Below, piece after piece: positions 1-64,000 of a DNA stretch of 64,000 bases. The notes under the pieces are model-generated. The model saw only the letters and a list, made by a program, of their open reading frames with translations, searched no databases and was not told the DNA's origin. How positions within the stretch are numbered: position 1 is the stretch's first letter; every line of letters starts with the position of its first letter. Origin of the DNA: Gemmatirosa kalamazoonensis (lineage in GTDB: Bacteria > Gemmatimonadota > Gemmatimonadetes > Gemmatimonadales > Gemmatimonadaceae); the NCBI RefSeq assembly GCF_000522985.1, contig NZ_CP007128.1, forward strand, positions 3,394,220-3,458,219, in the 5' to 3' direction. The translations under genes were made by a program, and so were the position numbers.

Positions 1-864
1 GACGCCGCGGGCTTCCCGGTGCAGGGCCAGACCGTGACGTTCGCCATCGACTCGGCGAAGGCCGGGACGCTCACCGCGACGTCGGTGCAGACGAACGCGC
101 AGGGCCAGGCGAGCGTGCGACTCGACGCCGGCGCGGTGATCGACACCGCGGTCGTCACGGCGAACGTCGGCAACCTGAACGCGGTGGTGTTCATCGCCGT
201 CGTGCAGCAGAACGTTCCGACGATCGTGCGCGAGGTCCAGGGCAACGGCCAGTCGGCGACGGCGGGCACCATGGTCGGCATCAACCCGACGGTCGAGGTG
301 CGCGACGCGAACGGCAGGCCGGTGGCGGGCGTGCTGGTGAACTTCCAGGTGAACCCGGGGAACCAGGGCGCCGGCCTCCTGCCGCTCAGCAATGACGTGA
401 TCCCGATCAACAACGGCTTCTCGGTGCCGACGGACGTGAACGGGCGCGCGGCCGTGGGCTGGCAGCTCGGTGGCGCGCCGGGGCAGAACATCCTGAACGC
501 GACCGTCTCCGCCCCCAGCATCACGAACAACCCGATCGTGTTCACGGCGACGGGTACGGCGATCCCGACGTCGGCGGTCGTCACCATCTTCGCGGGCGAC
601 GCGCAGACGGCGCCGGCCGGGACGCTGGTGCCGACGCAGCCGGCCGTGCTCGTGAAGAACGCGGCGGGTCAGCCGCTCGCCGGCGTGACGGTGCAGTTCA
701 TCCCGAACGGCAACGGCACCGTCTCGAACCCGACCGCGCAGACCGACGCGAACGGTATCGCGCGCATCTCGTGGCGCCTGAGCACGCAGCCCGGCCCGAA
801 CTCGCTCTCGGCGTCGGTCGTGGGCCTCGGCGTCGGCGTGGTGTTCAACGCGATCGGCCAGTAA
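1..864 (+). CDS. Surface protein with bacterial Ig-like (Big_1/invasin-type) repeats, 3' part only
   Basis: The reading frame is open at base 1, so the start and any signal peptide lie outside the window; 287 codons are visible and the stop is TAA at 862-864. Three Ig-like units can be seen, each with the alternating hydrophobic strands and the invasin Big_1 pattern 'V.V.DA.G.PVAGV.V.F' followed by 'T...G.A...W.L...G.N.L.A.V'; units two and three begin near bases 270 and 590. Big_1 domains stack into rods that project adhesins or structural domains from the outer surface. The protein ends directly after the last unit, with no membrane anchor or sorting motif, so the anchoring part must be upstream. 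Adhesin or structural surface role is inferred. Confidence 0.8.
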   Translation, partial: DAAGFPVQGQTVTFAIDSAKAGTLTATSVQTNAQGQASVRLDAGAVIDTAVVTANVGNLNAVVFIAVVQQNVPTIVREVQGNGQSATAGTMVGINPTVEVRDANGRPVAGVLVNFQVNPGNQGAGLLPLSNDVIPINNGFSVPTDVNGRAAVGWQLGGAPGQNILNATVSAPSITNNPIVFTATGTAIPTSAVVTIFAGDAQTAPAGTLVPTQPAVLVKNAAGQPLAGVTVQFIPNGNGTVSNPTAQTDANGIARISWRLSTQPGPNSLSASVVGLGVGVVFNAIGQ

Positions 865-883
865 GCTCGCAGTCGTGCTCGAC

Positions 884-917
884 GCGCGGGCCCGGAGCGA
901 TCGCTCCGGGCCCGCGC
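884..917. terminator. 34-bp perfect palindrome, probable transcription terminator
   Basis: Bases 884-900 and 901-917 are exact reverse complements (17-bp arms, GCGCGGGCCC...), starting 19 bases after the stop codon of the Big_1 gene and ending 38 bases before yajQ. No T-run follows, as is common in very GC-rich genomes, so termination may be intrinsic without a tract, or this may only protect the 3' end. Confidence 0.6.
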
Positions 918-955
918 TCACGTGCTCCCCTCACACGTCCACCGGGTACGCTCCG

Positions 956-1456
956 ATGGCCCAGCTCTCGTCGTTCGACGTCACGACCGGCGTCGATCTC
1001 CAGGAAGTGGACAACGCCGTGAACCAGGCGCAGAAGGAGATCGCGCAGCGATACGACTTCAAGGGATCGCGCGCCGAGATCGATTTCCGCCGCGGCGAGG
1101 AGCTGCTCGCGCTGACGGCGGACAGCGAGTTCCAGATGACCGCGCTGTTCGACGTGCTGCAGTCGAAGCTGATTCGCCGCGGCGTACCGGTGAAGAACCT
1201 CGACATCGGCGAGATCAAGCAGGCGGGCGGCGACACCGTACGCCGCGAAATCAAGCTGAAGACCGCGCTCGATTCGGAGACCGCGCGCAAGGTCGCCGCG
1301 GACATCAAGGCCGCGAAGCTGAAGAAGGTGCAGGCGGCGATCCAGGGCGATCAGGTGCGCGTCAGCGCGCCGTCGCGCGACGAGCTGCAGGAAGCGATCG
1401 CGGTGCTGCGGAAGGGCGACTACGGCGTGGAGCTGAAGTTCGGGAACTATCGATGA
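956..1456 (+). CDS. yajQ: YajQ family nucleotide-binding (cyclic di-GMP effector) protein
   Basis: 166 residues, the usual YajQ length (about 163). The start ATG at 956 is chosen because family members begin 'M...SSFDV', as here (MAQLSSFDVTTGVDLQEVDN); upstream in-frame codons read through the palindrome. Conserved family features are visible: AVNQAQKEIAQRYDFKGS near residue 22 and the C-terminal FGNYR. YajQ proteins have two ferredoxin-like RNP folds; Xanthomonas and Pseudomonas members bind cyclic di-GMP and act through transcription partners, with additional reported nucleic-acid binding. Its stop codon overlaps the start of the downstream lipoprotein gene (ATGA at 1453-1456), so the two are likely translated together. 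Confidence 0.93.
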   Translation: MAQLSSFDVTTGVDLQEVDNAVNQAQKEIAQRYDFKGSRAEIDFRRGEELLALTADSEFQMTALFDVLQSKLIRRGVPVKNLDIGEIKQAGGDTVRREIKLKTALDSETARKVAADIKAAKLKKVQAAIQGDQVRVSAPSRDELQEAIAVLRKGDYGVELKFGNYR

Positions 1457-2148
1457 TGCGCCGGGTGGTCACATCGCTCGTGCTGCTCACCGCCATCGGC
1501 TGCGGGAGCGACGAGCCGGTCGTGGTGACGAAGGGTCCATCGTTCACCGTGGACCCGACGTCGGTGCGGGTCGGCATCGGACAGACGCAGCGAGTGACGG
1601 TGCACGGTTTCGGTGGCGAATCGATCGCGCTCGCGTTCCGGTCCGCGGATTCGTGCGTCGCGCAGGTCACGACGGATGGAGTGGTCCTCGGCGTCGGCGC
1701 GGGCATCACGACGCTGAACATCGATGTCGTGCACGGCGGTCAGCGCATTCCGGTGACGCTGCCGGTCACCGTCGCGGAGCTCGCGGTCCTGCGCCTAACG
1801 ATCCAGTCGATCACCACCGGATCGCCGCCGACCGCGGTGGACCTCGCGGCGGTGCGCGGCCTGGTGACGGTGACGGCGAACGTCGATCCGACGACGTTCG
1901 CGACCGTCGAGCTGCGGCTCGCGGGCCGCTCCGTCGAGACACGGCCGGTGCCGCAGGCTGCACCAGACGCTCCGGTCGCACCGGTGGTGTTCACCGTGAA
2001 CACCGCGGCGCGCGACGCGGCCGGGGCGCCGCTGTACCCGAACGGCCCGCAGCAGCTGCAGCTCGTCGGCACGCGCTCGCCGCCGGCGCCGGGCTGCGCG
2101 CCGCGGACCGGGTCGATCGTGCAGGCGCTGACGCTCGCGAACCCGTGA
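1453..2148 (+). CDS. Lipoprotein with a Big_2-like Ig domain
   Basis: 231 residues from ATG 1453, which overlaps the yajQ stop; ATG 1456 is an equally possible start. The N-terminus is a lipoprotein signal (MMRRVVTSLVLLTAIGC) with lipobox Cys17. Residues about 30-115 resemble a Big_2 domain: 'F.V.P.S..V..GQT..V.V', a substitution-like 'SCVAQVTTDGVVLGVGAG.T', and a closing V-T-V strand. The rest (about 120-231) is a second beta-rich segment with no recognisable family and two cysteines near the C-terminus. Anchored to the cell envelope, substrate or partner unknown. The following 90 bases hold the rimO promoter. Confidence 0.7.
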   Translation: MMRRVVTSLVLLTAIGCGSDEPVVVTKGPSFTVDPTSVRVGIGQTQRVTVHGFGGESIALAFRSADSCVAQVTTDGVVLGVGAGITTLNIDVVHGGQRIPVTLPVTVAELAVLRLTIQSITTGSPPTAVDLAAVRGLVTVTANVDPTTFATVELRLAGRSVETRPVPQAAPDAPVAPVVFTVNTAARDAAGAPLYPNGPQQLQLVGTRSPPAPGCAPRTGSIVQALTLANP

Positions 2149-2158
2149 CGGCGGTCGG

Positions 2159-2187
2159 TTGAGGGATCGGGAACGTTCGGCTAAGTT
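2159..2187 (+). promoter_or_regulatory. Candidate sigma-70-type promoter for rimO
   Basis: TTGAGG at 2159-2164 and TAAGTT at 2182-2187 are separated by exactly 17 bases, in an AT-richer patch of an otherwise GC-rich region, about 55 bases before the GTG start of rimO. No other pair with good spacing is visible in this gap. Called from sequence pattern alone. Confidence 0.5.
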
Positions 2188-2241
2188 GCGGAGTAGCAAG
2201 CAGTTCTGCGTGTCACCGCCGTTCCTCGAGCCACCTCCGTC

Positions 2242-3633
2242 GTGAAAGTCGCTCTCGTCACCCTCGGCTGCGACAAGAACACCGTCGACAGCGAGCGCTA
2301 TCTCGCCCAGCTCGTCGCGCACGGCGCGCAGCCGACCGACGATCTGGAGGCGGCCGAGGTGATCCTCGTGAACACGTGCGGCTTCATCGACGCGGCGAAG
2401 CAGGAGTCGATAGACGCCATCGTCGACGCGGGGCGGCTCAAGGTGGACGGCGCGTGTCAGGCCGTGGTCGCGGTGGGCTGCATGGTGCAGCGGCACAAGA
2501 GCGAGCTGGCCGAGGCGCTGCCGGAGGTCGACCTGTTCCTCGGCGCGTCGGAGGTCGATCGCCTGATCCCGGAGCTCGCGGCGCGCGGCGTGGTGTCGCC
2601 CGACCCGCTGGTCGCACATCCCGGCGTGCGGCTGTTCGCCGGCGAGCTGCCGCACGTGCGCTACCTCAAGGTGAGCGAGGGGTGCGATCACGGGTGCGCG
2701 TTCTGCGCGATCCCGCTCATGCGCGGGCGCCATCGCTCGTTCTCGCTCGACGAGATCGTGCGCGAGGCGCAGCTGCTGGAGCTGCAGGGCGCGCGCGAGG
2801 TGAACCTCGTGGCGCAGGATCTCGCGCACTACGGGCGCGACCGCCGCGACGGCACGCGGCTACCCGAGCTGCTCGAGGCGCTCGTGCGCGAGACGTCGAT
2901 TCCGTGGATCCGCAATCTCTACCTGTACTCGACGGGGATCACGCCGCGGCTGCTCGAGGTGATCGCGGCGAACCCGCGCATCCTGCGCTACCTCGACATG
3001 CCGATGCAGCACGCGTCGGACGCGGTGCTGGAGCGCATGCGCCGCCCCGAGCGGCAGCGCACGATCCGCGAGAAAGTCGCGCGCTTCCGCGCCGCCGTGC
3101 CCGACCTCGCGATCCGCACGACGTGCATCGTCGGCTTCCCGGGCGAGACCGAGGCCGACTTCCAGCAGCTGCTCGACTTCCTCGAGGAGATCCGCTTCGA
3201 TCGCGTCGGCGCGTTCACGTACTCGCCGCAGGAGGGCACGCGCGCGTACGCGATGGTCGACGACGTGCCGGAGGCGATCAAGCGCGAGCGCCTCGAGCGC
3301 CTAACGGATCTGCAGCGCGCGATCACGGCGGAGCGCTACGAGGAGTACGCGGGACGCACGACGACGCTGCTCGTCGACCGCGCGGCCGCGGACGGCGAGC
3401 CCGCGCAGGCGCGCGCGCCGTGGCAGGCGGACGACGTGGACGGCGTGACGTGGCTCGACACCGATGCCGCCGCGGGCTCGTTCGTGGAAGCGCGGATCGA
3501 CGAGGTGGCGGACGACTACGACTTCGTGGCGACGCCGTTGCGCGTGGTGTCGGCATGGTCCGCGCGCCGACCGGGCCGCAGGCGCGCGCTGCCGACGATC
3601 GCGTTGCCGACGGTCGGGAGCTACGGTCGATAA
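2242..3633 (+). CDS. rimO: Ribosomal protein S12 (Asp) methylthiotransferase RimO
   Basis: 463 residues, GTG start. It is a radical-SAM methylthiotransferase that adds a methylthio group to the conserved aspartate of ribosomal protein S12, using two [4Fe-4S] clusters. The N-terminal UPF0004 domain carries the auxiliary-cluster cysteines C10 (in GCDKNTVDSE, the RimO version of GCPKN-VDSE), C46 (NTCGF) and C80 (VGCM). The radical-SAM cluster motif CxxxCxxC is C148/C152/C155 (CDHGCAFC). 'YLYS' and the RRP..R block of the TIM barrel follow, and a C-terminal TRAM-like domain lies at about 375-440. MiaB is excluded by the motif variant. No Shine-Dalgarno is obvious before the GTG. Confidence 0.93.
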   Translation: MKVALVTLGCDKNTVDSERYLAQLVAHGAQPTDDLEAAEVILVNTCGFIDAAKQESIDAIVDAGRLKVDGACQAVVAVGCMVQRHKSELAEALPEVDLFLGASEVDRLIPELAARGVVSPDPLVAHPGVRLFAGELPHVRYLKVSEGCDHGCAFCAIPLMRGRHRSFSLDEIVREAQLLELQGAREVNLVAQDLAHYGRDRRDGTRLPELLEALVRETSIPWIRNLYLYSTGITPRLLEVIAANPRILRYLDMPMQHASDAVLERMRRPERQRTIREKVARFRAAVPDLAIRTTCIVGFPGETEADFQQLLDFLEEIRFDRVGAFTYSPQEGTRAYAMVDDVPEAIKRERLERLTDLQRAITAERYEEYAGRTTTLLVDRAAADGEPAQARAPWQADDVDGVTWLDTDAAAGSFVEARIDEVADDYDFVATPLRVVSAWSARRPGRRRALPTIALPTVGSYGR

Positions 3634-3688
3634 GCCCGGAGTCGGCGCGCACGCACCACGGGCCACACGCGAACCCGGAGACGCTCGG

Positions 3689-5020
3689 ATGCAGTGGACG
3701 CGGAACGTGGGCCGGGCGCTGACCGCGGCGACGTTAGGCGCCGTGCTGGCGATGGCGTGTGCGCAGCGCGCCGGGCCGCGGGCCTCACGCCCGACGCCGC
3801 CGCGCAGCTCGGCGGGTGGCGAGGTGGCGGCGTTGCTCAACGGACGCGTGGCGCGCGTGGCGCTCGCCACCGGCGCGACGCTCCCCGTGTTCGGTGGCAC
3901 CGGCGAGTGGCGCGTGTTCGGCGAGGACGCGCGCTCGCCGCTCGCGCGCGTGAGCGGGGGCATGGAGTGGCGCGTGGAGCGGCGCGGGCTGCAGCTGCGC
4001 GCGGTGGGCCCCGACGGCGCGACGCCGTGGCGCGACGGGCCGCTGGTCGCGCGCGCGACGACGTCCGACGGCTATCTCACGTTCAACGGCCGGCGCTGGC
4101 GCGGCGAGCTGTGGGCGCACGCGACGAACGCGGGCATCGCGGTCGTGAATCGCGTCGCGGTGGAGGACTATCTGCGCGGCGTGGTGCCGCTGGAGCTCGA
4201 CGCGCCCGCACCGGCGGATGCCGCGGCGCTGCAGGCGCAGGCCGTGGCGGCGCGCAGCTACGTGTACAGCCGCCTGCCCGAGTTCGAGCCGCGCGACGTC
4301 GCGATCCGTCAGGCCGCGCTGCCGTACGACCTGCGCGCGACGACGAGCGACCAGGTGTACGGCGGCGTCGACGCCGAGCGTGCCGCGGCCGATCGCGCGG
4401 TTGCGAGCACGACGGGGCTCGTCATCCGCTATGCGGGCGCCGTGGTGTCGGCGCCGTATCACTCGTCGTGCGGCGGCAGCACCGCGGATCCCGACGAGCT
4501 GTGGCAGTCGGAGAACGAGCCATGGCTGCGGCGCGTGAGCGATCGCATCCCGGGCACGGATCGCTATTACTGCGACATCGCGCCGCGCTTCCGGTGGACG
4601 CGCACGTGGGACGAGGCGACGCTGCGCGGCGTGCTCGATCGCTACCTGCGCGCGGGCAGCGGTGCACGCGTGCCGGTGGGCGCCGTGCGCGACGTCGCGG
4701 TGTCGTCGCGCACGGCCAGCGGCCGGGTCGGCGTGCTGTCGATCGCGACGGACGGAGGACGCGCGCTGCTGCGCGGCAACGACATTCGCTTCGCCGTGCG
4801 CTCGGTCGGTGGCGATATCCTGCCGAGCACCTATTTTTCCGTCGACGCGGAGCGGGGCGCGGACGGGCGCCTCGCGCGCCTGACGATTCGCGGAAATGGC
4901 AACGGTCACGGAGTGGGGATGTGTCAGTGGGGCGCCGTCGGGCGCGCGCGTGCCGGCCAGGACTTCCGCGCGATCCTGCGGGCGTACTTCCCGGGCGCGA
5001 CGGTGGAGCGCGCGGAATGA
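3689..5020 (+). CDS. SpoIID/LytB-domain lipoprotein
   Basis: 443 residues from ATG 3689. The N-terminus is a lipoprotein signal with lipobox LAMAC (Cys24). Residues about 155-440 form a SpoIID/LytB (amidase enhancer) domain: VEDYLRGVVPLE, AQAVAARSYVYS, YHSSCGGSTAD and the C-terminal GNGNGHGVGMCQWGA. In Bacillus, SpoIID is a lytic transglycosylase that cuts denuded peptidoglycan, and LytB stimulates an amidase; in non-sporulating phyla such proteins are presumed cell-wall remodelling factors. The protein lacks the extra wall-binding repeats of LytB. Its last codons overlap the beginning of the next gene's leader; both are probably co-transcribed from upstream. Confidence 0.85.
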   Translation: MQWTRNVGRALTAATLGAVLAMACAQRAGPRASRPTPPRSSAGGEVAALLNGRVARVALATGATLPVFGGTGEWRVFGEDARSPLARVSGGMEWRVERRGLQLRAVGPDGATPWRDGPLVARATTSDGYLTFNGRRWRGELWAHATNAGIAVVNRVAVEDYLRGVVPLELDAPAPADAAALQAQAVAARSYVYSRLPEFEPRDVAIRQAALPYDLRATTSDQVYGGVDAERAAADRAVASTTGLVIRYAGAVVSAPYHSSCGGSTADPDELWQSENEPWLRRVSDRIPGTDRYYCDIAPRFRWTRTWDEATLRGVLDRYLRAGSGARVPVGAVRDVAVSSRTASGRVGVLSIATDGGRALLRGNDIRFAVRSVGGDILPSTYFSVDAERGADGRLARLTIRGNGNGHGVGMCQWGAVGRARAGQDFRAILRAYFPGATVERAE

Positions 5021-5027
5021 GGCGCGC

Positions 5028-5921
5028 GTGACGCGCGCGACGCGTGCGACGCACGGGGCTCGCGGGGCTCGCGGGGCTCGGGCGCGCGCGTGGGGTCTCG
5101 TCGTCGGTGTGCCCGTCGCGTGCGCGACGCTCGGCGCGCGCGGTGCGGCCGCGCAGGTGCCGACGCCCTCGACGCCACGGCGCGACACGATCCCCCGACG
5201 CGACTCCCTCCCGCGCCGCGACTCGCTGCCGATCGCGCCGTCGGACTCCGCGATGCGCGACAGCATCCTGACGCGGATCCTCGCCGAGGACTCGGCGCGC
5301 GCGGCGCGACCCGCGGCGTTCTCGCTGTTTGGACTGGACCGGATGCGCCTGCAGACCGCCGGGATCACGTTCGGGTGGGCGTGGCCGGGCCAGGCGATCG
5401 GCACGCGCGTGTACTCGCTGCACGCCGACTACGGCGAGATCTATCCCGGCGTGCGCGTGCTGTTCGTGTCGTCGTACTGGGCGACGCGCTACACCGACGC
5501 CGAGGTGGCGCGGCTCGCGCGCGAGGTGCAGCGGGTGGTCACGCCGTCGCGCGCGGACACGCTGCGACTCGGCCGCATCCGCGTGGCGGATCTCTCCGCG
5601 GGACCGGACGTGCGGTGGGAGCCGGGGCTCGCGCGCCGGGCGCGCCGGCTGCTGCCGCGCATCATGACGCCGTGGGTGAGCGGCGGCATCGCCGCGCATC
5701 TCGTGAACGTGGACGGAGCGCCGGTGAGCGGTACGTTCATCGAGCGCGCGCTGGACGCGGCGTCGTTAGGCATCAGCGCCGCGGTGGGCCTCGACGTGCA
5801 TCTGCTGCCCAACGTGCAGCTCACGGGACAGTCGCGGTACGATTTCGTCGGCACGGTGCGCTACGGCTCTCTCCGCGTGGGCGGCGCGTTCGTGTTCGGG
5901 CCGTTGGCGAGAGGGGGCTGA
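5028..5921 (+). CDS. Unknown secreted protein with repeat-derived N-terminus
   Basis: 297 residues if translation begins at GTG 5028, eight bases after the previous stop. I do not recognise the family. The first 40 residues are Arg/Ala/Gly-rich (including GARGARGAR, encoded by a 9-bp tandem repeat) and run into a hydrophobic stretch ending GAAAQ, a plausible signal-peptide cleavage site. A tandem 'RRDSLP' segment follows (residues about 50-65). The rest has alternating aromatic and small residues and ends with strands such as VRYGSLRVGGAFVFGP, suggesting an outer-membrane or periplasmic beta protein. The true start could be slightly downstream of the repeat. Confidence 0.5.
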   Translation: MTRATRATHGARGARGARARAWGLVVGVPVACATLGARGAAAQVPTPSTPRRDTIPRRDSLPRRDSLPIAPSDSAMRDSILTRILAEDSARAARPAAFSLFGLDRMRLQTAGITFGWAWPGQAIGTRVYSLHADYGEIYPGVRVLFVSSYWATRYTDAEVARLAREVQRVVTPSRADTLRLGRIRVADLSAGPDVRWEPGLARRARRLLPRIMTPWVSGGIAAHLVNVDGAPVSGTFIERALDAASLGISAAVGLDVHLLPNVQLTGQSRYDFVGTVRYGSLRVGGAFVFGPLARGG

Positions 5922-5923
5922 GC

Positions 5924-6925
5924 ATGACGGACGCGCTGCGGCTGGCGGTGGTGGGGACCGGTGCCATCGCGCAGGTCGCGCACATCCCCGTGCTGGCGAA
6001 GATGCGTGGCGCGCGGCTGGTGGCGCTGTGCGACAACGACGCCGCGAAGGCGCGCGCGCTCGCCGATCGGTTCGACGTGCCCGACGTGTACACGGATCTC
6101 GAGGAGCTGCTGGACTCGGACACCCTCGACGCGATCGTGCTCGCGACGCCGAACCACCTGCACGAGCCGCACGCGCTCAGCGCGCTTCGCGCGGGGCTGC
6201 ACGTGCTGTGCGAGCGGCCGCTGGCGATGACGGCCCGCGGCGTGGAGCGCGTGCTGAGCGCAGCGCAGAAGAGCGGCCGTCGTGTCGTGGTCGGCAACAA
6301 CCACCGGTTCCGCAGCGACGTGCAGGCGCTCGAGCGGTACATCGTGAACGGGGAGCTCGGCAAGGTGGAAGCGGTGCGCGCCGGCGTGTACGCGCCGCGT
6401 CCGCCGCAGGGATGGCGGCAGCGTCGCGCGGAAGCGGGCGGCGGCGCGTTCCTCGAGCACGGCTTCCCGCTCCTCGATCTCGCGCTGTGGCTGTCGGACT
6501 TTCCGGAGCCCGAGCGCGTCGGCGCATACATGCGGCGTGGGCGCGGCGCGAACGCGATCGAGGACACGATGCTGGTCGGCCTGGAGCTGGCCGGCGACGT
6601 GTCGTTCGGGCTCGACGTGTCGTGGTCGTACGTCGGCGACGAGGAGCGGTCGTGGTTCGAGGTGATGCTGTCGCGCGGGAGCGCGCGCCTCGCGCCGCTG
6701 CGCGTGGTGAAGGAGCTGAACGGGCGCGCGGTCGACGTGTCGCCGTCGGGCGCCGCGGCGCGCGAGAGCCCGTTCCTGCAGTCGTATCGCGCGCAGCTCG
6801 CGCACTTCGTCGCCGTGGCGACGGGTACGACGCCGTACGAGGCGCCCACCGACCAGGTGCGCGTGATGCGCGTGCTGGAGGCGATCTACAAGGCGGCCGA
6901 CGAGCGGCGCGAGATCCGACTGTGA
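5924..6925 (+). CDS. Gfo/Idh/MocA family NAD(P)-dependent oxidoreductase
   Basis: 333 residues; ATG 5924 follows a purine-rich GAGAGGGGG and lies two bases past the previous stop. The N-terminal Rossmann fold has GTGAIAQ (residues about 10-16), the family's 'ATPNHLHEPHA' and CERPLA in place of the usual EKP(L). The C-terminal domain has GGGAFLEHG. Family members reduce or oxidise sugars and related polyols. Oddity: where the family normally has D-x-G-x-H (catalytic His), this protein reads E-H-G-F-P, so the usual histidine is missing; activity may be altered or lost. It ends in a TGA overlapping the GTG of the next gene. Confidence 0.83.
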   Translation: MTDALRLAVVGTGAIAQVAHIPVLAKMRGARLVALCDNDAAKARALADRFDVPDVYTDLEELLDSDTLDAIVLATPNHLHEPHALSALRAGLHVLCERPLAMTARGVERVLSAAQKSGRRVVVGNNHRFRSDVQALERYIVNGELGKVEAVRAGVYAPRPPQGWRQRRAEAGGGAFLEHGFPLLDLALWLSDFPEPERVGAYMRRGRGANAIEDTMLVGLELAGDVSFGLDVSWSYVGDEERSWFEVMLSRGSARLAPLRVVKELNGRAVDVSPSGAAARESPFLQSYRAQLAHFVAVATGTTPYEAPTDQVRVMRVLEAIYKAADERREIRL

Positions 6926-8265
6926 GTCTGCTCCGCCGCCTGACGACGGCGCTCGCCGTCGCGTGCTGCACGCGCGCGGCCGTCGCGCAGACGCCGCCGA
7001 CACTCCCGCAGCGACCGCTGCTCTCCGCGCCGGCGCCGGGGCCGCAGCAGCGCATGCAGGCCGGGCAGGGCGCCCAGAGCGCTCCGCCCGCGGTGGCCGA
7101 GCCGGGGAGCGAGCTGCGGGTGATGCTGCTCACGGTCGGCGCGGGGAGCGCGGTGTGGGAGCGGTTCGGGCACAACGCGATCTGGATCTCCGATCCGCGG
7201 CGCGGGATCGACGTCGCCTACAACTGGGGGATGTTCGACTTCAACCAGCCGCGGTTCCTCCAGCGGTTCCTCACGGGCGACACGCGCTACTGGATGGAGG
7301 GGTTCGACGCGAACGCGCTGGTGGAGCACTATGCGCGGGAGGAGAACCGCTCCGTGTGGGCGCAGGAGCTGAACCTGACGCCCGCGCAGCGGCTCGCGCT
7401 GCTGCAGTACATCGAGTGGAACGCGCGCGAGGAGAACAAGTTCTACCGGTACGACTACTACCTCGACAACTGCTCGACCCGCGTCCGCGACGCGCTCGAC
7501 CGCGCTCTCGGCGGCGCGATCCGCCGCGCGACCGCGACGCGACTCACCGGCACGACGTACCGCTCGCACACGCGCCGCCTAACGGACGGCGATCCCGCCG
7601 TGTACACCGGGATCCAGCTGGCGCTCGGCCGGCCGGCCGACCGCGAGCTCACGGCCTGGGAGGAATCGTTTCTGCCCGTGCGGCTCATGCGCCACCTGCG
7701 CGGGGTGCGCGTCACGATGCCGGACGGGTCGAGCGCGCCGCTCGTGCTGCAGGAGCGACAGCTCTACGCGGCGACGAGGGCTCCCGAGCCGGAACGCCCG
7801 ACATCGCACCTGCTCGCCTACCTGCTCGGCGGCCTCGCGCTCGGCGCAACGCTCGCGGTGCTCGGGCGCGCCAGCGCGGCCGGGCGGCGCGGGGCCGATG
7901 CGGGCTTCGGCGTCGTGGCGGGCGTGTGGACGCTGGTCGCGGGCCTCGCCGGCACCGCGGTGCTTCTCGCGGGGACGGTCACGCGGCACGTGTTCATGGG
8001 ACGCAACCTGAACCTCGGGGCGTTCAGCCCGCTCGTGCTCATCGCGCTGGTGCTCGTCGTTCCCGCTGTGGGCAGCCGGCTGCGGGCGACGCGCGCGCGC
8101 TGGGCCGGGCGCGCCGAGCGGGTCGCGGCGCTGCTGCTCGCGCTGAGCGTGGTCGGGTGGCTCGTCGCGTTAGGCGTGGGGCAGAAGAGCGGGGAGATCT
8201 TCGCGCTCGCGCTGCCCGCGCACACGGGGCTGTGGTGGGGGCTGCGGCGCATGTCCCGCGCATGA
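6922..8265 (+). CDS. DUF4105 (Lnb N-terminal-like) periplasmic/membrane protein
   Basis: 447 residues; GTG 6922 overlaps the preceding stop. Signal peptide of about 23 residues ending VAQ, a Pro/Gln-rich linker, then a DUF4105-type domain (about 65-290) with the hallmark NKFYRYDYYLDNCSTRVRD region near residue 173-190, containing the conserved Cys and nearby Arg/Asp. About five hydrophobic helices follow (about 300-447). DUF4105 is related to the N-terminal domain of lacto-N-biosidase LnbX-type proteins and to papain-like NlpC-fold enzymes; the Cys in DNCSTR could be catalytic. Function in bacteria of this type is unknown. It is translationally coupled to hyuA (ATGA at 8262-8265). Confidence 0.75.
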   Translation: MSLLRRLTTALAVACCTRAAVAQTPPTLPQRPLLSAPAPGPQQRMQAGQGAQSAPPAVAEPGSELRVMLLTVGAGSAVWERFGHNAIWISDPRRGIDVAYNWGMFDFNQPRFLQRFLTGDTRYWMEGFDANALVEHYAREENRSVWAQELNLTPAQRLALLQYIEWNAREENKFYRYDYYLDNCSTRVRDALDRALGGAIRRATATRLTGTTYRSHTRRLTDGDPAVYTGIQLALGRPADRELTAWEESFLPVRLMRHLRGVRVTMPDGSSAPLVLQERQLYAATRAPEPERPTSHLLAYLLGGLALGATLAVLGRASAAGRRGADAGFGVVAGVWTLVAGLAGTAVLLAGTVTRHVFMGRNLNLGAFSPLVLIALVLVVPAVGSRLRATRARWAGRAERVAALLLALSVVGWLVALGVGQKSGEIFALALPAHTGLWWGLRRMSRA

Positions 8266-10217
8266 CCTGGCACGTCGGCGTCGACGTCGGCGGGACGTTC
8301 ACCGACCTCGCCGCGCTCGACGCGGAGGGGCGCGTGACGACGGCGAAGGTCCTCTCCGATCCCGCAGACCAGAGCAACGGCGTGCTCGCCTCGCTGGACG
8401 CGTTCGGTGCATCCGGCGAGTCGGTCGCGCGCGTGGTGCACGGCACGACCGTGGTGACGAACCTCCTGCTCGAGCGCACCGGCGCGCGCGTGGCACTCTG
8501 CGCGACCGAAGGACACACCGACGTGCTCCGGCTGCGCCGTCAGGCGCGGGCGCGGCTCTACGATCTCACGGCGCATCATCCGCCACCGCTCGTGCCGGTG
8601 GAGCGCACGGTGGCGGTGCCGGAGCGCATCGAGCCGCACGGCATCGTGCGCGCGCTCACGCCGGAGGCCGCGGCGGAGGTGGCCGACGCGGTCGCGGCGC
8701 TCGCGCCGGAGGCGGTGGCGGTGTCGCTGCTGCACGCGTACCGCGACGAGGGGCACGAACGGCTGTTAGGCGCGGCGCTGGCCCGCCGGCTTCCCGGGGT
8801 GGACATTGTGCTGTCGTCGGACGTGCTGCCGGAGATCCGCGAGTACGAGCGGGCGGCGACGACGTCGGCCGAGGCGTACGCGCGCCCGCGCGTGGCGCGC
8901 TACCTCGCGCGGCTTTCGGCGCGGCTGGCGGAGCGCGGCGTTCCCGCGCCGATGGTGATGACGTCCAGCGGCGGGGTGCGCGAGGCGCGCGAGGCGGAGC
9001 GCGGCGCGGCATCGCTCGCGCTCTCGGGACCCGCGGGCGGCGTCGCCGGTGCGGCGGCCGTGCTGCGCGCGTTAGGCGCCGACCGCTACCCGCTCGCGCT
9101 CACGATCGACATCGGCGGCACGAGCGCGGACGTGGGACTGATCGTCGACGGCGAGCCGCTCGTGGAGGCGGGCGGCACGGTGGCGGGCGTGCCGATCGCG
9201 CTGCCGCGGGTGCTCGTGGAGACCGTGTCGGCCGGCGGCGGCAGCGTCGGGTGGGTGGACGACGCGGGCGCGCTGCGCGCGGGGCCGCGGAGCGCGGGCG
9301 CGGTGCCCGGACCCGCGGCCTTCGCGCGCGGCGGCACGGAAGCGACGATCACCGACGCACACCTCGCGCTCGGCCACATCGGGCGCGGGCAGTTCCAGGG
9401 CGGCGTCGCGATCGATCCCGATCTCGCGGTGCGGGCCGTCGCGTCGCTCGCCGAGCGGGTCGGGCTGGGCGGCGCGCGCGACGGCGTGGAGCGGGTGGCG
9501 CGTGCGCTGCTCGGCGCGGCGGACGCGGAGATGGCGCGCGCGCTGCGCCGCGTGAGCGTGGAGCGGGGGCTCGACCCCCGCGCGTGCGTGCTCGTCGCGT
9601 TCGGCGGCGGCGGCCCGCTGCACGCGTGCGCGCTGGCCGAACAGCTCGGCGTGCGCACCGTGCTCGTCCCGCCGCACGCGGGGGTGCTGAGCGCGGTGGG
9701 GCTCGCGCTCGCGCCGGCGCGCCGCGAGGCGATCGGCTCGGTGATGCGGCGCGCGTCCGAGCTCGCCGCGACGGACGTCGCCGCCCTCGTCGCGTCGTTA
9801 GGCAGCCGCGCCGGCGCCGCGGCGCGCGAGTCGCGCACATGGGTGCGGGCGCGCTACGCGGGGCAGGGGCACGAGCTGGAGGTGCCGCTCGTGGACGGCG
9901 ACGACGGCGCGGCGATCGCGCGTCGGTTCGCCGAGACGCATCGCGCGCGGATGGGGTTCACGCTCGCGCACGACGTGGAGCTGGTGAGCGCGCGGCACGC
10001 GGTCTCGGACCCGGGGCACGCGGTGCGGTTCGCGCGGCGCGAGCGGGCGGCGCCGGCGACGTTCGTGCAGGGCGCGATGGTCGACGACGGTGCGGCGCTC
10101 GACGCGACGGTGCACGGCGCGGCGACGGTGGCGCTGCCCGACGCGACGCTGCGCGTCGCCGACGGGTGGACGGCGCGCGCGCTGCCGACCGGCGGGTGGC
10201 TCGTGGAGGTCGCATGA
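8262..10217 (+). CDS. hyuA: Hydantoinase/5-oxoprolinase family protein, HyuA-type subunit
   Basis: 651 residues, typical for HyuA (about 650-700). ATP-binding acetate/sugar kinase/actin-like fold: GVDVGGTFTD at residues 5-14, HGTTVVTN, ALSGPAGGV and DIGGTSADVG, all diagnostic of the HyuA/acetone carboxylase beta/5-oxoprolinase group. With HyuB it forms an ATP-dependent amidohydrolase opening hydantoins or 5-oxoproline, or a carboxylase; the exact substrate cannot be read from sequence. It overlaps both neighbours by four bases (ATGA), so hyuA and hyuB are coupled, as expected for obligate partners. Four CGTTAGGC-type words lie inside the ORF, or just beside it, reading as Leu-Gly. Confidence 0.88.
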   Translation: MTWHVGVDVGGTFTDLAALDAEGRVTTAKVLSDPADQSNGVLASLDAFGASGESVARVVHGTTVVTNLLLERTGARVALCATEGHTDVLRLRRQARARLYDLTAHHPPPLVPVERTVAVPERIEPHGIVRALTPEAAAEVADAVAALAPEAVAVSLLHAYRDEGHERLLGAALARRLPGVDIVLSSDVLPEIREYERAATTSAEAYARPRVARYLARLSARLAERGVPAPMVMTSSGGVREAREAERGAASLALSGPAGGVAGAAAVLRALGADRYPLALTIDIGGTSADVGLIVDGEPLVEAGGTVAGVPIALPRVLVETVSAGGGSVGWVDDAGALRAGPRSAGAVPGPAAFARGGTEATITDAHLALGHIGRGQFQGGVAIDPDLAVRAVASLAERVGLGGARDGVERVARALLGAADAEMARALRRVSVERGLDPRACVLVAFGGGGPLHACALAEQLGVRTVLVPPHAGVLSAVGLALAPARREAIGSVMRRASELAATDVAALVASLGSRAGAAARESRTWVRARYAGQGHELEVPLVDGDDGAAIARRFAETHRARMGFTLAHDVELVSARHAVSDPGHAVRFARRERAAPATFVQGAMVDDGAALDATVHGAATVALPDATLRVADGWTARALPTGGWLVEVA

Positions 10218-11785
10218 GCGAGCAGCGCGCGACGTTCGATCCGCTGGAGCTCACGGTGTGGTCGAACGCGGTGGCGATGATCGCCGAGGAGATGGGCAGC
10301 GTGCTCGTGCGCGCGTCGCTGTCGCCGAACATCCGCGAGCGCCGCGACGCATCGGCGGCGCTGTTCGACGGCGACGGCCGCATGGTGGCGCAGGCCGCGC
10401 ACATCCCCGTGCACCTCGGCGCGATGCCGGACTCGGTGGCCGCGGTGCGCGCACGTCGACCGGAGCCGGGCGACGTGTTCCTGCTGAACGATCCGTTCCG
10501 CGGCGGCTCGCATCTCCCCGACCTCACGACGGTGGAGGCGATCGGCGACCCCGCGCGGCCTAACGATCGCACGCACGACGCCGTGATCGGCTACGCCGCC
10601 GTGCGCGCGCACCACGCGGACGTGGGCGGCATGAGCCCGGGAAGCATGCCGCAGGGGGCCACGGAGCTCGTGCAGGAAGGGCTGGTGGTGCCGCCGGTGC
10701 GGCTCGTGCGCGCGGGCGAGATCGTCGACGACGTGCTCGCGCTGCTGCTGGCGAACGTGCGCACGCCCGACGAGCGGCTCGGCGACGTGCGCGCGCAGCT
10801 CGCGGCGTGCGCGGCGGGGCGCGACGGGTGGCGCGCGCTGTGGGCGCGGTCGGGCGAGGCGCGCGTGCGTGCGGCGGTGGACGCGCTGCTCGCGTACACG
10901 ACGCGGCGCGCGTCGGCACGGCTCGCCGCGTTCGAGGGGGCCGAGGGGTCCGCCGTCGACGCGCTGGAGGGGGACGGCGTGACGGAGGACGACGTGCCGG
11001 TGCGCGCGTCGGTGCGCATCGTCGGCGGCCGGCTGCACGTCGACCTCGCGGGCACGTCGCCGCAGGTGCGCGGCAACGTGAACTGCCCGCGCAGCGTGGC
11101 GATGGCGGCGGCGGTGTTCGTGCTGCGCACGCTGCTCGACGACGACGTGCCGACGAACGACGGCGTGGCGCGGGCGATCTCGCTCGTGGTGCCGGAGGAC
11201 TGCGTGGCGAACGCGCGGTGGCCCGCCGCGGTGGCCGCCGGCAACGTCGAGATGTCGCAGCGCCTCACCGACACCCTGTTCGCCGCGCTCGCCGACGCCG
11301 GCGTGACCGTGCCCGCGCAGGGGCAGGGGACGATGAACAACGTCACGTTCGGCGGCGACGGCTGGACGTTCTACGAGACGTTAGGCGGCGGCCAGGGCGC
11401 GAGCGACGTCGGCGAGGGCCCGACCGGCGTGCACGTCGGGATGAGCAACACGCTCAACACGCCGGTGGAGTCGCTGGAGACGGCGTACCCGCTGCGCGTG
11501 GACCGATACGCGGTGCGCGCGGGGAGCGGCGGCGCCGGCGCGCACCGCGGGGGCGACGGCGTGGTGCGGAGCTACCGCGCGCTGGAGCCGTGCACCGTGA
11601 CGCTGCTCACCGAGCGCCGTCGTCGCGCGCCGCGCGGCGCGGCGGGTGGGGATGACGGCACGCCCGGGCGGAACCTGCTGAACGGCGAGCCGCTTCCCGC
11701 GAAGTGCCGCGTGCGGCTCCGTGCCGGCGACGTGGTGACGATCGAGACGCCCGGCGGTGGAGGATACGGCGCGCGTCACGCGTGA
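10214..11785 (+). CDS. hyuB: Hydantoinase B/5-oxoprolinase family protein, HyuB-type subunit
   Basis: 523 residues, usual HyuB length. Visible family features: ELTVWSNAVAMIAEEMG near the start, SPNIRERRDASAALFD, AAHIPVHLGAMP, DVFLLNDPFRGGSHLPD and, near the C-terminus, SNTLNTPVESLE and a glycine-rich GGAGAHRGGDG. It is the partner of HyuA upstream (start overlaps the HyuA stop at 10214-10217). The two-subunit enzyme is cytosolic. The stop codon TGA sits inside an 18-bp palindrome that begins the TGACGCG repeat tract. Substrate (hydantoin, 5-oxoproline or N-methylhydantoin) is undetermined. Confidence 0.88.
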   Translation: MSEQRATFDPLELTVWSNAVAMIAEEMGSVLVRASLSPNIRERRDASAALFDGDGRMVAQAAHIPVHLGAMPDSVAAVRARRPEPGDVFLLNDPFRGGSHLPDLTTVEAIGDPARPNDRTHDAVIGYAAVRAHHADVGGMSPGSMPQGATELVQEGLVVPPVRLVRAGEIVDDVLALLLANVRTPDERLGDVRAQLAACAAGRDGWRALWARSGEARVRAAVDALLAYTTRRASARLAAFEGAEGSAVDALEGDGVTEDDVPVRASVRIVGGRLHVDLAGTSPQVRGNVNCPRSVAMAAAVFVLRTLLDDDVPTNDGVARAISLVVPEDCVANARWPAAVAAGNVEMSQRLTDTLFAALADAGVTVPAQGQGTMNNVTFGGDGWTFYETLGGGQGASDVGEGPTGVHVGMSNTLNTPVESLETAYPLRVDRYAVRAGSGGAGAHRGGDGVVRSYRALEPCTVTLLTERRRRAPRGAAGGDDGTPGRNLLNGEPLPAKCRVRLRAGDVVTIETPGGGGYGARHA

Positions 11786-11816
11786 CGCGTCTCGCGTGAC
11801 GCGTGACGCGTGACGC
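11772..11816. repeat. TGACGCG heptamer repeat tract with palindrome between convergent genes
   Basis: Bases 11772-11789 form a perfect 18-bp palindrome (CGCGTCACG/CGTGACGCG) covering the hyuB stop codon. It is followed by further TGACGCG units in seven-base register with one divergent unit (TCTCGCG). The tract fills the 35-bp gap between hyuB (+) and the MBL gene (-) and could act as a bidirectional terminator. Confidence 0.6.
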
Positions 11817-11820
11817 GGCG

Positions 11821-12696
11821 CTAGACGTGCAGGACGAGTCCCTCGGCGGCGGCGAGGATCCGGAGCGGGCTGCCTAACGACGCCGCGAGCGCGCGCGCCT
11901 CGTCCACGATGCGGTCGACCGCCGCGTCGGAGCGGTCGGGGTGGTGGTGGAACAGCACCAGCCGCTCGACGCGCGCCTCGACGGCGAGCCGCACGGCCTC
12001 GTCCCACGCGGAATGGCCCCAGCCGCGATGGCGCGGCGCGTCCGCGGGCAGGTAGGTGGCGTCGTGCAGCAGCAGGCGGACGCCGCGCAGCATCTCCACC
12101 CAGCGTGTGCGGAGCCCGTGTCGCCCGTGCGCCTCGTCGATCTCGTTGTCCGGGAGGAACGCCAGCAGGCGTGTACCGTCCACGTCGTCGAGGCGCCAGC
12201 CGACCGCGCCGTCGGGGTGATGCGCCTCGATCGGCCGGACCGTCGCGTCGTGCACGCGCGTGCCCGCGTCGGCCACGGGGAGAAACGCGATCGTCGAGCG
12301 GAGCGCGTCGAGGCGGACGGGGAACGACGGAGGGCACATCTGCCGCTGCAGGCTCGCGCGCACCGTCGGCTCGACGGCCGCCGCGACGCCGAACGTGAGG
12401 CGCAGCCGCGGGTCGTAGAGCGGCGCGAAGAACGGCAGCCCCTGCACGTGGTCCCAGTGCACGTGCGTGAGCAGCAGCGTCAGCTCGAGCGGCGTCCGGC
12501 CGTCGTTAGGCGGCGTCGTCGCGAGCAGCTCCTCGCCGAACGCGCGGATGCCGGTGCCCGCGTCGAGCACGAGCCAGTGGCCCTCGGCGGTCCGCACGGT
12601 CACGCACGACGTGTTGCCGCCGTGTCGACGAGTCGCGGACCCCGGGGCGGGCACCGAGCCGCGCACGCCCCACAGCCGCACGTTCCACCCGCCCAT
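11821..12696 (-). CDS. MBL-fold metallo-hydrolase
   Basis: 291 residues. Metallo-beta-lactamase fold: THVHWDH (the HxHxDH zinc motif), LVLDAGTGIR before it, LLHDATYLP further on and a late H (FHHHPDRSD). The first strand 'LWGVRGSVPAPG' and the NTSCV segment are typical of the subgroup often labelled cyclic-phosphodiesterase or RNase Z-like hydrolases. Substrate unknown. It shares direction with the Crp gene upstream, from which it is separated by only six bases, so the two probably form an operon. Confidence 0.85.
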   Translation of the reverse strand: MGGWNVRLWGVRGSVPAPGSATRRHGGNTSCVTVRTAEGHWLVLDAGTGIRAFGEELLATTPPNDGRTPLELTLLLTHVHWDHVQGLPFFAPLYDPRLRLTFGVAAAVEPTVRASLQRQMCPPSFPVRLDALRSTIAFLPVADAGTRVHDATVRPIEAHHPDGAVGWRLDDVDGTRLLAFLPDNEIDEAHGRHGLRTRWVEMLRGVRLLLHDATYLPADAPRHRGWGHSAWDEAVRLAVEARVERLVLFHHHPDRSDAAVDRIVDEARALAASLGSPLRILAAAEGLVLHV

Positions 12697-12702
12697 GCGA
12701 CG

Positions 12703-13515
12703 CTACTCGTCGCCCGCGCCGGCGTCGCTCGATCCGGTGGCGTCGCCGTCGTCGACGTCGCTGTCGGCGACGTCGCTGTCCACGTCCTCCGGCGCCTCCG
12801 CCGGGCGCGCCGCGCCGCGCGCCGCGCGCGACGGCGTCGCGCCCGGGCGGCCGCGGCGCGCGAGCCCTTCCTGATCGAGCACGCGGACCATGCGCCGCTC
12901 GACCTCGATGAGCCCCGCGTCCTGCAGCTCGCGCATCGCGCGCGACACGGTCTCGCGGCTCGCGCCGATCATCTGCGCCATGGTCTCGTGCGTCGGCGCG
13001 CGCTCGATCGTCGGCGGCGTGCCGGTCGCGCGATCGAGCAGCAGCCGCGCGACGCGCCCCGGGACGTCGAGCAGCACGAGCGCGGTGATCTTCTCGTCCG
13101 CGTCGCGCAGCCGCCGCGACAGCTCCTCGAGCAGCGCCCACGCGACGCGCGTCTGCCGCTCGACCTCGCGCCGGAAGTCCTCGCGTCGCAGCACGAGCAG
13201 CACCGCGGGATCGACGGCAACGACGTGCGCGGAGCGCGGCCGGCCGTCGATGAGCGCGAGCTCACCGAAGTGCGCGCCCTGGCCGAGCGTGTCGAGGATC
13301 ACCTCGCGTCCGTCGTCGCCAACGATGGCGACCTTCACGGAGCCAGAGCGGAGGACGTAGAGCGCGTCGCCCGGGTCGCCTTGCCGGACGATGAGCGCAC
13401 CGCGCGGATAGCGCTGCTCGCGCGCGAGGGCGGCGAAGCCGCGACGCTCGTCGGTCGACAAGCGACTGAAGAGCGGAACGGACGCGAGGAAGTCGGCGAG
13501 TCGATGGACGAGCAT
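12703..13515 (-). CDS. Crp/Fnr family transcriptional regulator with acidic tail
   Basis: 270 residues. Cyclic-nucleotide-binding domain at about 10-130 (FSRLSTDERRGFAAL, YPRGALIVRQGDPGDALYVL, HFGELALIDGRPRSA) and a Crp-type winged helix at about 165-215 (THETMAQMIGASRETVSR AMREL). The ligand motif FGELAL...RSA is cAMP-like, though it does not prove cAMP. No cysteine cluster of Fnr is seen. Residues about 225-270 form an unusual acidic, repetitive Asp/Ser/Ala tail not part of the family. A TTGACA box and an inverted repeat GCGCGC-TGT-GCGCGC (13526-13540) lie just upstream and could be an autoregulatory site, but their spacing is not standard. Confidence 0.87.
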   Translation of the reverse strand: MLVHRLADFLASVPLFSRLSTDERRGFAALAREQRYPRGALIVRQGDPGDALYVLRSGSVKVAIVGDDGREVILDTLGQGAHFGELALIDGRPRSAHVVAVDPAVLLVLRREDFRREVERQTRVAWALLEELSRRLRDADEKITALVLLDVPGRVARLLLDRATGTPPTIERAPTHETMAQMIGASRETVSRAMRELQDAGLIEVERRMVRVLDQEGLARRGRPGATPSRAARGAARPAEAPEDVDSDVADSDVDDGDATGSSDAGAGDE

Positions 13516-13591
13516 GCCATACGCTGCGCGCTGTGCGCGCCGATGTCAACGCCACGCGCGTGATCTTCCTGTGACGCAAGCCCTTGTCAGC

Positions 13592-13621
13592 TTGTTCCTT
13601 AGCCTCGGCTCGGCGTATATT
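13592..13621 (+). promoter_or_regulatory. Candidate sigma-70-type promoter for the prfA-prmC operon
   Basis: TTGTTC (13592-13597) and TATATT (13616-13621) are spaced by 18 bases in the AT-richest part of the 200-bp gap between the divergent crp-like gene and prfA. A leader of about 90 bases would follow to the GTG start. The gap holds no other recognisable element. Confidence 0.55.
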
Positions 13622-13716
13622 GCGCGGCCCGCCACCCATCGCCCCCTGTCCGTCGTGCCTCCTCGTCGTCCGATCGTGTCCGCTCGACCCGCGCCGCACC
13701 CCGGAGAGGCGCCGCA

Positions 13717-14796
13717 GTGAGCGTCGCCGACGCGCTGCGCGAGCGGCTCAGCGAGGCCGTGGCGCGCGCCGCCGACGTGGAGCGGGAGCTCGCCGACAGC
13801 GACACCGCGCGCGATGCGAAGCGGCTGGCCGAGCTGGCGCGCGAGCACCATCGCCTCGCCGCGGTCGTGGAGACGAACCGGCGGATGGAGCGCGCCGAGC
13901 GTGAGCTGGTCGACGCGCGCGACCTCGCGACGACCGACGACGCGGAGCTGGCCGCCGAGGCGCGCGCCGAGGTGGAGCGGCTGGAGGCGGAGGTCGCGGA
14001 GCTCGAGCGCGCGCTGCGTCCGCTGCTCATCCCGCGGGACCCGCTCGACGATCGCCCGTGCATCGTCGAGATCCGCGCCGGAACCGGGGGCGACGAGGCC
14101 GCGCTGTTCGCCGCGGACCTGTTCCGCATGTACACGCGCTACGTCGAGCGGCGCGGCTGGCGCGTGGAGCCGATCTCGATCAGCGAGGGAACGTTAGGCG
14201 GCATCAAGGAGGCGGTGTTCAAGGTCGACGGGACGGGCCCGTTCGGCGCGCTGCGCCACGAGAGCGGCGTGCACCGCGTGCAGCGCGTGCCCGCCACGGA
14301 GGCGCAGGGGCGCATCCACACGTCGGCGGCGACGGTCGCCGTGCTGCCGGAGGCGGAGGAGATCGACCTCAAGATCGACGAGAAGGATCTCCGCATCGAC
14401 GTGTTCCGCTCGTCGGGTCCCGGTGGGCAGAGCGTGAACACGACGGACAGCGCGGTGCGCATCACGCACATCCCGACCGGCGTCGTCGTCAGCCAGCAGG
14501 ATCAGAAGTCGCAGCTCCAGAACAAGATCAAGGCGATGGAGATCCTGCGCGCGCGGCTGCTCGACCGCATGATCGCGGAGCGCGAGGCGGAGCGCGCGCG
14601 GCTGCGCCGCTCGCAGGTGAGCACCGGCGACCGGTCGGCGAAGATCCGCACCTACAACTTCCCGCAGAGCCGCGTGACCGACCATCGCATCGGCTTCACG
14701 TCGCACGACATCGACGCGGTGATGAACGGGGAGCTCGCGCCGCTCATCGAAGCGCTGCAGCTCGCCGACGTCGAGGAGCGGCTCGCCGATGACTGA
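13717..14796 (+). CDS. prfA: Peptide chain release factor 1
   Basis: 359 residues, GTG start after GGAGAGG. It recognises UAA/UAG and triggers peptide release. The codon-recognition tripeptide is P192-A193-T194 (the RF1 type, not SPF of RF2) and the catalytic GGQ is at 236-238 ([13 protein letters not shown]). Domain 1 is a long charged coiled coil with [14 protein letters not shown] at its end. It overlaps prmC, whose product methylates the GGQ glutamine, by eight bases, an order conserved in many bacteria. Confidence 0.97.
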
Positions 14797-15676
14797 CGAG
14801 CGCACCGTCGCCGGTGCCGCGCTCACCGTCGAGGCGGTGGTGAGCGAGATCGCCGCCACGCTCGCCGCGGCGGGGCTCGCGCAGGCGCGCGAGGAGGCGC
14901 GCGACCTCGTCGCCGCGCTGCTCGACGTGCCGCGCTTCTGGCCGACGCTGCACCGCGGGGCCACGGTGGACGAGGACGTGCGCGACGCCGCGCGCCGCGC
15001 CGCGGCCCGCCGGGCGTCGGGGGCGCCGTTCGCGTACGCGGCGCGGCGCGCGGCGTTCCGCCACCTCACGCTCGACGTCGACGAGCGCGTGCTGATCCCA
15101 CGCCAGGAGACCGAGATGCTGGTCGACGAGGTGCTCGCGGCGTTAGGCACCCGGCACGCCGGCATCGCGGTGGACGTCGGCACCGGCTCGGGTGCGATCG
15201 CGCTCGCGCTCGCGAGCGAGGGGCCGCTCGAGCGCGTGATCGCGACCGACGTGTCGCTCGACGCGCTCGACGTCGCGCGCCGCAACGCGGATCTGTGCGC
15301 CCGCGCGCTGCGCTGCCCGGTGGAGTTCCGCGCCGGGTCGCTGCTCGCGCCGGTGCGCGGCGTGCGCGCGCGCTGCGTCGTGTCGAACCCGCCGTACATC
15401 GCGTTCGAGGAAGCGGCCGCCCTGCCGGCGGGGGTGCGCGACTGGGAGCCCGCGCTCGCGCTGTTCAGCGGCGCCGACGGCATGGCGGCCACCGCCGCGA
15501 TCGTGCGGCAGGCGGCCGACGTGCTGGAGCCTGGCGGGCTGCTCGCGCTCGAGGTCGACGCGCGCCGCGCGTCGCTCGCCGCGGAGCTCGCGGCCACCGA
15601 CGGCCGGTATCGCGGCGTGCGTGTTCGACTCGACCTCGCGGGGCGGGAGCGGTTCGTGCTCGCGATCAAAACCTGA
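14789..15676 (+). CDS. prmC: Release factor glutamine N5-methyltransferase
   Basis: 295 residues. SAM-dependent methyltransferase that modifies the glutamine of the GGQ motif in release factors. An N-terminal helical RF-binding domain is followed by [15 protein letters not shown], the SAM-binding [15 protein letters not shown] and the catalytic NPPY at 200-203. The start ATG lies within the end of prfA, in keeping with coupled expression of enzyme and substrate. '[14 protein letters not shown]' near residue 220 is also typical of the family. A long hairpin repeat begins nine bases after the stop. Confidence 0.96.
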
Positions 15677-15684
15677 GGCTCTCT

Positions 15685-15759
15685 ACGCTCCCCGCTCCAC
15701 GCTCCACGCTCGGCCCGTTCGCGGCGCGTGGCGAGCGTGGAGCGTGGAGCGGGGAGCGT
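15685..15759. repeat. Long hairpin of GAGCGTG-type heptamers (locus 1)
   Basis: Left arm 15685-15711 and right arm 15733-15759 are perfect reverse complements over 27 bp, with a 21-base loop. Both arms are built from near-tandem 7-bp words (CTCCACG / GAGCGTG) with one variant unit (CCCCG/CGGGG) that is mirrored in both arms. It lies between prmC and the ylbF-like gene, whose ATG is 15 bases past the hairpin. It can act as a terminator or mRNA-end structure. The same word family forms a second hairpin at 55136-55211. Confidence 0.8.
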
Positions 15760-15773
15760 GGAGAAACCCGGAT

Positions 15774-16127
15774 ATGCTGCAGGACAAAGCGACCGAGCTC
15801 GGACGGCTCATCGGACAGAGCGACGAGTACCGCGCCGTGAAGCGCACGAGCGACGCGCTCGGCGAGGACCGCGAGGCGGTCACGCTCATCCGCGAGATGG
15901 AGCGGCTCCGCTCCGAGGCGCAGGCGATGATCGAGCGCGGCCAGAACCCGACGCCCGAGATGGAGCAGCAGCTCGACGACCTGCTGTCGAAGGTGCAGGT
16001 GAACGCGACCTACCAGCGCGCGATCGCGGCCCAGGACAACTTCGACAAGCTCATGCTGCGCGTGAACGAGTGGATCAGCGAGGGGATCCGCAAGGGCGCC
16101 GCGAGCTCCATCATCACGCTCGGGTGA
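15774..16127 (+). CDS. YlbF/YmcA family protein
   Basis: 117 residues, all-helical and highly charged, matching the short YlbF/YheA (Com_YlbF) group: 'LGRLIGQSDEYRAVKRT' then 'EREM..L..EAQ' and 'NATYQRAIAAQDNFDKLML'. In Bacillus, YlbF and YmcA with YaaT influence RNase Y processing, competence and biofilm; a role here is not shown. ATG 15774 is preceded by GGAG at 15760. Its TGA overlaps the GTG of tmk (16124), so both are co-translated. Confidence 0.78.
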   Translation: MLQDKATELGRLIGQSDEYRAVKRTSDALGEDREAVTLIREMERLRSEAQAMIERGQNPTPEMEQQLDDLLSKVQVNATYQRAIAAQDNFDKLMLRVNEWISEGIRKGAASSIITLG

Positions 16128-16795
16128 GTCGAGGGCTGCTCCTCGTCGTCGAAGGCGCGGAGGGCGTCGGCAAGACGACGCAGGTGGCACGGCTCGCCGA
16201 CCGCCTCGTCGCGTTAGGCATCCGCGCCGAGCGCTACCGCGAGCCCGGGGGCACGCCGCTCGGCGACGAGATACGACGGCTGCTGCTCGAGCCGGCCGCG
16301 CACGGCGTCTCGCCGCGCGCGGAGGCGCTACTGTTCATGGCGGCCCGCGCGCAGCTCGTGGCGCAGCTGGAGGCGCGGCTTCGCGAGGGAACGATCGTGC
16401 TGCTCGACCGCTTCTTCCTGTCGACGTACGCCTATCAGATCGCCGGGCGCGGCCTCGACGAGATGCTGGTGCGCGACGCGAACCAGCTCGCCGTTGGAGG
16501 GCTGACGCCCGACCTGACGCTGCTGCTGACGGTCGACCCCGGCGTCGCGCAGGCCCGCATGCACGCTCGGGGCGGTCTCGACCGGATGGAGCGCGAGGAC
16601 GCGGCGTTCCACGCCCGGGTGAGCGCCGCATTCCTCGCCGCAGCCGACGGGTCCTGGCAGGCCGCGCACCCGGAGGCAGGGCCGGTGCAGCAGATCGACG
16701 CCGGCGGCTCCGTCGACGAGGTCGCAGCACGAATCGACGCCGCACTGAAGTCGCGCTGGCCCGAAACATTCTCGGGTCTAGGCGAGTCTCTATAG
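16124..16795 (+). CDS. tmk: Thymidylate kinase
   Basis: 223 residues from GTG 16124, which overlaps the preceding stop. Phosphorylates dTMP to dTDP with ATP. P-loop EGAEGVGKTT at residues 10-19, the dTMP-binding REPGGTPLGDEIR, the DRFFLSTYAYQ segment (DRY/DRF motif) and 'LLLTVDPGVAQARMHAR' with a lid near GLDRMERED are all present. The LID arrangement looks like the class with arginines in the lid. The end of the gene contains the 14-bp palindrome GTCTCTATAGAGAC (16786-16799), which is partly outside the coding region. Confidence 0.95.
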   Translation: MSRGLLLVVEGAEGVGKTTQVARLADRLVALGIRAERYREPGGTPLGDEIRRLLLEPAAHGVSPRAEALLFMAARAQLVAQLEARLREGTIVLLDRFFLSTYAYQIAGRGLDEMLVRDANQLAVGGLTPDLTLLLTVDPGVAQARMHARGGLDRMEREDAAFHARVSAAFLAAADGSWQAAHPEAGPVQQIDAGGSVDEVAARIDAALKSRWPETFSGLGESL

Positions 16796-16840
16796 AGACC
16801 GGATCCGGCCGGGCTCCGGCGGACACAGCTCGAGGAATCG

Positions 16841-18436
16841 ATGCGCTCTCGTGGGATCGTGGTGCTGGCGGCGCTCAGCGCGGCGCTGGTGACCGGCGGG
16901 TGGCTGGTGGGACGTGGGCTCCAGGGGCAGGGTGCCGGCGCCTCCAACGGCGCGCGCCTGTTCGACCAGGTCGTCGAGCACGTCTCGCACTACTACGTGG
17001 ACTCGATCGGCGGCGACTCGCTGTACGAGAAGGCGCTCGACGGCATGGTCTCCGAGCTCGGCGACCCGCACTCGGTCGTGCTCACGCCGGACCGGCTGAA
17101 GCGGCTGGCCGAGAGCACCAGCGGCACGTACGCCGGGCTCGGCCTGCGCGTCGACGTCCGCGACGGCTGGCTCACCGTGATCGACCCGGTGGCCGGCGCC
17201 CCGGCGGAGCGCGCCGGCGTCCGCGTCGGCGACCGGATCGTCGAGATCGGGGGCGAGTCCACGCACGACTGGACGGTGGACGAGGCGAGCAAGCGGCTGC
17301 GCGGCGCGCCGCACACGAAGGTCAGCCTGCTCATCGAGCGCCCGGGCGTCGAGGGACGCATCCCGTTCAGCGTGGAGCGCGACGAGGTGCACGTGCGCTC
17401 GGTGCGGCACGTCGCGCTGCTGCGCGACAGCATCGGCTACCTCGACCTCACGGTGTTCTCGAACGCCAGCGCGCGCGAGGTGGAGCAGGGCGTCGACTCG
17501 CTGCGCGCGCTCGGCGCCCGCACGGTGCTCCTCGATCTGCGCAGCAACCCCGGCGGCCTGCTCGATCAGGGCGTCAGCGTCGCCGACCTGTTCCTCGATC
17601 CGCGCCAGCCGATCGTCAGCATTCGCGGCCGCACGCCGGAAGCGAACCACGTCTTCGTCGACTCGGCGGGACAGCGGTGGGCGGGGCTGCCGCTCGTCGT
17701 GCTCGTGAACGAGGGCAGCGCGAGCGCCTCGGAGATCGTCGCCGGCGCGCTGCAGGACCACGACCGCGCGCTCATCGTCGGCACGACGTCGTACGGCAAG
17801 GGCAGCGCGCAGAGCGTCTTCCCGCTGCCTAACGGCTCGGCCGTCAAGCTCACGACGTCGCTGTGGTACACGCCGGCCGGACGCTCGATCAACAAGCCGA
17901 TCGATGCGACGAAGGACGACGACGACGAGGAGGTCGCGCCCGAGAAGCCGGCGGATCGCAAGAAGTTCAAGACCGACGGCGGGCGCACCGTGTACGGCGG
18001 CGGCGGCATCACGCCGGACGTCGCCGCTGGCGACACCGCCGTGCCGCCGGCGGAGCTGGGCTTCCTGCGCGCGCTCGGCCGGCAGGTCGGCGCGTTCCGC
18101 GACGCGCTCACCGAGTACGCGCTCAGCGTGAAGGCGTCGGGCGCGGTGACGAGCCCCGACTTCGTCGTCACGCCCGCGATGCGCGACGACCTGTGGCGGC
18201 GCATGGCGGCGCGCAAGATTACGATGGACCGCGGCGCGTTCGAGTCCGCCCAGCAGCTCGTGACGCGCCAGCTCACGTACGAGATCTCGCGCTACGTGTT
18301 CGGCCAGGACGTGGAGTTCCGCCGCCGCGCGGCCGACGACCCCGTGATCAACGCCGCGTTAGGCCTCGCGCGCGGCGCGCGGTCGCAGCGCGAGCTGTTC
18401 GCGCGGGCACCGAAGCCGAGCGCGTCGCACGGGTGA
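16841..18436 (+). CDS. S41 family carboxy-terminal processing protease with PDZ domain
   Basis: 531 residues. An N-terminal signal/anchor helix (RGIVVLAALSAALVTGGWLVG) places it in the periplasm. PDZ domain at about 95-180 (GTYAGLGLRVDV, VRVGDRIVEIGG), then the S41 tail-specific protease core: SNPGGLL, the nucleophile region GSASASE (serines near 295) and the general-base K320 in TTSYGKGSAQ. An acidic-basic insert (KDDDDEE...KPADRKKFK, about 352-378) and a roughly 130-residue C-terminal extension are longer than in classical CtpA. It degrades proteins from their C-termini; here envelope quality control or wall-enzyme regulation is inferred. It is nine bases from the convergent lolA-like stop. 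Confidence 0.92.
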   Translation: MRSRGIVVLAALSAALVTGGWLVGRGLQGQGAGASNGARLFDQVVEHVSHYYVDSIGGDSLYEKALDGMVSELGDPHSVVLTPDRLKRLAESTSGTYAGLGLRVDVRDGWLTVIDPVAGAPAERAGVRVGDRIVEIGGESTHDWTVDEASKRLRGAPHTKVSLLIERPGVEGRIPFSVERDEVHVRSVRHVALLRDSIGYLDLTVFSNASAREVEQGVDSLRALGARTVLLDLRSNPGGLLDQGVSVADLFLDPRQPIVSIRGRTPEANHVFVDSAGQRWAGLPLVVLVNEGSASASEIVAGALQDHDRALIVGTTSYGKGSAQSVFPLPNGSAVKLTTSLWYTPAGRSINKPIDATKDDDDEEVAPEKPADRKKFKTDGGRTVYGGGGITPDVAAGDTAVPPAELGFLRALGRQVGAFRDALTEYALSVKASGAVTSPDFVVTPAMRDDLWRRMAARKITMDRGAFESAQQLVTRQLTYEISRYVFGQDVEFRRRAADDPVINAALGLARGARSQRELFARAPKPSASHG

Positions 18437-18445
18437 GCCGCGACT

Positions 18446-19126
18446 CTACCGAGCGCCTCTGAACGCGTCCTGATCGACGACCCGCGCGCCCGCCGGGACA
18501 TCGAACGTGAACGTGGACTTCGCGAGCTTCGCGTTCGGCGTCCACGACGTGATGTGCCACGTGCGCTCGAGCCCCGTGTCCTGTGTGAGCACGACCTGAC
18601 GCAGCGCGCCGCTCGCGTCGTCGACCCACACCTGGGCCTTCGTGATCCCCTGGCCCTCGCGCTTCGGCGTCAGGATCACCGCGTGCGTCGCGCGGCCGTC
18701 GATGGTCGCGGCGCCGCCGTCGGCGACGTCGTAGTTCGTCCGCGGCGACGTGAGCAGATCGTCGATCACGTCGAGCCCCACGCCGGACTTGCTCGTCGCG
18801 GGGAGCTTCAGCACCTGGCCCGGCGCGGCGCTCGGCAGATACACCCACAGGTACTTGCCGTCGGACACGACGCGGTCGCCGACGCCGGTGAAGCGGAGCG
18901 AGAGCTTGCCGGGCTGCGCGAGCGCGAGCTCGCCGGTGCTCTTCGACTGGTTGCCGGTGAGCGGGTTGTTCAGCGTCTGCTCGAACGTGGCGCGCACCGT
19001 GCCCGCCTGCTTGAACGCGCGCGCCGCGCGGTCGATCGTCGCCGCGGGCGTCTGTGCGCCGACGGTCGCGGCGGTGAGCAGGCCGAGGACGGCCGGGATA
19101 TGGATCAGTCGCATCGGAAAGGCCAC
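18446..19126 (-). CDS. LolA-like outer-membrane lipoprotein carrier protein
   Basis: 226 residues, or 222 from the second ATG (19114), which gives a better signal peptide (MRLIHIPAVLGLLTAATVGAQ). Periplasmic carrier that would ferry lipoproteins from the inner to the outer membrane. The half-barrel LolA pattern is visible: 'VRATFEQTLNNPLTGN.. STGELALAQPGKLSLRF', 'VVSDGKYLWVYLPS' and 'VLTPKREG....AQVWVD'. LolA is expected in a diderm with the many lipoproteins seen here. Convergent with the S41 protease gene; no terminator fits between them. Confidence 0.82.
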   Translation of the reverse strand: MAFPMRLIHIPAVLGLLTAATVGAQTPAATIDRAARAFKQAGTVRATFEQTLNNPLTGNQSKSTGELALAQPGKLSLRFTGVGDRVVSDGKYLWVYLPSAAPGQVLKLPATSKSGVGLDVIDDLLTSPRTNYDVADGGAATIDGRATHAVILTPKREGQGITKAQVWVDDASGALRQVVLTQDTGLERTWHITSWTPNAKLAKSTFTFDVPAGARVVDQDAFRGAR

Positions 19127-19141
19127 TGGTGATGCACTGTC

Positions 19142-20194
19142 CTACCCGGCGCGGCCGGCCACCGTTCCGGCTGGGTGCGCCATCTCGCGCCCGATCGCGG
19201 TGGCGATCGTGCTCAGCTCGTGCATGAGCCGCGCGAACTGCTCCGTGTGCAGTGTCTGCGCGCCGTCGCTGAGCGCGCGGTCGGGGTTCGGGTGCACCTC
19301 GAGGATCAGCCCGTCGGCACCGGCCGCGATCGACGCGCGCGCCATCGACGGCACGTGCTCGCGCAGTCCCACGCCGTGGCTCGGGTCGGCGATGATCGGC
19401 AGGTGCGACAGCTTGTGCACCAGCGGGATCGCCGAGAGGTCGAAGATGTTGCGCGTCGCGGGATCGAAGCCCCGCACGCCGCGCTCGCACAGGATCACGC
19501 GCGTGTTGCCTTCCGCGAGCACGTACTCGGCGGCGAGCAGCAGCTCCTGGATCGTGGCCGCCATGCCGCGCTTCAGCAGCACCGGCTTGTCCATGCGGCC
19601 GACGGCCTTCAGCAGCGAGAAGTTCTGCATGTTGCGCGCACCGATCTGGATGCAGTCGGCGTACTCGGCGACGAGGTTCGCGCCCTCCTCGTCCATCGCT
19701 TCGGTGACGATGGCGAGGCCCGTCTCGTCGCGCGCCTTCGCGAGCAGCTCGAGCCCGCGCTTGCCCATCCCCTGGAACGAGTACGGCGAGCTGCGCGGCT
19801 TGAACGCGCCGCCGCGCAGCGCCACCGCGCCCGCATCGCGCACCGCGTGCGCCGACGCGATGATCTGCGCCTCGCTCTCGACGGAGCAGGGCCCCGCGAT
19901 CACCGCCACGTTGCGTCCACCGAACGCGACCCCGGGCGCGATCTCGACGACGGTGTTCTCGGCCCGCCACTCGCGCGAGACCTGCTTGAACGGCTGCGAT
20001 ACGCGGATGACCTCGGCGACACCGGGCATGCCCGCGACGGGGCTGCCGTCCACCGGTCGATCGTTCCCGATGAGTCCCACCGCCGTGCGCTGCGCGCCGG
20101 GCATGGCCACCGGCTGGAATCCCATCGCGCGGATCGCGTCGCACACCGCCTCGATCTGCTCGGGCGTGGCGCCGCTCTGCATCACCACCAGCAT
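19142..20194 (-). CDS. aroF: 3-deoxy-7-phosphoheptulonate (DAHP) synthase, AroF/AroA-beta type
   Basis: 350 residues from ATG 20194, preceded by GAGGAGA. First enzyme of aromatic amino-acid synthesis: condenses PEP and erythrose-4-phosphate. The N-terminal 70 residues form a ferredoxin-like (ACT-like) regulatory domain ([15 protein letters not shown]), as in the Thermotoga-type enzyme, so feedback inhibition is likely. The TIM barrel shows [54 protein letters not shown] and DPSHGVG. The gene lies at the end of a long minus-strand run behind smc. Confidence 0.95.
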
Positions 20195-20213
20195 GACGTC
20201 TCCTCGTAGTCGC

Positions 20214-20969
20214 TCAGATGTCCGTGCTCCAGCCGTCGTGCGCGAGCTCCACCGAGCCATCCCACTGTCGCGCGACGAGCGATCGAATGTCCACGCGCTC
20301 GACGGGTGGATAGAAGTGCGTGAGCACCAGCCGCCGAGGCTGCGCCGTCGCGGCGAGCCGCGCCACGCGCTCCGGCGTGAGGTGCGTGGGTACCGCCATC
20401 TCCTCGGGCAGCGAGCACTCCGCGAGCAGCAGGTCGCATCCGTGCGACCACGCGCCGAGCGCGTCGTCCGCCGCGGTGTCGCCCGTGTAGACGAGGCGGC
20501 GCCCCGCGTGCTCGACGGAATATGCCACGCTCTCGTCGGTGTGCGGTACCTTCTGCGACCGGAGCGTGACGTCGCCGAGCGCGATGGTGCCGCCGGCCGC
20601 GAGCTCCTCCACGACCACCGGGTAGCCCGGCGCGAGCAGCTTGTCCCACAGCGCCGCGGCGATTCGCTCGAGCAGCGCGCGCGTGCCCGGCGGCCCGATC
20701 ACCGTGATCGGCGCCGAGCGGGCAGGGAGCTGTCCCCACCGCCATGCGACGAACAGCGTCGCGACGTCGCTCACGTGGTCGGCGTCGAAGTGCGTGAGCG
20801 CGAGATGCGTGATCCCCGACCAGTCGGCACCGACGCCCGCCATGCGGTGCACGACACCGCTGCCGCAGTCGAGCAGCAGCTTCGTGCCGCCCGCCTCCAC
20901 GAGATGGCCGGCGTTCACCCGGCGCGCGTCGGGCGCCGCGGCGCCGGTGCCGATGGTCGTTAGGCGCAT
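20214..20969 (-). CDS. MBL-fold metallo-hydrolase (RNase Z-like)
   Basis: 251 residues from ATG 20969; longer frames upstream read through the end of the neighbouring gene and are not supported. The start [14 protein letters not shown] is typical of RNase Z/ElaC-related hydrolases. Zinc motif THFDADH, a GDTAADD strand and late histidines (LTHFYPPV) complete the site; note Phe-Asp in the first motif in place of the usual HxHxDH second His (THFDADH). Could act on tRNA 3' ends or on a small phosphodiester; sequence alone cannot decide. The first codons contain a GCCTAACG word read as Leu-Thr. Confidence 0.8.
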
Positions 20970-20974
20970 GCGCG

Positions 20975-22048
20975 TCAGGGCGGGCCGCGGAACAGCACCT
21001 TGCGGATGCGCGTCACCCCGTCGCCCCTGAAGCGCACGAGGTAGACGCCCTCCGGCGCGTACACGCCGCGGTCGTCGGTGCCGTCCCACTCGAAGTGCGG
21101 GTCGCACCCCTCGTTCGTCTCGGTGCGGCCGCGCCCGTAGCGGCCCGGGGGCAGCGTGCCGTTCACGTCCGCGTTAGGCACCAGCCGTCGCACGTGCAGG
21201 CCGCGCAGGTCGAACACGTCGAGCTCCACGGTCGACGCGTTCTTCAGGTCGAACCAGATGCACGTGCCCGGGCGGGTGATGCCCGGGAACGGACTCGGGA
21301 ACGGCGGCGACATGTCCGTCGTCGCGACCGTCTGCATCGGGTCCTCGATGAAGAACGTGCGTGCCGCGGCGATCGTGGACTGGCCCGAGCGGGCCAGCGT
21401 GGCCTGCACGCTCCACGTGTACACCGCGTTCAGCTCGAGATCGACCTTCGGCACGAAGCTCGTGTCCGAGCCCACGTTCGTGAAGGAGCTGATCTGACCG
21501 AGGTTCGTGATGGTGATCGTGTAGTTCCACGGCCCCGGCGGCTCGTTCACCTGCGGGCTGTGCCAGACGAAGCGCGGCGTGCGCGTGCGCACCGGCTGAC
21601 CGACGACGGTCGGCGGCGTGATGAGCGTCAGCCAGAACGGTGTGAGCTTCGGGCCGGTGATCGGCGACGCGAAGTTGAGGCCCGTCGTCGGGTCGGTGAC
21701 GATCGCACGCGCGAAGATGCGCACGTTCTCCGGCAGCGCGCGCGTAGGGGAGACCGTGACGGCGCCGCCCCGCGCGAGCACCGTCGTGTCGAGCACGAAC
21801 GGCCCGGTGAAGCGGAACGAGGTGTCGAGCTGGAACCGCGTCGGCACCAGGTCGCCGGCGCCGAAGCCGGTCGCGCTGACGACGAACGTCGGCGTCACGG
21901 AGCGCAGCGTGTCCTCGGGCGGCGGGGTGACGGTCACCACGGTGGTGCCCTGCGCGGCGAGCCACGCGGGACCCACCGCGAGCGTGAGCGCGCACACCAT
22001 CCCCACGCCGCGCCGGACCGCGCGGCCCGTCGTCGAGCGCACGATCAC
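20975..22048 (-). CDS. Secreted protein with FlgD-Ig/T9SS-like C-terminal domain
   Basis: 357 residues; GTG 22048 overlaps the smc stop (GTGA). The N-terminal signal peptide (VCALTLAVGPAWLAAQG) is followed by beta-rich fibronectin-like segments (TPTFVVSATGFG; TPRFVWHSPQVNEPPGPWNY). The last 85 residues match the FlgD Ig-like/Por-sorting style: VELDVFDLRGLHVRRL, PPGRYGRGRTETNEGC and GTDDRGVYAPEGVYLVRF...VRKV. In other phyla such domains are C-terminal secretion signals or structural caps; whether a type IX system exists here cannot be judged. Being coupled to smc is surprising for an exported protein. Confidence 0.7.
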   Translation of the reverse strand: MIVRSTTGRAVRRGVGMVCALTLAVGPAWLAAQGTTVVTVTPPPEDTLRSVTPTFVVSATGFGAGDLVPTRFQLDTSFRFTGPFVLDTTVLARGGAVTVSPTRALPENVRIFARAIVTDPTTGLNFASPITGPKLTPFWLTLITPPTVVGQPVRTRTPRFVWHSPQVNEPPGPWNYTITITNLGQISSFTNVGSDTSFVPKVDLELNAVYTWSVQATLARSGQSTIAAARTFFIEDPMQTVATTDMSPPFPSPFPGITRPGTCIWFDLKNASTVELDVFDLRGLHVRRLVPNADVNGTLPPGRYGRGRTETNEGCDPHFEWDGTDDRGVYAPEGVYLVRFRGDGVTRIRKVLFRGPP

Positions 22049-25000
22049 GCCGACGCGGCCACGGCCTCGCTGCTCTCCTCCGCGTCCGCCCGTGGAGCGC
22101 CGTCGCCCTTGCCGTCGGCGTCCACCTGCTGCCCGCGCAGCCGCACGCTCACCAGCGACGACACCCCGGGCTCCTGCATGGTGACGCCGTAGACTGCGTC
22201 CGCAGCCTCCGTCGTCGTGCGCGGGTTGTGCGTGATGATGATGAACTGCGTCTTCGACTTGAACTGGTTCAGCATGCGCACGAAGCGGCCGATGTTCTGG
22301 TCGTCGAGCGGCGCGTCCACCTCGTCGAGCAGGCAGAACGGGCTCGGCTTCGTGAGGAAGATGCCGAACAGCAGCGACAGCGCCACCAGTGCGCGCTCTC
22401 CACTGGACAGGAGATGAATGCGCTGCGTGCGCTTGCCCCTGGGGCTCGCGTGGATCTCGATGTCGCAGTCGAGTGGACGCTGCGGATCCTCGAGCCGGAT
22501 GTCGCACTCGCCGCCGCCGAACAGCGTCATGAAGATCTGACGGAAGTTCTCGCGCACCTGTGCGAACGTGGCGAGGAACAGCTCGCGCGCCGTCGTGTCG
22601 ATCTCGCGGATCGCCTGCTGCAGCGCGGCCTTCGCCTGGGACAGGTCGTCGCGCTGCGCGGAGAGGAAGTCGAACCGCCGTACCTCCTCCTCGTGCTCCT
22701 CGATGGCGAGCGGGTTCACGACGCCGAGCTGCTCGAGCTGACGGCGCAGCTCCTCGGCCTCCTCGCGCAGCCCGGTGGCCTCGTCCTCGAGCGGCTCGAA
22801 CGACGACAGCAGCTCGTCGAGCGGCCGCCGCCACTCGGCCTCCAGTCGCTCGCGCAGCGCCTCGCGCCGACCAGCGAGCTGCGTGTGCCGCAGCGCCGCG
22901 GTGTGCAGCTCCTCGGCGAGCGCCGCGTTCGCGCGACGCACGTCGTCGAGTGCGTGCTCGGCGGCGGTGAGCGCCTCGTCGGCGCTCGCGACCTCCTGCT
23001 CGGCGTCGGCGAGCCGCTGCTCGATGTCGCCCAACGCGGCCTCGCGCGACTCGAGGTCCATCCGCCACGCGCCCATCTGATCGGCGAGCTGGCTGTCGGC
23101 CTCGGAGAGCGTGCTCAGCTCGCGGTGCAGCGCCTCGAGCCGCTGCGCCGCGGTCGTCAGCTCCTGCGCGAGCCGGCGCTCGCGGTCCTGCGCGACCTGC
23201 ATGCGCGCCTGGGCCTGCGCCTGCTCCACCTGCCACACCGTGCGCTCCTCGCGCGCGGTCTCCAGCGCGTGCTCGCTCTCGGCGAGCTGCGCGCGCGCGT
23301 CGGCGGCCTCGCGCTCGCGCGTGTCCGCCTGCTCCACGGCGATGCGTGCGCGCTCGTCGAGCGCGGCGAGCCGCTCGGCGAGCTCCTCGTCGCGGCGCAC
23401 GAGGCGCGCGTCGAGCTGCTGCGCATCGGCGAGCTCACGCTCGGCGCGCGCGCGGCGCCGCTCGAGCTCCGCGCGCAGGTCGTCGGCACGCCGCGCTTCC
23501 TGCTGCGCGACCGTCGTCGCTTCCGCCGCGACCACCTGCGCGCGATCGGCCTCGGACACCGCGGTACGCGCGGCTTCGAGCTGTTGCACTGCCTCGTTGC
23601 GCCGTGCGTCGGTCCGTTCCAGCTCCGCGCGCAGCTCGGTGATCTCCGCGCGCCGGCGCAGCGGACCGGGCCCGCCGGTCTGACCCGGCAGCAGCATCGC
23701 GCCGCGCGCGTCCACGAACGCCGTGCCGTCGCCGAGCGTGCGCACACCGCCTAACAGCGCGCGCACCCACGTCCCCGCTGCCTCGGCCGCGCCGACCTGC
23801 TCGGCGAGGCCGCCCTCCGGCGCCGGCGGGATGGCATCGGCCGGCAGCAGCAGCAGCGGGCCCAGGTTCGCCGCCGAGTGCCAGTCGCGCACCGCGTCGG
23901 CGACATCGGTGTCGCGCACCACCACGGCGTGCACCGTCGCGCCGAGGTAGCGCTCCACGAGCGCCGCCGTCGTGGCGTCGGCGGTGATGAAGTCGGAGAG
24001 CGGACCGAGGATCGCCGCCTCGCCGAAGCGCGAGCGCTCCTTCAGCAGCCGCGCCGCCGCGGGCGCGAGTCCGACGCGGTCGCGCTCCAGCGCCTCCAGC
24101 CCGTTCACCTTGCCCTGCAGCGATGCGCGCGACTCGTCCACCTTCGCGACGTCCGCGCGCGCCGCGGCCTCGCGCTCGCGCGCCTGCCGCACGAGCTGCC
24201 GCGCCTCGTCGAGCGCCGCCTGCGCCTCCTCGGCCTGCGCGCGCGCCGCGTCGGCCGCCTGCGCGGCCTCGCCCAGCTCGCGGCTCGCGAGCGCGTGACG
24301 ATCCTGCAGCTGCGCGAGATCCGCTTCCAGCGCCTCGCGCCGCTGACGCACCTCGGTCTGCTCGCGGCTCGTCGCCTCGCGGTCGATCTCGAGTCGGCGC
24401 GCCTGCTCACGCAGCTCGCGCGCCGAGCGCTCCGCCTGCTCGAGCTGCTGCCGCGCGCTCGCGACCACGCGGCGCGTCTCCTCCTCGAGCGCGGTGCGCT
24501 GCGCGAGCTCCTCGATCGCGACGCGCAGCGCCTCCTCGGTCTGCCGCCGCTCGTCGATCGCGCGCTCGCGCTCGGCCTGCATCCGCTCGCCTAACGCCTC
24601 GCCCTCGCGGCGCTCCTCCTCCGCGCGCGACCGGCGCGACGACGCGTTGCGATGGCGCTCCTCGGCGACGGCGATCTCGCCGCGCAGCGTGAGCACGTCC
24701 TCCCGCTGCGCGGCGGCGATGCGCGCCAGCTCGCCGCGGCTCGCTTCCGCCGAGCCGCGGCGCTGGTGCGCCTGCTCGCGCTCGCGCTCCGCCTCGCCGA
24801 GTCGTGCCTCCGCCTGCGGATTCGCCTGCTGCAGCTCGGCGAGCCGCGCGTCGAGCCGCGCGAGCTCGTCGCGCCACTCCTCCATCTCGCGGCCCGCGAG
24901 CGTGAGCTCGACGTTGAACCGCCGCGCCGTCAGCTCGGCGTGCCGCTCCGCCCGCCGTCGCTGCCGGGCGAGCGCGCGCACCTGCTGGCCCACCTCGTTG

Positions 25001-25584
25001 ATGAGATCGTCGAGGCGCGACAGGTCGACCGTCGTCTCCTCGAGCCGTCGCTCGGCGGAGCGACGCCGGTCGCGGTACAGGCCGACGCCCGCCGCCTCCT
25101 CGAACAGCTCGCGCCGGTCGTCGGGGCGGTCCGAGAGCAGCGCGTCGATCATCTTGCTCTCGATGACGACGCCCGAGTCGGCGCCGAGCCCCGTGCCGCG
25201 CACGAGATCCTGGATGTCGCGCAGGCGACAGGGCGCGCGATTCAGGAAGTACTCGCTGTCGCCCGAGCGCGACAGCCGCCGCGTGATGACGACCTCTTTG
25301 AACGGCACGGGCAGCGTGCCGTCCGCGTTGTCGAAGTGAAGCGACACCTCGGCGACGTTCACCGGCTTGCGCGCCGAGGAGCCCTGGAAGATGACCTCGG
25401 TCATCGAGCCCCCGCGCAGCATGCGCGCGCGCTGCTCGCCGAGCACCCACCGGATGGAGTCGCTGACGTTCGACTTGCCGCAGCCGTTAGGCCCCACGAT
25501 CGCCGTGGCCCCGCGGTCGAACACGAGGTTCGTGTGGTCGGCGAACGACTTGAAGCCGTGGAGCTCGAGCTTGGTCAACCGCAC
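22045..25584 (-). CDS. smc: Chromosome segregation protein SMC
   Basis: 1179 residues, the standard SMC length, from GTG 25584 with GGGAGAAG before it. Head domain N-half: LELHGFKSFADHT and Walker A GPNGCGKSN (31-39), then Q-loop region LGEQRARMLRGG. Two long coiled coils (rich in E/R/A/Q) flank a hinge (about 500-660, with LGPLSDFI and TGGPGPLRRRAEI). The C-terminal head has the ABC signature LLSSGERALVALSLLF (near 1060) and Walker B PFCLLDEVDAPLDDQN (near 1085). SMC condenses and separates sister chromosomes with ScpA/ScpB, which are not in this window. It is in an operon with the two SPOR-domain genes upstream. Confidence 0.97.
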   Translation of the reverse strand: MRLTKLELHGFKSFADHTNLVFDRGATAIVGPNGCGKSNVSDSIRWVLGEQRARMLRGGSMTEVIFQGSSARKPVNVAEVSLHFDNADGTLPVPFKEVVITRRLSRSGDSEYFLNRAPCRLRDIQDLVRGTGLGADSGVVIESKMIDALLSDRPDDRRELFEEAAGVGLYRDRRRSAERRLEETTVDLSRLDDLINEVGQQVRALARQRRRAERHAELTARRFNVELTLAGREMEEWRDELARLDARLAELQQANPQAEARLGEAEREREQAHQRRGSAEASRGELARIAAAQREDVLTLRGEIAVAEERHRNASSRRSRAEEERREGEALGERMQAERERAIDERRQTEEALRVAIEELAQRTALEEETRRVVASARQQLEQAERSARELREQARRLEIDREATSREQTEVRQRREALEADLAQLQDRHALASRELGEAAQAADAARAQAEEAQAALDEARQLVRQAREREAAARADVAKVDESRASLQGKVNGLEALERDRVGLAPAAARLLKERSRFGEAAILGPLSDFITADATTAALVERYLGATVHAVVVRDTDVADAVRDWHSAANLGPLLLLPADAIPPAPEGGLAEQVGAAEAAGTWVRALLGGVRTLGDGTAFVDARGAMLLPGQTGGPGPLRRRAEITELRAELERTDARRNEAVQQLEAARTAVSEADRAQVVAAEATTVAQQEARRADDLRAELERRRARAERELADAQQLDARLVRRDEELAERLAALDERARIAVEQADTREREAADARAQLAESEHALETAREERTVWQVEQAQAQARMQVAQDRERRLAQELTTAAQRLEALHRELSTLSEADSQLADQMGAWRMDLESREAALGDIEQRLADAEQEVASADEALTAAEHALDDVRRANAALAEELHTAALRHTQLAGRREALRERLEAEWRRPLDELLSSFEPLEDEATGLREEAEELRRQLEQLGVVNPLAIEEHEEEVRRFDFLSAQRDDLSQAKAALQQAIREIDTTARELFLATFAQVRENFRQIFMTLFGGGECDIRLEDPQRPLDCDIEIHASPRGKRTQRIHLLSSGERALVALSLLFGIFLTKPSPFCLLDEVDAPLDDQNIGRFVRMLNQFKSKTQFIIITHNPRTTTEAADAVYGVTMQEPGVSSLVSVRLRGQQVDADGKGDGAPRADAEESSEAVAASA

Positions 25585-26924
25585 TACAGACTTCTCCCGG
25601 TTCGGTAGACGAGCGTCGGGACGACGCCCGCGGCTTGAAGTGCGCGGGCGAGCCACGCGGCCTGCTCCGGCCGCTCGAAGGCGCCGGCGTACAGCGCCAC
25701 GGTGCCGTCGCCGCGCGACAGCGGATAGACGGGAACGTTCTTGCGCGCGAGCGCCTGCACGCGCGCCGGCGCGTCCTGCGCGGGGACGTGGTCGGCCACG
25801 AGCAGGGCGTACGGCGCGCGCACCGACATCCCGGATCCCTCGCCCAGCACACCGCGCTGGCGCAGCGCGCCTAACAGCGAGTCGGCGCCGGCCTTCGTCG
25901 CGAACGCGCCGACGAACAGTCGGTACCACGGCGCGCCGTCGTCCAGCACCGGCGTGAGCGCGGTCGCGGACAGCGTCGCCATCGTGCGCGGGTCGAGCAA
26001 CGCGCCTTCGGGCGTGTTGGACGCCGCCACCATCACGGAGTACGTCACCGCGCTCGACGAGTCCGCGGGGTTCGCGACGACGAGCGCCGGCAGCGGACCG
26101 TTAGGCGCCGGCGCGGCCGAGTCCGCGCGCGTCGTGTCGCGCCGAGCGGCTGCCGAGCGCGCGGAGTCGGCGCGCACCGGCACGTCGCCGTGCACCGACG
26201 TGGAGCGCGACCACAGCCAAACGCTCAATGCGCCCGCGAGCACGACGGCGAGCAGCGCGTACACCGCCCAACGGCGCCACGCCGGATCGCCGGCCGGCGC
26301 GGTGGGCGCGGGCTCGGGCCGCGCGGCCGACGCCGTCGGCTCCGTCGTCGACGTGCGCACCGGACGGCGGCGCGTCGGCGCGATCACTGCGAGCGGCGGC
26401 GGCGCGTCGGCGAGGGCGCCCGATGCGTCGCCCACCACCACGCTGCCGTCGACCATCGTCGCGAGCGTGTCGAGCCCCGGCGTGTCGGCGTGCGCGACGA
26501 GGAGGAGCAGGGCACCGACCTCGCGGAAGCCGCTCGCGAGCCGCCGCCACCGATCGCTCGTGAACACCTCCTCGACCGCGACAGCCTCGCTGCCGCTCGG
26601 GAGCACGAACAGGTTGCCGGTCGCGTCGGCCGGATGCGCGATCTTGTTGAGCGACACGCCGTACAGGAAGCTGTCGGAGATCCCGTGCGGGTCGCTCTCC
26701 GGGTCGACGAGCGCCTGCAGCGGCGCCAACTCGCCGACGAGATCCGCGATCGCGACGCGACGCCGATCGGCCTGCGCGCGCGCCATGCCGAGCGCCACCC
26801 ACGCCGCCGCGTCCGCATCGCGTCCGACGACGACCGCCGACGCGACCGCATCGAGCACGGGCGCCGCGCGGCGTCCCTCCTCGAGCCACGCGTCGCCGGC
26901 GGCGACCGGAGGACTCGCGCTCAC
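25584..26924 (-). CDS. Degenerate P-loop (BY-kinase-like) domain, TM helix and SPOR domain protein
   Basis: 446 residues; GTG 26924 overlaps the preceding gene's stop, and its TAG shares one base with the smc GTG. Residues about 10-155 recall the MinD/BY-kinase fold: a strand before the P-loop position, RRVAIADLVGE, LSDSFLYG-like 'ISDSFLYGVSLNKI', LFVLPSG, 'LLLVAHADTPGLD' and DGSVVVGD. The Walker A lysine loop is absent (GRDADAAAWVA instead of GEGKS/T). One TM helix (RRWAVYALLAVVLAGALSVWLW, about 235-255) leads to a periplasmic Ser/Ala/Asp linker and SPOR-type units ending PVYPLSRGDGTVALYAGAF. SPOR domains bind denuded peptidoglycan at division sites. Confidence 0.65.
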   Translation of the reverse strand: MSASPPVAAGDAWLEEGRRAAPVLDAVASAVVVGRDADAAAWVALGMARAQADRRRVAIADLVGELAPLQALVDPESDPHGISDSFLYGVSLNKIAHPADATGNLFVLPSGSEAVAVEEVFTSDRWRRLASGFREVGALLLLVAHADTPGLDTLATMVDGSVVVGDASGALADAPPPLAVIAPTRRRPVRTSTTEPTASAARPEPAPTAPAGDPAWRRWAVYALLAVVLAGALSVWLWSRSTSVHGDVPVRADSARSAAARRDTTRADSAAPAPNGPLPALVVANPADSSSAVTYSVMVAASNTPEGALLDPRTMATLSATALTPVLDDGAPWYRLFVGAFATKAGADSLLGALRQRGVLGEGSGMSVRAPYALLVADHVPAQDAPARVQALARKNVPVYPLSRGDGTVALYAGAFERPEQAAWLARALQAAGVVPTLVYRTGRSL

Positions 26925-28438
26925 GGGGCGCCCTCGTACAGCCAGTAGTCGTGTCCCGTCGCTCGGCCGATGCGCTCCGCCTGCGCGCGCGTCGCGAACG
27001 GACCGACGACGACGCGATACACGAGTCGACCGCGCCGCGTCGACGGGATGATGCGCGCGGCGATGTCGCGCGGCAGCTTGAGCCGGCGCAGCGTCGCCTT
27101 GGCTTCGCTTTCCGTGCGTGCCGCCGCGAACTGCACGGTGAAGCCCTTCGCCGTCGTCTCCGCCGCCTCGGCCTGCGGCACGATCGGCCGCGGCGCGTGC
27201 GTCGTGTCCGGTGCGTGTGCGGTGGTGTCCGGGTGCGGCGCCGTGCTGTCGGTCGCCGCCGCGGTGTCGGTCGGCGCGCTGTCGACGGGCGCCTCCGACT
27301 GGAACTCCACCGGCTTGTCGAGCCCCGCGGCGCGCGGACGGAAGCCGTTCCACACGACGAGGTGCCAGAGATCCGCGCCGCCGCCGTCGATCTTGCGCAG
27401 CTGCTTCAGCGACTGCCCGTCGACGAGCACCGCGTCGTCGCCGACCACGGTGAGGATCGCGCCGTCGGGGAGCACGAGCGGCAGGTCGGTGCGCCACGCG
27501 GTGCGCACCGTGCCCACGACCTTGTCGGTGCCGACCGCCACCACCCAGCTCGAGTCGCCGCGTGCCGCGCGCGCGAGCACGTAGCGGCCGAGCGGGTCCA
27601 TGCGCAGCTCGGACGGTGTGCCCGGCAGCTCCACCGTGCCGGCGACGCTGTTGCTGTACCGATCGAGCACCTTCAGCGCGGGCTGGTCCTGCAGCGCGAC
27701 GTAGAAGCGGTCGCCGCTCGGCGTCGCCGCGATCGCGCGCACCGGCGCGTCGAATCGCACGACCTGCAGCGGCTGCAGCGTTCGACTCTGCACGCCGCCG
27801 AGATCGCGTCCCGCCTGGAAGAACACGCGCTCCGGCGTGCGCGCGCTGATCGCCTGGTCCGCGTGCTCGACGACGACGGAGTCGGTGATGCGCGTGCCCG
27901 GGGGACGCAGACGCCACACGATGCCCGCGCTCCCGCGCCGCGCGGCGACGAGGATGCCCCCGTCGCGCTGCGGCTCGATCGCCTGCACCGGCGCGGGCAG
28001 CTTCACCGCCCACGACTCGCCGCTCGGTGTGAGCCGCGTCACATCGTTGGGCGGCGCGACGCCGAAGATGTCGACGCCGTTCAGCGACGCGAGCGACGCG
28101 AGCGGTGTCTTGTTCGCCTGGCGCACGGTGCCGAGCCGGAGGTCGACACGGACCGGGATCCCGCGCGCGTCGACGGCCGCGAGCAGCCCGCTCTCGCCGT
28201 CGAACGCGAGCACGTGGTCGAGCGCCGGCGCCGCCTCACTCGAGCGCCACACCGCGGAGTCGAGCTTCGGGTACACGTACGCCGAGACCCGGCCGCCGGC
28301 GCGCGGCACGCGCAGCAGGACGGCGTCGGGACCGCGACGGGCGGCGGACGAGGCGGCGCCGGTGTCGGTGGTGGCGGAGCGGCGGTCGGACCCGCACGCG
28401 GCGAGCACGAGCGCCGTGAGGAGAACGGTCGAACGCAC
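26921..28438 (-). CDS. Lipoprotein with beta-propeller-like region and C-terminal SPOR domain
   Basis: 505 residues. Lipoprotein signal MRSTVLLTALVLAACGSD (Cys15). Residues about 60-375 show repeated strands of the type 'G.V.R......DGGILVAARRG' and 'PSELRMDPLGRYVLARA', consistent with a beta-propeller sensor or scaffold. After a Thr/Ala/Pro/Asp linker (about 385-430), the C-terminus KGFTVQFAAARTESEAKATL...YRVVVGPFATRAQAERI is a SPOR domain, which binds glycan strands lacking stem peptides, usually at the septum. First gene of the run leading to smc; the next gene overlaps by four bases. Probably a division-site envelope lipoprotein. Confidence 0.72.
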   Translation of the reverse strand: MRSTVLLTALVLAACGSDRRSATTDTGAASSAARRGPDAVLLRVPRAGGRVSAYVYPKLDSAVWRSSEAAPALDHVLAFDGESGLLAAVDARGIPVRVDLRLGTVRQANKTPLASLASLNGVDIFGVAPPNDVTRLTPSGESWAVKLPAPVQAIEPQRDGGILVAARRGSAGIVWRLRPPGTRITDSVVVEHADQAISARTPERVFFQAGRDLGGVQSRTLQPLQVVRFDAPVRAIAATPSGDRFYVALQDQPALKVLDRYSNSVAGTVELPGTPSELRMDPLGRYVLARAARGDSSWVVAVGTDKVVGTVRTAWRTDLPLVLPDGAILTVVGDDAVLVDGQSLKQLRKIDGGGADLWHLVVWNGFRPRAAGLDKPVEFQSEAPVDSAPTDTAAATDSTAPHPDTTAHAPDTTHAPRPIVPQAEAAETTAKGFTVQFAAARTESEAKATLRRLKLPRDIAARIIPSTRRGRLVYRVVVGPFATRAQAERIGRATGHDYWLYEGAP

Positions 28439-28462
28439 GCTACAAGCTAATCAGTCGGCGCC

Positions 28463-31400
28463 TCAGAACGACGGCCCGAACGACCACGTGCCGAACGCCT
28501 TCCGGTTCGCCGCGTCGAGCGGCTTCGCGTAGTCCCACCGCAGGACGACGAACCCGAACAGGTTGATGCGCATCCCGAAGCCGTAGCTCCGCAGCGGGAA
28601 GCGCATCGTGTTCTGGTCGTAGTTCGCCGGGCGCCGGGCGGTCACCTTCATGCCGCCGTCCCACGCGAGCCCGGCATCGTAGAAGAACGCGCCCTCCACC
28701 GGCGGCAGCGCGATCGGCAGCAGGCCGAGGTCCAGCCGACGCACGAGCGGGAAGCGCAGCTCCGCGTTCGCGAACGCGACGCGGCTGCCGAACAGCTGCA
28801 GCGCGCCGCACGCGTCGCCCGCGTTCGCCGGCGCGTTCTCGCCGCTGCAGAAGTACGTGTCGTACGCCTGTCGGTCGTAGCCGCGCACGAAGTCGGCCCG
28901 TCCGATGTACTTCCGGAAGCGCGTCTCGTCGCGCCCCGCCGTGATGCTCGTCGTGAAGCGCGTCGCGACCGTGAGGAAGTTGAACAGGATCGGGTCGTAG
29001 CGGCGCGCGTCCACGAGGTAGTCGAGCCACCGCCAGCTGCCCACCGACGGCTCGAACTGCACGCGGTACCGGTGTCCCATGAGCGGGCTGGTCCAGCCGT
29101 ACAGCGCGTTGTCGCTCACGTACGCCACCGACGGCGAGAGCATCCACGCCGACCCGATCTTCTGCGGCTTGCCGAGCTTCTGGCCGGTGATGAAGCCGCC
29201 CTGCAGCGTCGACGTCACCGTGATCTGCGACTGCGACACGCTCGATGCGCGCATGCCGAACTCGATGCGGCGGAACCGGTCGAGCGGGTAGAGGCCCGTC
29301 GCGAACACGTCGCGCTGCACGTAGCGGAGGTACCGGTCCTCGACCGCGTTCTGTCCCTGGTCGTCGGTGATCGGCACGCGCTCGCCGAGCAGATAGTACG
29401 GCATCTGCGAGACGCCCGTCTGATACTGCATGCGGCGGCTCAGGTTCGCGTAGCTCGCGAACACCATCGCGTCGCTGATGCGGCCGTTGATCGCGCCGGA
29501 GAACGCGAGCTGCTGGTTGCCTAACAGGTCGCTCAGCACGATCGTCGTGCCGCCGAACACGCCCTGGCCGAAGTTGTTCGCGCCGTAGCCCACCTGCGGC
29601 TGCGACACGTACTCCGGCTGGAACCCCCCCGCGTACTTGTAGTCCTTGAACCGCGTCGTGTCGGGGAGCGCGAGCGCGGCGCTGTCGAGCATCGCCGTCA
29701 CGGTGAGCGGCGTCCCCGACCCCGCGGCGCCGAGCGTCGCCGACGGCCGCAGCTCGGCGCTCGGCGCGCGATAGATCGACCGGCTGCCGTCGCTCGTGTC
29801 GGGCGCGACGGCGGTGGCCGGCGTCGTGTCGCGCGTCGCGACGACGGCGGGCGTCGTCGCGTGGTCGCGGAACGGCGCGCGCTTCAGCAGCCGCGGGTTC
29901 TTGATCGACCAGACGTTGTTCGTCCCCTTCTCGTAGTACGTGAACGCCAGCACGTCGGTCGCGTGCGCCCACGTGATCGCCGGGCTGTACTCGGTGAGCG
30001 CGTTCACCGCGCCGACGACGTTCGTGAGCTGGTAGTGCTCGCCGGCGTCGAGGTCGTACAGGAACAGGTTCGCGACGCCCGTGCGGTCGGAGACGTACGC
30101 GATGGAACGGCCGTCGGGCGCCCACTGAGGGTTGATGTTGAGCCCCGCCTGCCGCGGCAGCTCCGTGATGCGGCCGCTCGCGACGTCGTACAGCGCGATC
30201 GTCCACTTCGCGAGCCGCAGCACGTCGAAGTTCGTCTCGCGGTCGCTCGCGAACGCGATCGTCTTGCCGTCGGGCGACCACGACGGCTGCAGATCGCCGT
30301 TGCGGTCGTGCGTCAGCGCGCGCAGCCCGGTGCCGTCCTCGTTCACGACGTAGAGGTCCGTGATGCCGCCCTCGTTGCCGCTGAACACGAGCTGCTTGCC
30401 GTCGGGCGACCACGAGGGGCTCGTGACGCCCTCGAGCGGCAGGTCGAAGCGCCGGATCGTCTCGCGCGTCGCGACGTCGAGCAGGTAGAGGACGTCCTTC
30501 CCCTCGGTCTGGCCGACGTAGGCGAGCAGCTTGCCGTCGGGGGAGAAGCTCGCCTGCGAGTAGAGCTGCCGCAGCTCCTCGGTCTGCGCGTTCGTCGTGC
30601 TGCGCACCAGCCGCTTGAGCCGCTTGCCGGTCTGTGCGTCGGCGAGGTACAGGTCGGGGAACACCTCGCCGCGCAGCAGGCTGCCGTAGGAGATGAACGC
30701 GATGTACTTGCCGTCGGGCGACAGCGCGGGCGCGATGTACAGGTCAGCCACGCCGCCGGTGCGACGCTGCGTCAGCAGCGGCTGCGCGAACTTGCGCGGC
30801 CGCTCCATCGACACGACGGTCGGGAGGAAGCGGTCCTGCACCGACTCGTGCCACTCGTCGCTGAGATCCTCGAGCGACATGCCGAGCTCTCGCCGGAACG
30901 CGCGCTCGACGCCGAGGCTCGGCACGGCGTTCATGATCTCGCCGATGATCTCGTCGCCCCACCGCCGGCCGACGTACTGCCAGAGCGCGAAGCCGAACCG
31001 GTACGGGAAGTACTTGTCCGGCTCATCGGTCATCTGCTTGATCGACGGCAGGTTGCCGTTGATCGCGGCGTCACGCAGCCACGCATCGGTCTGCGGATGG
31101 TCGTAGCCGAGCGACAGGAACTCCGCCATCCCTTCCATGAACCACGACGGCGGGTTCACCTGCGCGTACTGCTGGATGTTCGCGCCCGCCTTGCCACGCG
31201 CGAAGATGTCGTACTGGAACTGGTGCACCATCTCGTGCATCAGCACGTGCTCGAACGAGCGGTAGTCGCCCGTGAGCGGCTGCGCCATGCGCTGCCGCAG
31301 GATGTCCGTGATGCCGCCCGTGCCCTCGCCGAGATCGCCGAAGACGTTGCTCTGCGCGAAGTCGCCGCGCGACTGGAAGACGATGATCGGCTTCTTCTCG

Positions 31401-31663
31401 CGGAACTGGTGCTGCATGAGCCGCGACAACCGCGCGTAGGAACGCTCGGCCATCCGCGCCGCGTCGTGCGCGGCCTGCCGCTCGACGGGATAGTAGTGGA
31501 CGAGGAAGTGCTCGGTCTCGATGACTCGCCAGTCGAGCCGGTCGTACTGCACCAGGTTCTGCCCGAAGTACAGCTGGGCCCCGGCGCGCGACGGCGCGAG
31601 CGCGGCGGCGGAGGCCGCGGCGGCGCCCAACACCGTTAGGCGGCGGACGAGTCGACCGAACAT
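28463..31663 (-). CDS. Gluzincin peptidase - TolB-like beta-propeller - outer-membrane barrel fusion
   Basis: 1066 residues. Signal peptide of about 29 residues (ending GAQ). Residues about 45-270 form a peptidase MA-like domain: the zinc motif HEMVH near 140 and third ligand E in WFMEGMAEF near 178. Residues about 300-600 are TolB/PD40 propeller blades, each with 'S.DGK.IAF.S', e.g. SWSPDGKQLVFSGNEGG and PQWAPDGRSIAYVSDR. From about 690 to the final Phe, strands resemble an Omp85/BamA-type barrel (GRADFVRGYDRQAYDTYF; ELRFPLVRRLDL; FYDAGLAWDGG). It may be an outer-membrane protease or assembly factor whose propeller captures clients. A single polypeptide of these three parts is unusual. Confidence 0.8.
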   Translation of the reverse strand: MFGRLVRRLTVLGAAAASAAALAPSRAGAQLYFGQNLVQYDRLDWRVIETEHFLVHYYPVERQAAHDAARMAERSYARLSRLMQHQFREKKPIIVFQSRGDFAQSNVFGDLGEGTGGITDILRQRMAQPLTGDYRSFEHVLMHEMVHQFQYDIFARGKAGANIQQYAQVNPPSWFMEGMAEFLSLGYDHPQTDAWLRDAAINGNLPSIKQMTDEPDKYFPYRFGFALWQYVGRRWGDEIIGEIMNAVPSLGVERAFRRELGMSLEDLSDEWHESVQDRFLPTVVSMERPRKFAQPLLTQRRTGGVADLYIAPALSPDGKYIAFISYGSLLRGEVFPDLYLADAQTGKRLKRLVRSTTNAQTEELRQLYSQASFSPDGKLLAYVGQTEGKDVLYLLDVATRETIRRFDLPLEGVTSPSWSPDGKQLVFSGNEGGITDLYVVNEDGTGLRALTHDRNGDLQPSWSPDGKTIAFASDRETNFDVLRLAKWTIALYDVASGRITELPRQAGLNINPQWAPDGRSIAYVSDRTGVANLFLYDLDAGEHYQLTNVVGAVNALTEYSPAITWAHATDVLAFTYYEKGTNNVWSIKNPRLLKRAPFRDHATTPAVVATRDTTPATAVAPDTSDGSRSIYRAPSAELRPSATLGAAGSGTPLTVTAMLDSAALALPDTTRFKDYKYAGGFQPEYVSQPQVGYGANNFGQGVFGGTTIVLSDLLGNQQLAFSGAINGRISDAMVFASYANLSRRMQYQTGVSQMPYYLLGERVPITDDQGQNAVEDRYLRYVQRDVFATGLYPLDRFRRIEFGMRASSVSQSQITVTSTLQGGFITGQKLGKPQKIGSAWMLSPSVAYVSDNALYGWTSPLMGHRYRVQFEPSVGSWRWLDYLVDARRYDPILFNFLTVATRFTTSITAGRDETRFRKYIGRADFVRGYDRQAYDTYFCSGENAPANAGDACGALQLFGSRVAFANAELRFPLVRRLDLGLLPIALPPVEGAFFYDAGLAWDGGMKVTARRPANYDQNTMRFPLRSYGFGMRINLFGFVVLRWDYAKPLDAANRKAFGTWSFGPSF

Positions 31664-31670
31664 CAGGTCC

Positions 31671-32069
31671 TCACTGCGCCCCGGCGGGCGCGTCCTGCGG
31701 CTGCACCTTCACGACCTCCGCGTCGCTCCACAGCCGCTCGAGCTGGTAGAAGTGGCGCAGCGTCGGGTGGAAGACGTGGACCACGAAGTCCACGTAGTCG
31801 AGCAGCGCCCAGCGCCCCTGCGTCACGCCCTCCTCGTGGTGCACCGGCACGCCGAGCTTGTCCAGATCCTCCATGACGTTCTGCGCGATCGCGCGGACGT
31901 GCGTGTCCGACGTGCCGCTCGCGATCACGAAGAAGTCGGCCATGTCCGTGACCCCCTTGAGATTCAGGATCACGACGTCGTTCGCCTTCAGGTCGAGCGC
32001 CGCCTGCGCGGCGCGCTGCGCGGCCTCGGCGGAGGAGAGCTGGGAGGTCTTCGCCATGTAGGAGGGCAC
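31671..32069 (-). CDS. rsfS: Ribosomal silencing factor RsfS (Iojap/YbeB family)
   Basis: 132 residues from GTG 32069, or 128 from ATG 32057; neither has a Shine-Dalgarno. RsfS binds L14 on the 50S subunit and blocks subunit joining in starvation. The family core is clear: 'AAQAALDLKANDVVILNLKGVTDMADFFVIASGTSDTHVRAIA' region (read in parts), EGVTQGRWALLDYVDFVVHVFH and 'YQLERLWSDA'. It precedes the fusion protein gene by eight bases and may share its transcript, though in most genomes rsfS sits with nadD. Confidence 0.92.
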   Translation of the reverse strand: MPSYMAKTSQLSSAEAAQRAAQAALDLKANDVVILNLKGVTDMADFFVIASGTSDTHVRAIAQNVMEDLDKLGVPVHHEEGVTQGRWALLDYVDFVVHVFHPTLRHFYQLERLWSDAEVVKVQPQDAPAGAQ

Positions 32070-32155
32070 GAGAGGGAACGCGGAACCACGAGCCTACCCG
32101 GGCTCGGCCGCTTGGTTCCTGAACGTTAACGGCCGGAAACCGCAGCAAGTGAGCC

Positions 32156-32248
32156 AGGGCACGAGGGCAGGAGGGCCCGCGCGAAACGCGCGAGGGCAGG
32201 AGAACTCGGAAGCTCTCCTGCCCTCGTGCCCTCATGCCCTCGTGCCCT
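32156..32248. repeat. Hairpin tract of AGGGCAGG/AGGGCACG octamers (locus 1)
   Basis: Outer arms 32156-32176 and 32228-32248 pair over 20 of 21 bases; an inner hairpin of 12 perfect base pairs (32192-32203 with 32214-32225) is nested inside, and a short GCGCG stem lies between. The words AGGGCAGG and AGGGCACG alternate in the arms. The tract lies between rplI (its stop is inside the right arm) and rsfS. The same word family forms a hairpin at 54166-54261. Likely an mRNA terminator or intergenic mobile-type repeat. Confidence 0.75.
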
Positions 32249-32690
32249 ATTGCTTGATGACCCAGACCTTGATCTCGGGCTTCACGTCCGCGTGCAGCTT
32301 GATCGGCACGCGATAGACGCCGAGCGCCTTGATGGGCTCGTGCAGGTCGATCTGGCGGCGCTCGACCTTGTGGCCCTGCGCCTCGAGCTGCTGCGCGATG
32401 TCCGCCGCGGTCACGGAGCCGAACAGCTTGCCCTCCTCGCCGACGCGCGCCGCGAACGTGATCGAGACCTCCTCGAGCACCTTCGCGAACTCGCTCGCCG
32501 TCTGGCGGCGCTCCGACTCGGCGGCCTCGAGCCGCGCCTTCTCCTGCGCGATCCGCTTCTTGTTCCCCTCCGTCGCCTCGAAGGCGACGCCGCGCGGCAG
32601 CAGGAAGTTGCGCGCGTAGCCGTTGGAGACGGTCACCACGTCGCCCGGATTGCCGAGCTTCTCGACCGCCTGCCGCAGAATGACTTCCAC
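32247..32690 (-). CDS. rplI: 50S ribosomal protein L9
   Basis: 147 residues, canonical length. N-terminal domain MEVILRQAVEKLGNPGDVVTV and NGYARNFLLPRGVA are diagnostic, followed by the connecting helix and C-terminal RNA-binding domain. L9 binds 23S rRNA near L1 stalk and limits frameshifting. Last gene of the rpsF-rpsR-DUF2232-rplI block. Confidence 0.98.
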   Translation of the reverse strand: MEVILRQAVEKLGNPGDVVTVSNGYARNFLLPRGVAFEATEGNKKRIAQEKARLEAAESERRQTASEFAKVLEEVSITFAARVGEEGKLFGSVTAADIAQQLEAQGHKVERRQIDLHEPIKALGVYRVPIKLHADVKPEIKVWVIKQ

Positions 32691-32706
32691 CGATACCTCC
32701 GAGAAG

Positions 32707-33786
32707 TTACGAGACCTGACGCGCCCGGCGATTCCGCCAGTCGCCCCACGTGTCGCCGAGGCCGATCGCGAGCGCCACGCCGGACAGCATGCCGGCGAGC
32801 AGCTCGAGACCGACGATCGGGAGCAGGAGCGCGACCCCGATCACCGCCGCCAGCGCGACTCGCTCGGAGGCGAGCCAGCGGAGGATGCCGAGTCCGCGCA
32901 GCGCGTAGAGCGCGCCGAAGAACAACAACAGGTTGAATCCGACCGCCCGCAGTGGCGCGAGCGACGGCAGGATGACGATCGTGACGCCGGCCACGAGCCC
33001 CCACACGAGCTGGTCGTTGAACCGGAACGTCTTCAGCGAGCCGAGCGGAGGACCGAGCCGCACGCGGCTCAGCCGGTGATGCAGCCCCCACGCGAGCGCG
33101 AGCGCGGCGAGCGACTCGAGCCCGAGCAGCGCGGGCACCAGCGGCGCCGTGCGCGCCGGCAGCCCACCGAGCCGTTCGGCGGACGTCGTCGCCCGCGCCG
33201 CGAGCTCCGGCGCCCGCTCGCTCACCGTGCGCCACACACCGGCCGTCCGCAGGTGCCGCTGCCACGCGTCGAGCGACGCCTGGCTGCGGCGGGCGAGCTC
33301 GGTGCCCATCACGCCGGCGAGCCGCCCCGGATCGTGCCCCGTGAGCACGAGCCAGAGCAGCGCGACCGCGCACGCGACGCCGAGTGCGCTGAGCGCGCGC
33401 ACGAAGAACGAGAGCCGCGGCCGGACGAAGGACACGAGACCGAACGCCGCCGCGAGCGCCAGCGCCCAGCCGCGCGCCACCGCCGCGTATCCCGGCGACT
33501 CGGCCGGCAGCGGCTGACCGAGCACCCACGCGGCGAGTGCGAGCCACGCGAGCGCCGGCGCGAGCCGCCCGCCGGCCCACCAGGCGACCGCCGCGCAGGC
33601 GGCGAGCGTCGGGACGACGAGCAGCAGCAGCTGCTCGACCGGGACCAGTCCGCGCACGAGCGCCGCGGCGAGCCCGGCGGCCGGAGGCCAGAACGGGGCC
33701 GCCGCGACGGCAAGGCACGTCGCGAGGGCGAGGACCATCGGTCCCCACCCTCGCTCGCGTCCGACCGGCGTGGCGGCCGCCGCCAT
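32707..33786 (-). CDS. DUF2232/YybS-like integral membrane protein
   Basis: 359 residues with about eight hydrophobic helices (starting at residues 17, 50, 75, 105, 130, then 220, 270, 315) and a soluble segment about 160-205 rich in Arg/Ala. The position between rpsR and rplI, overlapping nothing but only 2-16 bases from both, is where a YybS/DUF2232 membrane protein is found in several phyla. Function is unknown; co-expression with ribosomal genes is inferred from spacing. C-terminal helices and 'GDTWGDWRNR' are the best-conserved parts seen. Confidence 0.75.
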   Translation of the reverse strand: MAAAATPVGRERGWGPMVLALATCLAVAAAPFWPPAAGLAAALVRGLVPVEQLLLLVVPTLAACAAVAWWAGGRLAPALAWLALAAWVLGQPLPAESPGYAAVARGWALALAAAFGLVSFVRPRLSFFVRALSALGVACAVALLWLVLTGHDPGRLAGVMGTELARRSQASLDAWQRHLRTAGVWRTVSERAPELAARATTSAERLGGLPARTAPLVPALLGLESLAALALAWGLHHRLSRVRLGPPLGSLKTFRFNDQLVWGLVAGVTIVILPSLAPLRAVGFNLLLFFGALYALRGLGILRWLASERVALAAVIGVALLLPIVGLELLAGMLSGVALAIGLGDTWGDWRNRRARQVS

Positions 33787-33788
33787 GC

Positions 33789-34010
33789 TCAGCTCTGGTT
33801 CCCCTTGGTGTAGGGGAGCAGGGCCAGGTAGCGCGCCTTCTTGATCGCCTTCGCGACCTGACGCTGGTGACGCGCGGAGGCGCCGCTCAGGCGGCTCGGC
33901 AGGATCTTCCCCGTCTCCGTGATGAAGCGGGAGAGGAGGCGGTCGTCCTTGTAGTCGACGAACCGGATCCGCGCTTCGGCGAACGGATCGGCCTTCTTCT
34001 GTCGGCGCAT
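33789..34010 (-). CDS. rpsR: 30S ribosomal protein S18
   Basis: 73 residues. The family core '[23 protein letters not shown]' (in part) and [26 protein letters not shown] are unmistakable. S18 forms a heterodimer with S6 on the platform of the 30S subunit. The N-terminus lacks zinc-binding cysteines. One base separates it from the rpsF stop codon. Note there is no ssb between rpsF and rpsR, unlike many bacteria. Confidence 0.98.
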
Positions 34011-34011
34011 G

Positions 34012-34389
34012 TTATTCCTCGTCCTCGTCGTCCTCGTCCTTGGCCCGCCGGGCGGCGAGCTCCTCTTCGCTCATCGGCGGGGCGCCGAGCTCGCGCTCGT
34101 GCAGCGAGATGAGATAGCGGAGCACCCCTTCGTCCAGCTTCAGCGCGCGCTCGAACTCGGGGAGCACCGTGGTGTCCGCGAGGCTGAACGTGGCGATGGC
34201 GTAGTAACCACTCTCACGCCGCTTGATGGGGTAGGCCAGCTGACGCCGCCCCCAGTGCTCGACGGTCGGTTCCGCGGCGGCCTTCAAGAGCCCGTGATGC
34301 CGGGCGAGCTTCTCGGCGATGGCGTTGTCTTCGAGCGCAGAGTCGAAGATGTACACCGCCTCGTACGTGCGATTCGCTTTCGCGGGCAC
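34012..34389 (-). CDS. rpsF: 30S ribosomal protein S6
   Basis: 125 residues from GTG 34389. This start is preferred over TTG 34398 because GGGAGGA lies about ten bases upstream of it and would almost touch the TTG. Family features: [37 protein letters not shown] and a C-terminal acidic tail (DEDDEDEE). S6 partners with S18 on 16S rRNA. First gene of the ribosomal block and directly behind a strong promoter and a GC-rich leader hairpin. Confidence 0.97.
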
Positions 34390-34455
34390 GAGTGGCAATC
34401 CTCCCTGTGGTCGTGGCCGCCCCCCGCCGGTTGCCGAGGCGGGAGGAGGGTCGGG

Positions 34456-34480
34456 GGCCGGCGCGACTGCCGCGCCGGCC
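34456..34480 (-). promoter_or_regulatory. Leader hairpin of the rpsF operon
   Basis: In the transcript, GGCCGGCGCG and CGCGCCGGCC (34456-34465 with 34471-34480) form a perfect 10-bp stem with a 5-base loop, about 70 bases before the rpsF start. A second possible stem (CCGCC..GGCGG, 34420-34445) lies between it and the ribosome-binding site. rpsF leaders in many phyla carry an S6:S18-binding autoregulatory motif with a CCG bulge; I cannot confirm that structure by eye. Confidence 0.45.
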
Positions 34481-34497
34481 GATGTGAACAGCCCCGA

Positions 34498-34526
34498 AGT
34501 ATAGTCGTAACGCCCACTTAGGGCAA
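34498..34526 (-). promoter_or_regulatory. Promoter of the rpsF-rpsR-rplI operon
   Basis: On the minus strand, TTGCCC (34521-34526) and TATACT (34498-34503) are spaced by exactly 17 bases. This is the best sigma-70-type match in the window and sits about 110 bases before the rpsF start codon. Confidence 0.7.
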
Positions 34527-34572
34527 CTCGGGGCCTCCCCGACCGGAGGAGGCGCCGACGGTCACGCGACCG

Positions 34573-34938
34573 TCAGGAGACCGTGAGCGGGATGCGCGAC
34601 TTCGGCGTCTGCAGCCCGTGGTCGAGCAGCACTTCGCTCGTCAGCAGCCGCACGTGGTCGGCGAGCACCGACGTGGGATTGCGCGGCGCGTTCGGGTCCA
34701 CCACGTGGTACCCGCCGGACACTCGAGCGGCGAGCACGGCGGCCACCGCGTCCTCCATCGCGTCGAGCACCTGCTCGACCGTGGCCCCCTGCTCGCGCAG
34801 CGTCGCGACCACCGCCGCGACGAGGTCGCGCAGCGACGCGGTCGTCGGATCGGGCAGCGACAGCGCCGCGCGAACGGCGAGCGCGAACTCCCGGTCGAGC
34901 TGTCGAGGAATGAACGGCTCTACGACGTGATCGGACAT
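34573..34938 (-). CDS. Small hypothetical protein
   Basis: 121 residues from ATG 34938 (MSDHVVEPFIPRQLDRE). I do not recognise a family. The predicted secondary structure is mostly helical (LREQGATVEQVLDAMEDAVAAVL), with a short strand-like SGGYHVVDPN and a C-terminal 'RLLTSEVLLDHGLQTPKSRIPL'. GC3 bias matches that of neighbouring genes, which supports it being real. It stands alone between the rpsF promoter and the mgtC-like gene. Confidence 0.5.
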   Translation of the reverse strand: MSDHVVEPFIPRQLDREFALAVRAALSLPDPTTASLRDLVAAVVATLREQGATVEQVLDAMEDAVAAVLAARVSGGYHVVDPNAPRNPTSVLADHVRLLTSEVLLDHGLQTPKSRIPLTVS

Positions 34939-35058
34939 GGCGAACGGTGCGTGAAGTGGCGGGCCGCATCGCACGTCTCGCGCGGTTCGTGCCACCGCGT
35001 AAGGATGGTGACGACCGTGCGCGGCCGCGTCAATCCTCGCGGCGGCTCGGGCCCCCGC

Positions 35059-35637
35059 TCACGCGTCCTCCTCGGGGTCGATCGTCCGATGCTCGCCGGT
35101 GCGCCGCCGCTCCATGCGCCGCCGCTCGGCCGAGGCGTCGGTGCCGCCGACGCCGCCGGAGCCGCCGGCGCGCTGCTGCCGGAGCACCATGTGGCGGATA
35201 GCGCCTTCGGTCGGACCACCGAACACGAGCACCAGCAGCGTGAGCGCCAGGGCCGCGGCGGCGAGCGACCACTGCCCGGCGCCGCACACGATGCCGAGGC
35301 ACGCCACCACCCAGATCGACGCCGCGGTCATGAGGTTGCGAACACTGCTCCGATCGCTCGTCTTCAGGATCACGCCGCCGCCGAGGAAGCCGACGCCGGC
35401 GACGATCCCCTGGATCGAGCGGCTCACCGCGTTCGGATCGACGCCGCCCCCGCCGTTCGCGAGCAGCGTCGTCGACAGGATCACGAGCGCCGCGCCGAGC
35501 GAGACGAGGGCGTGCGTGCGCATGCCGGCCGGCTTGCCGCGCAGCTCGCGGTTCAGTCCCACGGCGGCGCCGATCAGCGTCGCCGCGCTCAGTCGGAGGA
35601 GCGCGTCCTCGGCGCCTGCTACGAAGTCGGTCGGCAC
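35059..35637 (-). CDS. MgtC/SapB family membrane protein
   Basis: 192 residues from GTG 35637; the longer frame from ATG 35697 would overlap the divergent glycosyltransferase start codon, and adds 20 non-hydrophobic residues. MgtC signature: LLRLSAATLIGAAVGLNRELRGKPAG..THALVSLGAAL and 'GIVAGVGFLGGGVILK', five helices in all, then an Arg/Ser-rich cytoplasmic tail of about 40 residues. In Salmonella MgtC restrains F1Fo ATP synthase under low Mg2+; most homologues are uncharacterised, often associated with Mg2+ or acid stress. Confidence 0.85.
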   Translation of the reverse strand: MPTDFVAGAEDALLRLSAATLIGAAVGLNRELRGKPAGMRTHALVSLGAALVILSTTLLANGGGGVDPNAVSRSIQGIVAGVGFLGGGVILKTSDRSSVRNLMTAASIWVVACLGIVCGAGQWSLAAAALALTLLVLVFGGPTEGAIRHMVLRQQRAGGSGGVGGTDASAERRRMERRRTGEHRTIDPEEDA

Positions 35638-35695
35638 GGGAATGGGGTCGGTGGCGGAACGAGCGTGATGGGCGACGAAGAATACTTTGCCTCGC

Positions 35696-36835
35696 ATGAG
35701 AGTCGCGATCGTCCACGACTGGCTCGGCCCGATGACGGGGGCGGAGCGCGTGCTGCAGGAGATGCTGCGCTGCTACCCGGGCGCCGACGTCTTCACCGCC
35801 GTCGATTTCCTGCCTGCGGAGCATCGCGCCGCGGTGCTCGGCGATGCGCGCGTGATCCCGTCGTTCATCCAACGACTGCCGGGCGCGCGCACCCGGTACT
35901 GGAGCTACGTGCCGCTCATGCCGTTGGCGATGGAGCAGTTCGACCTCACGGGGTACGACCTCGTGCTGTCGAACAGCCACACGGTGGCGAAGGGCGTCGT
36001 CGTGCAGCCGGAGCAGGTGCACGTGTGCTACCTCATGTCGCCGCCGCGCTTCGCGTGGGATCTGCAGCCGCTCTACCTGCGCGCGCACGGCATGCGCGGG
36101 CTGAAGGCGGTGCTCGCGCGCGTGATGCTCGCCCGGATGCGCGTGTGGGACGCGATCGCGGCGGCGCGCGTCGACGCATTCGTGGCGTGCTCGCGCTTCG
36201 TCGCGCGCCGGTGCGAGGTGTGCTACCGACGCGACGCCGCGGTGCTCCATCCGCCGGTCGACGTCGACTTCTACACGCCCGACCCTCGCGTGCCGCGCGA
36301 GGATTTCCATCTCGCCGCGTCGCGCCTCACGCCGTTCAAGCGACTCGATCTCGCGGTGGAAGCGTTCAACGGCATGCCCGATCGTCGGCTCGTCGTGATC
36401 GGCGACGGGCCGGAGCGCCGGCGCATCGAGCGGCTCGCCGGGCCTAACGTCACGCTGCTCGGACGCGTGTCCGACGCGGTGCTGCGCGACCACATGCGCC
36501 GCGCCCGCTCGTTCGTCTTCACCGCGCCGGAGGACTTCGGCATCGTGATGGCCGAGGCGCAGGCGTGCGGCACGCCCGTCGTCGCGCTCGGCCGCGGCGG
36601 CGCGCGCGAGATCGTGCGCGACCTGCACGAGGAGCGGCCGACGGGCGTGCTGTTCGCCGAGCAGACCGCCGAGTCGCTGCGCGACGCGATCCGGCGGCTC
36701 GAGGCGAGCGCGGCGCGCATCTCGCCCGCCGCATGCCGCCAGAACGCCGAGCGATTCGCGCCCGAGCGCTTTCGCGACGCGCTGGTGCGGCACGTCGACG
36801 CGGCGCTCGCGCGCTACGGCACCGTCGGCGACTGA
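35696..36835 (+). CDS. Glycosyltransferase family 4 (GT-B) protein
   Basis: 379 residues from ATG 35696. N-terminal half begins MRVAIVHDWLGPMTGAERVLQ, typical of exopolysaccharide GT4 enzymes, and C-terminal half has the donor-binding segment FHLAASRLTPFKRLDLAVEAF, 'VVIGDGPERRRIERL' and EDFGIVMAEAQACGTPVVALGRGG with the E-x7-E motif. Transfers a sugar from a nucleotide donor, in the cytosol at the membrane. AATACT lies nine bases before the ATG and there is no Shine-Dalgarno, so the transcript may be leaderless. Its last 22 bases overlap the convergent FAD oxidoreductase gene. Confidence 0.9.
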   Translation: MRVAIVHDWLGPMTGAERVLQEMLRCYPGADVFTAVDFLPAEHRAAVLGDARVIPSFIQRLPGARTRYWSYVPLMPLAMEQFDLTGYDLVLSNSHTVAKGVVVQPEQVHVCYLMSPPRFAWDLQPLYLRAHGMRGLKAVLARVMLARMRVWDAIAAARVDAFVACSRFVARRCEVCYRRDAAVLHPPVDVDFYTPDPRVPREDFHLAASRLTPFKRLDLAVEAFNGMPDRRLVVIGDGPERRRIERLAGPNVTLLGRVSDAVLRDHMRRARSFVFTAPEDFGIVMAEAQACGTPVVALGRGGAREIVRDLHEERPTGVLFAEQTAESLRDAIRRLEASAARISPAACRQNAERFAPERFRDALVRHVDAALARYGTVGD

Positions 36836-38160
36836 GCGACTCCCAGCTCGCCGAGGATCGCGTCGGCCGCCGCGATGCCGTCGGCGAGGCTCTCCGCCGT
36901 GCTGTTGAACGCGAAGCCGCCGTGGCGCCCGATCGTGAGGAGCCCGCGCACGGACGCGAGCGACGCGGTGATCGCGCGCAGCGTGTCGCCGTACCCGACC
37001 TCGGGCACCGGCAGCGCGCCGCGCAGACGCGTCACACGTCCGTCGAGCACGCGCGCGCCGGGGAGCAGGGCACTCGCCGCGAGCTCGGCGCTCGCGCGCT
37101 CGAGCACGCGCTCGTCGTCACCGCGCCACGCAGGGCTCTCGTCGCCGCACCAGTATTCCAGCGTGACGATCCCGTCCTCGTACGTCGGTCCCGGGACGCC
37201 CCACGCGCGCGTGTCGGTCACGCGTCCGACGGCGAGACGCGGGTCGAACACGTAGACCCACGCGTACGGCAGCAGCGGCGCGCCGACCACGCGTAGGTGC
37301 ACCACGAGCGCGTGCCGGCTCGAGAGACGGTCCGTCGCAGCGAGCGTCTCCGGTGGCAGTCCGCTCGTCAGGCGCACGAGCCGGCTCAGCGGCATGCTCG
37401 ACACGACGTGCGTGAACGGGCGCCGCTCGCCGCGTACCGTGACGCCGCACACGCGTTCGTCACGCACCTCGACGCCGTCGACCGGCGTGTCGAGGTGCAC
37501 CGTGGCGCGCGCGCGGATCCGATCCGTTAGGCGCTCCCAGACGGCGCCCGTGCCGCCGACGGGCACCGCGAACGTGTCGGCGCGCTCGCGCTCGCACGGT
37601 CCGCGCGCCGCGCCGCGCTCGTCCGACGGCGCGTCGCCGAGCAGCGCACGCGCGAAGCTCGCGTCCACGCGCTCGCCCGGCCGCCCCCACAGCTTCTCGA
37701 CGTACGGCGCGAGCACGGCGTCGTAGAGCGCGCGACCGTAGCGCGCCGCCACCCAGCCCGCGCTGTCGTTAGGCTGCGCGCCACGACGCGGGACCACGCG
37801 CGCCGCCGCGGCGCCGGCGACGCACGCGGCGAGCGTGGTCGCTGGAAGCGCGCGCATCAGCGACGTCGGACGAGGTGGATAGGGCACGAGCGTACCGTGC
37901 ATGGCGATGGCGCGACGCAGCGGCACGCAGTGGTACGCGTTGCCGAGCAGCTCCGTCCACAGCGCGACCGCGGCCGGTGGCCCGCCGGCGATCACGTGCG
38001 GCCCGAGGTCGACCGCCCGTCCCCACCGCTCGACCGAGCCCGCGAGCCCGCCCACGCGCGACGACGCCTCGAACAGCTCCACGTGCACACCGGCGCGCCC
38101 GAGTCGATCGGCCGCCGCGAGCCCGGCGGGCCCGGCGCCGATCACGGCGACACGCGGCAC
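36814..38160 (-). CDS. FAD-dependent amine-oxidase-like oxidoreductase (protoporphyrinogen oxidase/UGM-like)
   Basis: 448 residues; GTG 38160 lies just beyond the sugar transferase stop. The FAD-binding VAVIGAGPAGLAAADRLGRAG (start) and ELFEASSRVGGLAGS, followed by GRAVDLGPHVI, mark an amino-oxidase fold of the HemG/UDP-galactopyranose mutase relatives often found in polysaccharide clusters. The C-terminal 'GLLTIGRHGGFAFNSTAESLADGIAAAD' is the FAD-closing motif. Placed among EPS genes, a sugar-nucleotide or polyprenyl-linked role is more likely than haem synthesis, but this is inference. Gene ends inside the 3' end of the convergent glycosyltransferase. Confidence 0.8.
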   Translation of the reverse strand: MPRVAVIGAGPAGLAAADRLGRAGVHVELFEASSRVGGLAGSVERWGRAVDLGPHVIAGGPPAAVALWTELLGNAYHCVPLRRAIAMHGTLVPYPPRPTSLMRALPATTLAACVAGAAAARVVPRRGAQPNDSAGWVAARYGRALYDAVLAPYVEKLWGRPGERVDASFARALLGDAPSDERGAARGPCERERADTFAVPVGGTGAVWERLTDRIRARATVHLDTPVDGVEVRDERVCGVTVRGERRPFTHVVSSMPLSRLVRLTSGLPPETLAATDRLSSRHALVVHLRVVGAPLLPYAWVYVFDPRLAVGRVTDTRAWGVPGPTYEDGIVTLEYWCGDESPAWRGDDERVLERASAELAASALLPGARVLDGRVTRLRGALPVPEVGYGDTLRAITASLASVRGLLTIGRHGGFAFNSTAESLADGIAAADAILGELGVAQSPTVP

Positions 38161-38162
38161 GT

Positions 38163-38807
38163 TCAGTACGCGCCGCGGCGCGTGAGCACCGCGCGCGGCG
38201 TGCGCACGAGGATCCGCAGGTCGCCGAGCAGCGACCGGCTGCGCACGTACTCCGCGTCGATCGCCCACAGCGTGACGAGGTCCGTCTCGCTGCGGCCGGA
38301 CACCTGCCAGAGGCCCGTCAGGCCAGGCCGCACGGCCGCGCGCGCGGCGCGCTCCGCCGCCGGGAATCGATCGAGCACGGGCAGCTCCAGCGGGCGTGGG
38401 CCGACGAGGCTCATGTCCCCACGCAGCACGTTCCACAGCTGCGGCAACTCGTCGAGGCTCGTGCGCCGCAGCCAGCTTCCGACGCCGGGAACGAGTCGTG
38501 GATCGTCGCGCAGTCGCCGATAGCGCGCCCACTCGTCACGCGCCGCCGCATCGTCCGCCAGCACGCGCGCGAGCACCGCGTCCGCGTCGACGCGCATCGT
38601 GCGCAGCTTGTAGAGCGTGAACGGCCGGCCGCCGAGCCCCTCGCGGCGTTGGCGGAACAGCGCGGGGCCCGGACTGCGCAGCCGTACGAGCAGCGCGCAG
38701 AGCGCGATGAGCGGTACGCCCGCGACGAGCAGCGCGGCGGCGCCCACGACGTCGACCGCGCGCTTGGCCGCGTCGCGCGCACCTCGGCGACGAGCGAGTC
38801 CCGTCAC
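38163..38807 (-). CDS. Bacterial sugar transferase (WcaJ/ExoY/polyprenyl-phosphate glycosyl-1-P transferase)
   Basis: 214 residues, the short ExoY-like form with one hydrophobic hairpin near the N-terminus (VVGAAALLVAGVPLIALCALLV). Conserved block: KRAVDVV, SPGPALFRQRREGLGGRPFTLYKLRTM, SLDELPQLWNVLRGDMSLVGPRPLE and VRPGLTGLWQVSGRS. It loads the first sugar phosphate onto undecaprenyl phosphate, starting repeat-unit assembly. No flippase or polymerase is in the window, so this is only part of the polysaccharide locus. Confidence 0.95.
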   Translation of the reverse strand: MTGLARRRGARDAAKRAVDVVGAAALLVAGVPLIALCALLVRLRSPGPALFRQRREGLGGRPFTLYKLRTMRVDADAVLARVLADDAAARDEWARYRRLRDDPRLVPGVGSWLRRTSLDELPQLWNVLRGDMSLVGPRPLELPVLDRFPAAERAARAAVRPGLTGLWQVSGRSETDLVTLWAIDAEYVRSRSLLGDLRILVRTPRAVLTRRGAY

Positions 38808-38813
38808 GTCGCG

Positions 38814-39458
38814 TCAGACGAAGCGTCGCGCCACCGCGAACGCCTCGGCGAACTCGGCGCCCACTTCGGCCCCGCGCACGCGCAGCCGGCGCTCCACATC
38901 CGCTGCCGTGCGGCCCGGCGCGTGCTCGGTGGAGTACAGCGCCATCGCCTCGCACTTGCGGCGCACGTGATCCGTGCCGAGCAGCACGAACTCGTTAGGC
39001 AGGAAGGCATGCGCGCCGGCGACGCCGAACGTCTGATCGGTGGAGGAGGGGATCTCGAACAGCGAGACGTTCACGCGGCGGCGGAACGGCCGCGTCGCGA
39101 TCTCCACGGCACGCGCCACGCCGCGGTGAACCTGGTTGACGTCGCCCGGCCAGTGCGTGAGCACCAGATCCGCGCGCGCCACCCACGGCGCCACGCGGTC
39201 GTGCAGCTCGTGCGGGTGCGTCTCGGCCAGCGTCTCGTCGAGCGGCGCGTCGTGCACCGCGGCGCGCGCGCCGAGCAGCGCGCAGGCGCGCTCGAAGCAC
39301 TCCACCAGCGCGCTCCAGTTGGCGACGCCGCGCGGGTCGCAGCGCCGCAGGGCGAGCAGCGCGGTCACCTCGTTTCCCTCGTCGGCGAGGCGCGCGAGCG
39401 TGCCGCCGCAGCCGAGCGTCTCGTCGTCCGGGTGCGCGACGACCGCGAGCACGCGCAC
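38814..39458 (-). CDS. PIG-L family (LmbE-like) deacetylase
   Basis: 214 residues from GTG 39458, preceded by AGGG. Zinc-dependent N-deacetylase: VVAHPDDETLGCGGTLA at the start (AHPDDE motif), 'EVTALLALRR' and the late zinc-site region LVLTHWPGDVNQVHRGVARAV with H-x-D-x-x-x-x-H. Substrates in this family are GlcNAc-lipids, mycothiol precursors or polysaccharide sugars; in this cluster an amino-sugar substrate is likely. Confidence 0.9.
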   Translation of the reverse strand: MRVLAVVAHPDDETLGCGGTLARLADEGNEVTALLALRRCDPRGVANWSALVECFERACALLGARAAVHDAPLDETLAETHPHELHDRVAPWVARADLVLTHWPGDVNQVHRGVARAVEIATRPFRRRVNVSLFEIPSSTDQTFGVAGAHAFLPNEFVLLGTDHVRRKCEAMALYSTEHAPGRTAADVERRLRVRGAEVGAEFAEAFAVARRFV

Positions 39459-39469
39459 CGCCGTCGCCC

Positions 39470-40396
39470 TCAGGCCGCGCTGGAGGCGCCCAACGCGAGA
39501 TCGAGCTCGCGCGCGTCGCGCGACGCGTACCACGCGAGCGTCTCGGCGAGCGACGAGTCCCAATCGGCGAAGCGCAGCGTGCCGAGCGCGGCGCGCAGCG
39601 GGGCGATGTCGGCGACGAGCGTCGTGCGCGGCGTCTCGCCCCGGCGCATCGGCAGGTGGCGCACGCCCGCGCGATTGCCGAAGTACGCGTTCACCGCCGC
39701 GGCAACCTCGTTCACGGTGAGCGGGACGCCGCGACCGCAGTCGAGCGGCGGGCCGCGATAGCCGGACCGCAGCAGGTCCACGCTGAGCCGCGCGAGGTCG
39801 GCGCTGTGAATCATGTCCACCGTCTGCTCGCCGTCGCCGAACACGCCGAGCGGCAGCCCGCGCAGCGCCTGCGCGGCGAACGTGGGGACGATCTTGCGTA
39901 CGGGGCCGAGCGCCTGTCGTGGGCCATAGGCGTTGAAGTAGCGCAGCGAGCAGATGCGCATCCCGCGCTGCGCGGCGTACAGCTCCGCGAACTGCTCGGC
40001 GGCGACCTTCGTGATCGTGTACGTGTTCAGCCAGACGTTAGGCTTCGACGGGTAGAACACGCTCGGCACACGAGCCGCAGCGGCGGCCTCGAACACGTGC
40101 ACGGCGCCGGTGACGTTCGTGGCGATCGCCGCTGGGACGTCGTCGTCGAGCTCCGAGGTGCCGAGCCGACCCGCGAGGTGGTACACCTCGTCCGCGCCGT
40201 GGAACGCGTCGCGCAGCGTCGCCGGGTGGAGGATGTCGCCGTCGAGCGCGCGCACGCGTCCAGGGCCGAACCGCTCGTCGCAGCGTATGCGCGCCGCGTG
40301 CGGGTCGACGACGGAGACGGCATCGCCGCGCGCGAGCAGCTCGTCGACGACGGCGCCGCCGAGGAATCCCAGACCTCCGACCACGACTGCGTGCAT
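39470..40396 (-). CDS. NAD-dependent epimerase/dehydratase (extended SDR)
   Basis: 308 residues. NAD-binding GGLGFLGGAVVDELLARG (G-x-x-G-x-x-G), 'DVLH' style acidic residue DGDILH, catalytic YTITK (Y-x-x-x-K) and SLRYFNAYGPRQ, which is typical of GalE/RmlB-like nucleotide-sugar enzymes. Supplies an activated sugar for the EPS locus. About 160 bases upstream holds a 14-bp word shared with the histidine kinase leader (see 40512-40525) and a TATACG-like box. Confidence 0.9.
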   Translation of the reverse strand: MHAVVVGGLGFLGGAVVDELLARGDAVSVVDPHAARIRCDERFGPGRVRALDGDILHPATLRDAFHGADEVYHLAGRLGTSELDDDVPAAIATNVTGAVHVFEAAAAARVPSVFYPSKPNVWLNTYTITKVAAEQFAELYAAQRGMRICSLRYFNAYGPRQALGPVRKIVPTFAAQALRGLPLGVFGDGEQTVDMIHSADLARLSVDLLRSGYRGPPLDCGRGVPLTVNEVAAAVNAYFGNRAGVRHLPMRRGETPRTTLVADIAPLRAALGTLRFADWDSSLAETLAWYASRDARELDLALGASSAA

Positions 40397-40511
40397 GCCA
40401 CCTGCCTCTCGACTGAACCGCCGCTGCGACGCTCGGATCCACGTATACCAACCCGACCGGGCCTCGCGTCACATCGTCATTGCCCGGACGCCGAGCCCGA
40501 ACGTGTGACGA

Positions 40512-40525
40512 TCAACCTAACACGA
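40512..40525 (-). promoter_or_regulatory. Shared 14-bp leader word (copy 1), upstream of the epimerase gene
   Basis: On the minus strand TCGTGTTAGGTTGA ends about 115 bases before the epimerase start. An identical 14-mer lies about 108 bases before the histidine kinase start (44190-44203). It contains GTTAGGT, close to but not the same as the dispersed octamer. Confidence 0.4.
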
Positions 40526-40530
40526 CGCCG

Positions 40531-40546
40531 CGCGGCGGCCGCCGCG
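40531..40546. terminator. GC palindrome after the REC/HD gene
   Basis: CGCGGCGGCCGCCGCG is a perfect 16-bp palindrome 11-27 bases past the stop codon of the response-regulator gene, likely a terminator or 3' end hairpin for the kinase-regulator operon. Confidence 0.45.
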
Positions 40547-40557
40547 GGACGACCGCG

Positions 40558-41721
40558 TTACGTCCAGCGCTCGAGCATCACGACGTGCTGCGAGTGCGCC
40601 CAGCCGCGCCAGTCGTAGCGCACGCGCTCCAGCAGCGCGTCGGTCACTTCCTGGCCGCGCGCGACGAGCAGCACGCCGCTCGACCCCACGACGTCGTTGG
40701 CGAAGACCATCCCGGGGCGGACGTCGGCGAGTCGCATCTCGCGCACGATGGGCCGTGGGTCCGCCGGCAGCCAGACCTGGCGGCCCGCCGCGAGCACCGC
40801 AGGGTCGTACCCTCCGGGACGAGCCTCCAGCGCCGCGAGCGCCGCGTCGGCTGCCATGCCCTGCGTCTCGAGCAGGTCGTAGTCGAGGACGACCTTGAGC
40901 ACGCGCGCGCCGAGCGGGATCGCCGCGCCAGCGACCCCGGGCTCCGGCGATGCGGCGCCGTCGAAGTGCGTGTTCTGAAAGCGGAGGATCTCGCGCACGG
41001 GCTCGAGCCGCGGGATGCCCGCGACGAGCGTCGCCGCGATGCCCGGCAACCGATCCACTTGCTCCTGCTCGCGCGGGGTGAGCGCCTGGCCGCGTGCCAG
41101 CTTCTGCATCGTGTCGTCGGGCAACGTGACGCAGCCGACCTGCGAGAGGAGCGCGGCGATCTCGAGCGACCAGCGGTCCGCGACGTCGAGACGCTCCGCG
41201 ATCGCCGTGACGTGGGACTTGATGCGGCTCGTGCGACCCAGCGCCGCGGGCTGCGCGAGCGCCATGAGCGAGAGCAGCGCCTTCAGGCTGCCCTGCAGCG
41301 TCTGCTCCAGGAGCTCGCGCTCGCCGCGCAGCAGGCGGTGGTGCTCGGTCGCCGCGGTCACCACCGTCGTCAGCACGTCGGGCGACGGAGGCTTTGCGAG
41401 GTAGCGGAAGATCTGCCCCTGGTTCACCGCGGCGACGGCGGCGGCGAGGTCGGTCCGCCCCGTCAGCAGCACGCGCGCGGTATCCGGGGCGACGCGCCGG
41501 ACCTCGCGAAGAAAGGCCGCGCCGTCCATGCCGGGCATCTGAAAGTCGGAGATGACGACGGCGAACGACGGCCCCCGCCGAATGAGCGCGAGCCCCTCGT
41601 CGGCCGAGTGCGTCGGTGTGACGTCGAAGCCGCGCCGCAGCACACGGGCCACGGCGGCCGTGACGGACGGCTCGTCGTCGACCACGAGGACGCGCGGCCG
41701 TTCCTCCGATGGCGCGGTCAC
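40558..41721 (-). CDS. Response regulator: REC plus degenerate HD-GYP-like domain
   Basis: 387 residues. REC domain 1-125: VLVVDDEPSV, phospho-acceptor Asp in VVISDFQMPGMDGAAF, conserved Thr and Lys (RYLAKP). Residues about 150-260 align with an HD-GYP phosphodiesterase (RTSRIKSHVTAIAERL, then IAALLSQVGCVTLPDDT where the active form has LHDIGKI..PD; and REILRFQNTHFDG where it has HHE.WDGSGYP). The metal-binding His/Asp pairs and the GYP triad are missing, so it is probably not an active c-di-GMP phosphodiesterase. Its C-terminal 110 residues hold two more beta segments (VREMRLADVRPGMVFANDV). ATG 41721 overlaps the kinase stop, pairing the two. Confidence 0.78.
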   Translation of the reverse strand: MTAPSEERPRVLVVDDEPSVTAAVARVLRRGFDVTPTHSADEGLALIRRGPSFAVVISDFQMPGMDGAAFLREVRRVAPDTARVLLTGRTDLAAAVAAVNQGQIFRYLAKPPSPDVLTTVVTAATEHHRLLRGERELLEQTLQGSLKALLSLMALAQPAALGRTSRIKSHVTAIAERLDVADRWSLEIAALLSQVGCVTLPDDTMQKLARGQALTPREQEQVDRLPGIAATLVAGIPRLEPVREILRFQNTHFDGAASPEPGVAGAAIPLGARVLKVVLDYDLLETQGMAADAALAALEARPGGYDPAVLAAGRQVWLPADPRPIVREMRLADVRPGMVFANDVVGSSGVLLVARGQEVTDALLERVRYDWRGWAHSQHVVMLERWT

Positions 41722-44081
41722 GGTTCGACCTGCGGTGGTGCACCCGACAGCGCGTCACCGACCTTGCGCGCGAGCCCCTCCGGCGTGAACGGCTTCTGCA
41801 CGAACGCCACCCCCGGCTCGACGAGCTTCTGTCGGAGCACCGCGTCGTCCGTGTAACCGGACATGAAGATCACGGGCACGTCGGGCCGCGCCTCGCGAAG
41901 CGCGGCGACGAACTCCGGGCCGCTCATCGCGGGCATCACCACGTCGGTGATCACGAGATCGACGCGCACCGCGCCGGTGCCGTTGGTCCCGGCGACGCGC
42001 AGCGCTTCGGCGCCGTCGCGTGCCTCGAGCACCTGGTAGCCGGCCTGCTCGAGAATGCGGCGCGCGGCGCGGCGTACCGTTTCGTCGTCCTCCACGAGGA
42101 GAATCGTTCCGGACCCACGCGCCACGGCGGGGTAGGGGCCACTGCGCGGTCGCGTGAGCGGCGCGGAGACCCGCGGCAGATACACCTTGAACGTCGTGCC
42201 CACACCCGGCTCGCTATACACCCAGACGTGACCACCGGACTGCTTCACGATTCCGTACACGGTCGCGAGCCCGAGCCCGGTGCCATGGCCTAACGGCTTC
42301 GTCGTGAAGAACGGCTCGAAGATCCGCGCCTGCGTGGCCGCGTCCATTCCCACGCCGGTGTCGCTCACGGCGAGCATGACGTAGTGGCCGGGCGTCACGC
42401 CGGCGTGCGTCAGCGCGTACTCGCCGTCGAGATCCACGTCCGCCGTCTCGACCGTGAGCGTGCCGCCGGTCGGCATCGCGTCGCGAGCGTTGACGGCGAG
42501 GTTGACGATCACCTGCTCGAGCTGTCCGGCGTCGGCGTACACGCGCCCGAGCCGCGCCGCGAGCACGGTCACCAGCCGCACGTCCTCGCGCAGCACGCGG
42601 TGCAGCATCCTCTGCAGGTCGCGCACGACGACGTTCACGTCGAGCACCTGCGGCTCGAGCAGCTGCTGGCGACTGAACGCGAGCAGTTGCCGCGTGAGTG
42701 CGCTGGCGCGCTCCGCTGCGCGGCGGATCTCCTGCACGTCCGCGCGCACCGGGTCACTGGCGGGGAGCTCCGTGAGGAGCATGCCGCTGTAGCTGATGAT
42801 GACGGTGAGCAGGTTGTTGAAGTCGTGGGCCACGCCTCCGGCAAGCTGGCCGACCGCCTCCATCTTCTGCGCCTGGCGAAACTGGGCCTCGAGCCGCTTC
42901 CGGCCGCTCGCGTCGCGGAGGACCACCTGCACGGCGGGCGCGCCGTCGTGCATGAGCGGGATGCCCACGGTCTCCACCTCCACGGTCGTGCCGTCCGGGC
43001 GGAGCATCCGTAGCTCCGCGAGCGGCGTCGCCGCCCCGGTGTCGAGATTCTGACGGACGCGATCGCGCACCTGTCCACGATCGTCGGGGTGCACTAGGCC
43101 GTAGACGTCGCGCCGCAGGAGATCGTCCGCCTGCTCGAACCCGAGGATGTGGGCGGCCGCGGCGTTCGCGAAGACGATCTGCCCGTCGCGGTGCACCAGC
43201 ATCCCATACGGCGCCGAGTCGACGAGCCGCCGATAGCGGTCCTGCGACTCCGTGAGCGAGGCGTTGGCGGCGGTGAGCTCGGTTGTCTGCAACTCCATCT
43301 CGACAGCCTGCTGCTCGAGCGTGTGGTTCGCTTCGCGCAGCTCCTCGGTCTGCACCTCGAGCTCCACGGCCTGCTCCTCGAGCTGCTGCTGCTTCGCGAC
43401 CAGCCCCGCGGTCTGCGCCGCCACGCGGTTGCGCAGCCACACGAGCACGAGGACGAGCGCCATGAGCTCGAGCAGGATCGCGGCGCCGCTCGCCAGACGG
43501 AGCACGCTGTTCCGGCGCACCTGGGTCGCGTAGACCGCATCCTCCGCTCGCACGAACGCGTCGAACGCCGCGCGCACCTCGTCGAAGAGCGGCTTCCCGG
43601 CGAGCCGTGCACGGACGTCGGCTTGCGACGGCGTCGACGGCGTCGACGGCGGCGAGGACGCGGCCCCGCGCGCGAGCGCGGGCTCGGCGAACTCGCGATC
43701 CCATCGCGCGATGGCCCCGCGGATGGCGGCGAGCCGCCGCTGCTGGCCGGCATCGTCGCGCGTCATCTCGCCGAGCGAGTCAAGGAGCTCCGGCAGGGCG
43801 CGGCGCGCGGCCAGCTCCGGGGCGAGCGTGAGCGCGTTGCCCGTGAGCAGGAATCCGCGGACCGCAGTCTCGCGGTCGACAGCGAGCCGCTCGGCCTGGC
43901 GCGCGCCGCGTGCCACCTCGCGGCTGTGCCGCACCCAACTCTCGCTGCGACGCTGCGCGCCCTGCATGGCGGCGACTGTGGCACCAGCCAGCACGATCGC
44001 GGCAATGCCGGCCCCGAACGCTCGATGGACCGCTGGCGTCGCGGCGACGGCTTCCGCCGCGTGAGGCCTCACTGCACCCAT
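41718..44081 (-). CDS. Hybrid sensor histidine kinase: CHASE3-PAS-HisKA-HATPase-REC
   Basis: 787 residues from ATG 44081. TM1 ([19 protein letters not shown]), periplasmic CHASE3-like domain with '[22 protein letters not shown]' (about 55-170), TM2 ([21 protein letters not shown]), a Gln/Glu-rich coiled coil, PAS ([25 protein letters not shown]), then HisKA with [14 protein letters not shown] (phospho-His in VAHDFN), HATPase ([39 protein letters not shown]) and a C-terminal REC (VLLVEDD...[11 protein letters not shown], Asp acceptor). A membrane sensor with internal phosphorelay; the ligand is unknown. The REC/HD gene follows by overlap. Confidence 0.92.
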
Positions 44082-44189
44082 CCGCCTACGCGGCGGCGCG
44101 TCTGTCCCGGCATCGTCCCCCGTCTCGCAATGGCCCGCGTGACGGCGGCCGCGACGTCGCGGCAGACACGGCACGGTTGGCTCGGCCGT

Positions 44190-44203
44190 TCAACCTAACA
44201 CGA
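44190..44203 (-). promoter_or_regulatory. Shared 14-bp leader word (copy 2), upstream of the histidine kinase
   Basis: Second exact copy of TCGTGTTAGGTTGA (minus strand), at a similar distance from a start codon as copy 1. The only two copies I noticed. Confidence 0.4.
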
Positions 44204-44794
44204 TGTCGCAGTCGATCTGAGGGACTGGTGACAGTAGTGCGTGGACTGTCACAGTTACTGCTACAGCGGCGCTGGCACCGGACAGTGGACTGTGGGGCCG
44301 GGTCGGCGCGGGATCGCTCAGACGTTCAACTTGAACGTGTGCATGGCCACTTGACTCGTCACCGGATCGCTACCTCACTCAGCGGTGTGACCGGAGCGTG
44401 CCCGCGCGGGCGGCCTTCGGGCCCGCTTCGAGCGGCCACCGTTAGGCGCGCGGGCGGGGCCCGTTAGGCGGTGGCAGCGCGCAGACCGTCGCCGGGTGGC
44501 TGTGCCGGTACGCGGTCCGCATCACCGGCGATGACCGCGGAGGATGGCGCGGCGCGCGTAGCGGCAGCGCGGGGCCCGTACGAGGGCCGACCTCACAGAT
44601 CTGGGTGGCTCGTCGCGTCTTGCCGACGCCCAACGGCAGCACGCCGAGACCTCCTCCTCCAGTTGCCTGAGCATCGCGGCCGCGTCAGACCGGGGCACAC
44701 GCGACAATGCTGCCACGACGGGAATGGCCTTTGCCGAGCTCTCACGCGTCCCTGGTCCGATCTCGATCCAGCTACCCGATACTTCCGAGCAACC
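44204..44794. other. Unusual 590-bp non-coding stretch with inverted repeats and two octamer copies
   Basis: No convincing gene is visible. It holds TGACAG/CTGTCA (44229-44251), the inverted repeat ACGTTCAA-C-TTGAACGT (44322-44338), a terminator-like GCGGGC/GCCCGC stem (44406-44426) and a pair of direct CGTTAGGC words (44440-44447, 44462-44469) enclosed by GCCACC/GGTGGC. A minus-strand frame near 44620-44860 has weak protein-like composition but no start or family I can name. The first 150 bases look more AT-rich than the flanks. Confidence 0.45.
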
Positions 44795-45814
44795 ATGCGC
44801 CTCCGCATACCTGGTTGGGCGCGACCGTCCCGCGGCGGTGCCGCGCACGTGACGGCGGAGGCGCACAGGACAGCCGCCCTGCTCTCCGCGCTCGCCCTTG
44901 GTCCCACCGCGTTAGCCACAGCGGCGTACCCCGCCGGCGCGCAGACGAGTCCCCTGTACCTCACGGCGTACGATGCGCGGCTCAACTACCCGAACCCGGG
45001 GCCGTTCTACGCACCGATCTACGTGGTGCAGGGAGGCGCGGTCACGCGCGTGATGCCGACGACGCCCGGGACCATTGCGTACGACCTGGTCGTCGACGAG
45101 ACGATCCACACGATGGGATATGAGCCGGGTCGCCTGGGCCAGGAGTACACGCTCACCGGGACGGCGATCGGGACGCCCTACGACCGGGCACCGATCACGC
45201 CGCAGCCTCCGGGCTGGCCACCGCCGTGCTGCTTCTATGACGGTGCCAATGACGGGAGGTACAGCTACACGGTCCCGTGGCGCCCCGCCTACGAGCTCAA
45301 CATGGTCTACCGTGGGAATCTCGACTGGACGGGGCTGACGCCGCTCTTCCCGCTCGCGGTGATGTCGATGGGGATCGCCTACGACCCGACGAACAATGGG
45401 TTGTGGGTCGCCAGCTTCGCCTGGCCCCGTCCGGCGGTCTACCTCTACTCCCTGACGGGAACAATCCTTTCGTCGTTCAGCATCGCGGGCATTCCGAACG
45501 CGACGGGGGTGACAGGACTCGCGTTCGATCCGGCGGACAATACGCTCTGGCTGACCATGGGCGGCGCGGACCCGGGCATGCTCTACCAGTTCTCGCGCGA
45601 CGGCACCCTGCTCGACGCCGTACGCGTGCTGGGCGGCCCGGGTCAGCCGCCACCAGTGGAGCTCATGGGCGCGGAGTTCCAGTACCCCGGGTCGCTCGCC
45701 ACGGCGGTGCCGGAGCCGTCGATCGAGTGGCTCACCGCGACCGGGCTCGTCGTGGTCGGGCTAACGACAAGACGGCGGCGCCGCCTCGCACCGCGACACC
45801 GCCCAGGAGCGTGA
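44795..45814 (+). CDS. PEP-CTERM sorting-domain protein with propeller-like repeats
   Basis: 339 residues from ATG 44795; GTG 44849 gives a tighter signal peptide (TAALLSALALGPTALA...AQ). The C-terminus is a textbook PEP-CTERM tripartite tag: VPEPS, a hydrophobic helix (EWLTATGLVVVGL) and RRRRR. Middle part shows 'GIAYDPTNNGLWVASF' and 'TGLAFDPADNTLWLTMGG', blade-like repeats of secreted beta-propellers. PEP-CTERM proteins are processed by an exosortase and delivered to the surface or matrix, usually with an EPS locus. The exosortase is not in this window. Confidence 0.8.
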   Translation: MRLRIPGWARPSRGGAAHVTAEAHRTAALLSALALGPTALATAAYPAGAQTSPLYLTAYDARLNYPNPGPFYAPIYVVQGGAVTRVMPTTPGTIAYDLVVDETIHTMGYEPGRLGQEYTLTGTAIGTPYDRAPITPQPPGWPPPCCFYDGANDGRYSYTVPWRPAYELNMVYRGNLDWTGLTPLFPLAVMSMGIAYDPTNNGLWVASFAWPRPAVYLYSLTGTILSSFSIAGIPNATGVTGLAFDPADNTLWLTMGGADPGMLYQFSRDGTLLDAVRVLGGPGQPPPVELMGAEFQYPGSLATAVPEPSIEWLTATGLVVVGLTTRRRRRLAPRHRPGA

Positions 45815-45965
45815 TCCTCTGCAGGAGCGCTGCCCACGCCGAAAATGATCGACGGCTCCGGGCCATTGCGGTCGACGCGAGGCGCCATGGCTGCGGGTCA
45901 GGACCTTCGAAGAGCGCAGTGTCTCCTCGTAGGTGAGACCAAAGTGGGTCCGCGGGAACGCGAAA

Positions 45966-45990
45966 ACCCGGCGGAATCGCTCCGCCGGGT
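45966..45990 (-). terminator. Rho-independent terminator after ychF
   Basis: ACCCGGCGGA and TCCGCCGGGT (45966-45975 and 45981-45990) pair perfectly with a 5-base loop. On the minus strand the stem is followed by TTTTCG, fitting an intrinsic terminator for ychF, whose stop is at 46049. The rest of the 234-bp gap to the PEP-CTERM stop shows nothing else recognised. Confidence 0.75.
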
Positions 45991-46048
45991 GTGAACTCGA
46001 CGCCGTATGTCGTTGAAGAACGACGCCCGGTGTCAACGCCGAGCAGCG

Positions 46049-47149
46049 CTAGACATTGAACTTGAACAGCATCACGTCCCCGTCCTGCACCACGTACTCC
46101 TTCCCCTCGCTCCGCACCACGCCCTTCTCGCGCGCCCCCTTCCACCCGCCGTTCGTCACGAACTCGTCGTAGCTCACCGTGTCCGCCTTGATGAACCCGC
46201 GCTCGAAGTCCGTGTGGATCACGCCCGCCGCCTTCGGCGCGGTGTCGCCGCCGTGGATCGTCCACGCGCGCACCTCCTGCTCGCCGGCCGTGAAGTACGT
46301 CTGCAGGCCGAGCAGGTGATAGCCGGCGCGGATCAGCCGGTCGAGGCCCGCGCTCTCCAGGCCTAACGACGCGAGGAAGTCGCCGCGATCCTCCGGCGGA
46401 AGCTCGGCGAGCTCCGCCTCGATCTTCGCGGAGAAGGGAACGATCTCCGCCGGCTCGCCGCTCGACTCCACCGCCGCGCGCAGCGCGCGCAGGTGCTCGC
46501 CCTCCGTGCCGGTGAGCTCCGCGTCGGTCACGTTCGCGGCGTAGAGGATCGGCTTCGACGTGAGGAGCGAGAGCGGCTGCAGCACCGCGAGCTGCTCGGC
46601 CGAGAGCTTGGCCTCCCACAGACCGCGCCCCTCCTTCAGGAACTCGTGCGCCCGTTCCAGCACCGCGAGCTCCGCCTTCGCCTCGGCGTCGCCGGTCTTC
46701 GCGGCGCGGCGGGTGCGGTCGAGCCGCTTCTCCACCGTCGCGAGGTCGGCGAGCGCGAGCTCGAACTCGATCACCTCGCGATCGCGCACCGGGTCCACCG
46801 AACCCATGACGTGCAGCACGTCGTCGTCCTCGAAGCAGCGCACGACGTGCACGATCGCGTCGGTCTCGCGGATGTTCGCGAGGAACTGATTGCCCAGTCC
46901 CTCGCCCTGCGACGCGCCCTTCACGAGCCCCGCGATGTCGACGAACTCCACCGCCGCGGGCACGGTGCGCTGCGGCTTCACGATGTCGGCCAGCCGGTCG
47001 AGGCGCGCGTCGGGAACGTTGACGCGGCCGACGTTGGGGTCCTTCGTCGCGAACGGATAGTTCGCGGCGAGCACGCCGGCCGAGGTCAGCGCGTTGAAGA
47101 GCGTCGACTTGCCGACGTTAGGCAGGCCCACGATGCCGATGCGAAGCAT
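46049..47149 (-). CDS. ychF: Redox-regulated ribosome-binding ATPase YchF
   Basis: 366 residues, the canonical YchF/OLA1 length. Obg-like P-loop ATPase: GLPNVGKST (8-16), G3 [25 protein letters not shown] and NVTDAEL in place of the guanine-specific NKxD. C-terminal TGS domain: [17 protein letters not shown], '[17 protein letters not shown]' and the final [10 protein letters not shown]. Binds 70S ribosomes and suits stress responses. The Walker A region carries a CGTTAGGC word (reading Pro-Asn). One base separates its start from the pth stop. Confidence 0.98.
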
Positions 47150-47731
47150 TTATTGGTCGGTGCGATTGTGCTTGTTCATCGCCGCGACGACACCGTCGCG
47201 GGCCCACGTCTCGCACGCGTCGGTGAGACGCGGCAGCAGGTCGTGCACGATGCGGCGGTCGAGCGGGTCCATCGGCGACAGCACGTAGTCGACGAGCCGG
47301 CCGATGGGCGGCGCGTCGGGCGGGGGGCCGGTGCCGATGCGCAGGCGTGGGTAGTCCTGCGACGCCAGCGTCGTCTCGATGCTCTTCAGGCCGTTGCTCC
47401 CGCCGGCGCTCCCCTGCGGGCGGATGCGGTACCGGCCGATCGGGAGGGCGACGTCGTCGCACACCACGAACAGGTCGACCTTCGCCGACCAGAACGGGCG
47501 GCGCAGGTACGGGCGCAGCACGCTGCCGCTGAGGTTGTAGTACGTCTGCGGCTTCACGAGCCGCACCTTGTGCGGCCCGACCAGTCCGGTCGACACGAGC
47601 GCCTCGCCGTCCTTTCGCCAGCCGTCGAAACGCCAAACGTCGGCCAGGTGGTCCAGGACCCACCAGCCGACGTTGTGGCGCGTGGCCTCGTACTCCTTGC
47701 CGGGATTGCCGAGGCCGAGAATGACTTTCAA
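47150..47731 (-). CDS. pth: Peptidyl-tRNA hydrolase
   Basis: 193 residues. Cleaves peptidyl-tRNAs dropped from ribosomes. GLGNPGKEYEATRHNVGW carries the catalytic His19; VKPQTYYNLSG, VCDDVALPIGRYRIRPQGSAGGSNGLKSI and PRLRIGTG complete the family core. Directly downstream of rplY (18-bp gap) and upstream of ychF, the common rplY-pth-ychF order. Confidence 0.97.
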   Translation of the reverse strand: MKVILGLGNPGKEYEATRHNVGWWVLDHLADVWRFDGWRKDGEALVSTGLVGPHKVRLVKPQTYYNLSGSVLRPYLRRPFWSAKVDLFVVCDDVALPIGRYRIRPQGSAGGSNGLKSIETTLASQDYPRLRIGTGPPPDAPPIGRLVDYVLSPMDPLDRRIVHDLLPRLTDACETWARDGVVAAMNKHNRTDQ

Positions 47732-47749
47732 CGCGGCTCCGACCGGAGA

Positions 47750-48391
47750 TTACTCCTCGGGCTTCTTCGCGCGAATGACCTCGGGCTCCGCGGCGGTCGC
47801 GGTGTCCGGCGCGACGACCGTCTCCTCGTGCGTGCGCGGCGCGGCGACCGCGAACACCGTGGCGTTCGCCTCCTCGAGCGCGACGGCGCCCTCGGGCAGC
47901 TTGAGGTCGCTCACGTGCACGGGGTGGCCGATCGTGACGCCGGAGACGTCGACGTCGATGTGGTTCGGGATGTTCGCCGGGTCGACCGAGATCTGGACCT
48001 GGCGCATGATCTCCTCCGCCAGACCGCCCTGCTCGCGGACGCCGAGCGGCGTGCCGACGAACACGAGCGGGCAGCTCACGCTCACCTTCTCGCCGGCGAC
48101 GAGCTCCTGGAAGTCGACGTGCACGATGTGGCGCTTCAGCGGGTGCCGCTGGATCTCGCGGATCAGCGTGCGCGTGCCGGCGGCGGCGAGCCCACCGAGC
48201 TCCACGACCGTGCTGCCCGCGGCGATGTGCTCGAGGAGCCGATTGAGCTCGCGGGCGTTCACCGAGAGGCCCTGCGGCTCGCGGTTGTGCCCGTAGATGA
48301 CGGCGGGGACGCGCCCGGCCGCGCGGAGCTTGCGCGCGGCACCCTTGCCGGTCTCGTTGCGGAGCTCCGCAGCGAGGGAGGCGGTGGCCAT
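47750..48391 (-). CDS. rplY: 50S ribosomal protein L25 (general stress protein Ctc type)
   Basis: 213 residues, the long TL5/Ctc form with a C-terminal beta domain. N-terminal MATASLAAELRNETGKGAARKLRAAGRVPAVIYG and 'REIQRHPLKRHIVHVDF' bind 5S rRNA; C-terminal part has 'GGLAEEIMRQVQISVDPANIPNHIDVDVSG'. GAGGAGG is placed ideally upstream of its ATG. First gene of the rplY-pth-ychF block; its leader contains the CGGGTAAG/CTTACCCG hairpin. Confidence 0.96.
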   Translation of the reverse strand: MATASLAAELRNETGKGAARKLRAAGRVPAVIYGHNREPQGLSVNARELNRLLEHIAAGSTVVELGGLAAAGTRTLIREIQRHPLKRHIVHVDFQELVAGEKVSVSCPLVFVGTPLGVREQGGLAEEIMRQVQISVDPANIPNHIDVDVSGVTIGHPVHVSDLKLPEGAVALEEANATVFAVAAPRTHEETVVAPDTATAAEPEVIRAKKPEE

Positions 48392-48499
48392 GAGGAGGTT
48401 CCTGTTTCCGGAAAAGACTGAGTCGGTCGAGCCGGGTTACCCTCGGCACACGCGCCGGAAACGCGGGGGCCGCCTCTCACCCGTAGCCTCCCAACCTAT

Positions 48500-48532
48500 C
48501 GGGTAAGTCGCGATCATGGAAGGCCTTACCCG
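48500..48532. terminator. Hairpin between prs and rplY
   Basis: CGGGTAAG (48500-48507) and CTTACCCG (48525-48532) form an 8-bp stem with a 17-base loop, 21 bases past the prs stop and about 110 before rplY. It could terminate prs transcription or act as a leader element of rplY. Confidence 0.45.
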
Positions 48533-48552
48533 CCCTCGCGGTCGGTCGGCCC

Positions 48553-49551
48553 TCAGTCGAACAGGCTCGAGACGCTCTGCTCGGAGTGCGTGAACCGGAT
48601 CGCCTTCGCCAGCAGCTCGCCCACCGAGAGCACGGCGAGCTTCTCGAAGCGCCGCTCCGGGCGCACCTGGATCGAGTCCGTCACCGTCACTTCCTCGATC
48701 GGCGAGTCGGTGAGCCGCTGCGACGCGGGACCGCTGAGGAGCGCGTGCGTCGCGCAGGCGAACACGCGCTCGGCGCCGAGGCGCTTGAGCGCGCGCGCGG
48801 CCTCGCTCAGCGTGCCCGCGGTGTCGATCATGTCGTCGACGAGCAGACAGTCGCGTCCCTTCACGTCGCCGACGACGTTCACCACCTCGGCCACGTTCGC
48901 GGCGGGGCGGCGCTTGTCGATGATGGCGAGCGACCCGTTGAGACGGCGCGAGAACCCGCGCGCCATCTTCGCGGCGCCGGCGTCCGGCGCGACGACGACC
49001 GGATCCTTCAGGTTCTTCTTGCGGTAGTGGTTCACGAACACCGGCGCCGCGTACAAGTGGTCGACCGGCACGTCGAAGAACCCCTGTAGCTGGTGCTGGT
49101 GGAAGTCGATGCCCAGCACGCGATCCGCGCCCGCCGTCTCGATCATGTTCGCGAGCAGCTTCGCGGCGATCGCCACGCGCGGCTGGTCCTTGCGGTCCTG
49201 GCGCGAGTAGCCGTAGTACGGCATCACGCACGTGATGCGCGCCGCGCTCGCCCGCCGCGCGGCGTCGATGAGCAGCAGCAGCTCCATCACGTTCTCCGCG
49301 GGCGGGTTGGTGGACTGGACGATGAAGACGTCCTGCCCGCGGATGTTCTCGTCGATGCGCACGAAGATCTCGCCGTCGGCGAACCGGCTGAGCGTCACCT
49401 TGCACAGATCGATCGCGAGATGACGACTGATCTCCTGCGCGAGTCCCGCGTTCGCGGTGCCGGAGAGCAGCTTGAAGCCTGGCGCAGCCGAGCCTTCCAT
49501 CAGCGAATCGGATTGTTCGGACAGCGCGGTCGTGACCGGCGCGCTCGTCAT
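48553..49551 (-). CDS. prs: Ribose-phosphate pyrophosphokinase (PRPP synthetase)
   Basis: 332 residues from ATG 49551, the first Met after the tRNA gene; the conserved part begins with FKLLSGTANAGLAQEIS near residue 27. Makes PRPP from ribose-5-phosphate and ATP. ADGEIFVRIDENIRG, 'PYYGYSRQDRK', GIDFHQHQLQGFFDVPVDHLYA, VVVAPDAGAAKMARGF and the PRPP-binding DDMIDTAGTLSEAA are all there, class I type. The tRNA-Gln gene lies 17 bases upstream and is probably cut from the same transcript. Confidence 0.97.
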   Translation of the reverse strand: MTSAPVTTALSEQSDSLMEGSAAPGFKLLSGTANAGLAQEISRHLAIDLCKVTLSRFADGEIFVRIDENIRGQDVFIVQSTNPPAENVMELLLLIDAARRASAARITCVMPYYGYSRQDRKDQPRVAIAAKLLANMIETAGADRVLGIDFHQHQLQGFFDVPVDHLYAAPVFVNHYRKKNLKDPVVVAPDAGAAKMARGFSRRLNGSLAIIDKRRPAANVAEVVNVVGDVKGRDCLLVDDMIDTAGTLSEAARALKRLGAERVFACATHALLSGPASQRLTDSPIEEVTVTDSIQVRPERRFEKLAVLSVGELLAKAIRFTHSEQSVSSLFD

Positions 49552-49568
49552 GAGTCGAGTCGAACGGA

Positions 49569-49639
49569 TTGCCCCGCGTGGATTCGAACCACGATCTTCC
49601 GGTCCAAAGCCGGAGGTCCTGCCATTGAACGACGGGGCA
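49569..49639 (-). tRNA. tRNA-Gln (anticodon TTG)
   Basis: Transcribed strand gives a cloverleaf of 71 nt: acceptor stem TGCCCCG paired with CGGGGCA (U1-A72, the weak pair typical of tRNA-Gln), D-arm with TTCAATGGCAGGA, anticodon stem TCCGG/CCGGA with loop CTTTGGA (anticodon TTG, reading CAA, and CAG by wobble), T-arm CGTGG-TTCGAAT-CCACG and discriminator A. CCA is not encoded. Sits between ispE and prs. Confidence 0.93.
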
Positions 49640-49651
49640 GGCGCGCGAAAC

Positions 49652-50635
49652 CTAGTCCGGCACCACCACCGGGGCAACGCGCGTGGCCGTGCGCGTCTCC
49701 ACGATGCGGAACGCGGCGCGCTCGCCCTCCGCGGGCGGGTTCACCTCGAACGTGAGCCCCGTGCGCTCGGGCGACGCGAGGAACACCGTCGCGCCGGAGC
49801 CGGACATGAGGGCGAATGGCGCCGTGTCGCCGGGCGTCGCGCCGGCATCGCCCCCGTCGGTGTCGTCGATCCGCTGGCTCACCGCCCCGAACAGTCGGCG
49901 TACCTCGGCGACGTCGGTGCGCTCCGCGAGCACGACCGCCTCGAAGTCGTTCGACGCGACGAGCGCGACGTCGTCCCACCGCGCGAGCCGGCCCGCCTGC
50001 CAGAGGATGGGACGCGGACGCTCGTGCGACCGGTCGCGTCGCGCGGCCAGCGCGGCGTAGGCGTGGGCCGTCGACACGCCCTCGTCGAACAGGGCGAGGT
50101 GCACGCGGCGCGCGGGCAGCGACTCCAGCGCGAGCATCCGCTCGCCGCGCCCCCACGCGAGCGCGAGCGGCGACTCCGTGGTGAGGAAGGGCACGTCCGC
50201 GCCGAGCGGCGCGCCGACGGCGAGCAGCTCCGACGCGCCGAGCGGCGACGGCGAGAGCGCATTCAGGCAGCGCAGCACGGCGCCCGCGTCGGCGCTGCCG
50301 CCACCGAGCCCGCCCCCGACGGGAATCGCCTTGTCGATCTCGATCGCGAAGCCGTTAGGCCATCCGGTCGCGTCGGCATACGCGACCGCGGCCCGCCACG
50401 CGAGGTTCCGTTCCACGGGGCCCGCGTCGGCGCCGCGGCAGTCCAGCGCGCGTCCGCTCACGCCCGCGCGCACCGCGACGCCGTCGCCGAGCTCCAGGCG
50501 CTGGAACAGCGTCTCGATCTGGTGGAAGCCGGTCGCCTCGCGCGCGAGCACGCGGAGGAACAGGTTCACCTTCGCCTGCGCGACCACGCGCGCCTCGCGC
50601 GCCTCGCGCGCCGCACTCACGCCGCTGACGCTCAC
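49652..50635 (-). CDS. ispE: 4-diphosphocytidyl-2-C-methyl-D-erythritol kinase
   Basis: 327 residues from GTG 50635, overlapping the preceding stop. GHMP kinase of the MEP isoprenoid pathway. 'VVAQAKVNLFLRVLA' at about 19, the ATP-binding IPVGGGLGGGSADAGAVLRCLN, GADVPFL and late FALMSGSGATVFL are all present. The first 20 residues include an AREAREAR stretch from a near-10-bp repeat, so the true start may be near residue 6 or later. Tail length of 327 is slightly long for the family (about 290). Confidence 0.95.
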   Translation of the reverse strand: MSVSGVSAAREAREARVVAQAKVNLFLRVLAREATGFHQIETLFQRLELGDGVAVRAGVSGRALDCRGADAGPVERNLAWRAAVAYADATGWPNGFAIEIDKAIPVGGGLGGGSADAGAVLRCLNALSPSPLGASELLAVGAPLGADVPFLTTESPLALAWGRGERMLALESLPARRVHLALFDEGVSTAHAYAALAARRDRSHERPRPILWQAGRLARWDDVALVASNDFEAVVLAERTDVAEVRRLFGAVSQRIDDTDGGDAGATPGDTAPFALMSGSGATVFLASPERTGLTFEVNPPAEGERAAFRIVETRTATRVAPVVVPD

Positions 50636-51657
50636 GCCGCGCGCGGCTCGTCGCGCTCGCCCGACGCGGTGAGCTCGCGCAGCGAGAAGCCAAGCCGCGC
50701 GAAGTACACCGCGCCGACGATGGTGATGGGGATGAACGTGAGCACGTGATAGCCTAACGCCCACCCCACGGCGAGCGTGTCGCGCACGCCGTACACGCGC
50801 AGCGAGAGCTTCGACGACAGCTCGAACTGCCCGAAGAAGCCGGGCGCCGCGGGCAGCACCGACGCGAACGAGCTCACGCCGTTCAGCAGCAGCGCGGCGC
50901 CGAACGGCACCCGGATGCCGAGCGCGAAGAAGCCGATCCAGATCGACGCCACCTGCACGATCCAGTGCACGAGCGTCCACATGAACACCGCCACGAAGCG
51001 CCCCGGATGCCGCAGCACGCCGAGCCCCTCGGCGAACGCGGCGAGCGCCTCGGCGCCCCGCCGCTCGATTCCCGGCGCCACGCGTCGCGTCGCGAGCTCG
51101 AACAGGCGGATGAGACGGTTGGGGAAGAACACGAGCGCGTAGAGCAGCGCGAGCAGCACCACGACGCCGACGAGCGCCGTGCGCGCGATCGCCCCGATGG
51201 GGAGCGCGTGCGCGCTCGCGTTCCACGGGAACGCCGGATCGAGCAGCGGCGCGAACGTGAGCAGCAGCAGCACCACCGCGTCGAACACGCGGTCCACGGC
51301 GAGCGACGCGAGCACGGTGGCGAACGAGATGTTAGGCACCTCGCGCGTGAGCGCGAACGCGCGCGCGAGCTCGCCCGCGCGATACGGCACGACGTTGTTC
51401 ACCATCATGCCGATGCACGTCGCCCGCCACAGCGGCCCGTACGGCAGCCGGCCGGCGACCGGCTCGAGGATCACCTGCCAGCGCAGCGCGCGGAGCGGGA
51501 AGATGAGCATGCACACCGCGGACGCGACGAGGAACCACCACACGTTCGCGCCCCGCAGTGCGCCCCAGATCCCCGTCAGGCTCTCGTCCTTCAGCGTCCA
51601 CCACAACAGGGCCGCGCTCAGCACGATGCCGAGCGCGCTCCGCCAGTCGAGCTTCAT
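50632..51657 (-). CDS. Lysylphosphatidylglycerol synthase TM-domain/UPF0104 family membrane protein
   Basis: 341 residues with about eight hydrophobic helices. The family core VNNVVPYRAGELARAFALTREV, a VLASLAVDRVFDAVVLLLL helix and 'LNGVSSFASVLPAAPGFFGQFE' with PAAPG..G..E are diagnostic of the AglD/UPF0104 group. MprF's flippase domain belongs here but no synthase domain is attached, so a lipid or polyprenol transport role is possible and unproven. Overlaps both neighbours by four bases. Confidence 0.87.
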   Translation of the reverse strand: MKLDWRSALGIVLSAALLWWTLKDESLTGIWGALRGANVWWFLVASAVCMLIFPLRALRWQVILEPVAGRLPYGPLWRATCIGMMVNNVVPYRAGELARAFALTREVPNISFATVLASLAVDRVFDAVVLLLLTFAPLLDPAFPWNASAHALPIGAIARTALVGVVVLLALLYALVFFPNRLIRLFELATRRVAPGIERRGAEALAAFAEGLGVLRHPGRFVAVFMWTLVHWIVQVASIWIGFFALGIRVPFGAALLLNGVSSFASVLPAAPGFFGQFELSSKLSLRVYGVRDTLAVGWALGYHVLTFIPITIVGAVYFARLGFSLRELTASGERDEPRAA

Positions 51658-52871
51658 GCGTGCACGGACTCCTCGAGCGCGGCGAGGTCGAGGAGGTCGT
51701 ACAGCTCGTCGAGCAGCACGGCGTCGGGTGCGTCGGCGCCGCGCAGGGCGTTGCGCAGCTCGCGTGCGCGCTCGAGGGCGGCGCGTCCGCGGTAGAGGAG
51801 CGTGTCGATGGGAACGACATCCGCGCCCCGAGGCTCGGCGGCCGGCGTCTCGTCGCGTGCGCCGCGTGCACCGCGTGCACCCGGCGGCGTGGCGAGCGCC
51901 TCATCGTCGACCATGCGGTGCAGGCCGGTGATGCTCGTCTCGAGGAGGGCGACGAGCGCCTGTCCGGACGGCGGCGTGGCCGCCGGCTCGCCGCGCTCGG
52001 GCGCGGGCGGCGCAGCTGCCGCCGGCGCGGAGCCGACGGGGGTCGGGCGCGGAGCAGGCGCGGCGGACTCGACGACCATGCTTGATGCCGCCGGCGTGCG
52101 GCGGGCCCATACCGTGCCGGCGCTCTCCACGAGCGCCTGGGCGGCGGAATCGACGGTGTCGAGCGCCCGCTCCTCGAGCGTGGCCAGGGCAGCCTCGCGG
52201 GCGCGGGCGAAGTTCGCGACCGCGTCGATGTCGTAGCTCTCCGCCAGCTCGCCCAGGTCGCGGAGCGCGGCGCGCAGATCGTCGCCGGCGGCGCGGCGCG
52301 ACGCCTCGTCCGTCGCGTGGCGCGCCTCGCCGATCAGCCGGCGCAGTGTCGAGGCGAGCGGCACCGCGGCCTGTCGGAAGCGCAGGTCGGCGGTGATCGG
52401 CGGGCGCGGGTTGCGGTGGACGACATGCGGGCCGTCGCCATCGGCGAACAGCTTCGCGATGGGGACGATGACTGCCCCGCGCATCACCGTCGTGTCGGCC
52501 GCGGCCAGGCCGTGCAGCTCGCGCACGCGCTCGTTCGCCGCCGCGTCGTCGGAGGGTGACCACTCGCGGACCCGGCGCAGCAGCGCCTTGAACGCGTCGA
52601 CCGCGGCGACGAGCGCGTCGGCGGCGTGCGGCGTCCACGGCTGACGGCCGTCGCGCAGCCCGACGGCGACCGTCTCGATGGCGCCGGCGAGCGCGGCGAG
52701 CGACGGCTGCCGGGCCATGGTCGCCGAGCCGCGGAGCGCGCGCGCCTCGCGGGCGAGCGGCTCGGCTTCCGGCGCGCGTCCTCCCGACGCGGCGAGCAGC
52801 GCGTCGAGCCGGGCCACGTACTCGCCCGCCTCGATCGCGAAGAAATCCACGACACCGCTCGGGTTGGTCAC
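51654..52871 (-). CDS. Degenerate HPt-domain protein
   Basis: 405 residues. The N-terminal helices DFFAIEAGEYVARLDALLAA and LAREARALRGSATMARQPSLAALAGAIETV have the layout of an HPt domain of CheA-like proteins (usual A-H-T-L-K-G-S-A), but the phospho-accepting His is Arg here (RALRGSA). Further helical bundles follow (about 130-250), then a Pro/Ala/Glu/Arg linker with GARGARGAR, and a short C-terminal helix pair (TLLYRGRAALERARELRNAL). Possibly a scaffold of a chemosensory or two-component system; no CheY or kinase adjoins. Its function is not recognised with confidence. Confidence 0.6.
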   Translation of the reverse strand: MTNPSGVVDFFAIEAGEYVARLDALLAASGGRAPEAEPLAREARALRGSATMARQPSLAALAGAIETVAVGLRDGRQPWTPHAADALVAAVDAFKALLRRVREWSPSDDAAANERVRELHGLAAADTTVMRGAVIVPIAKLFADGDGPHVVHRNPRPPITADLRFRQAAVPLASTLRRLIGEARHATDEASRRAAGDDLRAALRDLGELAESYDIDAVANFARAREAALATLEERALDTVDSAAQALVESAGTVWARRTPAASSMVVESAAPAPRPTPVGSAPAAAAPPAPERGEPAATPPSGQALVALLETSITGLHRMVDDEALATPPGARGARGARDETPAAEPRGADVVPIDTLLYRGRAALERARELRNALRGADAPDAVLLDELYDLLDLAALEESVHA

Positions 52872-52896
52872 GCTGGTTCGTTCCTCGAGAAGACGG

Positions 52897-53685
52897 TCAC
52901 GCCGGCGTCCCCGACGCGGGGAGCGCGGCGCGGGCGGCGTCCATCGCCGCGCGGATCTCGCGCACGCTGGCCGCGAGACCGTGGAAGATGGCGCGGCTCA
53001 CGATCGAGTGCCCGATGTTGAGCTCCTCGATCTCCGGGATAGCGGCCACCGGCCCGACGTTGCGCACGGTGAGCCCGTGGCCGGCGTGCACGGCGAGGCC
53101 GAGCGACGCGCCCTGCCGCGACGCCGCGTCGAGCGCGGCGAGCGGCTCGGGGGCGTCGGGGTGGTGCGCGTAGCGGCCGGTGTGCAGCTCGATGGCGTCG
53201 GCGCCCAGCTCGTAGGAGAGTCTCACCATGCGGTCGTCGGGGTCGATGAACAGACTCGTACGCACCCCGGCGCGTTTCAGGTCCGCGATCAGCCGGGCCA
53301 GCCCGTCCTGGTCGCGCGAGACGTCGAGGCCCCCTTCGGTGGTGATCTCCTCCCGCCGCTCGGGGACGAGCGTCACCTGGTGCGGACGGATCCGCTCGGC
53401 GATGGCGCGCATCTCCTCGGTCGCCGCCATCTCGAGGTTCAGCACGGTGCGCGCCCCCGCGGCGAGCGCGTCGACGTCGCGGTCCTGGATGTGCCGCCGG
53501 TCCTCGCGAAGGTGGGCGGTGATGCCGTCTGCCCCGGCCTCCTCGCACAGCCGCGCCGCCTCGGCGGGATCGGGCTCCGCGCCGCGCCGTGCCTGCCGGA
53601 GCGTGGCGACGTGGTCGATGTTGACGTACAGCCGCTGGTGGGGCGCGACGAATCGGCCGCCCGCCGGTGTAGAAGAGTCGGACAT
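52897..53685 (-). CDS. pdxJ: Pyridoxine 5'-phosphate synthase
   Basis: 262 residues from ATG 53685. TIM barrel: [41 protein letters not shown] and [19 protein letters not shown], then 'HTGRYA' and GHGLTVRNV. Joins 1-deoxyxylulose-5-phosphate with aminoacetone phosphate to make vitamin B6. TAAGCT lies seven bases before the ATG, with no Shine-Dalgarno, so it may be leaderless. Divergent from the lipoprotein gene with only 36 bp between. Confidence 0.96.
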
Positions 53686-53721
53686 GCGCGCTAGCTTACC
53701 GGCATCGACAACCCAAGTGGA

Positions 53722-54165
53722 GTGAGCGTGGGAAAGATAGTCGCCTCCGTCGCGGCAACTGCCGCAATCCTGCTGGCCGCCTGCCGCACCGCCCCAGCCG
53801 TCGGCGGCGCCGGCGCGCCGAGCGCTACGGGCGCCGTGCAGGAGTTTCTCGCCGCCGCGCACGCCGGCGACGTCCGCACGATGGCGTCGCTGTTCGGCAC
53901 GTCGAGCGGCCCGATCTCGTCGCGCGACGACGCCAACACCGTGGAGAAGCGCATGCGCGCCCTCCAGTGCTACCTCACCCACGACTCGGCGCAGGTGGTC
54001 GACGACCGGCCGGGCAACAGCGGTCCCGGGCGCCAGCTCGAGGTGGAGCTGCGTCAGCGCGGCCTCGTGCGCCGGACGACGTTCACCGCCGTGCCGGGTC
54101 CGCACGACCGGTGGTACGTGGAGTCGTTCGACATCGCGAAGGTGACCGACCTCTGCCATCCCTGA
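53722..54165 (+). CDS. Small lipoprotein, SnoaL/NTF2-like layout
   Basis: 147 residues from GTG 53722 (or GTG 53728). Lipobox LLAAC (Cys21). The body has a [21 protein letters not shown] helix pair, then strands [17 protein letters not shown] and [19 protein letters not shown], the order seen in NTF2-like folds. No catalytic residues can be assigned. Envelope-anchored; role unknown. The stop is immediately followed by the AGGGCAGG hairpin. Confidence 0.6.
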
Positions 54166-54261
54166 CAGGGCAGGAGGGCAGGAGGGCAGGAGGGCAGGAG
54201 GGCAGGAGCGAGAAGACCGTGACCCTCTCCTGCCCTCCTGCCCTCGTGCCCTCCTGCCCTG
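54166..54261. repeat. Hairpin of tandem AGGGCAGG octamers (locus 2)
   Basis: Left arm 54166-54200 consists of tandem AGGGCAGG units (five in all to 54207); right arm 54227-54261 is its reverse complement with one mismatch. It lies between the lipoprotein stop and the convergent mce gene and can act as a bidirectional terminator. Same word family as 32156-32248. Confidence 0.8.
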
Positions 54262-54284
54262 GAAGCCCGCCCTTGGTCGGTGTT

Positions 54285-54698
54285 TTAGTATTCAGATAGT
54301 TCGACGAGCACGCCGGCGGTCGCGCTCGGGTGGAGGAAGGCGATGCGCTTGCCTTCCGCCCCGATGCGCGGCCGCTCGTCGATGAGGCGGATGCCTGCCG
54401 CGCGACAGCGCGCGAGCGTTCCGTCCAGGTCGTCGACGGCGAAGCAGATGTGGTGGATGCCGGGGCCGCGCTTGGCGAGGAACTTCCCGATCGGGGAGCT
54501 CTCGTCGGCCGGCTCGAGCAGCTCCACGAGCGACTCGCCGGCGACGAGCCCCGCGATGCGGGCCCCGTCGGCGTCGTCGAGGGGCGTCTCGGGCATCCCC
54601 AGCACGTCCCGGTAGAACGGCAGGATCTCGTCGAGCGCGCGCACCGCGAGGCCCACGTGGGCGATGCGGGTGCCGCGCGCGGCGGGCTTCTCTGGCAT
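54285..54698 (-). CDS. mce: Methylmalonyl-CoA epimerase
   Basis: 137 residues, the usual length. Glyoxalase fold: [41 protein letters not shown]-type second half ([14 protein letters not shown]), '[17 protein letters not shown]' at the end with metal ligands His in IAHVG and HHIC and Glu in VELSE. Interconverts R- and S-methylmalonyl-CoA in propionate metabolism. Divergent from trxA with a 92-bp gap. Confidence 0.93.
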
Positions 54699-54790
54699 GA
54701 CGTTGGCGCTCGCTCTCGGCTGGAACGGGTGGTCGGGCGCCCAAACTTACTCTCGATGCGACGCGGGGGGACCCGCCGCGGAGGACTCGG

Positions 54791-55114
54791 ATGGCGAACG
54801 TGAACGCGGTGACGGATTCGACTTTCCAGTCGGAGGTCGAGCAGCACGAGGGGCTCGCGGTGGTCGACTTCTGGGCGACGTGGTGCGGCCCCTGCCGCAT
54901 GATCGCGCCGATCGTCGATCAGCTGGCCACGGAGTACGCGGGCAAGGCGAAGGTGCTGAAGCTCGACGTCGACTCGAACCAGTCGACGGCGATGCGGTTC
55001 AACATCCGCTCCATCCCGCAGGTGCTCTTCTTCAAGAACGGCAAGGTCGTCGACACCGTGATCGGCGCCGTGCCGCGCTCGACGCTCGAGGCGAAGTTCA
55101 AGCAGCACGCCTGA
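54791..55114 (+). CDS. trxA: Thioredoxin
   Basis: 107 residues. Active site WCGPC (FWATWCGPCRMIAP), cis-Pro in IRSIPQVLFFKNGK and the family's VDSN-T-A-x-x-F region. GGAGGA lies near the ATG. Reduces protein disulfides in the cytosol. Its stop is followed within 22 bases by the GAGCGTG hairpin. Confidence 0.97.
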   Translation: MANVNAVTDSTFQSEVEQHEGLAVVDFWATWCGPCRMIAPIVDQLATEYAGKAKVLKLDVDSNQSTAMRFNIRSIPQVLFFKNGKVVDTVIGAVPRSTLEAKFKQHA

Positions 55115-55135
55115 TCGAGAACCGGAGTTCGCTCC

Positions 55136-55211
55136 ACGCTCCACGCTCCACGCTCCACGCTCGCCATCTCGCGGCGGGCGTAGCGAGCGTGGAGCGTGGA
55201 GCGTGGAGCGT
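55136..55211. repeat. Long hairpin of GAGCGTG heptamers (locus 2) touching the rsmI start
   Basis: Left arm 55136-55164 and right arm 55183-55211 are perfect complements over 29 bp, loop 18 bases. The arms are four tandem GCTCCAC / GTGGAGC units. The rsmI ATG (55214) begins three bases past the hairpin, so the only GGAG near it is in the right arm and would be masked when folded. Confidence 0.85.
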
Positions 55212-55213
55212 TT

Positions 55214-56050
55214 ATGGCAGGAACGTTGTTCGTGGTCAGCACCCCCATCGGCAACCTCGGCGACATGACGCACCGGGGCGCCGAGGTGCTCGCGTCGGTG
55301 GCGGCGATCCTGGCCGAGGACACCCGGCACAGTCGGTCGCTCCTCGATGCGTACGAGGTGCGCACGCCGATGCTCGCCTATCACGAGCACAACGAGGCGC
55401 GCATGACGCCGCAGATCGTGGAGCGGCTGCGGGGCGGCGAGAGCTTCGCGCTCGTCTCGGACGCGGGGACGCCGCTGCTCTCCGATCCCGGCGCGCGGCT
55501 CGTCGCGGCGGCGATCGACGCCGGCATCGCGGTGAGCCCGGTGCCCGGCGCGTCGGCGCTGCTCGCCGCGCTCGTCGCGTCCGGGCTCGACGCGACGCGG
55601 TTCACGTTCTACGGCTTTCTCGCCCGCAAGGGACGCGAGCGGGGCGAGGCGATCGAGGCGATCGCCGCGTCGCGCCACACCGCCGTGCTCTACGAGGCGC
55701 CGGGGCGCGTGGGTGCGACGCTCGCCGACCTGGCGGACGCCGGCGCCGCCGAGCGGCCCGCGGCCGTGGCCCGCGAGTTGACGAAAACCTTCGAGGAGAT
55801 CCGACGGGGAACGGTCGGGGCGCTCGGTGCGTATTACGCGGAGCAGGCCCCGCGCGGTGAGGTCGTGATCGTCGTGGGCGGTGCCGGAGATGCGCCGGCA
55901 CCCGACGAGGCGACGCTCCGTGCGCGCGCGGCCGCGCTCCGCTCGGCGGGCGCGACCCCGCGCGACGTCGGCCGGGCGCTCGTGGCCGAGTTCGGGATCG
56001 GGCGCAACGAGGCGTATCGCATCGCGCAGGCGACGGATGACCCGACGTAG
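55214..56050 (+). CDS. rsmI: 16S rRNA (cytidine1402-2'-O)-methyltransferase
   Basis: 278 residues from ATG 55214; the in-frame GTG/ATG further up reads through the hairpin arm. Tetrapyrrole-methylase fold: LFVVSTPIGNLGDMTHRGAEVL, AEDTRHSRSLLDAY, YHEHNE, 'LVSDAGTPLLSDPGARLV' and VPGASALLAALVASGL, then EAPGRV. It methylates C1402 in the decoding centre. C-terminal about 55 residues form the small helical domain often added in long RsmI proteins. Confidence 0.96.
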   Translation: MAGTLFVVSTPIGNLGDMTHRGAEVLASVAAILAEDTRHSRSLLDAYEVRTPMLAYHEHNEARMTPQIVERLRGGESFALVSDAGTPLLSDPGARLVAAAIDAGIAVSPVPGASALLAALVASGLDATRFTFYGFLARKGRERGEAIEAIAASRHTAVLYEAPGRVGATLADLADAGAAERPAAVARELTKTFEEIRRGTVGALGAYYAEQAPRGEVVIVVGGAGDAPAPDEATLRARAAALRSAGATPRDVGRALVAEFGIGRNEAYRIAQATDDPT

Positions 56051-56059
56051 AGGGAGCGA

Positions 56060-56806
56060 GTGAGGATGCGACAGCGGAGTGCAGCGCGGAGTGCCGCGTG
56101 GCGGCGCACGGCGCGCCGGGTGGGCGGCGCGCTCGCCCTGTGCGGCGTGTGCGTCGCGGCGCGCGCTTCGTCACATGTCACGTCACATTTCGCGTCGGCG
56201 CCACACCTCACGATCGCCCGCCTGCAGTACGATGGAGGAGGCGACTGGTACGCGAACCCGTCGAGCCTCCCGAACCTCCTCGCCGCCATCCGCGAGCGCA
56301 CGTCGCTCCCGGTCGAGAAGGAGGAGGCGAGAATCCGCTTGACCGACGAGCGTCTCTGGGACTACCCGTATCTCCACATGACCGGCCACGGGAACGTCCA
56401 CTTCTCGGACGAGGAGATCGTGCGGCTGCGCGAGTACGTGCAGCGGGGCGGCTTCCTGCACGCGGACGACAACTACGGGCTCGACGAGAGCTTCCGTCGT
56501 GAGATCGCGCGCGTGTTCCCCGATCGGCCGCTCGTCGAGGTTCCGCTGTCTCACCCGATATACCACGCGGTCTACGAGTTCCCGAAGGGGCTGCCGAAGA
56601 TCCACGAGCACGACGGCAAGCCGCCGCAGGGCTTCGGCATCTTCGTCGGGCCCCGGCTGGCGGTGTTCTACACGCACGAGTGCGATCTCGGGAACGGATG
56701 GGAGGACGTCGGCACGTATCCCGGCGACCCGCCGGAGCTGCACGAGGCGGCGCTGCGCATGGGCGTGAACCTGTTCGTGTACGCGGTCACGAGTCGGCTG
56801 CAATGA
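56060..56806 (+). CDS. DUF4159 domain protein
   Basis: 248 residues from GTG 56060 (ATG 56066 also possible). A basic N-terminus and a hydrophobic stretch (VGGALALCGVCVAARAS) form a signal peptide. DUF4159-like body: 'RLQYDGGGDWYANPSSLPNLLAAI', 'YLHMTGHGNVHFSDEEI', GGFLHADDNYGLDESFR and LSHPIYHAVYEF, a glutamine-amidotransferase-like fold without a catalytic Cys visible. Found in gene clusters with MoxR/DUF58/vWA proteins in other bacteria. Start of a four-gene operon with the DUF4175-like gene 22 bases downstream. Confidence 0.85.
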   Translation: MRMRQRSAARSAAWRRTARRVGGALALCGVCVAARASSHVTSHFASAPHLTIARLQYDGGGDWYANPSSLPNLLAAIRERTSLPVEKEEARIRLTDERLWDYPYLHMTGHGNVHFSDEEIVRLREYVQRGGFLHADDNYGLDESFRREIARVFPDRPLVEVPLSHPIYHAVYEFPKGLPKIHEHDGKPPQGFGIFVGPRLAVFYTHECDLGNGWEDVGTYPGDPPELHEAALRMGVNLFVYAVTSRLQ

Positions 56807-56828
56807 GCCACGCTTTCGCGGGACGCGC

Positions 56829-59800
56829 ATGACGATCTCGGAGCTGGTCGGCCGGGAGCAGCGCCGCCTGCGCGCGCGCCTGCTCGTCGCGGGTGGCGCG
56901 CTCGGCGCCGCGGCGATCGGCGCGCTCGTCGCCGTCGGTGGGCTCGCGCTCGGTGGCGCGCGGTGGCTCGACCTACCGCGCGTGGTGCCGGTGGTGCTCT
57001 GGCTCGTCGTCGTCGCCGCGGGGCTCGCGGTCGCCTACGCGGTGCGCCGCGCGCTGCGCCGCGACGCGAGCGTCGGGCCGGTCGCCGCCGCGATCGAGCG
57101 GGAGCGTGCGCTGCGGGCCGGCGAGGTGCGCGGCGCATTGGAGGTCGCGCGTACCGGCGCGTTAGGCGCCCTCGCCGCCGAGCAGGTCGCGTCGCGACTG
57201 CGCGACCCCGGCGACGGCCGTGCGGCGAGATCGCTCGTGCCCACGCTGCAGCGGCGCGCGGGACGCCGCGCGGCCGTCGCCGGCTCGCTCGCCGCCGCGG
57301 CGGCGCTCGCCCTCGCCGGCTCGCTCGCCGTCGCGGGCGACGGCGTCGCCGCGCTGCTGCACCCCGCCGACGCGTGGCGCGGCACGCTGCTGCCGCCGCT
57401 CCGCTTCGCGTCGCTGCCGCGCGCGCTCGTGCGCGGCGAGCGGCTGCGCGTGCGGCTCGAGGCGCCGGGGCGTCGCCACGTGCGCGTCGCGCACCGGCTC
57501 ACCGGGCGCGCGTGGGAGGTGCACACGGTCGCCGTGAACCCGCAGGGCGTCGCCATGCTCGACGTCGGGCCGCTGGACGCGGATCTCATCGTCACGGCGA
57601 CGGACGGGCGTGCGGTCGCGGACACGGCCTCGGTGGCCGTGACCGACCGCGCGTTCGTCGGCGACGTCGCGGTGCGCGCGGAGTACCCGGCGTACCTGGG
57701 CCGCGCGCCGGAAACGCTGGCGAGCGGCGAGCCGGTGCGCGTGCCGCGGGGCACGGCGCTCACGGTGAGCGGCCGCGCGTCGACCGCACTCGACGAGGTC
57801 ACGCTCGGCGCGGGCGCGTCGACGGTGCGGCTGGTGCCTAACGGCCACACCTTCGCCGGTCGCATGGTCGCGGAGACGAGCGGCCGGTGGAGCTGGAGCG
57901 CGCGTGGCCCGGGCGGCCTGGTGGCCGACGTCCCGGCGCCGCTCGAGCTCGAGGTGGTTCCGGACTCGGCGCCGCGGGTGGAGATCGTGACGCCGTCGAG
58001 CGACAGCGTGGTCGACGGGGTCGCGCCGGTGCGCGTGGCGCTCGCGGCGAGCGACGACCACGGGCTGGAGTCGGTGGCGCTGCGCGCGTGGCGCGAGAAG
58101 GCCGACGGCACGCGCGAGACGCCGAACGAAGCGCGGCTCGCCTCCGGCGTTCCGCTGTGGAACGGCGCCGCGAACGTGGACCTCGCCGCGCGCGCGATGG
58201 CGGCGGGCGACAAGCTGCACGTGCAGGCGGTGGCGTTCGATGCGTCGCCGTGGCATCAGAGCGCGCTGAGCCGCGAGCTGGTGCTGCGCGTGCCGACGAC
58301 GAGCGAGCTGCGCGCCCAGGCGCGCGCGGCCGCCGACACCGCCGTGCAGCGCGCCACCGCCGCGGCGCAGGCGCAGCGCGACCTCGCCCAGCGCACCGAC
58401 AACGCGGCGCGCTCGCGCGATGCGTCGCAGCGCGATCAGAGCCGCTACCAGGGCACGACCGCGAAGTCGGGCGGCGACAACAAGGCGATGAGCTACGAGG
58501 CCGCCGAGCGCGCGAAGGGGCTCGCGCAGGAGCAGCGGCAGCTCTCGTCGAAGGTGCAGCAGCTCCAGGATCAGGCGAAGGCGCTCGAGCGGCAGCTGAA
58601 GCAGGCGGGCGCGCTCGACAGCTCGCTCGCGTCGCAGCTCGCCGACGTGCAGAAGCTCCTCCGTGACGCGCTGACGCCGGAGCTCGCGCAGCAGCTCCAG
58701 TCGCTCGAGCAGAACGCCGGGAAGCTCTCGGCGGCGCAGGCGCAGCAGTCGCTCGAGCAGCTCGCCGCGCAGCAGAAGGCCCTGCGGCAGCAGCTCGAGA
58801 AGAGCGTGGAGATGCTGCGCCGCGCGGCGCTCGAGGGCTCGATGCAGACGCTGCGCGACGAGGCGAAGGACCTCGCCTCCGCGCAGGCGAAGGAGGCGCA
58901 GCGACTCCAGTCGCCGGATTCGGCACAGAAGCAGGCGCCTAACGCGCCTAACGCGCCTAACGGCGGCGACGACGCGAAGGAGCTCGCCGACCGCTCGCGC
59001 GCGCTGCAGAAGGACGTCGACGATCTCACGAAGCGGCTGCGCAACGAGAAGGCGGACGTGGGTGCGCAGAAGGCCGCCGAGGCGACGAAGCACGCCGACG
59101 CGTCGGCCGACGCGATGGAGCGTGCCGCGCAGCAGGGCGCGAAGAGCATGCGCCAGGAGCCGCGCCCCGAGCAGAAGCCAGGCGCGACGCCGCAGCGGAT
59201 GGCGGGCAGCACGCCCTCCGCGAGCCAGCCGCCGCAGGCCGGCGAGCAGCAGAGCGGCGCCCAGCAGCAGCTCGGCGGTCAGCAGCAGAGCGGCCCGAAG
59301 CAGGGCGGCCAGCAACAGGGTGGCCAGCAGCAGGGAGCGCAGCAGCAGGGCGGGCAGCAGGGTGCGGCGTCGGCGGCGCAGCAGGCGTCGCGCGAGATGC
59401 AGCAGGCGGCCGACCAGCTCTCGCAGGCGCGCCAGGGACAGATCGACGCGTGGAAGAACGAGCTGAGCTCCGAGCTCGATCGCGCGATCCAGGAGACCAT
59501 GCAGATGGCGCGCGAGCAGGCCGACGTGGAGCAGCAGGCGCGCAGCGGCGCCGACCCCTCGCAGCTCCGCGAGCAGCAGGGCGCCGTGCAGCAGGGCGTC
59601 GAGCAGACCGCGCAGCGCCTCGATCAGGCGGGGCGCAAGTCGTCGCTCCTCTCGCAGCGCGCGCAGCGGGCGCTCGGCGACGCGCGGCAGCAGGTCGCCG
59701 ACGCGACGAAGGCGCTGCAGCAGGGACAGCCCGGGCAGTCGGGAGCGCAGCAGTCGGCGAGCGCCGCGAACCAGATGCGCGAGGCGGGCGAGTCGCTGAA

Positions 59801-60404
59801 CCGCGCCGCCGCGGCGCTCGTGCGCGACCGCGAGCGCGTGAACGGCGCGCAGTCCGCCTCGGGCTTCGAGGACATGATCGCGCAGATGCGCGACCTCGCG
59901 AAGCAGCAGGGCCAGATCAACCAGCAGTCGTCGGCGCTGCAGCTCCCGATGCCGGGCCAGTCGGGCGGCGCGGGGCGCGAGGCGGCGCGGCAGCTCGCGA
60001 AGCAGCAGCGCGGCGTGGCCGACAAGCTCGAGGACATCGGCGACAACGACGCGACCGGCCACGCCGACGCGCTGGCGAAGGAGGCGCGGCAGCTCGCGCA
60101 GCAGCTCGAGCGCGTCGGCGCGGACCCGCAGACCGCGCAGCGTCAGCAGCAGCTCTATCGCCGCCTGCTCGATGCCGGCCGCACGCTGGAGCAGGACGAG
60201 CGCGACGAGAGCGGCAAGCGCGAGGCGCGCTCCGGCGCGGGCATCAACGGCATCGCGCCGGCCGAGGGCACGACGTCCGGCCGCGCGGCGACGAAGTTCC
60301 AGACGCCGGAATGGGCGCAGCTCCGCGGCCTCTCCGCGGAGGAGCGCCGGCTCGTCATCGAGTACTTCCGCCGCCTGAACGCCGGCTCGGGCACGCCGCA
60401 GTGA
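56829..60404 (+). CDS. DUF4175-like giant membrane coiled-coil protein
   Basis: 1191 residues. Two TM helices (about 20-46, 53-75) and a third near 155-175 precede an Ig-like beta region (about 200-480: 'VRAEYPAYLGRAPETLASGEPVRVPRGT', 'VSDDHGLESVALRAWREK' style). From 490 to the end it is a long Gln/Ala/Lys/Arg coiled coil, with a low-complexity Gln/Gly stretch (about 800-860) and an APNAPNAPN triplet encoded by three tandem GCCTAACG words. DUF4175-type proteins belong to envelope clusters; function unknown. The TGA overlaps the next gene's GTG. Confidence 0.8.
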   Translation: MTISELVGREQRRLRARLLVAGGALGAAAIGALVAVGGLALGGARWLDLPRVVPVVLWLVVVAAGLAVAYAVRRALRRDASVGPVAAAIERERALRAGEVRGALEVARTGALGALAAEQVASRLRDPGDGRAARSLVPTLQRRAGRRAAVAGSLAAAAALALAGSLAVAGDGVAALLHPADAWRGTLLPPLRFASLPRALVRGERLRVRLEAPGRRHVRVAHRLTGRAWEVHTVAVNPQGVAMLDVGPLDADLIVTATDGRAVADTASVAVTDRAFVGDVAVRAEYPAYLGRAPETLASGEPVRVPRGTALTVSGRASTALDEVTLGAGASTVRLVPNGHTFAGRMVAETSGRWSWSARGPGGLVADVPAPLELEVVPDSAPRVEIVTPSSDSVVDGVAPVRVALAASDDHGLESVALRAWREKADGTRETPNEARLASGVPLWNGAANVDLAARAMAAGDKLHVQAVAFDASPWHQSALSRELVLRVPTTSELRAQARAAADTAVQRATAAAQAQRDLAQRTDNAARSRDASQRDQSRYQGTTAKSGGDNKAMSYEAAERAKGLAQEQRQLSSKVQQLQDQAKALERQLKQAGALDSSLASQLADVQKLLRDALTPELAQQLQSLEQNAGKLSAAQAQQSLEQLAAQQKALRQQLEKSVEMLRRAALEGSMQTLRDEAKDLASAQAKEAQRLQSPDSAQKQAPNAPNAPNGGDDAKELADRSRALQKDVDDLTKRLRNEKADVGAQKAAEATKHADASADAMERAAQQGAKSMRQEPRPEQKPGATPQRMAGSTPSASQPPQAGEQQSGAQQQLGGQQQSGPKQGGQQQGGQQQGAQQQGGQQGAASAAQQASREMQQAADQLSQARQGQIDAWKNELSSELDRAIQETMQMAREQADVEQQARSGADPSQLREQQGAVQQGVEQTAQRLDQAGRKSSLLSQRAQRALGDARQQVADATKALQQGQPGQSGAQQSASAANQMREAGESLNRAAAALVRDRERVNGAQSASGFEDMIAQMRDLAKQQGQINQQSSALQLPMPGQSGGAGREAARQLAKQQRGVADKLEDIGDNDATGHADALAKEARQLAQQLERVGADPQTAQRQQQLYRRLLDAGRTLEQDERDESGKREARSGAGINGIAPAEGTTSGRAATKFQTPEWAQLRGLSAEERRLVIEYFRRLNAGSGTPQ
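58937..58962 (+). repeat. Three tandem GCCTAACG words, 9-bp period, coding Ala-Pro-Asn x3
   Basis: Copies at 58937-58944, 58946-58953 and 58955-58962, each separated by one C. The densest cluster of the dispersed octamer in the window, inside the DUF4175-like coiled coil, where Pro breaks the helix. Confidence 0.85.
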
Positions 60405-62131
60405 CGCGGCCTGGGACGAGCCGCGTCCTCCGGCGGCTCGTTAGGCGGCTCGCGGGCACCCTGGCCGCGGCGCTCGTCTGCGGCGCCGCCACGCGAGCGA
60501 CGGCGCAGGGCGCTCCCGCGGCCGCGCTCACGCGCGCGCTCGACCTCGAGGGGGCGGGGAAGATGCGCGAGGCGGCGGTCGCGTTCCGCGAGGCGTACGC
60601 TGCCGCAGGCACCGACTCCGACGCGCGCGCGACGGCGATCCTCGGCCTCGAGCGCGCGTTCGCGGGGCTCGGCCAGGTCGACTCGCTGCTGCCGGTGCTG
60701 GAGCCCGCGCTCCGCGCGCGGCCGCGCGACCCCACACTGCGCGCGATCCAGCTCCGCACGCTGCGCACGTTGGGCCGCGACGACGCGGCGCGTGCGGCGT
60801 TCGACCAGTGGCGCGCGTCGGTGCCTAACGACGCGGCGCCGTACCGCGAGTATGCGCGCCAGCTGCTCGACGCCGGGCGTCCGGCGGCCGCCGATACGGT
60901 GCTTCGCCTCGCGCAGCGCGCGCTGCGCGGCATGGGCGAGCTCGCGCTGGAGACGGCGGAGATGCAGTCGGCGCTCGGCATGTGGTCGCAGGCCGCCGCG
61001 TCGTGGCGCGACGCGCTCGGGCGGTTGGACTACGCGGAGCCCGCGGCGCTGTTCGCGCTGCAGCCCGCGCCGGCCGCCGCGCGCGACACCATCCGCGCGG
61101 CGCTCGCTGCCCCGCCGCTCACGTTGCGCGCGCGACGCGTGCTGTCGCAGCTGCTCGTCGCATGGCGGCAGCCGAGCGAGGCGTGGGCGGCGCTGTCCAT
61201 GCTCGCGCCCGACGACTCGTCGATCGCCGCGTGGCACGACTTCGCCGAGCGCGCCGAGGCGAACGAGCAGTGGAGCGCGGCGCGCGACGCGTGGACGCGG
61301 CTCGCGTCGCTGCGCGGCGGCGCGCCGCTGCTGCTTCGTGCGGCCGCGGCGTCGCTCGCCGCGCGCGACGCGGCCGGCGCGCTCGCGCTGCTCGATCGTG
61401 CGCGCGACTCGGCCTCGACGCGCACCGCGACGCTGCTGCGCGTCGAGGCGCTGTCGCGACTCGGCCGCGCGGCCGACGCGGCGCGGCTCGTCGCCGACGC
61501 GCGCGGGCTCGATGCGGGCGACCGCGCGCGCGCGGCGGCGCTCGTCGCCGACGCGTGGGTGCGCGCGGGCGACGTGGCGCAGGCGCGCGCCGCGCTCGCG
61601 GCGGTGGGCGAGGCGGCCGACGACGGGGGCGCGACGGGCTGGCTCGCGCTCTACGCGGGCGATCTGAAGCAGGCGCGCTCGCTGCTCAAGCGCACGAGCG
61701 ACGCGCCGGGCACCGACCCGGCGATGGCGATGACCGCCCTCGCCCTGCTCGCGCGGACACGCGCCGACTCCGCGCCGACGGTGGGCGACGCGTTCCTCAG
61801 CGCCGCGCGCGGGGACAGCGCGCGCGCCGCCGAGTCGTTCGAGGCCGCGGCGAAGGCGCTGCCCGAGGCGGCGCCGCTGCTGCTCGCGGCATCGGCGCGG
61901 CTGCGCGCCGCGCGCCGCGACACCGTCGGTGCGCTCGCCGTGTGGCAGCACATCGTGACCGACTTCTCCGAGTCGCCGGAAGCGCCCGAGGCCGAGCTGG
62001 CGTGGGCGCGCACCCTGCTCGCGCGCGGCGACCGCGCGCAGGCGGCCGAACGACTCGAGCACCTCATCGTGACGTACCCGCGCAGCGCGCTCGTGCCGAT
62101 CGCGCGGCGCGAGCTGGAGAGAGCGAAATGA
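60401..62131 (+). CDS. Secreted TPR-repeat protein
   Basis: 576 residues; GTG 60401 overlaps the previous stop. Signal peptide (RRLAGTLAAALVCGAATRATAQ). Throughout, 34-residue-like helical pairs with the TPR small/large spacing: 'AGKMREAAVAFREAYAAAG', 'GRPAAADTVLRLAQRAL', 'EQWSAARDAWTRLASLRG', 'GDVAQARAALAAVGEA' and the closing 'RGDRAQAAERLEHLIVTYP' with Pro-Arg-Ser typical of a BamD/YbgF-like end. A periplasmic scaffold for the operon partners. Followed by an ATG overlapping its stop. Confidence 0.8.
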   Translation: MTRPGTSRVLRRLVRRLAGTLAAALVCGAATRATAQGAPAAALTRALDLEGAGKMREAAVAFREAYAAAGTDSDARATAILGLERAFAGLGQVDSLLPVLEPALRARPRDPTLRAIQLRTLRTLGRDDAARAAFDQWRASVPNDAAPYREYARQLLDAGRPAAADTVLRLAQRALRGMGELALETAEMQSALGMWSQAAASWRDALGRLDYAEPAALFALQPAPAAARDTIRAALAAPPLTLRARRVLSQLLVAWRQPSEAWAALSMLAPDDSSIAAWHDFAERAEANEQWSAARDAWTRLASLRGGAPLLLRAAAASLAARDAAGALALLDRARDSASTRTATLLRVEALSRLGRAADAARLVADARGLDAGDRARAAALVADAWVRAGDVAQARAALAAVGEAADDGGATGWLALYAGDLKQARSLLKRTSDAPGTDPAMAMTALALLARTRADSAPTVGDAFLSAARGDSARAAESFEAAAKALPEAAPLLLAASARLRAARRDTVGALAVWQHIVTDFSESPEAPEAELAWARTLLARGDRAQAAERLEHLIVTYPRSALVPIARRELERAK

Positions 62132-63417
62132 GCGAGCGTGGAGCGTGGCGCTGGGCGCGGGGAGCGGGGCTCGTGTTAGGCGCGATCGTGTTGCTCGCGG
62201 CGCGGATCGCCGGCGCGCAGATGCTGCTCGTGCCGATGGACGACGAGCAGCGCAACCACCTCAAGGCGTACGGCCTGGTGTACAACGCGCTGAAGGACGG
62301 CCAGAAGGCGGAATGGCTGCTGAACTACCGCGGCGGCGCGTTCTTCCTCCCCGACCTGCCCGAGCTGCGGCGGCGTGCCGCGCTCGTGGGCGTCTCGGTG
62401 GAGCAGGAGGACGCCGGATCGGTGGACGCGATCCGGCGCGAGATCGCGTCGGGCAACATGGACGCCGTGCCACTGGAGAAGGCGCCGAAGGTCGCCATCT
62501 ACACGCCGCCGAACTCGCCGCCGTGGGACGACGCGGTCACGCTCGCGCTCACGTACGCGGGAATCGAGTTCGCCAAGATCTGGGACGACCAGGTGCTCGA
62601 CGGCGAGCTGTCGAAGTACGACTGGGTGCACCTCTTCCACGAGGACTTCACGGGCCAGCAGAACAAGCTGTACCTCGGCTACCGCGATGCACCGTGGTTC
62701 ATCGAGCAGCGGCAGCGCGCGCTCGCCACGGCGCAGAAGTACAACATCCCCGGCGGCGTGCCCGGCGTGAAGAAGGCGGTGGCCGAGCGCATCCGACAGT
62801 ACGTGGAGAACGGCGGCTTCCTGTTCGCGATGTGCGGTGCCACCGAGTCGCTCGACCTCGCGATCGCGGGGAAGGACGTGGACTTCGCGGGCCCCCAGGT
62901 CGACGGCTCGCCGCCGGATCCGGACGCCGACCGCAAGTTCAACTGGTCGCGCTCGTTCGCGTTCAAGGACGCGCACGTGGAAGGGCCGTTCGTGAACGCG
63001 CTGAGCGACATCGACGGCCACCAGGTGAACGTGCCGGGGCGCCGCCAGCCGTTAGGCACGTTCGCGCTGTTCGCGTTCGCCGCGAAGTTCGACCCCGTCG
63101 CGACGATGCTGGTGCAGGACCACCGCAACGTCATCAACGACTTCTACGGGGTGACGACGTCGTTCACGAAGGCGACGCTGAAGCCGGGCGTGACGGTGCT
63201 CGCCAGCGAGGAGGGGGCGCCGTGGGTGAAGTACATCCACGGCGACTACGGCAAGGGCTCGTGGACGTTCCTCGGCGGGCACGATCCCGAGGACCCGCAG
63301 CACGCGATCGGCAACGCGCCGACCGACCTGGCGCTGCACCCCACGTCGCCCGGCTACCGGCTCATCCTCAACAACGTCCTGTTCCCCGCGGCGAAGAAGA
63401 AGCCGCTGAAGACCTGA
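62128..63417 (+). CDS. Secreted 'asparagine synthetase B-like' family protein (envelope, function unknown)
   Basis: 429 residues. Signal peptide (GAGLVLGAIVLLAARIAGAQ) and the family start LLVPMDDEQRNHLKAYGLVYNALKDG followed by EWLLNYRGG. As far as I recall, homologues in Bacteroidetes carry the legacy name asparagine synthetase B, but I see no glutaminase Cys-2 or ATP-PP motif, so that name is unsupported. The middle has 'GGFLFAMCGATESLDLAI' and 'EFAKIWDDQVLDGELSKYDWVHLFHEDF', resembling glutamine-amidotransferase/ThuA-like folds as in DUF4159. Its first codons contain the GAGCGTG repeat word twice. Confidence 0.72.
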   Translation: MSERGAWRWARGAGLVLGAIVLLAARIAGAQMLLVPMDDEQRNHLKAYGLVYNALKDGQKAEWLLNYRGGAFFLPDLPELRRRAALVGVSVEQEDAGSVDAIRREIASGNMDAVPLEKAPKVAIYTPPNSPPWDDAVTLALTYAGIEFAKIWDDQVLDGELSKYDWVHLFHEDFTGQQNKLYLGYRDAPWFIEQRQRALATAQKYNIPGGVPGVKKAVAERIRQYVENGGFLFAMCGATESLDLAIAGKDVDFAGPQVDGSPPDPDADRKFNWSRSFAFKDAHVEGPFVNALSDIDGHQVNVPGRRQPLGTFALFAFAAKFDPVATMLVQDHRNVINDFYGVTTSFTKATLKPGVTVLASEEGAPWVKYIHGDYGKGSWTFLGGHDPEDPQHAIGNAPTDLALHPTSPGYRLILNNVLFPAAKKKPLKT

Positions 63418-63424
63418 TGCGACG

Positions 63425-63450
63425 AAGGGCGCCCCGACAGGAGCGCCCTT
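63425..63450. terminator. Hairpin terminator after the four-gene operon
   Basis: AAGGGCGC (63425-63432) pairs with GCGCCCTT (63443-63450), loop 10 bases, eight bases after the stop; followed by CCACTTTCTG. Lies between convergent genes. Confidence 0.6.
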
Positions 63451-63475
63451 CCACTTTCTGTACGGTCTCGTGGGC

Positions 63476-64000
63476 TCAGGCGGAGCGTCGCCGGCGGACG
63501 ATGCCGAACGCCACGACGCCCGTGGCGACCAGCGCCCAGGTGGACGGCTCGGGCACCGTGGTACCCGGTGGGGTGACCCGCTGCGCGATGATCGGCGCGG
63601 CGAAGTAGATCGTGCACACGTCGCAGTTGCTCGTGCCGTCCCAGATGAAGTGTGCCGACGGAGAGATGTTGCCGAACGTGCCCCACGGGCCGGTGCCGTT
63701 CGGACCCTCGTCGGCGATCCCGAGCGGCGATCCGGCGAAGCTCCCCGATCGGAGGCTCCACTCCGTCGTGTTGGTCAGCAGCGACTGGGTGGTGTTCGCG
63801 AAGTGGAAGCCGCCAGTGAGAGAGAACTGGCCGATGAACGCACCCGGGCCGCCCGAGTTCGTGGCGACGATCTGCAGCCAGTAGTTCGTTCCCGGCGTGA
63901 GCGCCTGCGGGCCGAACGTCACGTCTGTCGGCCAGCTGTTGCCGTTCGCGCCCGGGATCGCGACGCCGAGGGTCGTGGCGGACGTGCCGAGGTACACCTG
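63476..64000 (-). CDS. PEP-CTERM sorting-domain protein, 5' part missing
   Basis: At least 174 residues; the reading frame continues through the window edge, so the start and signal peptide are unseen. The C-terminus is VPEPSTWALVATGVVAFGIVRRRRSA (seen as VPEPS, hydrophobic helix, RRRR), the PEP-CTERM tag used by exosortase. The body reads like a concanavalin/beta-sandwich PEP-CTERM protein: TNYWLQIVATNSGGPGAF and WDGTSNCDVCTIYFA with a Cys pair. Second PEP-CTERM protein of the window, so an exosortase must exist elsewhere in the genome. Confidence 0.8.
   Translation of the reverse strand, partial: QVYLGTSATTLGVAIPGANGNSWPTDVTFGPQALTPGTNYWLQIVATNSGGPGAFIGQFSLTGGFHFANTTQSLLTNTTEWSLRSGSFAGSPLGIADEGPNGTGPWGTFGNISPSAHFIWDGTSNCDVCTIYFAAPIIAQRVTPPGTTVPEPSTWALVATGVVAFGIVRRRRSA

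Follow-up and report, generated by a model that had tools for sequence, protein, structure and literature searches.

Inverted octamer arrays at gene ends of Gemmatirosa kalamazoonensis: candidate two-way 3'-end structures

The locus

The window, a stretch of 64,000 nucleotides of Gemmatirosa kalamazoonensis DNA, contains an inverted array of octamer words that takes up most of the gap separating two convergent genes. The features at this site are:

53722..54165, + strand: upstream convergent gene, 147 aa, with a lipobox-like start (by eye)
54166-54200 and 54227-54261: inverted-repeat arms, 35 nt each, 97% complementary, 26 nt spacing
54167..54208, + strand: G-rich arm, 5.2 exact tandem copies of AGGGCAGG (tandem-repeat search)
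54209..54226, no strand: apex/loop region separating the two word arrays
54227..54260, + strand: C-rich arm, 4.2 copies of CTCCTGCC with 92% matches
54285..54698, - strand: downstream convergent gene, methylmalonyl-CoA epimerase (TIGR03081, 129 bits, cut-off 115)

The initial annotation described an octamer hairpin in which a five-unit left array pairs with a reverse-complement arm over 35 nt with one mismatch, and the inverted- and tandem-repeat searches confirmed it. The words of the C-rich arm are the reverse complement of those on the left, with one variant, CTCGTGCC. Because the left array exceeds the right by one word, two pairing registers are possible. The RNA fold of positions 54150-54290 is very stable on either strand, at -101.7 kcal/mol on the + strand (z -9.15; none of 200 shuffles equally stable) and -101.8 kcal/mol on the - strand (z -8.79). 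The TGA stop of the 147-aa gene (54163-54165) lies 2 nt before the first GGGCAGG of the array, and the TAA stop of the epimerase gene lies 23 nt from its right arm. The 147-aa gene has no NCBIfam match, and the trained gene caller puts its start at 53836 rather than at 53722. In an Rfam 15 scan of the window at the gathering score the sole match is a tRNA at 49569-49639; the hairpins match no Rfam family, which rules out a known RNA family.

The window holds three further hairpins of related design, listed here with the genes that flank the last of them:

15680..15764, + strand: GAGCGTG-family hairpin, 3 nt past a stop codon, C-rich arm first
32156..32248, + strand: second AGGGCAGG/AGGGCACG hairpin of the window (inverted-repeat search)
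54791-55114: thioredoxin gene (TIGR01068)
55130..55211, + strand: GAGCGTG-family hairpin in the thioredoxin/rsmI gap, C-rich arm first
55226-56050: 16S rRNA 2'-O-methyltransferase gene rsmI (TIGR00096)

The hairpin at 32156-32248 abuts the stop of a minus-strand gene on its right and carries a CGCG-AAA-CGCG side stem within its left arm.

Hairpin families in the genome

The G. kalamazoonensis KBS708 genome was sequenced with long reads (PMC3974934) and consists of 7,479,215 bp in four contigs (5,311,527; 1,106,233; 1,040,503; and 20,952 bp). The word AGGGCAGGAGGGCAGG, allowing up to two mismatches and counting overlapping registers as separate occurrences, is found 331+399 times genome-wide versus 6+5 times for the reversed word, an abundance far beyond chance. 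To the initial annotation the octamer hairpin was a second intergenic family beside the GAGCGTG hairpins, in a genome that repeatedly builds long hairpins from tandem short words. The latter proposal is well supported: a sample of 864 kb in all, made up of 40 position-chosen 20-kb stretches and the window, contains other loci of this design in abundance, with 96 inverted repeats scoring at least 18 versus 1 in a first-order Markov control, and 98 hairpins when a shorter seed is used. Sorted by hand-written word lists, these 98 hairpins fall under 15 named word groups, with 7 left unassigned. Thus the octamer and GAGCGTG hairpins are both present, but two families is too low a count, since the sample hairpins fall into over a dozen groups. 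Self-similarity of at least 75% at a period of 6-15 is seen in 40 of the 98 sample arms and in 1 of 98 shuffled arms; the GGATCC-GATC group (10 sample hairpins) is palindromic and not clearly tandem.

For the AGGGCAGG family, 71 arrays were collected, after removal of arrays less than 400 bases from the end of a locus and of duplicates with the same flank. Most were fetched for containing the word and the set is thus non-random; the random-sample count is 6. Two arms are present in 66 of the 71, and most arrays are intergenic. The family is therefore a high-copy extragenic palindrome. A longer element (~125-170 bp), ending in CTCCACGTACG and containing GGACTGAAG words, was also seen (L032 4859-4986, L036 7199-7334, L042 6834-6958, and others). 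The GGACTGAAG-word group, of which 7 of 12 sample copies lie between convergent genes, looks like a separate repeat family.

Placement and polarity

Genes in the sample were called with a custom codon-usage model trained on the sample, not with Prodigal. By these calls, 53 of the 98 sample hairpins lie between co-directional genes, 26 between convergent and 8 between divergent genes, 9 are mostly inside called genes, and 2 are at an edge. Considering only gaps of at least 70 bp, a hairpin of any family is present in 22 of the 44 between convergent genes, 50 of the 212 between co-directional genes, and 8 of the 89 between divergent genes. When convergent pairs of any gap size are counted, 24 of 95 have a hairpin and 71 have none; a hairpin is thus not required at gene ends.

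The AGGGCAGG arrays are placed tightly against stop codons. Leaving out 4 copies mostly within coding sequence, the distance from array to stop is 10 nt or less in 77 of 86 cases, and 19 arrays lie at -1, where the AG of a TAG stop is also part of the word. Between co-directional genes with a residual gap of at least 30 nt, 15 of 18 arrays have the stop no more than 10 nt away, versus the 2.3 that even placement predicts, and the distances to start codons are broad (3-224 nt). Only 4 of the 66 two-armed copies were called between divergent genes, and 4 are mostly inside called genes. The stops beside AGGGCAGG hairpins (n=82) are TGA in 38, TAG in 24, and TAA in 20 cases; those of all sample genes are TGA in 533, TAG in 127, and TAA in 53. 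As a side observation, TAA stops are commoner beside these hairpins than among called genes (20/82 versus 53/713). Placement is looser for the CACGGAGGA group and the GATC palindromes, which are found at greater distances from stops and in divergent gaps too; function may therefore not be common to all word groups.

The arms have a strong polarity. In 65 of the 66 two-armed AGGGCAGG arrays the G-rich arm leads. Taking all 98 hairpins of the sample, G outnumbers C in the 5' arm of 87 and C outnumbers G in 7, with 4 ties; GAGCGTG members account for 3 of the 7 exceptions. As this polarity is identical on both strands, both convergent transcripts would meet the G-rich arm first. Variant words are partly mirrored: the same variant is present on both arms at 13 of 58 variant positions (shuffle mean 2.7, maximum 8 in 2000 shuffles), and the other 45 have no match on the opposite arm. 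The apex is 13 nt long in 33 of the 66 two-armed arrays, and 23 of these 33 apices have another apex at most one mismatch away, a relatedness that points to whole hairpins having been copied and then diverged. A CGCG side stem is present in 15 of the 66.

Gene ends in related genomes

The exact AGGGCAGG hairpin pattern was found in the own genome only and in 0 of 58 relatives; a scan of 84,980 GTDB species genomes, among which the own genome may be left out, gave none. Orthologous gene ends were compared at 30 loci per protein, drawn from 32 (epimerase), 34 (RuvB), 32 (LexA), and 33 (FTCD) matched genomes.

In the epimerase slot, 26 of 29 relatives retain a homologue of the convergent partner, and none of these 26 carries AGGGCAGG there. 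The relatives' gaps range from -7 to 179 bp, three of them 9 nt or less, and the folds of many are no better than those of shuffles; three relatives (L308, L309, L310) have a small stem beginning at the stop codon. In a separate case (L299, relative G003), the 179-bp gap is nearly all hairpin from the TAG stop onward, with a fold of -105 kcal/mol (z -8.1).

The LexA slot likewise keeps its convergent partner in 26 of 29 relatives, and AGGGCAGG is absent from all 26. Many of the gaps are only 0-13 nt; the gap folds have z < -2 in 12 of the 26. By eye, U-tract hairpins are present in three relatives (L351, L357, L363) and a clear GGCTGAT-word hairpin in a fourth (L365); long hairpins of other sequence occupy the slot in three more (L356, L360, L370). 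At orthologous gene ends, then, ordinary hairpins are replaced by the word hairpins. The RuvB slot is uninformative as evidence, its convergent partner being kept in 1 of 30 loci, the own one. In the FTCD slot 13 of 30 loci, counting the own one, retain the partner. Past the FTCD gene of relative G002 (L390), tandem GGGAATC, the Xanthomonas heptamer, was observed at the gene end.

Other words are used in the same way in some members of the family. Arrays of TGAGGGGC occur in 1 of 34 family genomes (G009), where the word supplies the TGA stop at two hairpins (L409, L416), and GGCTGAT arrays occur in 2 of 34. All the two-armed copies are G-first or TGATGGC-first (3/3 in G009 and 4/4 in G002). 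In 200 kb of G015, 17 hairpins are made of yet other words, whereas samples of G021, G022, G011, and G028 have no such hairpins. Thus hairpins of tandem words reappear in some genera, built from different words, and are missing from the sequence sampled in others. Furthermore, the tandem word C(A/G)(C/G)(A/G)GAGGA, which defines another group of this genome, is found in many phyla in at least 120 stretches; among the matches listed, 30 of 80 loci have a hairpin scoring at least 14, and some others look coding or purely direct-repeat. A literature search gave no report of such hairpins in Gemmatimonadota, and searching by six of the sequence words yielded one unrelated primer paper.

Candidate function and alternatives

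The AGGGCAGG hairpins are probably species-specific, copied, U-less structures that serve gene 3' ends in both directions, by termination and/or by blocking exonucleases. This two-way reading draws on position, polarity, and the orthologous slots, taken together with the literature on U-less 3' ends. More generally, the tandem-word hairpins are probably gene-end, terminator-like structures, because they sit almost on stop codons where relatives carry ordinary or differently worded hairpins.

In the proposed mechanism, the transcript of either flanking gene would run through the G-rich arm right past the stop and fold into a very stable stem-loop; as the DNA is an inverted repeat, one hairpin could serve both convergent genes. 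The AGGGCAGG hairpins have the GC-rich stem-loop past the gene that is expected of an intrinsic terminator. Directly past the stem, however, the U-tract is absent (T makes up 21% of the 10 nt downstream of 106 hairpin ends versus 15% of intergenic DNA), and no terminator-like site was found at 50-60 kb of the window. These hairpins are therefore not standard intrinsic terminators, and a canonical Rho-independent terminator is ruled out. Rho is present in the genome (profile match, 660 bits). The missing U-tract together with Rho would make fixing or protection of the mRNA 3' end the likeliest action: the hairpin would block 3'-5' exonucleases after Rho-dependent termination and/or stop RNA polymerase as a U-less hairpin. 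A point against this reading is that a hairpin 10 nt or less past a stop codon is within the footprint of the terminating ribosome. In E. coli, REPs located near stop codons affect that ribosome. A polymerase stop, 3'-end protection, or an effect on the terminating ribosome may all fit the hairpins. Precedents are described in two reports, in which Rho-terminated mRNA 3' ends are shielded from exonucleases by stem-loops and U-less structured 3' ends are common in a Streptomyces of 72.5% GC (PMC8269248, PMC9927376). As to origin, copies may have spread within the genome when entire hairpins were copied or converted, with slippage lengthening and shortening the word array.

A broader and more tentative version is that these are self-spreading terminators: in each lineage of Gemmatimonadaceae one or more short words would amplify, spread by copying of inverted arrays with no REP transposase involved, and capture gene 3' ends one after another. 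If so, each genus would write many of its gene ends, even stop codons, in its own word, and repeat families would have captured a basic signal of gene expression, using a different word from one genus to the next.

The hairpins might instead be selfish REP-like palindromes copied by a transposase, their position reflecting insertion preference and purging from genes and promoters, with no useful job. High copy number, intergenic position, species-specific sequence, and related apices all agree with this, as do the looser placement of the CACGGAGGA group and GATC palindromes and the TAG stops contributed by AGGGCAGG, which GTAG REPs are likewise described as often supplying (PMC3733652). RAYT-mobilized REPs are nevertheless ruled out by the absence of a Y1 transposase: the Y1_Tnp/RAYT model (PF01797) has 0 matches in the own genome and is positive in 5 of 14 control genomes. 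The stop distance is also far tighter than even placement in the gaps would give, unrelated words share the same position and mostly the same arm polarity, and relatives have ordinary hairpins at the same slots. A selfish origin without function is on balance unlikely.

That the arrays are a mutational by-product, with slippage generating the words, hairpin-templated repair copying them to the other arm, and gene ends tolerating the outcome, is improbable. It would account for the differing number of words among copies and arms and for the excess of mirrored variants, but not for the recurrence of one word, with related apices, at many unrelated loci, nor for the tight stop distance and one-sided polarity.

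Most improbable of all is that the GGG runs of AGGGCAGG form DNA or RNA G-quadruplexes to which the inverted copy is secondary: the left arm does have five GGG runs five bases apart, fitting the G3N1-7 rule for G4-forming sequence, but GGG runs are missing from most other words of this genome (GGACTGAAGAA, CGCAGAGGA, GAGCGTG, GCTGCGTG) and from the G002 word GGCTGAT, which form the same kind of hairpin in similar places, and nearly all the collected AGGGCAGG arrays are two-armed. The precedent for quadruplexes is the Xanthomonas GGGAATC array, oligonucleotides of which are described as forming G4 in vitro and which also lies near stops on the sense strand (PMC4692102).

Relation to known repeat systems

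Several known systems resemble the 3'-end hairpins proposed here in part. The integron attC site has RYYYAAC and GTTRRRY boxes at the two ends of its hairpin. It is ruled out, as the array ends are AGGGCAGG/CCTGCCCT and GTTAGGC appears only in some apices or flanks; GTTAGGC/GCCTAAC, though abundant, is mostly coding, on both strands, and unpaired. This motif occurs 615 times in the sample, roughly once per 1.4 kb, and 496 of these copies, of either orientation, fall within called genes. The octamer CGTTAGGC was separately noted 2275+2194 times in the own genome versus 70+63 times for the reversed word (in the window at, for example, 1793, 3299, 3733, 44441, and 44463), and resembles a DNA-uptake sequence or HIP1-like signature. 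Its count greatly exceeds the control in 9 other family genomes (e.g., G019, G020, G027, G030) and in G054, but in most others it falls far short of the control. On contig C95 of relative G035 it recurs about every 0.6 kb on one strand, in what looks like an integron cassette (attC) array, unlike the dispersed occurrences in the own genome.

The TAACTGA repeats of Beggiatoaceae are, like the word arrays, built of an abundant intergenic 7-bp tandem word, and their forward repeats contain stop codons, but they are described as direct rather than inverted and as lying mostly upstream of start codons (PMC4679880). The U-less ("I-shaped") hairpins share a strong GC-rich post-gene stem, the lack of a U-tract, a GC-rich genome, and Rho; as reported they are unrelated singles, whereas those described here are two-way and belong to repeated word families (PMC8269248, PMC9927376). 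REP/BIME elements, with their GTAG/CGTC tags and RAYT, are likewise high-copy, species-specific intergenic palindromes near or over stops. They are described as single palindromes of 20-40 bp, in contrast to the 35-bp tandem-word arms here, for which there is no Y1 transposase and no obligatory tag was seen (PMC3733652).

The closest printed case is that of the GGGAATC / GGGGA(C/T)T heptamer arrays of Xanthomonas and Nostoc, which in the account of Rehm et al. 2015 (PMC4692102) are tandem and intergenic, rare between divergent genes, and next to neighbors of unrelated function, their own function being left open there. In Xanthomonas, 186 and 183 arrays per genome are reported, with inverted pairs in 70 and 75 cases (PMC4692102). 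The likeness to the present arrays includes short G-rich tandem words, a place near stops, a sense-strand preference, and partial inversion, and the GGGACTC word of this genome fits their GGGANTN pattern. The differences are that i) the unit here is the 8-bp AGGGCAGG rather than a 7-bp GGGNATC-type unit; ii) the AGGGCAGG arrays are almost always two-armed (66/71) and within 10 nt of stops; and iii) many word groups coexist in one genome, most of them unable to form G3 quadruplexes. Compared with the Xanthomonas and Nostoc arrays, to which no function is assigned, the orthologous slots examined here point to 3' ends. The AGGGCAGG family, its near-fixed stop distance and polarity, and the ordinary terminators of relatives make a 3'-end role directly testable. 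Tandem-word arrays near stops are thus already known from Xanthomonas and Nostoc (PMC4692102), and the two-armed AGGGCAGG family is the variant added here.

Follow-up and report, generated by a model that had tools for sequence, protein, structure and literature searches.

Four closely spaced genes of Gemmatirosa kalamazoonensis form a heritable module that is retained, and lost, as a unit across nearly all of the phylum Gemmatimonadota. They encode a DUF4159 protein, a DUF4175-like membrane protein, a TPR protein and a protein with the legacy name asparagine synthetase B (here "AsnB-like"). We give a probability of about 0.55 to the reading that the four products make up one periplasmic complex, which would be anchored in the inner membrane by the product of gene 2 and in which the product of gene 4 would bind a ligand or act as a catalyst.

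The window, that is, the whole stretch of DNA that we analyzed, comprises 64,000 nucleotides (positions 3,394,220–3,458,219 of a 5,311,527-bp contig from a 7.48 Mb genome of four contigs). Reading its open reading frames reproduced the arrangement described in the earlier note: four genes at 56060–63417 on the plus strand, with a 22-bp gap between genes 1 and 2, a GTGA overlap between genes 2 and 3, and an ATGA overlap between genes 3 and 4. The features of the locus are as follows.

55196..56050, plus strand: rsmI-type methyltransferase gene (PF00590; Pfam TP_methylase, 5.6e-32), conserved upstream neighbor
56060..56806, plus strand: gene 1, DUF4159 protein, likely exported (PF13709, 1.5e-68)
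56829..60404, plus strand: gene 2, DUF4175-like protein (PF13779, 2.8e-5, below cut-off)
60401..62131, plus strand: gene 3, TPR protein, likely exported (below-cut-off matches to TPR_19, 1.8e-4, and further TPR models)
62128..63417, plus strand: gene 4, "AsnB-like" protein, predicted to be exported (fold model and conservation; no Pfam or NCBIfam family)
63424..63451, plus strand: hairpin GAAGGGCGC...GCGCCCTTC directly after gene 4 (z of -2.49 relative to shuffled sequences)

Translation of gene 1 starts from GTG at 56060 or from ATG at 56066. The third-position GC content of the DUF4159 gene (0.89) and of the DUF4175-like gene (0.96) is typical of genes in this region. The rsmI gene, which the earlier note had not mentioned, ends 9 bp before gene 1 and is probably co-transcribed with the four-gene set; the transcript start may therefore lie further upstream. 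The hairpin behind gene 4 is a possible end of the operon. Since it lacks a U-run, this structure is not a canonical intrinsic terminator. Scanning the region for consensus promoters and terminators returned none.

A gene-neighborhood survey established that the four genes do recur together. They stand in the same order in 46 loci from Gemmatimonadaceae and in 12 loci from three other families (f2, f4 and f5), and with such recurrence the conserved order and spacing go far beyond chance. In family f8 the order is kept, with other genes inserted between the DUF4159 gene and the remaining three. The DUF4175-like, TPR and AsnB-like genes also stay together in f7, where the DUF4159 gene is located elsewhere in the genome. 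Genomes of f9, a family from another class, contain two pairs: DUF4159 with DUF4175-like, and TPR with AsnB-like. This split could mean that the set combines two separable functions, which argues against a single complex. The TPR protein diverges fastest of the four; in f8 and f9 its profile match weakens to about 1e-7 to 1e-11. When genome contigs were searched for relatives, the best 80 matches shared 66–84% identity and were mostly titled Gemmatimonadota, and the plasmid and viral collections that we searched contained no match.

The pattern of absence is equally coherent. The AsnB-like gene is present in 134 of the 150 genomes in our survey of the phylum. DUF4159 matches were accepted as orthologues at E values below 1e-58 (weakest accepted match, 4.8e-59; strongest paralogue listed, 6.3e-55). 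With this threshold, both genes occur in 131 genomes and neither occurs in 15, so that the DUF4159 orthologue is absent from 15 of the 16 genomes without AsnB-like. The same 15 also lack a full-strength DUF4175-like orthologue; their residual matches are paralogue-like, the best being 9.6e-25. The four discordant genomes (G043, G083, G090 and G130) consist of 290–620 contigs each. In three of them a contig end clearly truncates the DUF4175-like match, and in G090 this match lies on the same contig as the AsnB-like gene.

All 15 genomes without the module retain rsmI. Five of the seven loser loci that we read (G010, G023, G047, G124 and G126) show a clean empty site, in which rsmI abuts dinG, an FAH gene or a TonB-like gene, the usual downstream genes, leaving no room for the module. 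At the other two (G032 and G052), about 1.5 kb separate rsmI from dinG. G124 is a single-contig genome, and its relative from the same genus, G119, retains the DUF4175-like, TPR and AsnB-like genes. Since the genes are jointly absent from 15 genomes while their neighbors stay in place, we conclude that they constitute one heritable module. Such co-inheritance points to a shared unit and is not proof of a complex. The losses fall in families f1, f6, f7 and f9 (the f9 genome G011 is only 88% complete) and correspond to about four events, counted by family instead of on a tree and provided that the families are natural groups. Gain by transfer instead of loss may also explain this distribution.

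The four genes might also be mere co-transcribed neighbors with unrelated roles. Tight spacing favors co-transcription, and genes without related roles can share an operon, as the presence of rsmI just upstream illustrates. However, the joint loss spares rsmI, dinG and others, and the genes are co-retained even where the set is split. We therefore consider unrelated roles very improbable.

None of the distributions of SprA, flagellin and BatA correlates with the losses. The TPR protein has a weak match to PorW/SprE (0.003), which raised the possibility of a link to type IX secretion. We discarded this candidate because most losers have SprA and some keepers lack it. A link to flagella was rejected in the same way, as the distribution of flagellin does not follow the module. 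The Pfam model for LptD matched nothing in any of 28 genomes, and is therefore uninformative as to a link with LptD.

Two of the four genes have paralogues within MoxR/DUF58/BatA clusters of the same genome. One of these clusters, on a second replicon (L144), reads DUF4159-MoxR-DUF58-BatA-DUF4175-like; another (L142) contains DUF4159 beside MoxR, DUF58 and a weak BatA match. The DUF4175-like protein of L144 is homologous to gene 2 by profile search (3.8e-28), whereas pairwise BLASTP of these two proteins returned nothing. The DUF4159 protein of L144 and gene 1 share 29% identity (2e-17). The operon and the Bat aerotolerance-type clusters thus have the DUF4159 and DUF4175-like accessory families and an envelope location in common. 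In contrast to those clusters, the operon encodes the TPR and AsnB-like proteins in place of MoxR, DUF58, BatA and vWA proteins: domain searches detected no MoxR AAA+ ATPase among the four genes and no DUF58 or BatA/vWA domain in their products. The relation to MoxR/BatA clusters that the earlier note had proposed therefore extends to the two accessory genes and stops short of MoxR, DUF58 and BatA. The operon is of the same broad kind as these clusters without having their defining features.

The module could belong to a MoxR/DUF58/BatA machine as a detached part, with the ATPase and the vWA proteins acting in trans. Paralogues of DUF4159 and DUF4175-like inside complete clusters of the same genome are consistent with this idea, as is the occurrence of BatA-domain genes in 27 of 28 genomes tested. 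Nevertheless, the clusters own separate copies of both accessory genes, 14 of the 15 losers still have BatA-domain genes, and in no locus that we examined does an AsnB-like gene adjoin MoxR or BatA. Action in trans appears rather unlikely to us. Since the operon is lost independently of BatA-domain genes, we can also eliminate BatA as an obligate partner.

The product of gene 2 scores 22.8 bits with the DUF4175 model (PF13779), under the cut-off of 27.3 bits, hence the name DUF4175-like; a distant orthologue in f9 passes this cut-off with 28.6 bits. An AlphaFold model of residues 1–520 (mean pLDDT 93.9), together with hydropathy, predicts transmembrane helices at residues 3–41, 53–79 and 138–168. 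Fold matches (best VIA Z about 10) indicate three Ig-like domains at about residues 187–489. This fold is common, and the matches have no functional meaning. The C-terminal part that follows is rich in Q and A by composition. From the positive charges around the helices, we infer that the C-terminal arm, like the Ig-like domains, would lie outside the cytoplasm. Compared by description, AdvA from Acinetobacter baumannii, a cell-division protein with an annotated DUF4175 domain, resembles gene 2 in its annotated DUF4175 region and in having two predicted membrane helices (PMC7481262). It differs in its role in cell division, and DUF4159, TPR and AsnB-like partners are not described for it (PMC7481262).

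The product of gene 1 matches DUF4159 (PF13709) over its full length with 230.8 bits, relative to a curated cut-off of 25.9. Residues 60–243 are homologous (E 1.7e-10) to Hoch_4089 (PDB 4i66), a DUF4159 protein of solved structure that was deposited as an uncharacterized protein with no function assigned. We classify gene 1 as a GATase-I-like superfamily member without Cys at the elbow, where the equivalent stretch in the alignment reads GGFLHADDN. The profile match between the elbow strands of AsnB-like (A2) and DUF4159 (A5) is weak (19 columns, probability 48%). The C-terminus of the TPR protein has a YbgF-like match (2.2e-8) below cut-off. The N-termini of the DUF4159 and the TPR protein are rich in Arg and contain short hydrophobic stretches and sites of the Ala-X-Ala type. 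As read from the sequence, these features make export of both proteins likely, although both N-termini fall below the 19-residue hydropathy cut. Of the other two products, which the earlier note also took to be exported or membrane-bound, the DUF4175-like protein has its three helices and AsnB-like a hydrophobic N-terminal segment at residues 15–33.

Asparagine synthetase B consists of an N-terminal class II GATase, which contains Cys2, and a C-terminal synthetase domain; proteins of the AsnB-like type that bear this name probably occur in Bacteroidota. The legacy name relayed by the earlier note is the only argument that gene 4 encodes a genuine asparagine synthetase. That note had already found the name unsupported, and our Pfam and NCBIfam searches, which assigned gene 4 to no family, detected neither a class II GATase nor an Asn synthase domain. 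Furthermore, gene 4 starts with MSERG and has no Cys at position 2, its N-terminus is hydrophobic and of export type, and its predicted fold is unrelated. The sequence refutes this assignment, to which we leave practically no chance.

The AlphaFold model of AsnB-like (pLDDT 79) instead divides the protein into an N-terminal alpha/beta domain (residues about 31–117) and a class-I-GATase/ThuA-type domain (118–425). The predicted structure matches GATase-I domains (best VIA Z 12.4, many at Z 10–12), among them the glutaminase subunits Pdx2 (2iss_D, Z 11.4) and PabA-type 8hx9_B (Z 11.1), and ThuA-fold proteins (4jqs, Z 12.0; 1t0b, Z 11.7; 4pxy, Z 11.9). Non-catalytic domains match equally well (GH42 5xb7 and ThuA proteins). 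Since the matches include glutaminases as well as non-catalytic GATase-like domains, the fold does not decide whether AsnB-like is active. In the 76 Gemmatimonadaceae-type sequences, which have a mean column identity of 73%, none matched PF06283 (ThuA) at E values up to 0.1. A comparison by hhalign with three ThuA proteins of the same genome gave no significant result, and so the sequence does not prove ancestry from ThuA.

Cys236 is invariant in these 76 sequences and in 20 from other families of the phylum. It is the fourth residue of FAMCxA, where x is variable and small residues fill positions -2 and +2 relative to the Cys, and it occupies the turn between a predicted strand (231–235) and a predicted helix (237–247), as in a strand-turn-helix elbow. 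We consider Cys236 a candidate nucleophile. The earlier note had seen two GATase/ThuA-like proteins without a visible nucleophile, which is correct for DUF4159 and not for AsnB-like. Near the C-terminus, the motif GHDPE contains the invariant stretch His385-Asp-Pro-Glu388, with H-x-x-E spacing; the usual spacing in class I glutamine amidotransferases is H-x-E. With the ThuA/class I glutamine amidotransferase superfamily (PF06283, PF00117), AsnB-like shares the predicted fold of residues 118–425 and the elbow Cys, and GHDPE may be a further common feature; it differs by the missing Pfam match, the extra N-terminal domain and its predicted export.

These residues would fit an AsnB-like protein that functions as a Cys-dependent amidase or amidotransferase, in which case the module would be a biosynthetic or modifying complex for exported glycan or peptidoglycan. 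The invariance of Cys236 at its predicted turn and of His385 and Glu388 favors such an enzyme, as do the glutaminase subunits among the fold matches. The equally good non-catalytic matches, the unusual His/Glu spacing and the lack of Cys in DUF4159 speak against it, and we judge this proposal quite unlikely.

In the single periplasmic complex that we favor, the DUF4175-like protein would serve as the inner-membrane anchor through its three helices and would extend three Ig-like domains and a long Q/A-rich arm into the periplasm. DUF4159 and AsnB-like, both of the class-I-GATase/ThuA superfamily, and the TPR protein as an adaptor would be the three exported partners that assemble on this protein. 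The module would be a variant of the MoxR/DUF58/BatA type that lacks the ATPase and the vWA proteins and has the pair of TPR and AsnB-like in addition. Its job would most likely be to assemble, maintain or sense some component of the envelope. AsnB-like may have a small ligand, a sugar or an amide, which it binds or on which it acts through Cys236, and our confidence in catalysis is much lower than that in the complex. A more specific version would be a phylum-wide envelope machine that operates without a MoxR ATPase, in which an Ig/coiled-coil inner-membrane scaffold carries two periplasmic GATase-fold proteins, an active Cys-dependent AsnB-like protein acting on an exported amide or sugar and a catalytically dead DUF4159 protein. 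We hold this version to be unlikely.

In the open-licence literature that we searched, DUF4159 is named in no paper and DUF4175 in one, on AdvA in another context, and the four-gene module is undescribed. Together with gene order and co-loss, this result supports the earlier suggestion of a conserved undescribed envelope system. Under its legacy name, "asparagine synthetase B", gene 4 stays hidden to anyone who searches for it. Natural knock-outs with clean empty sites, including G124 as compared to G119, make the function of the module testable by comparison. Gemmatimonadota are an abundant group in soil and water with few cultured members. Since the set is kept in about nine tenths of the phylum (134/150) and lost as a unit, it likely plays a general role in the envelope of these bacteria.

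The four-gene module (DUF4159, DUF4175-like, TPR and AsnB-like) lies in a conserved chromosomal gene order, pdxJ–glyoxalase–trxA–rsmI–module, followed by a putative dinG, FAH hydrolase, aminotransferase, TonB-like, LexA and GltX genes (loci L006, L012 and L169–L174). The window's genome differs downstream of the module, where a PEP-CTERM-type protein stands in place of the conserved putative dinG-to-GltX genes. Two long hairpins in the window consist of (CTCCACG)n heptamer repeats opposite an inverted copy:

55132-55208, between trxA and rsmI
15688-15763, at 15.7 kb

For CTCCACGCTCCACGC, 11 repeat matches were observed versus 0.05 expected. One lone near-match (62136-62150) overlaps the first codons of the AsnB-like gene.

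The DUF4159-MoxR-DUF58-BatA-DUF4175-like cluster of this genome (L144, G000:C3:734000-753900) is borne by the 1.1-Mb second replicon, not by the main chromosome. The same genome encodes a large SprA-like protein (G000:C2:4848308-4852549) that matches TIGR04189, a model for the translocon of type IX secretion, at 3.4e-146; such a protein occurs outside Bacteroidota, here and in most Gemmatimonadota tested. The Pfam LptD model gave no match in 28 Gemmatimonadota genomes, with E. coli and Caulobacter controls positive. The outer-membrane LPS route of Gemmatimonadota may use a diverged LptD or no LptD.
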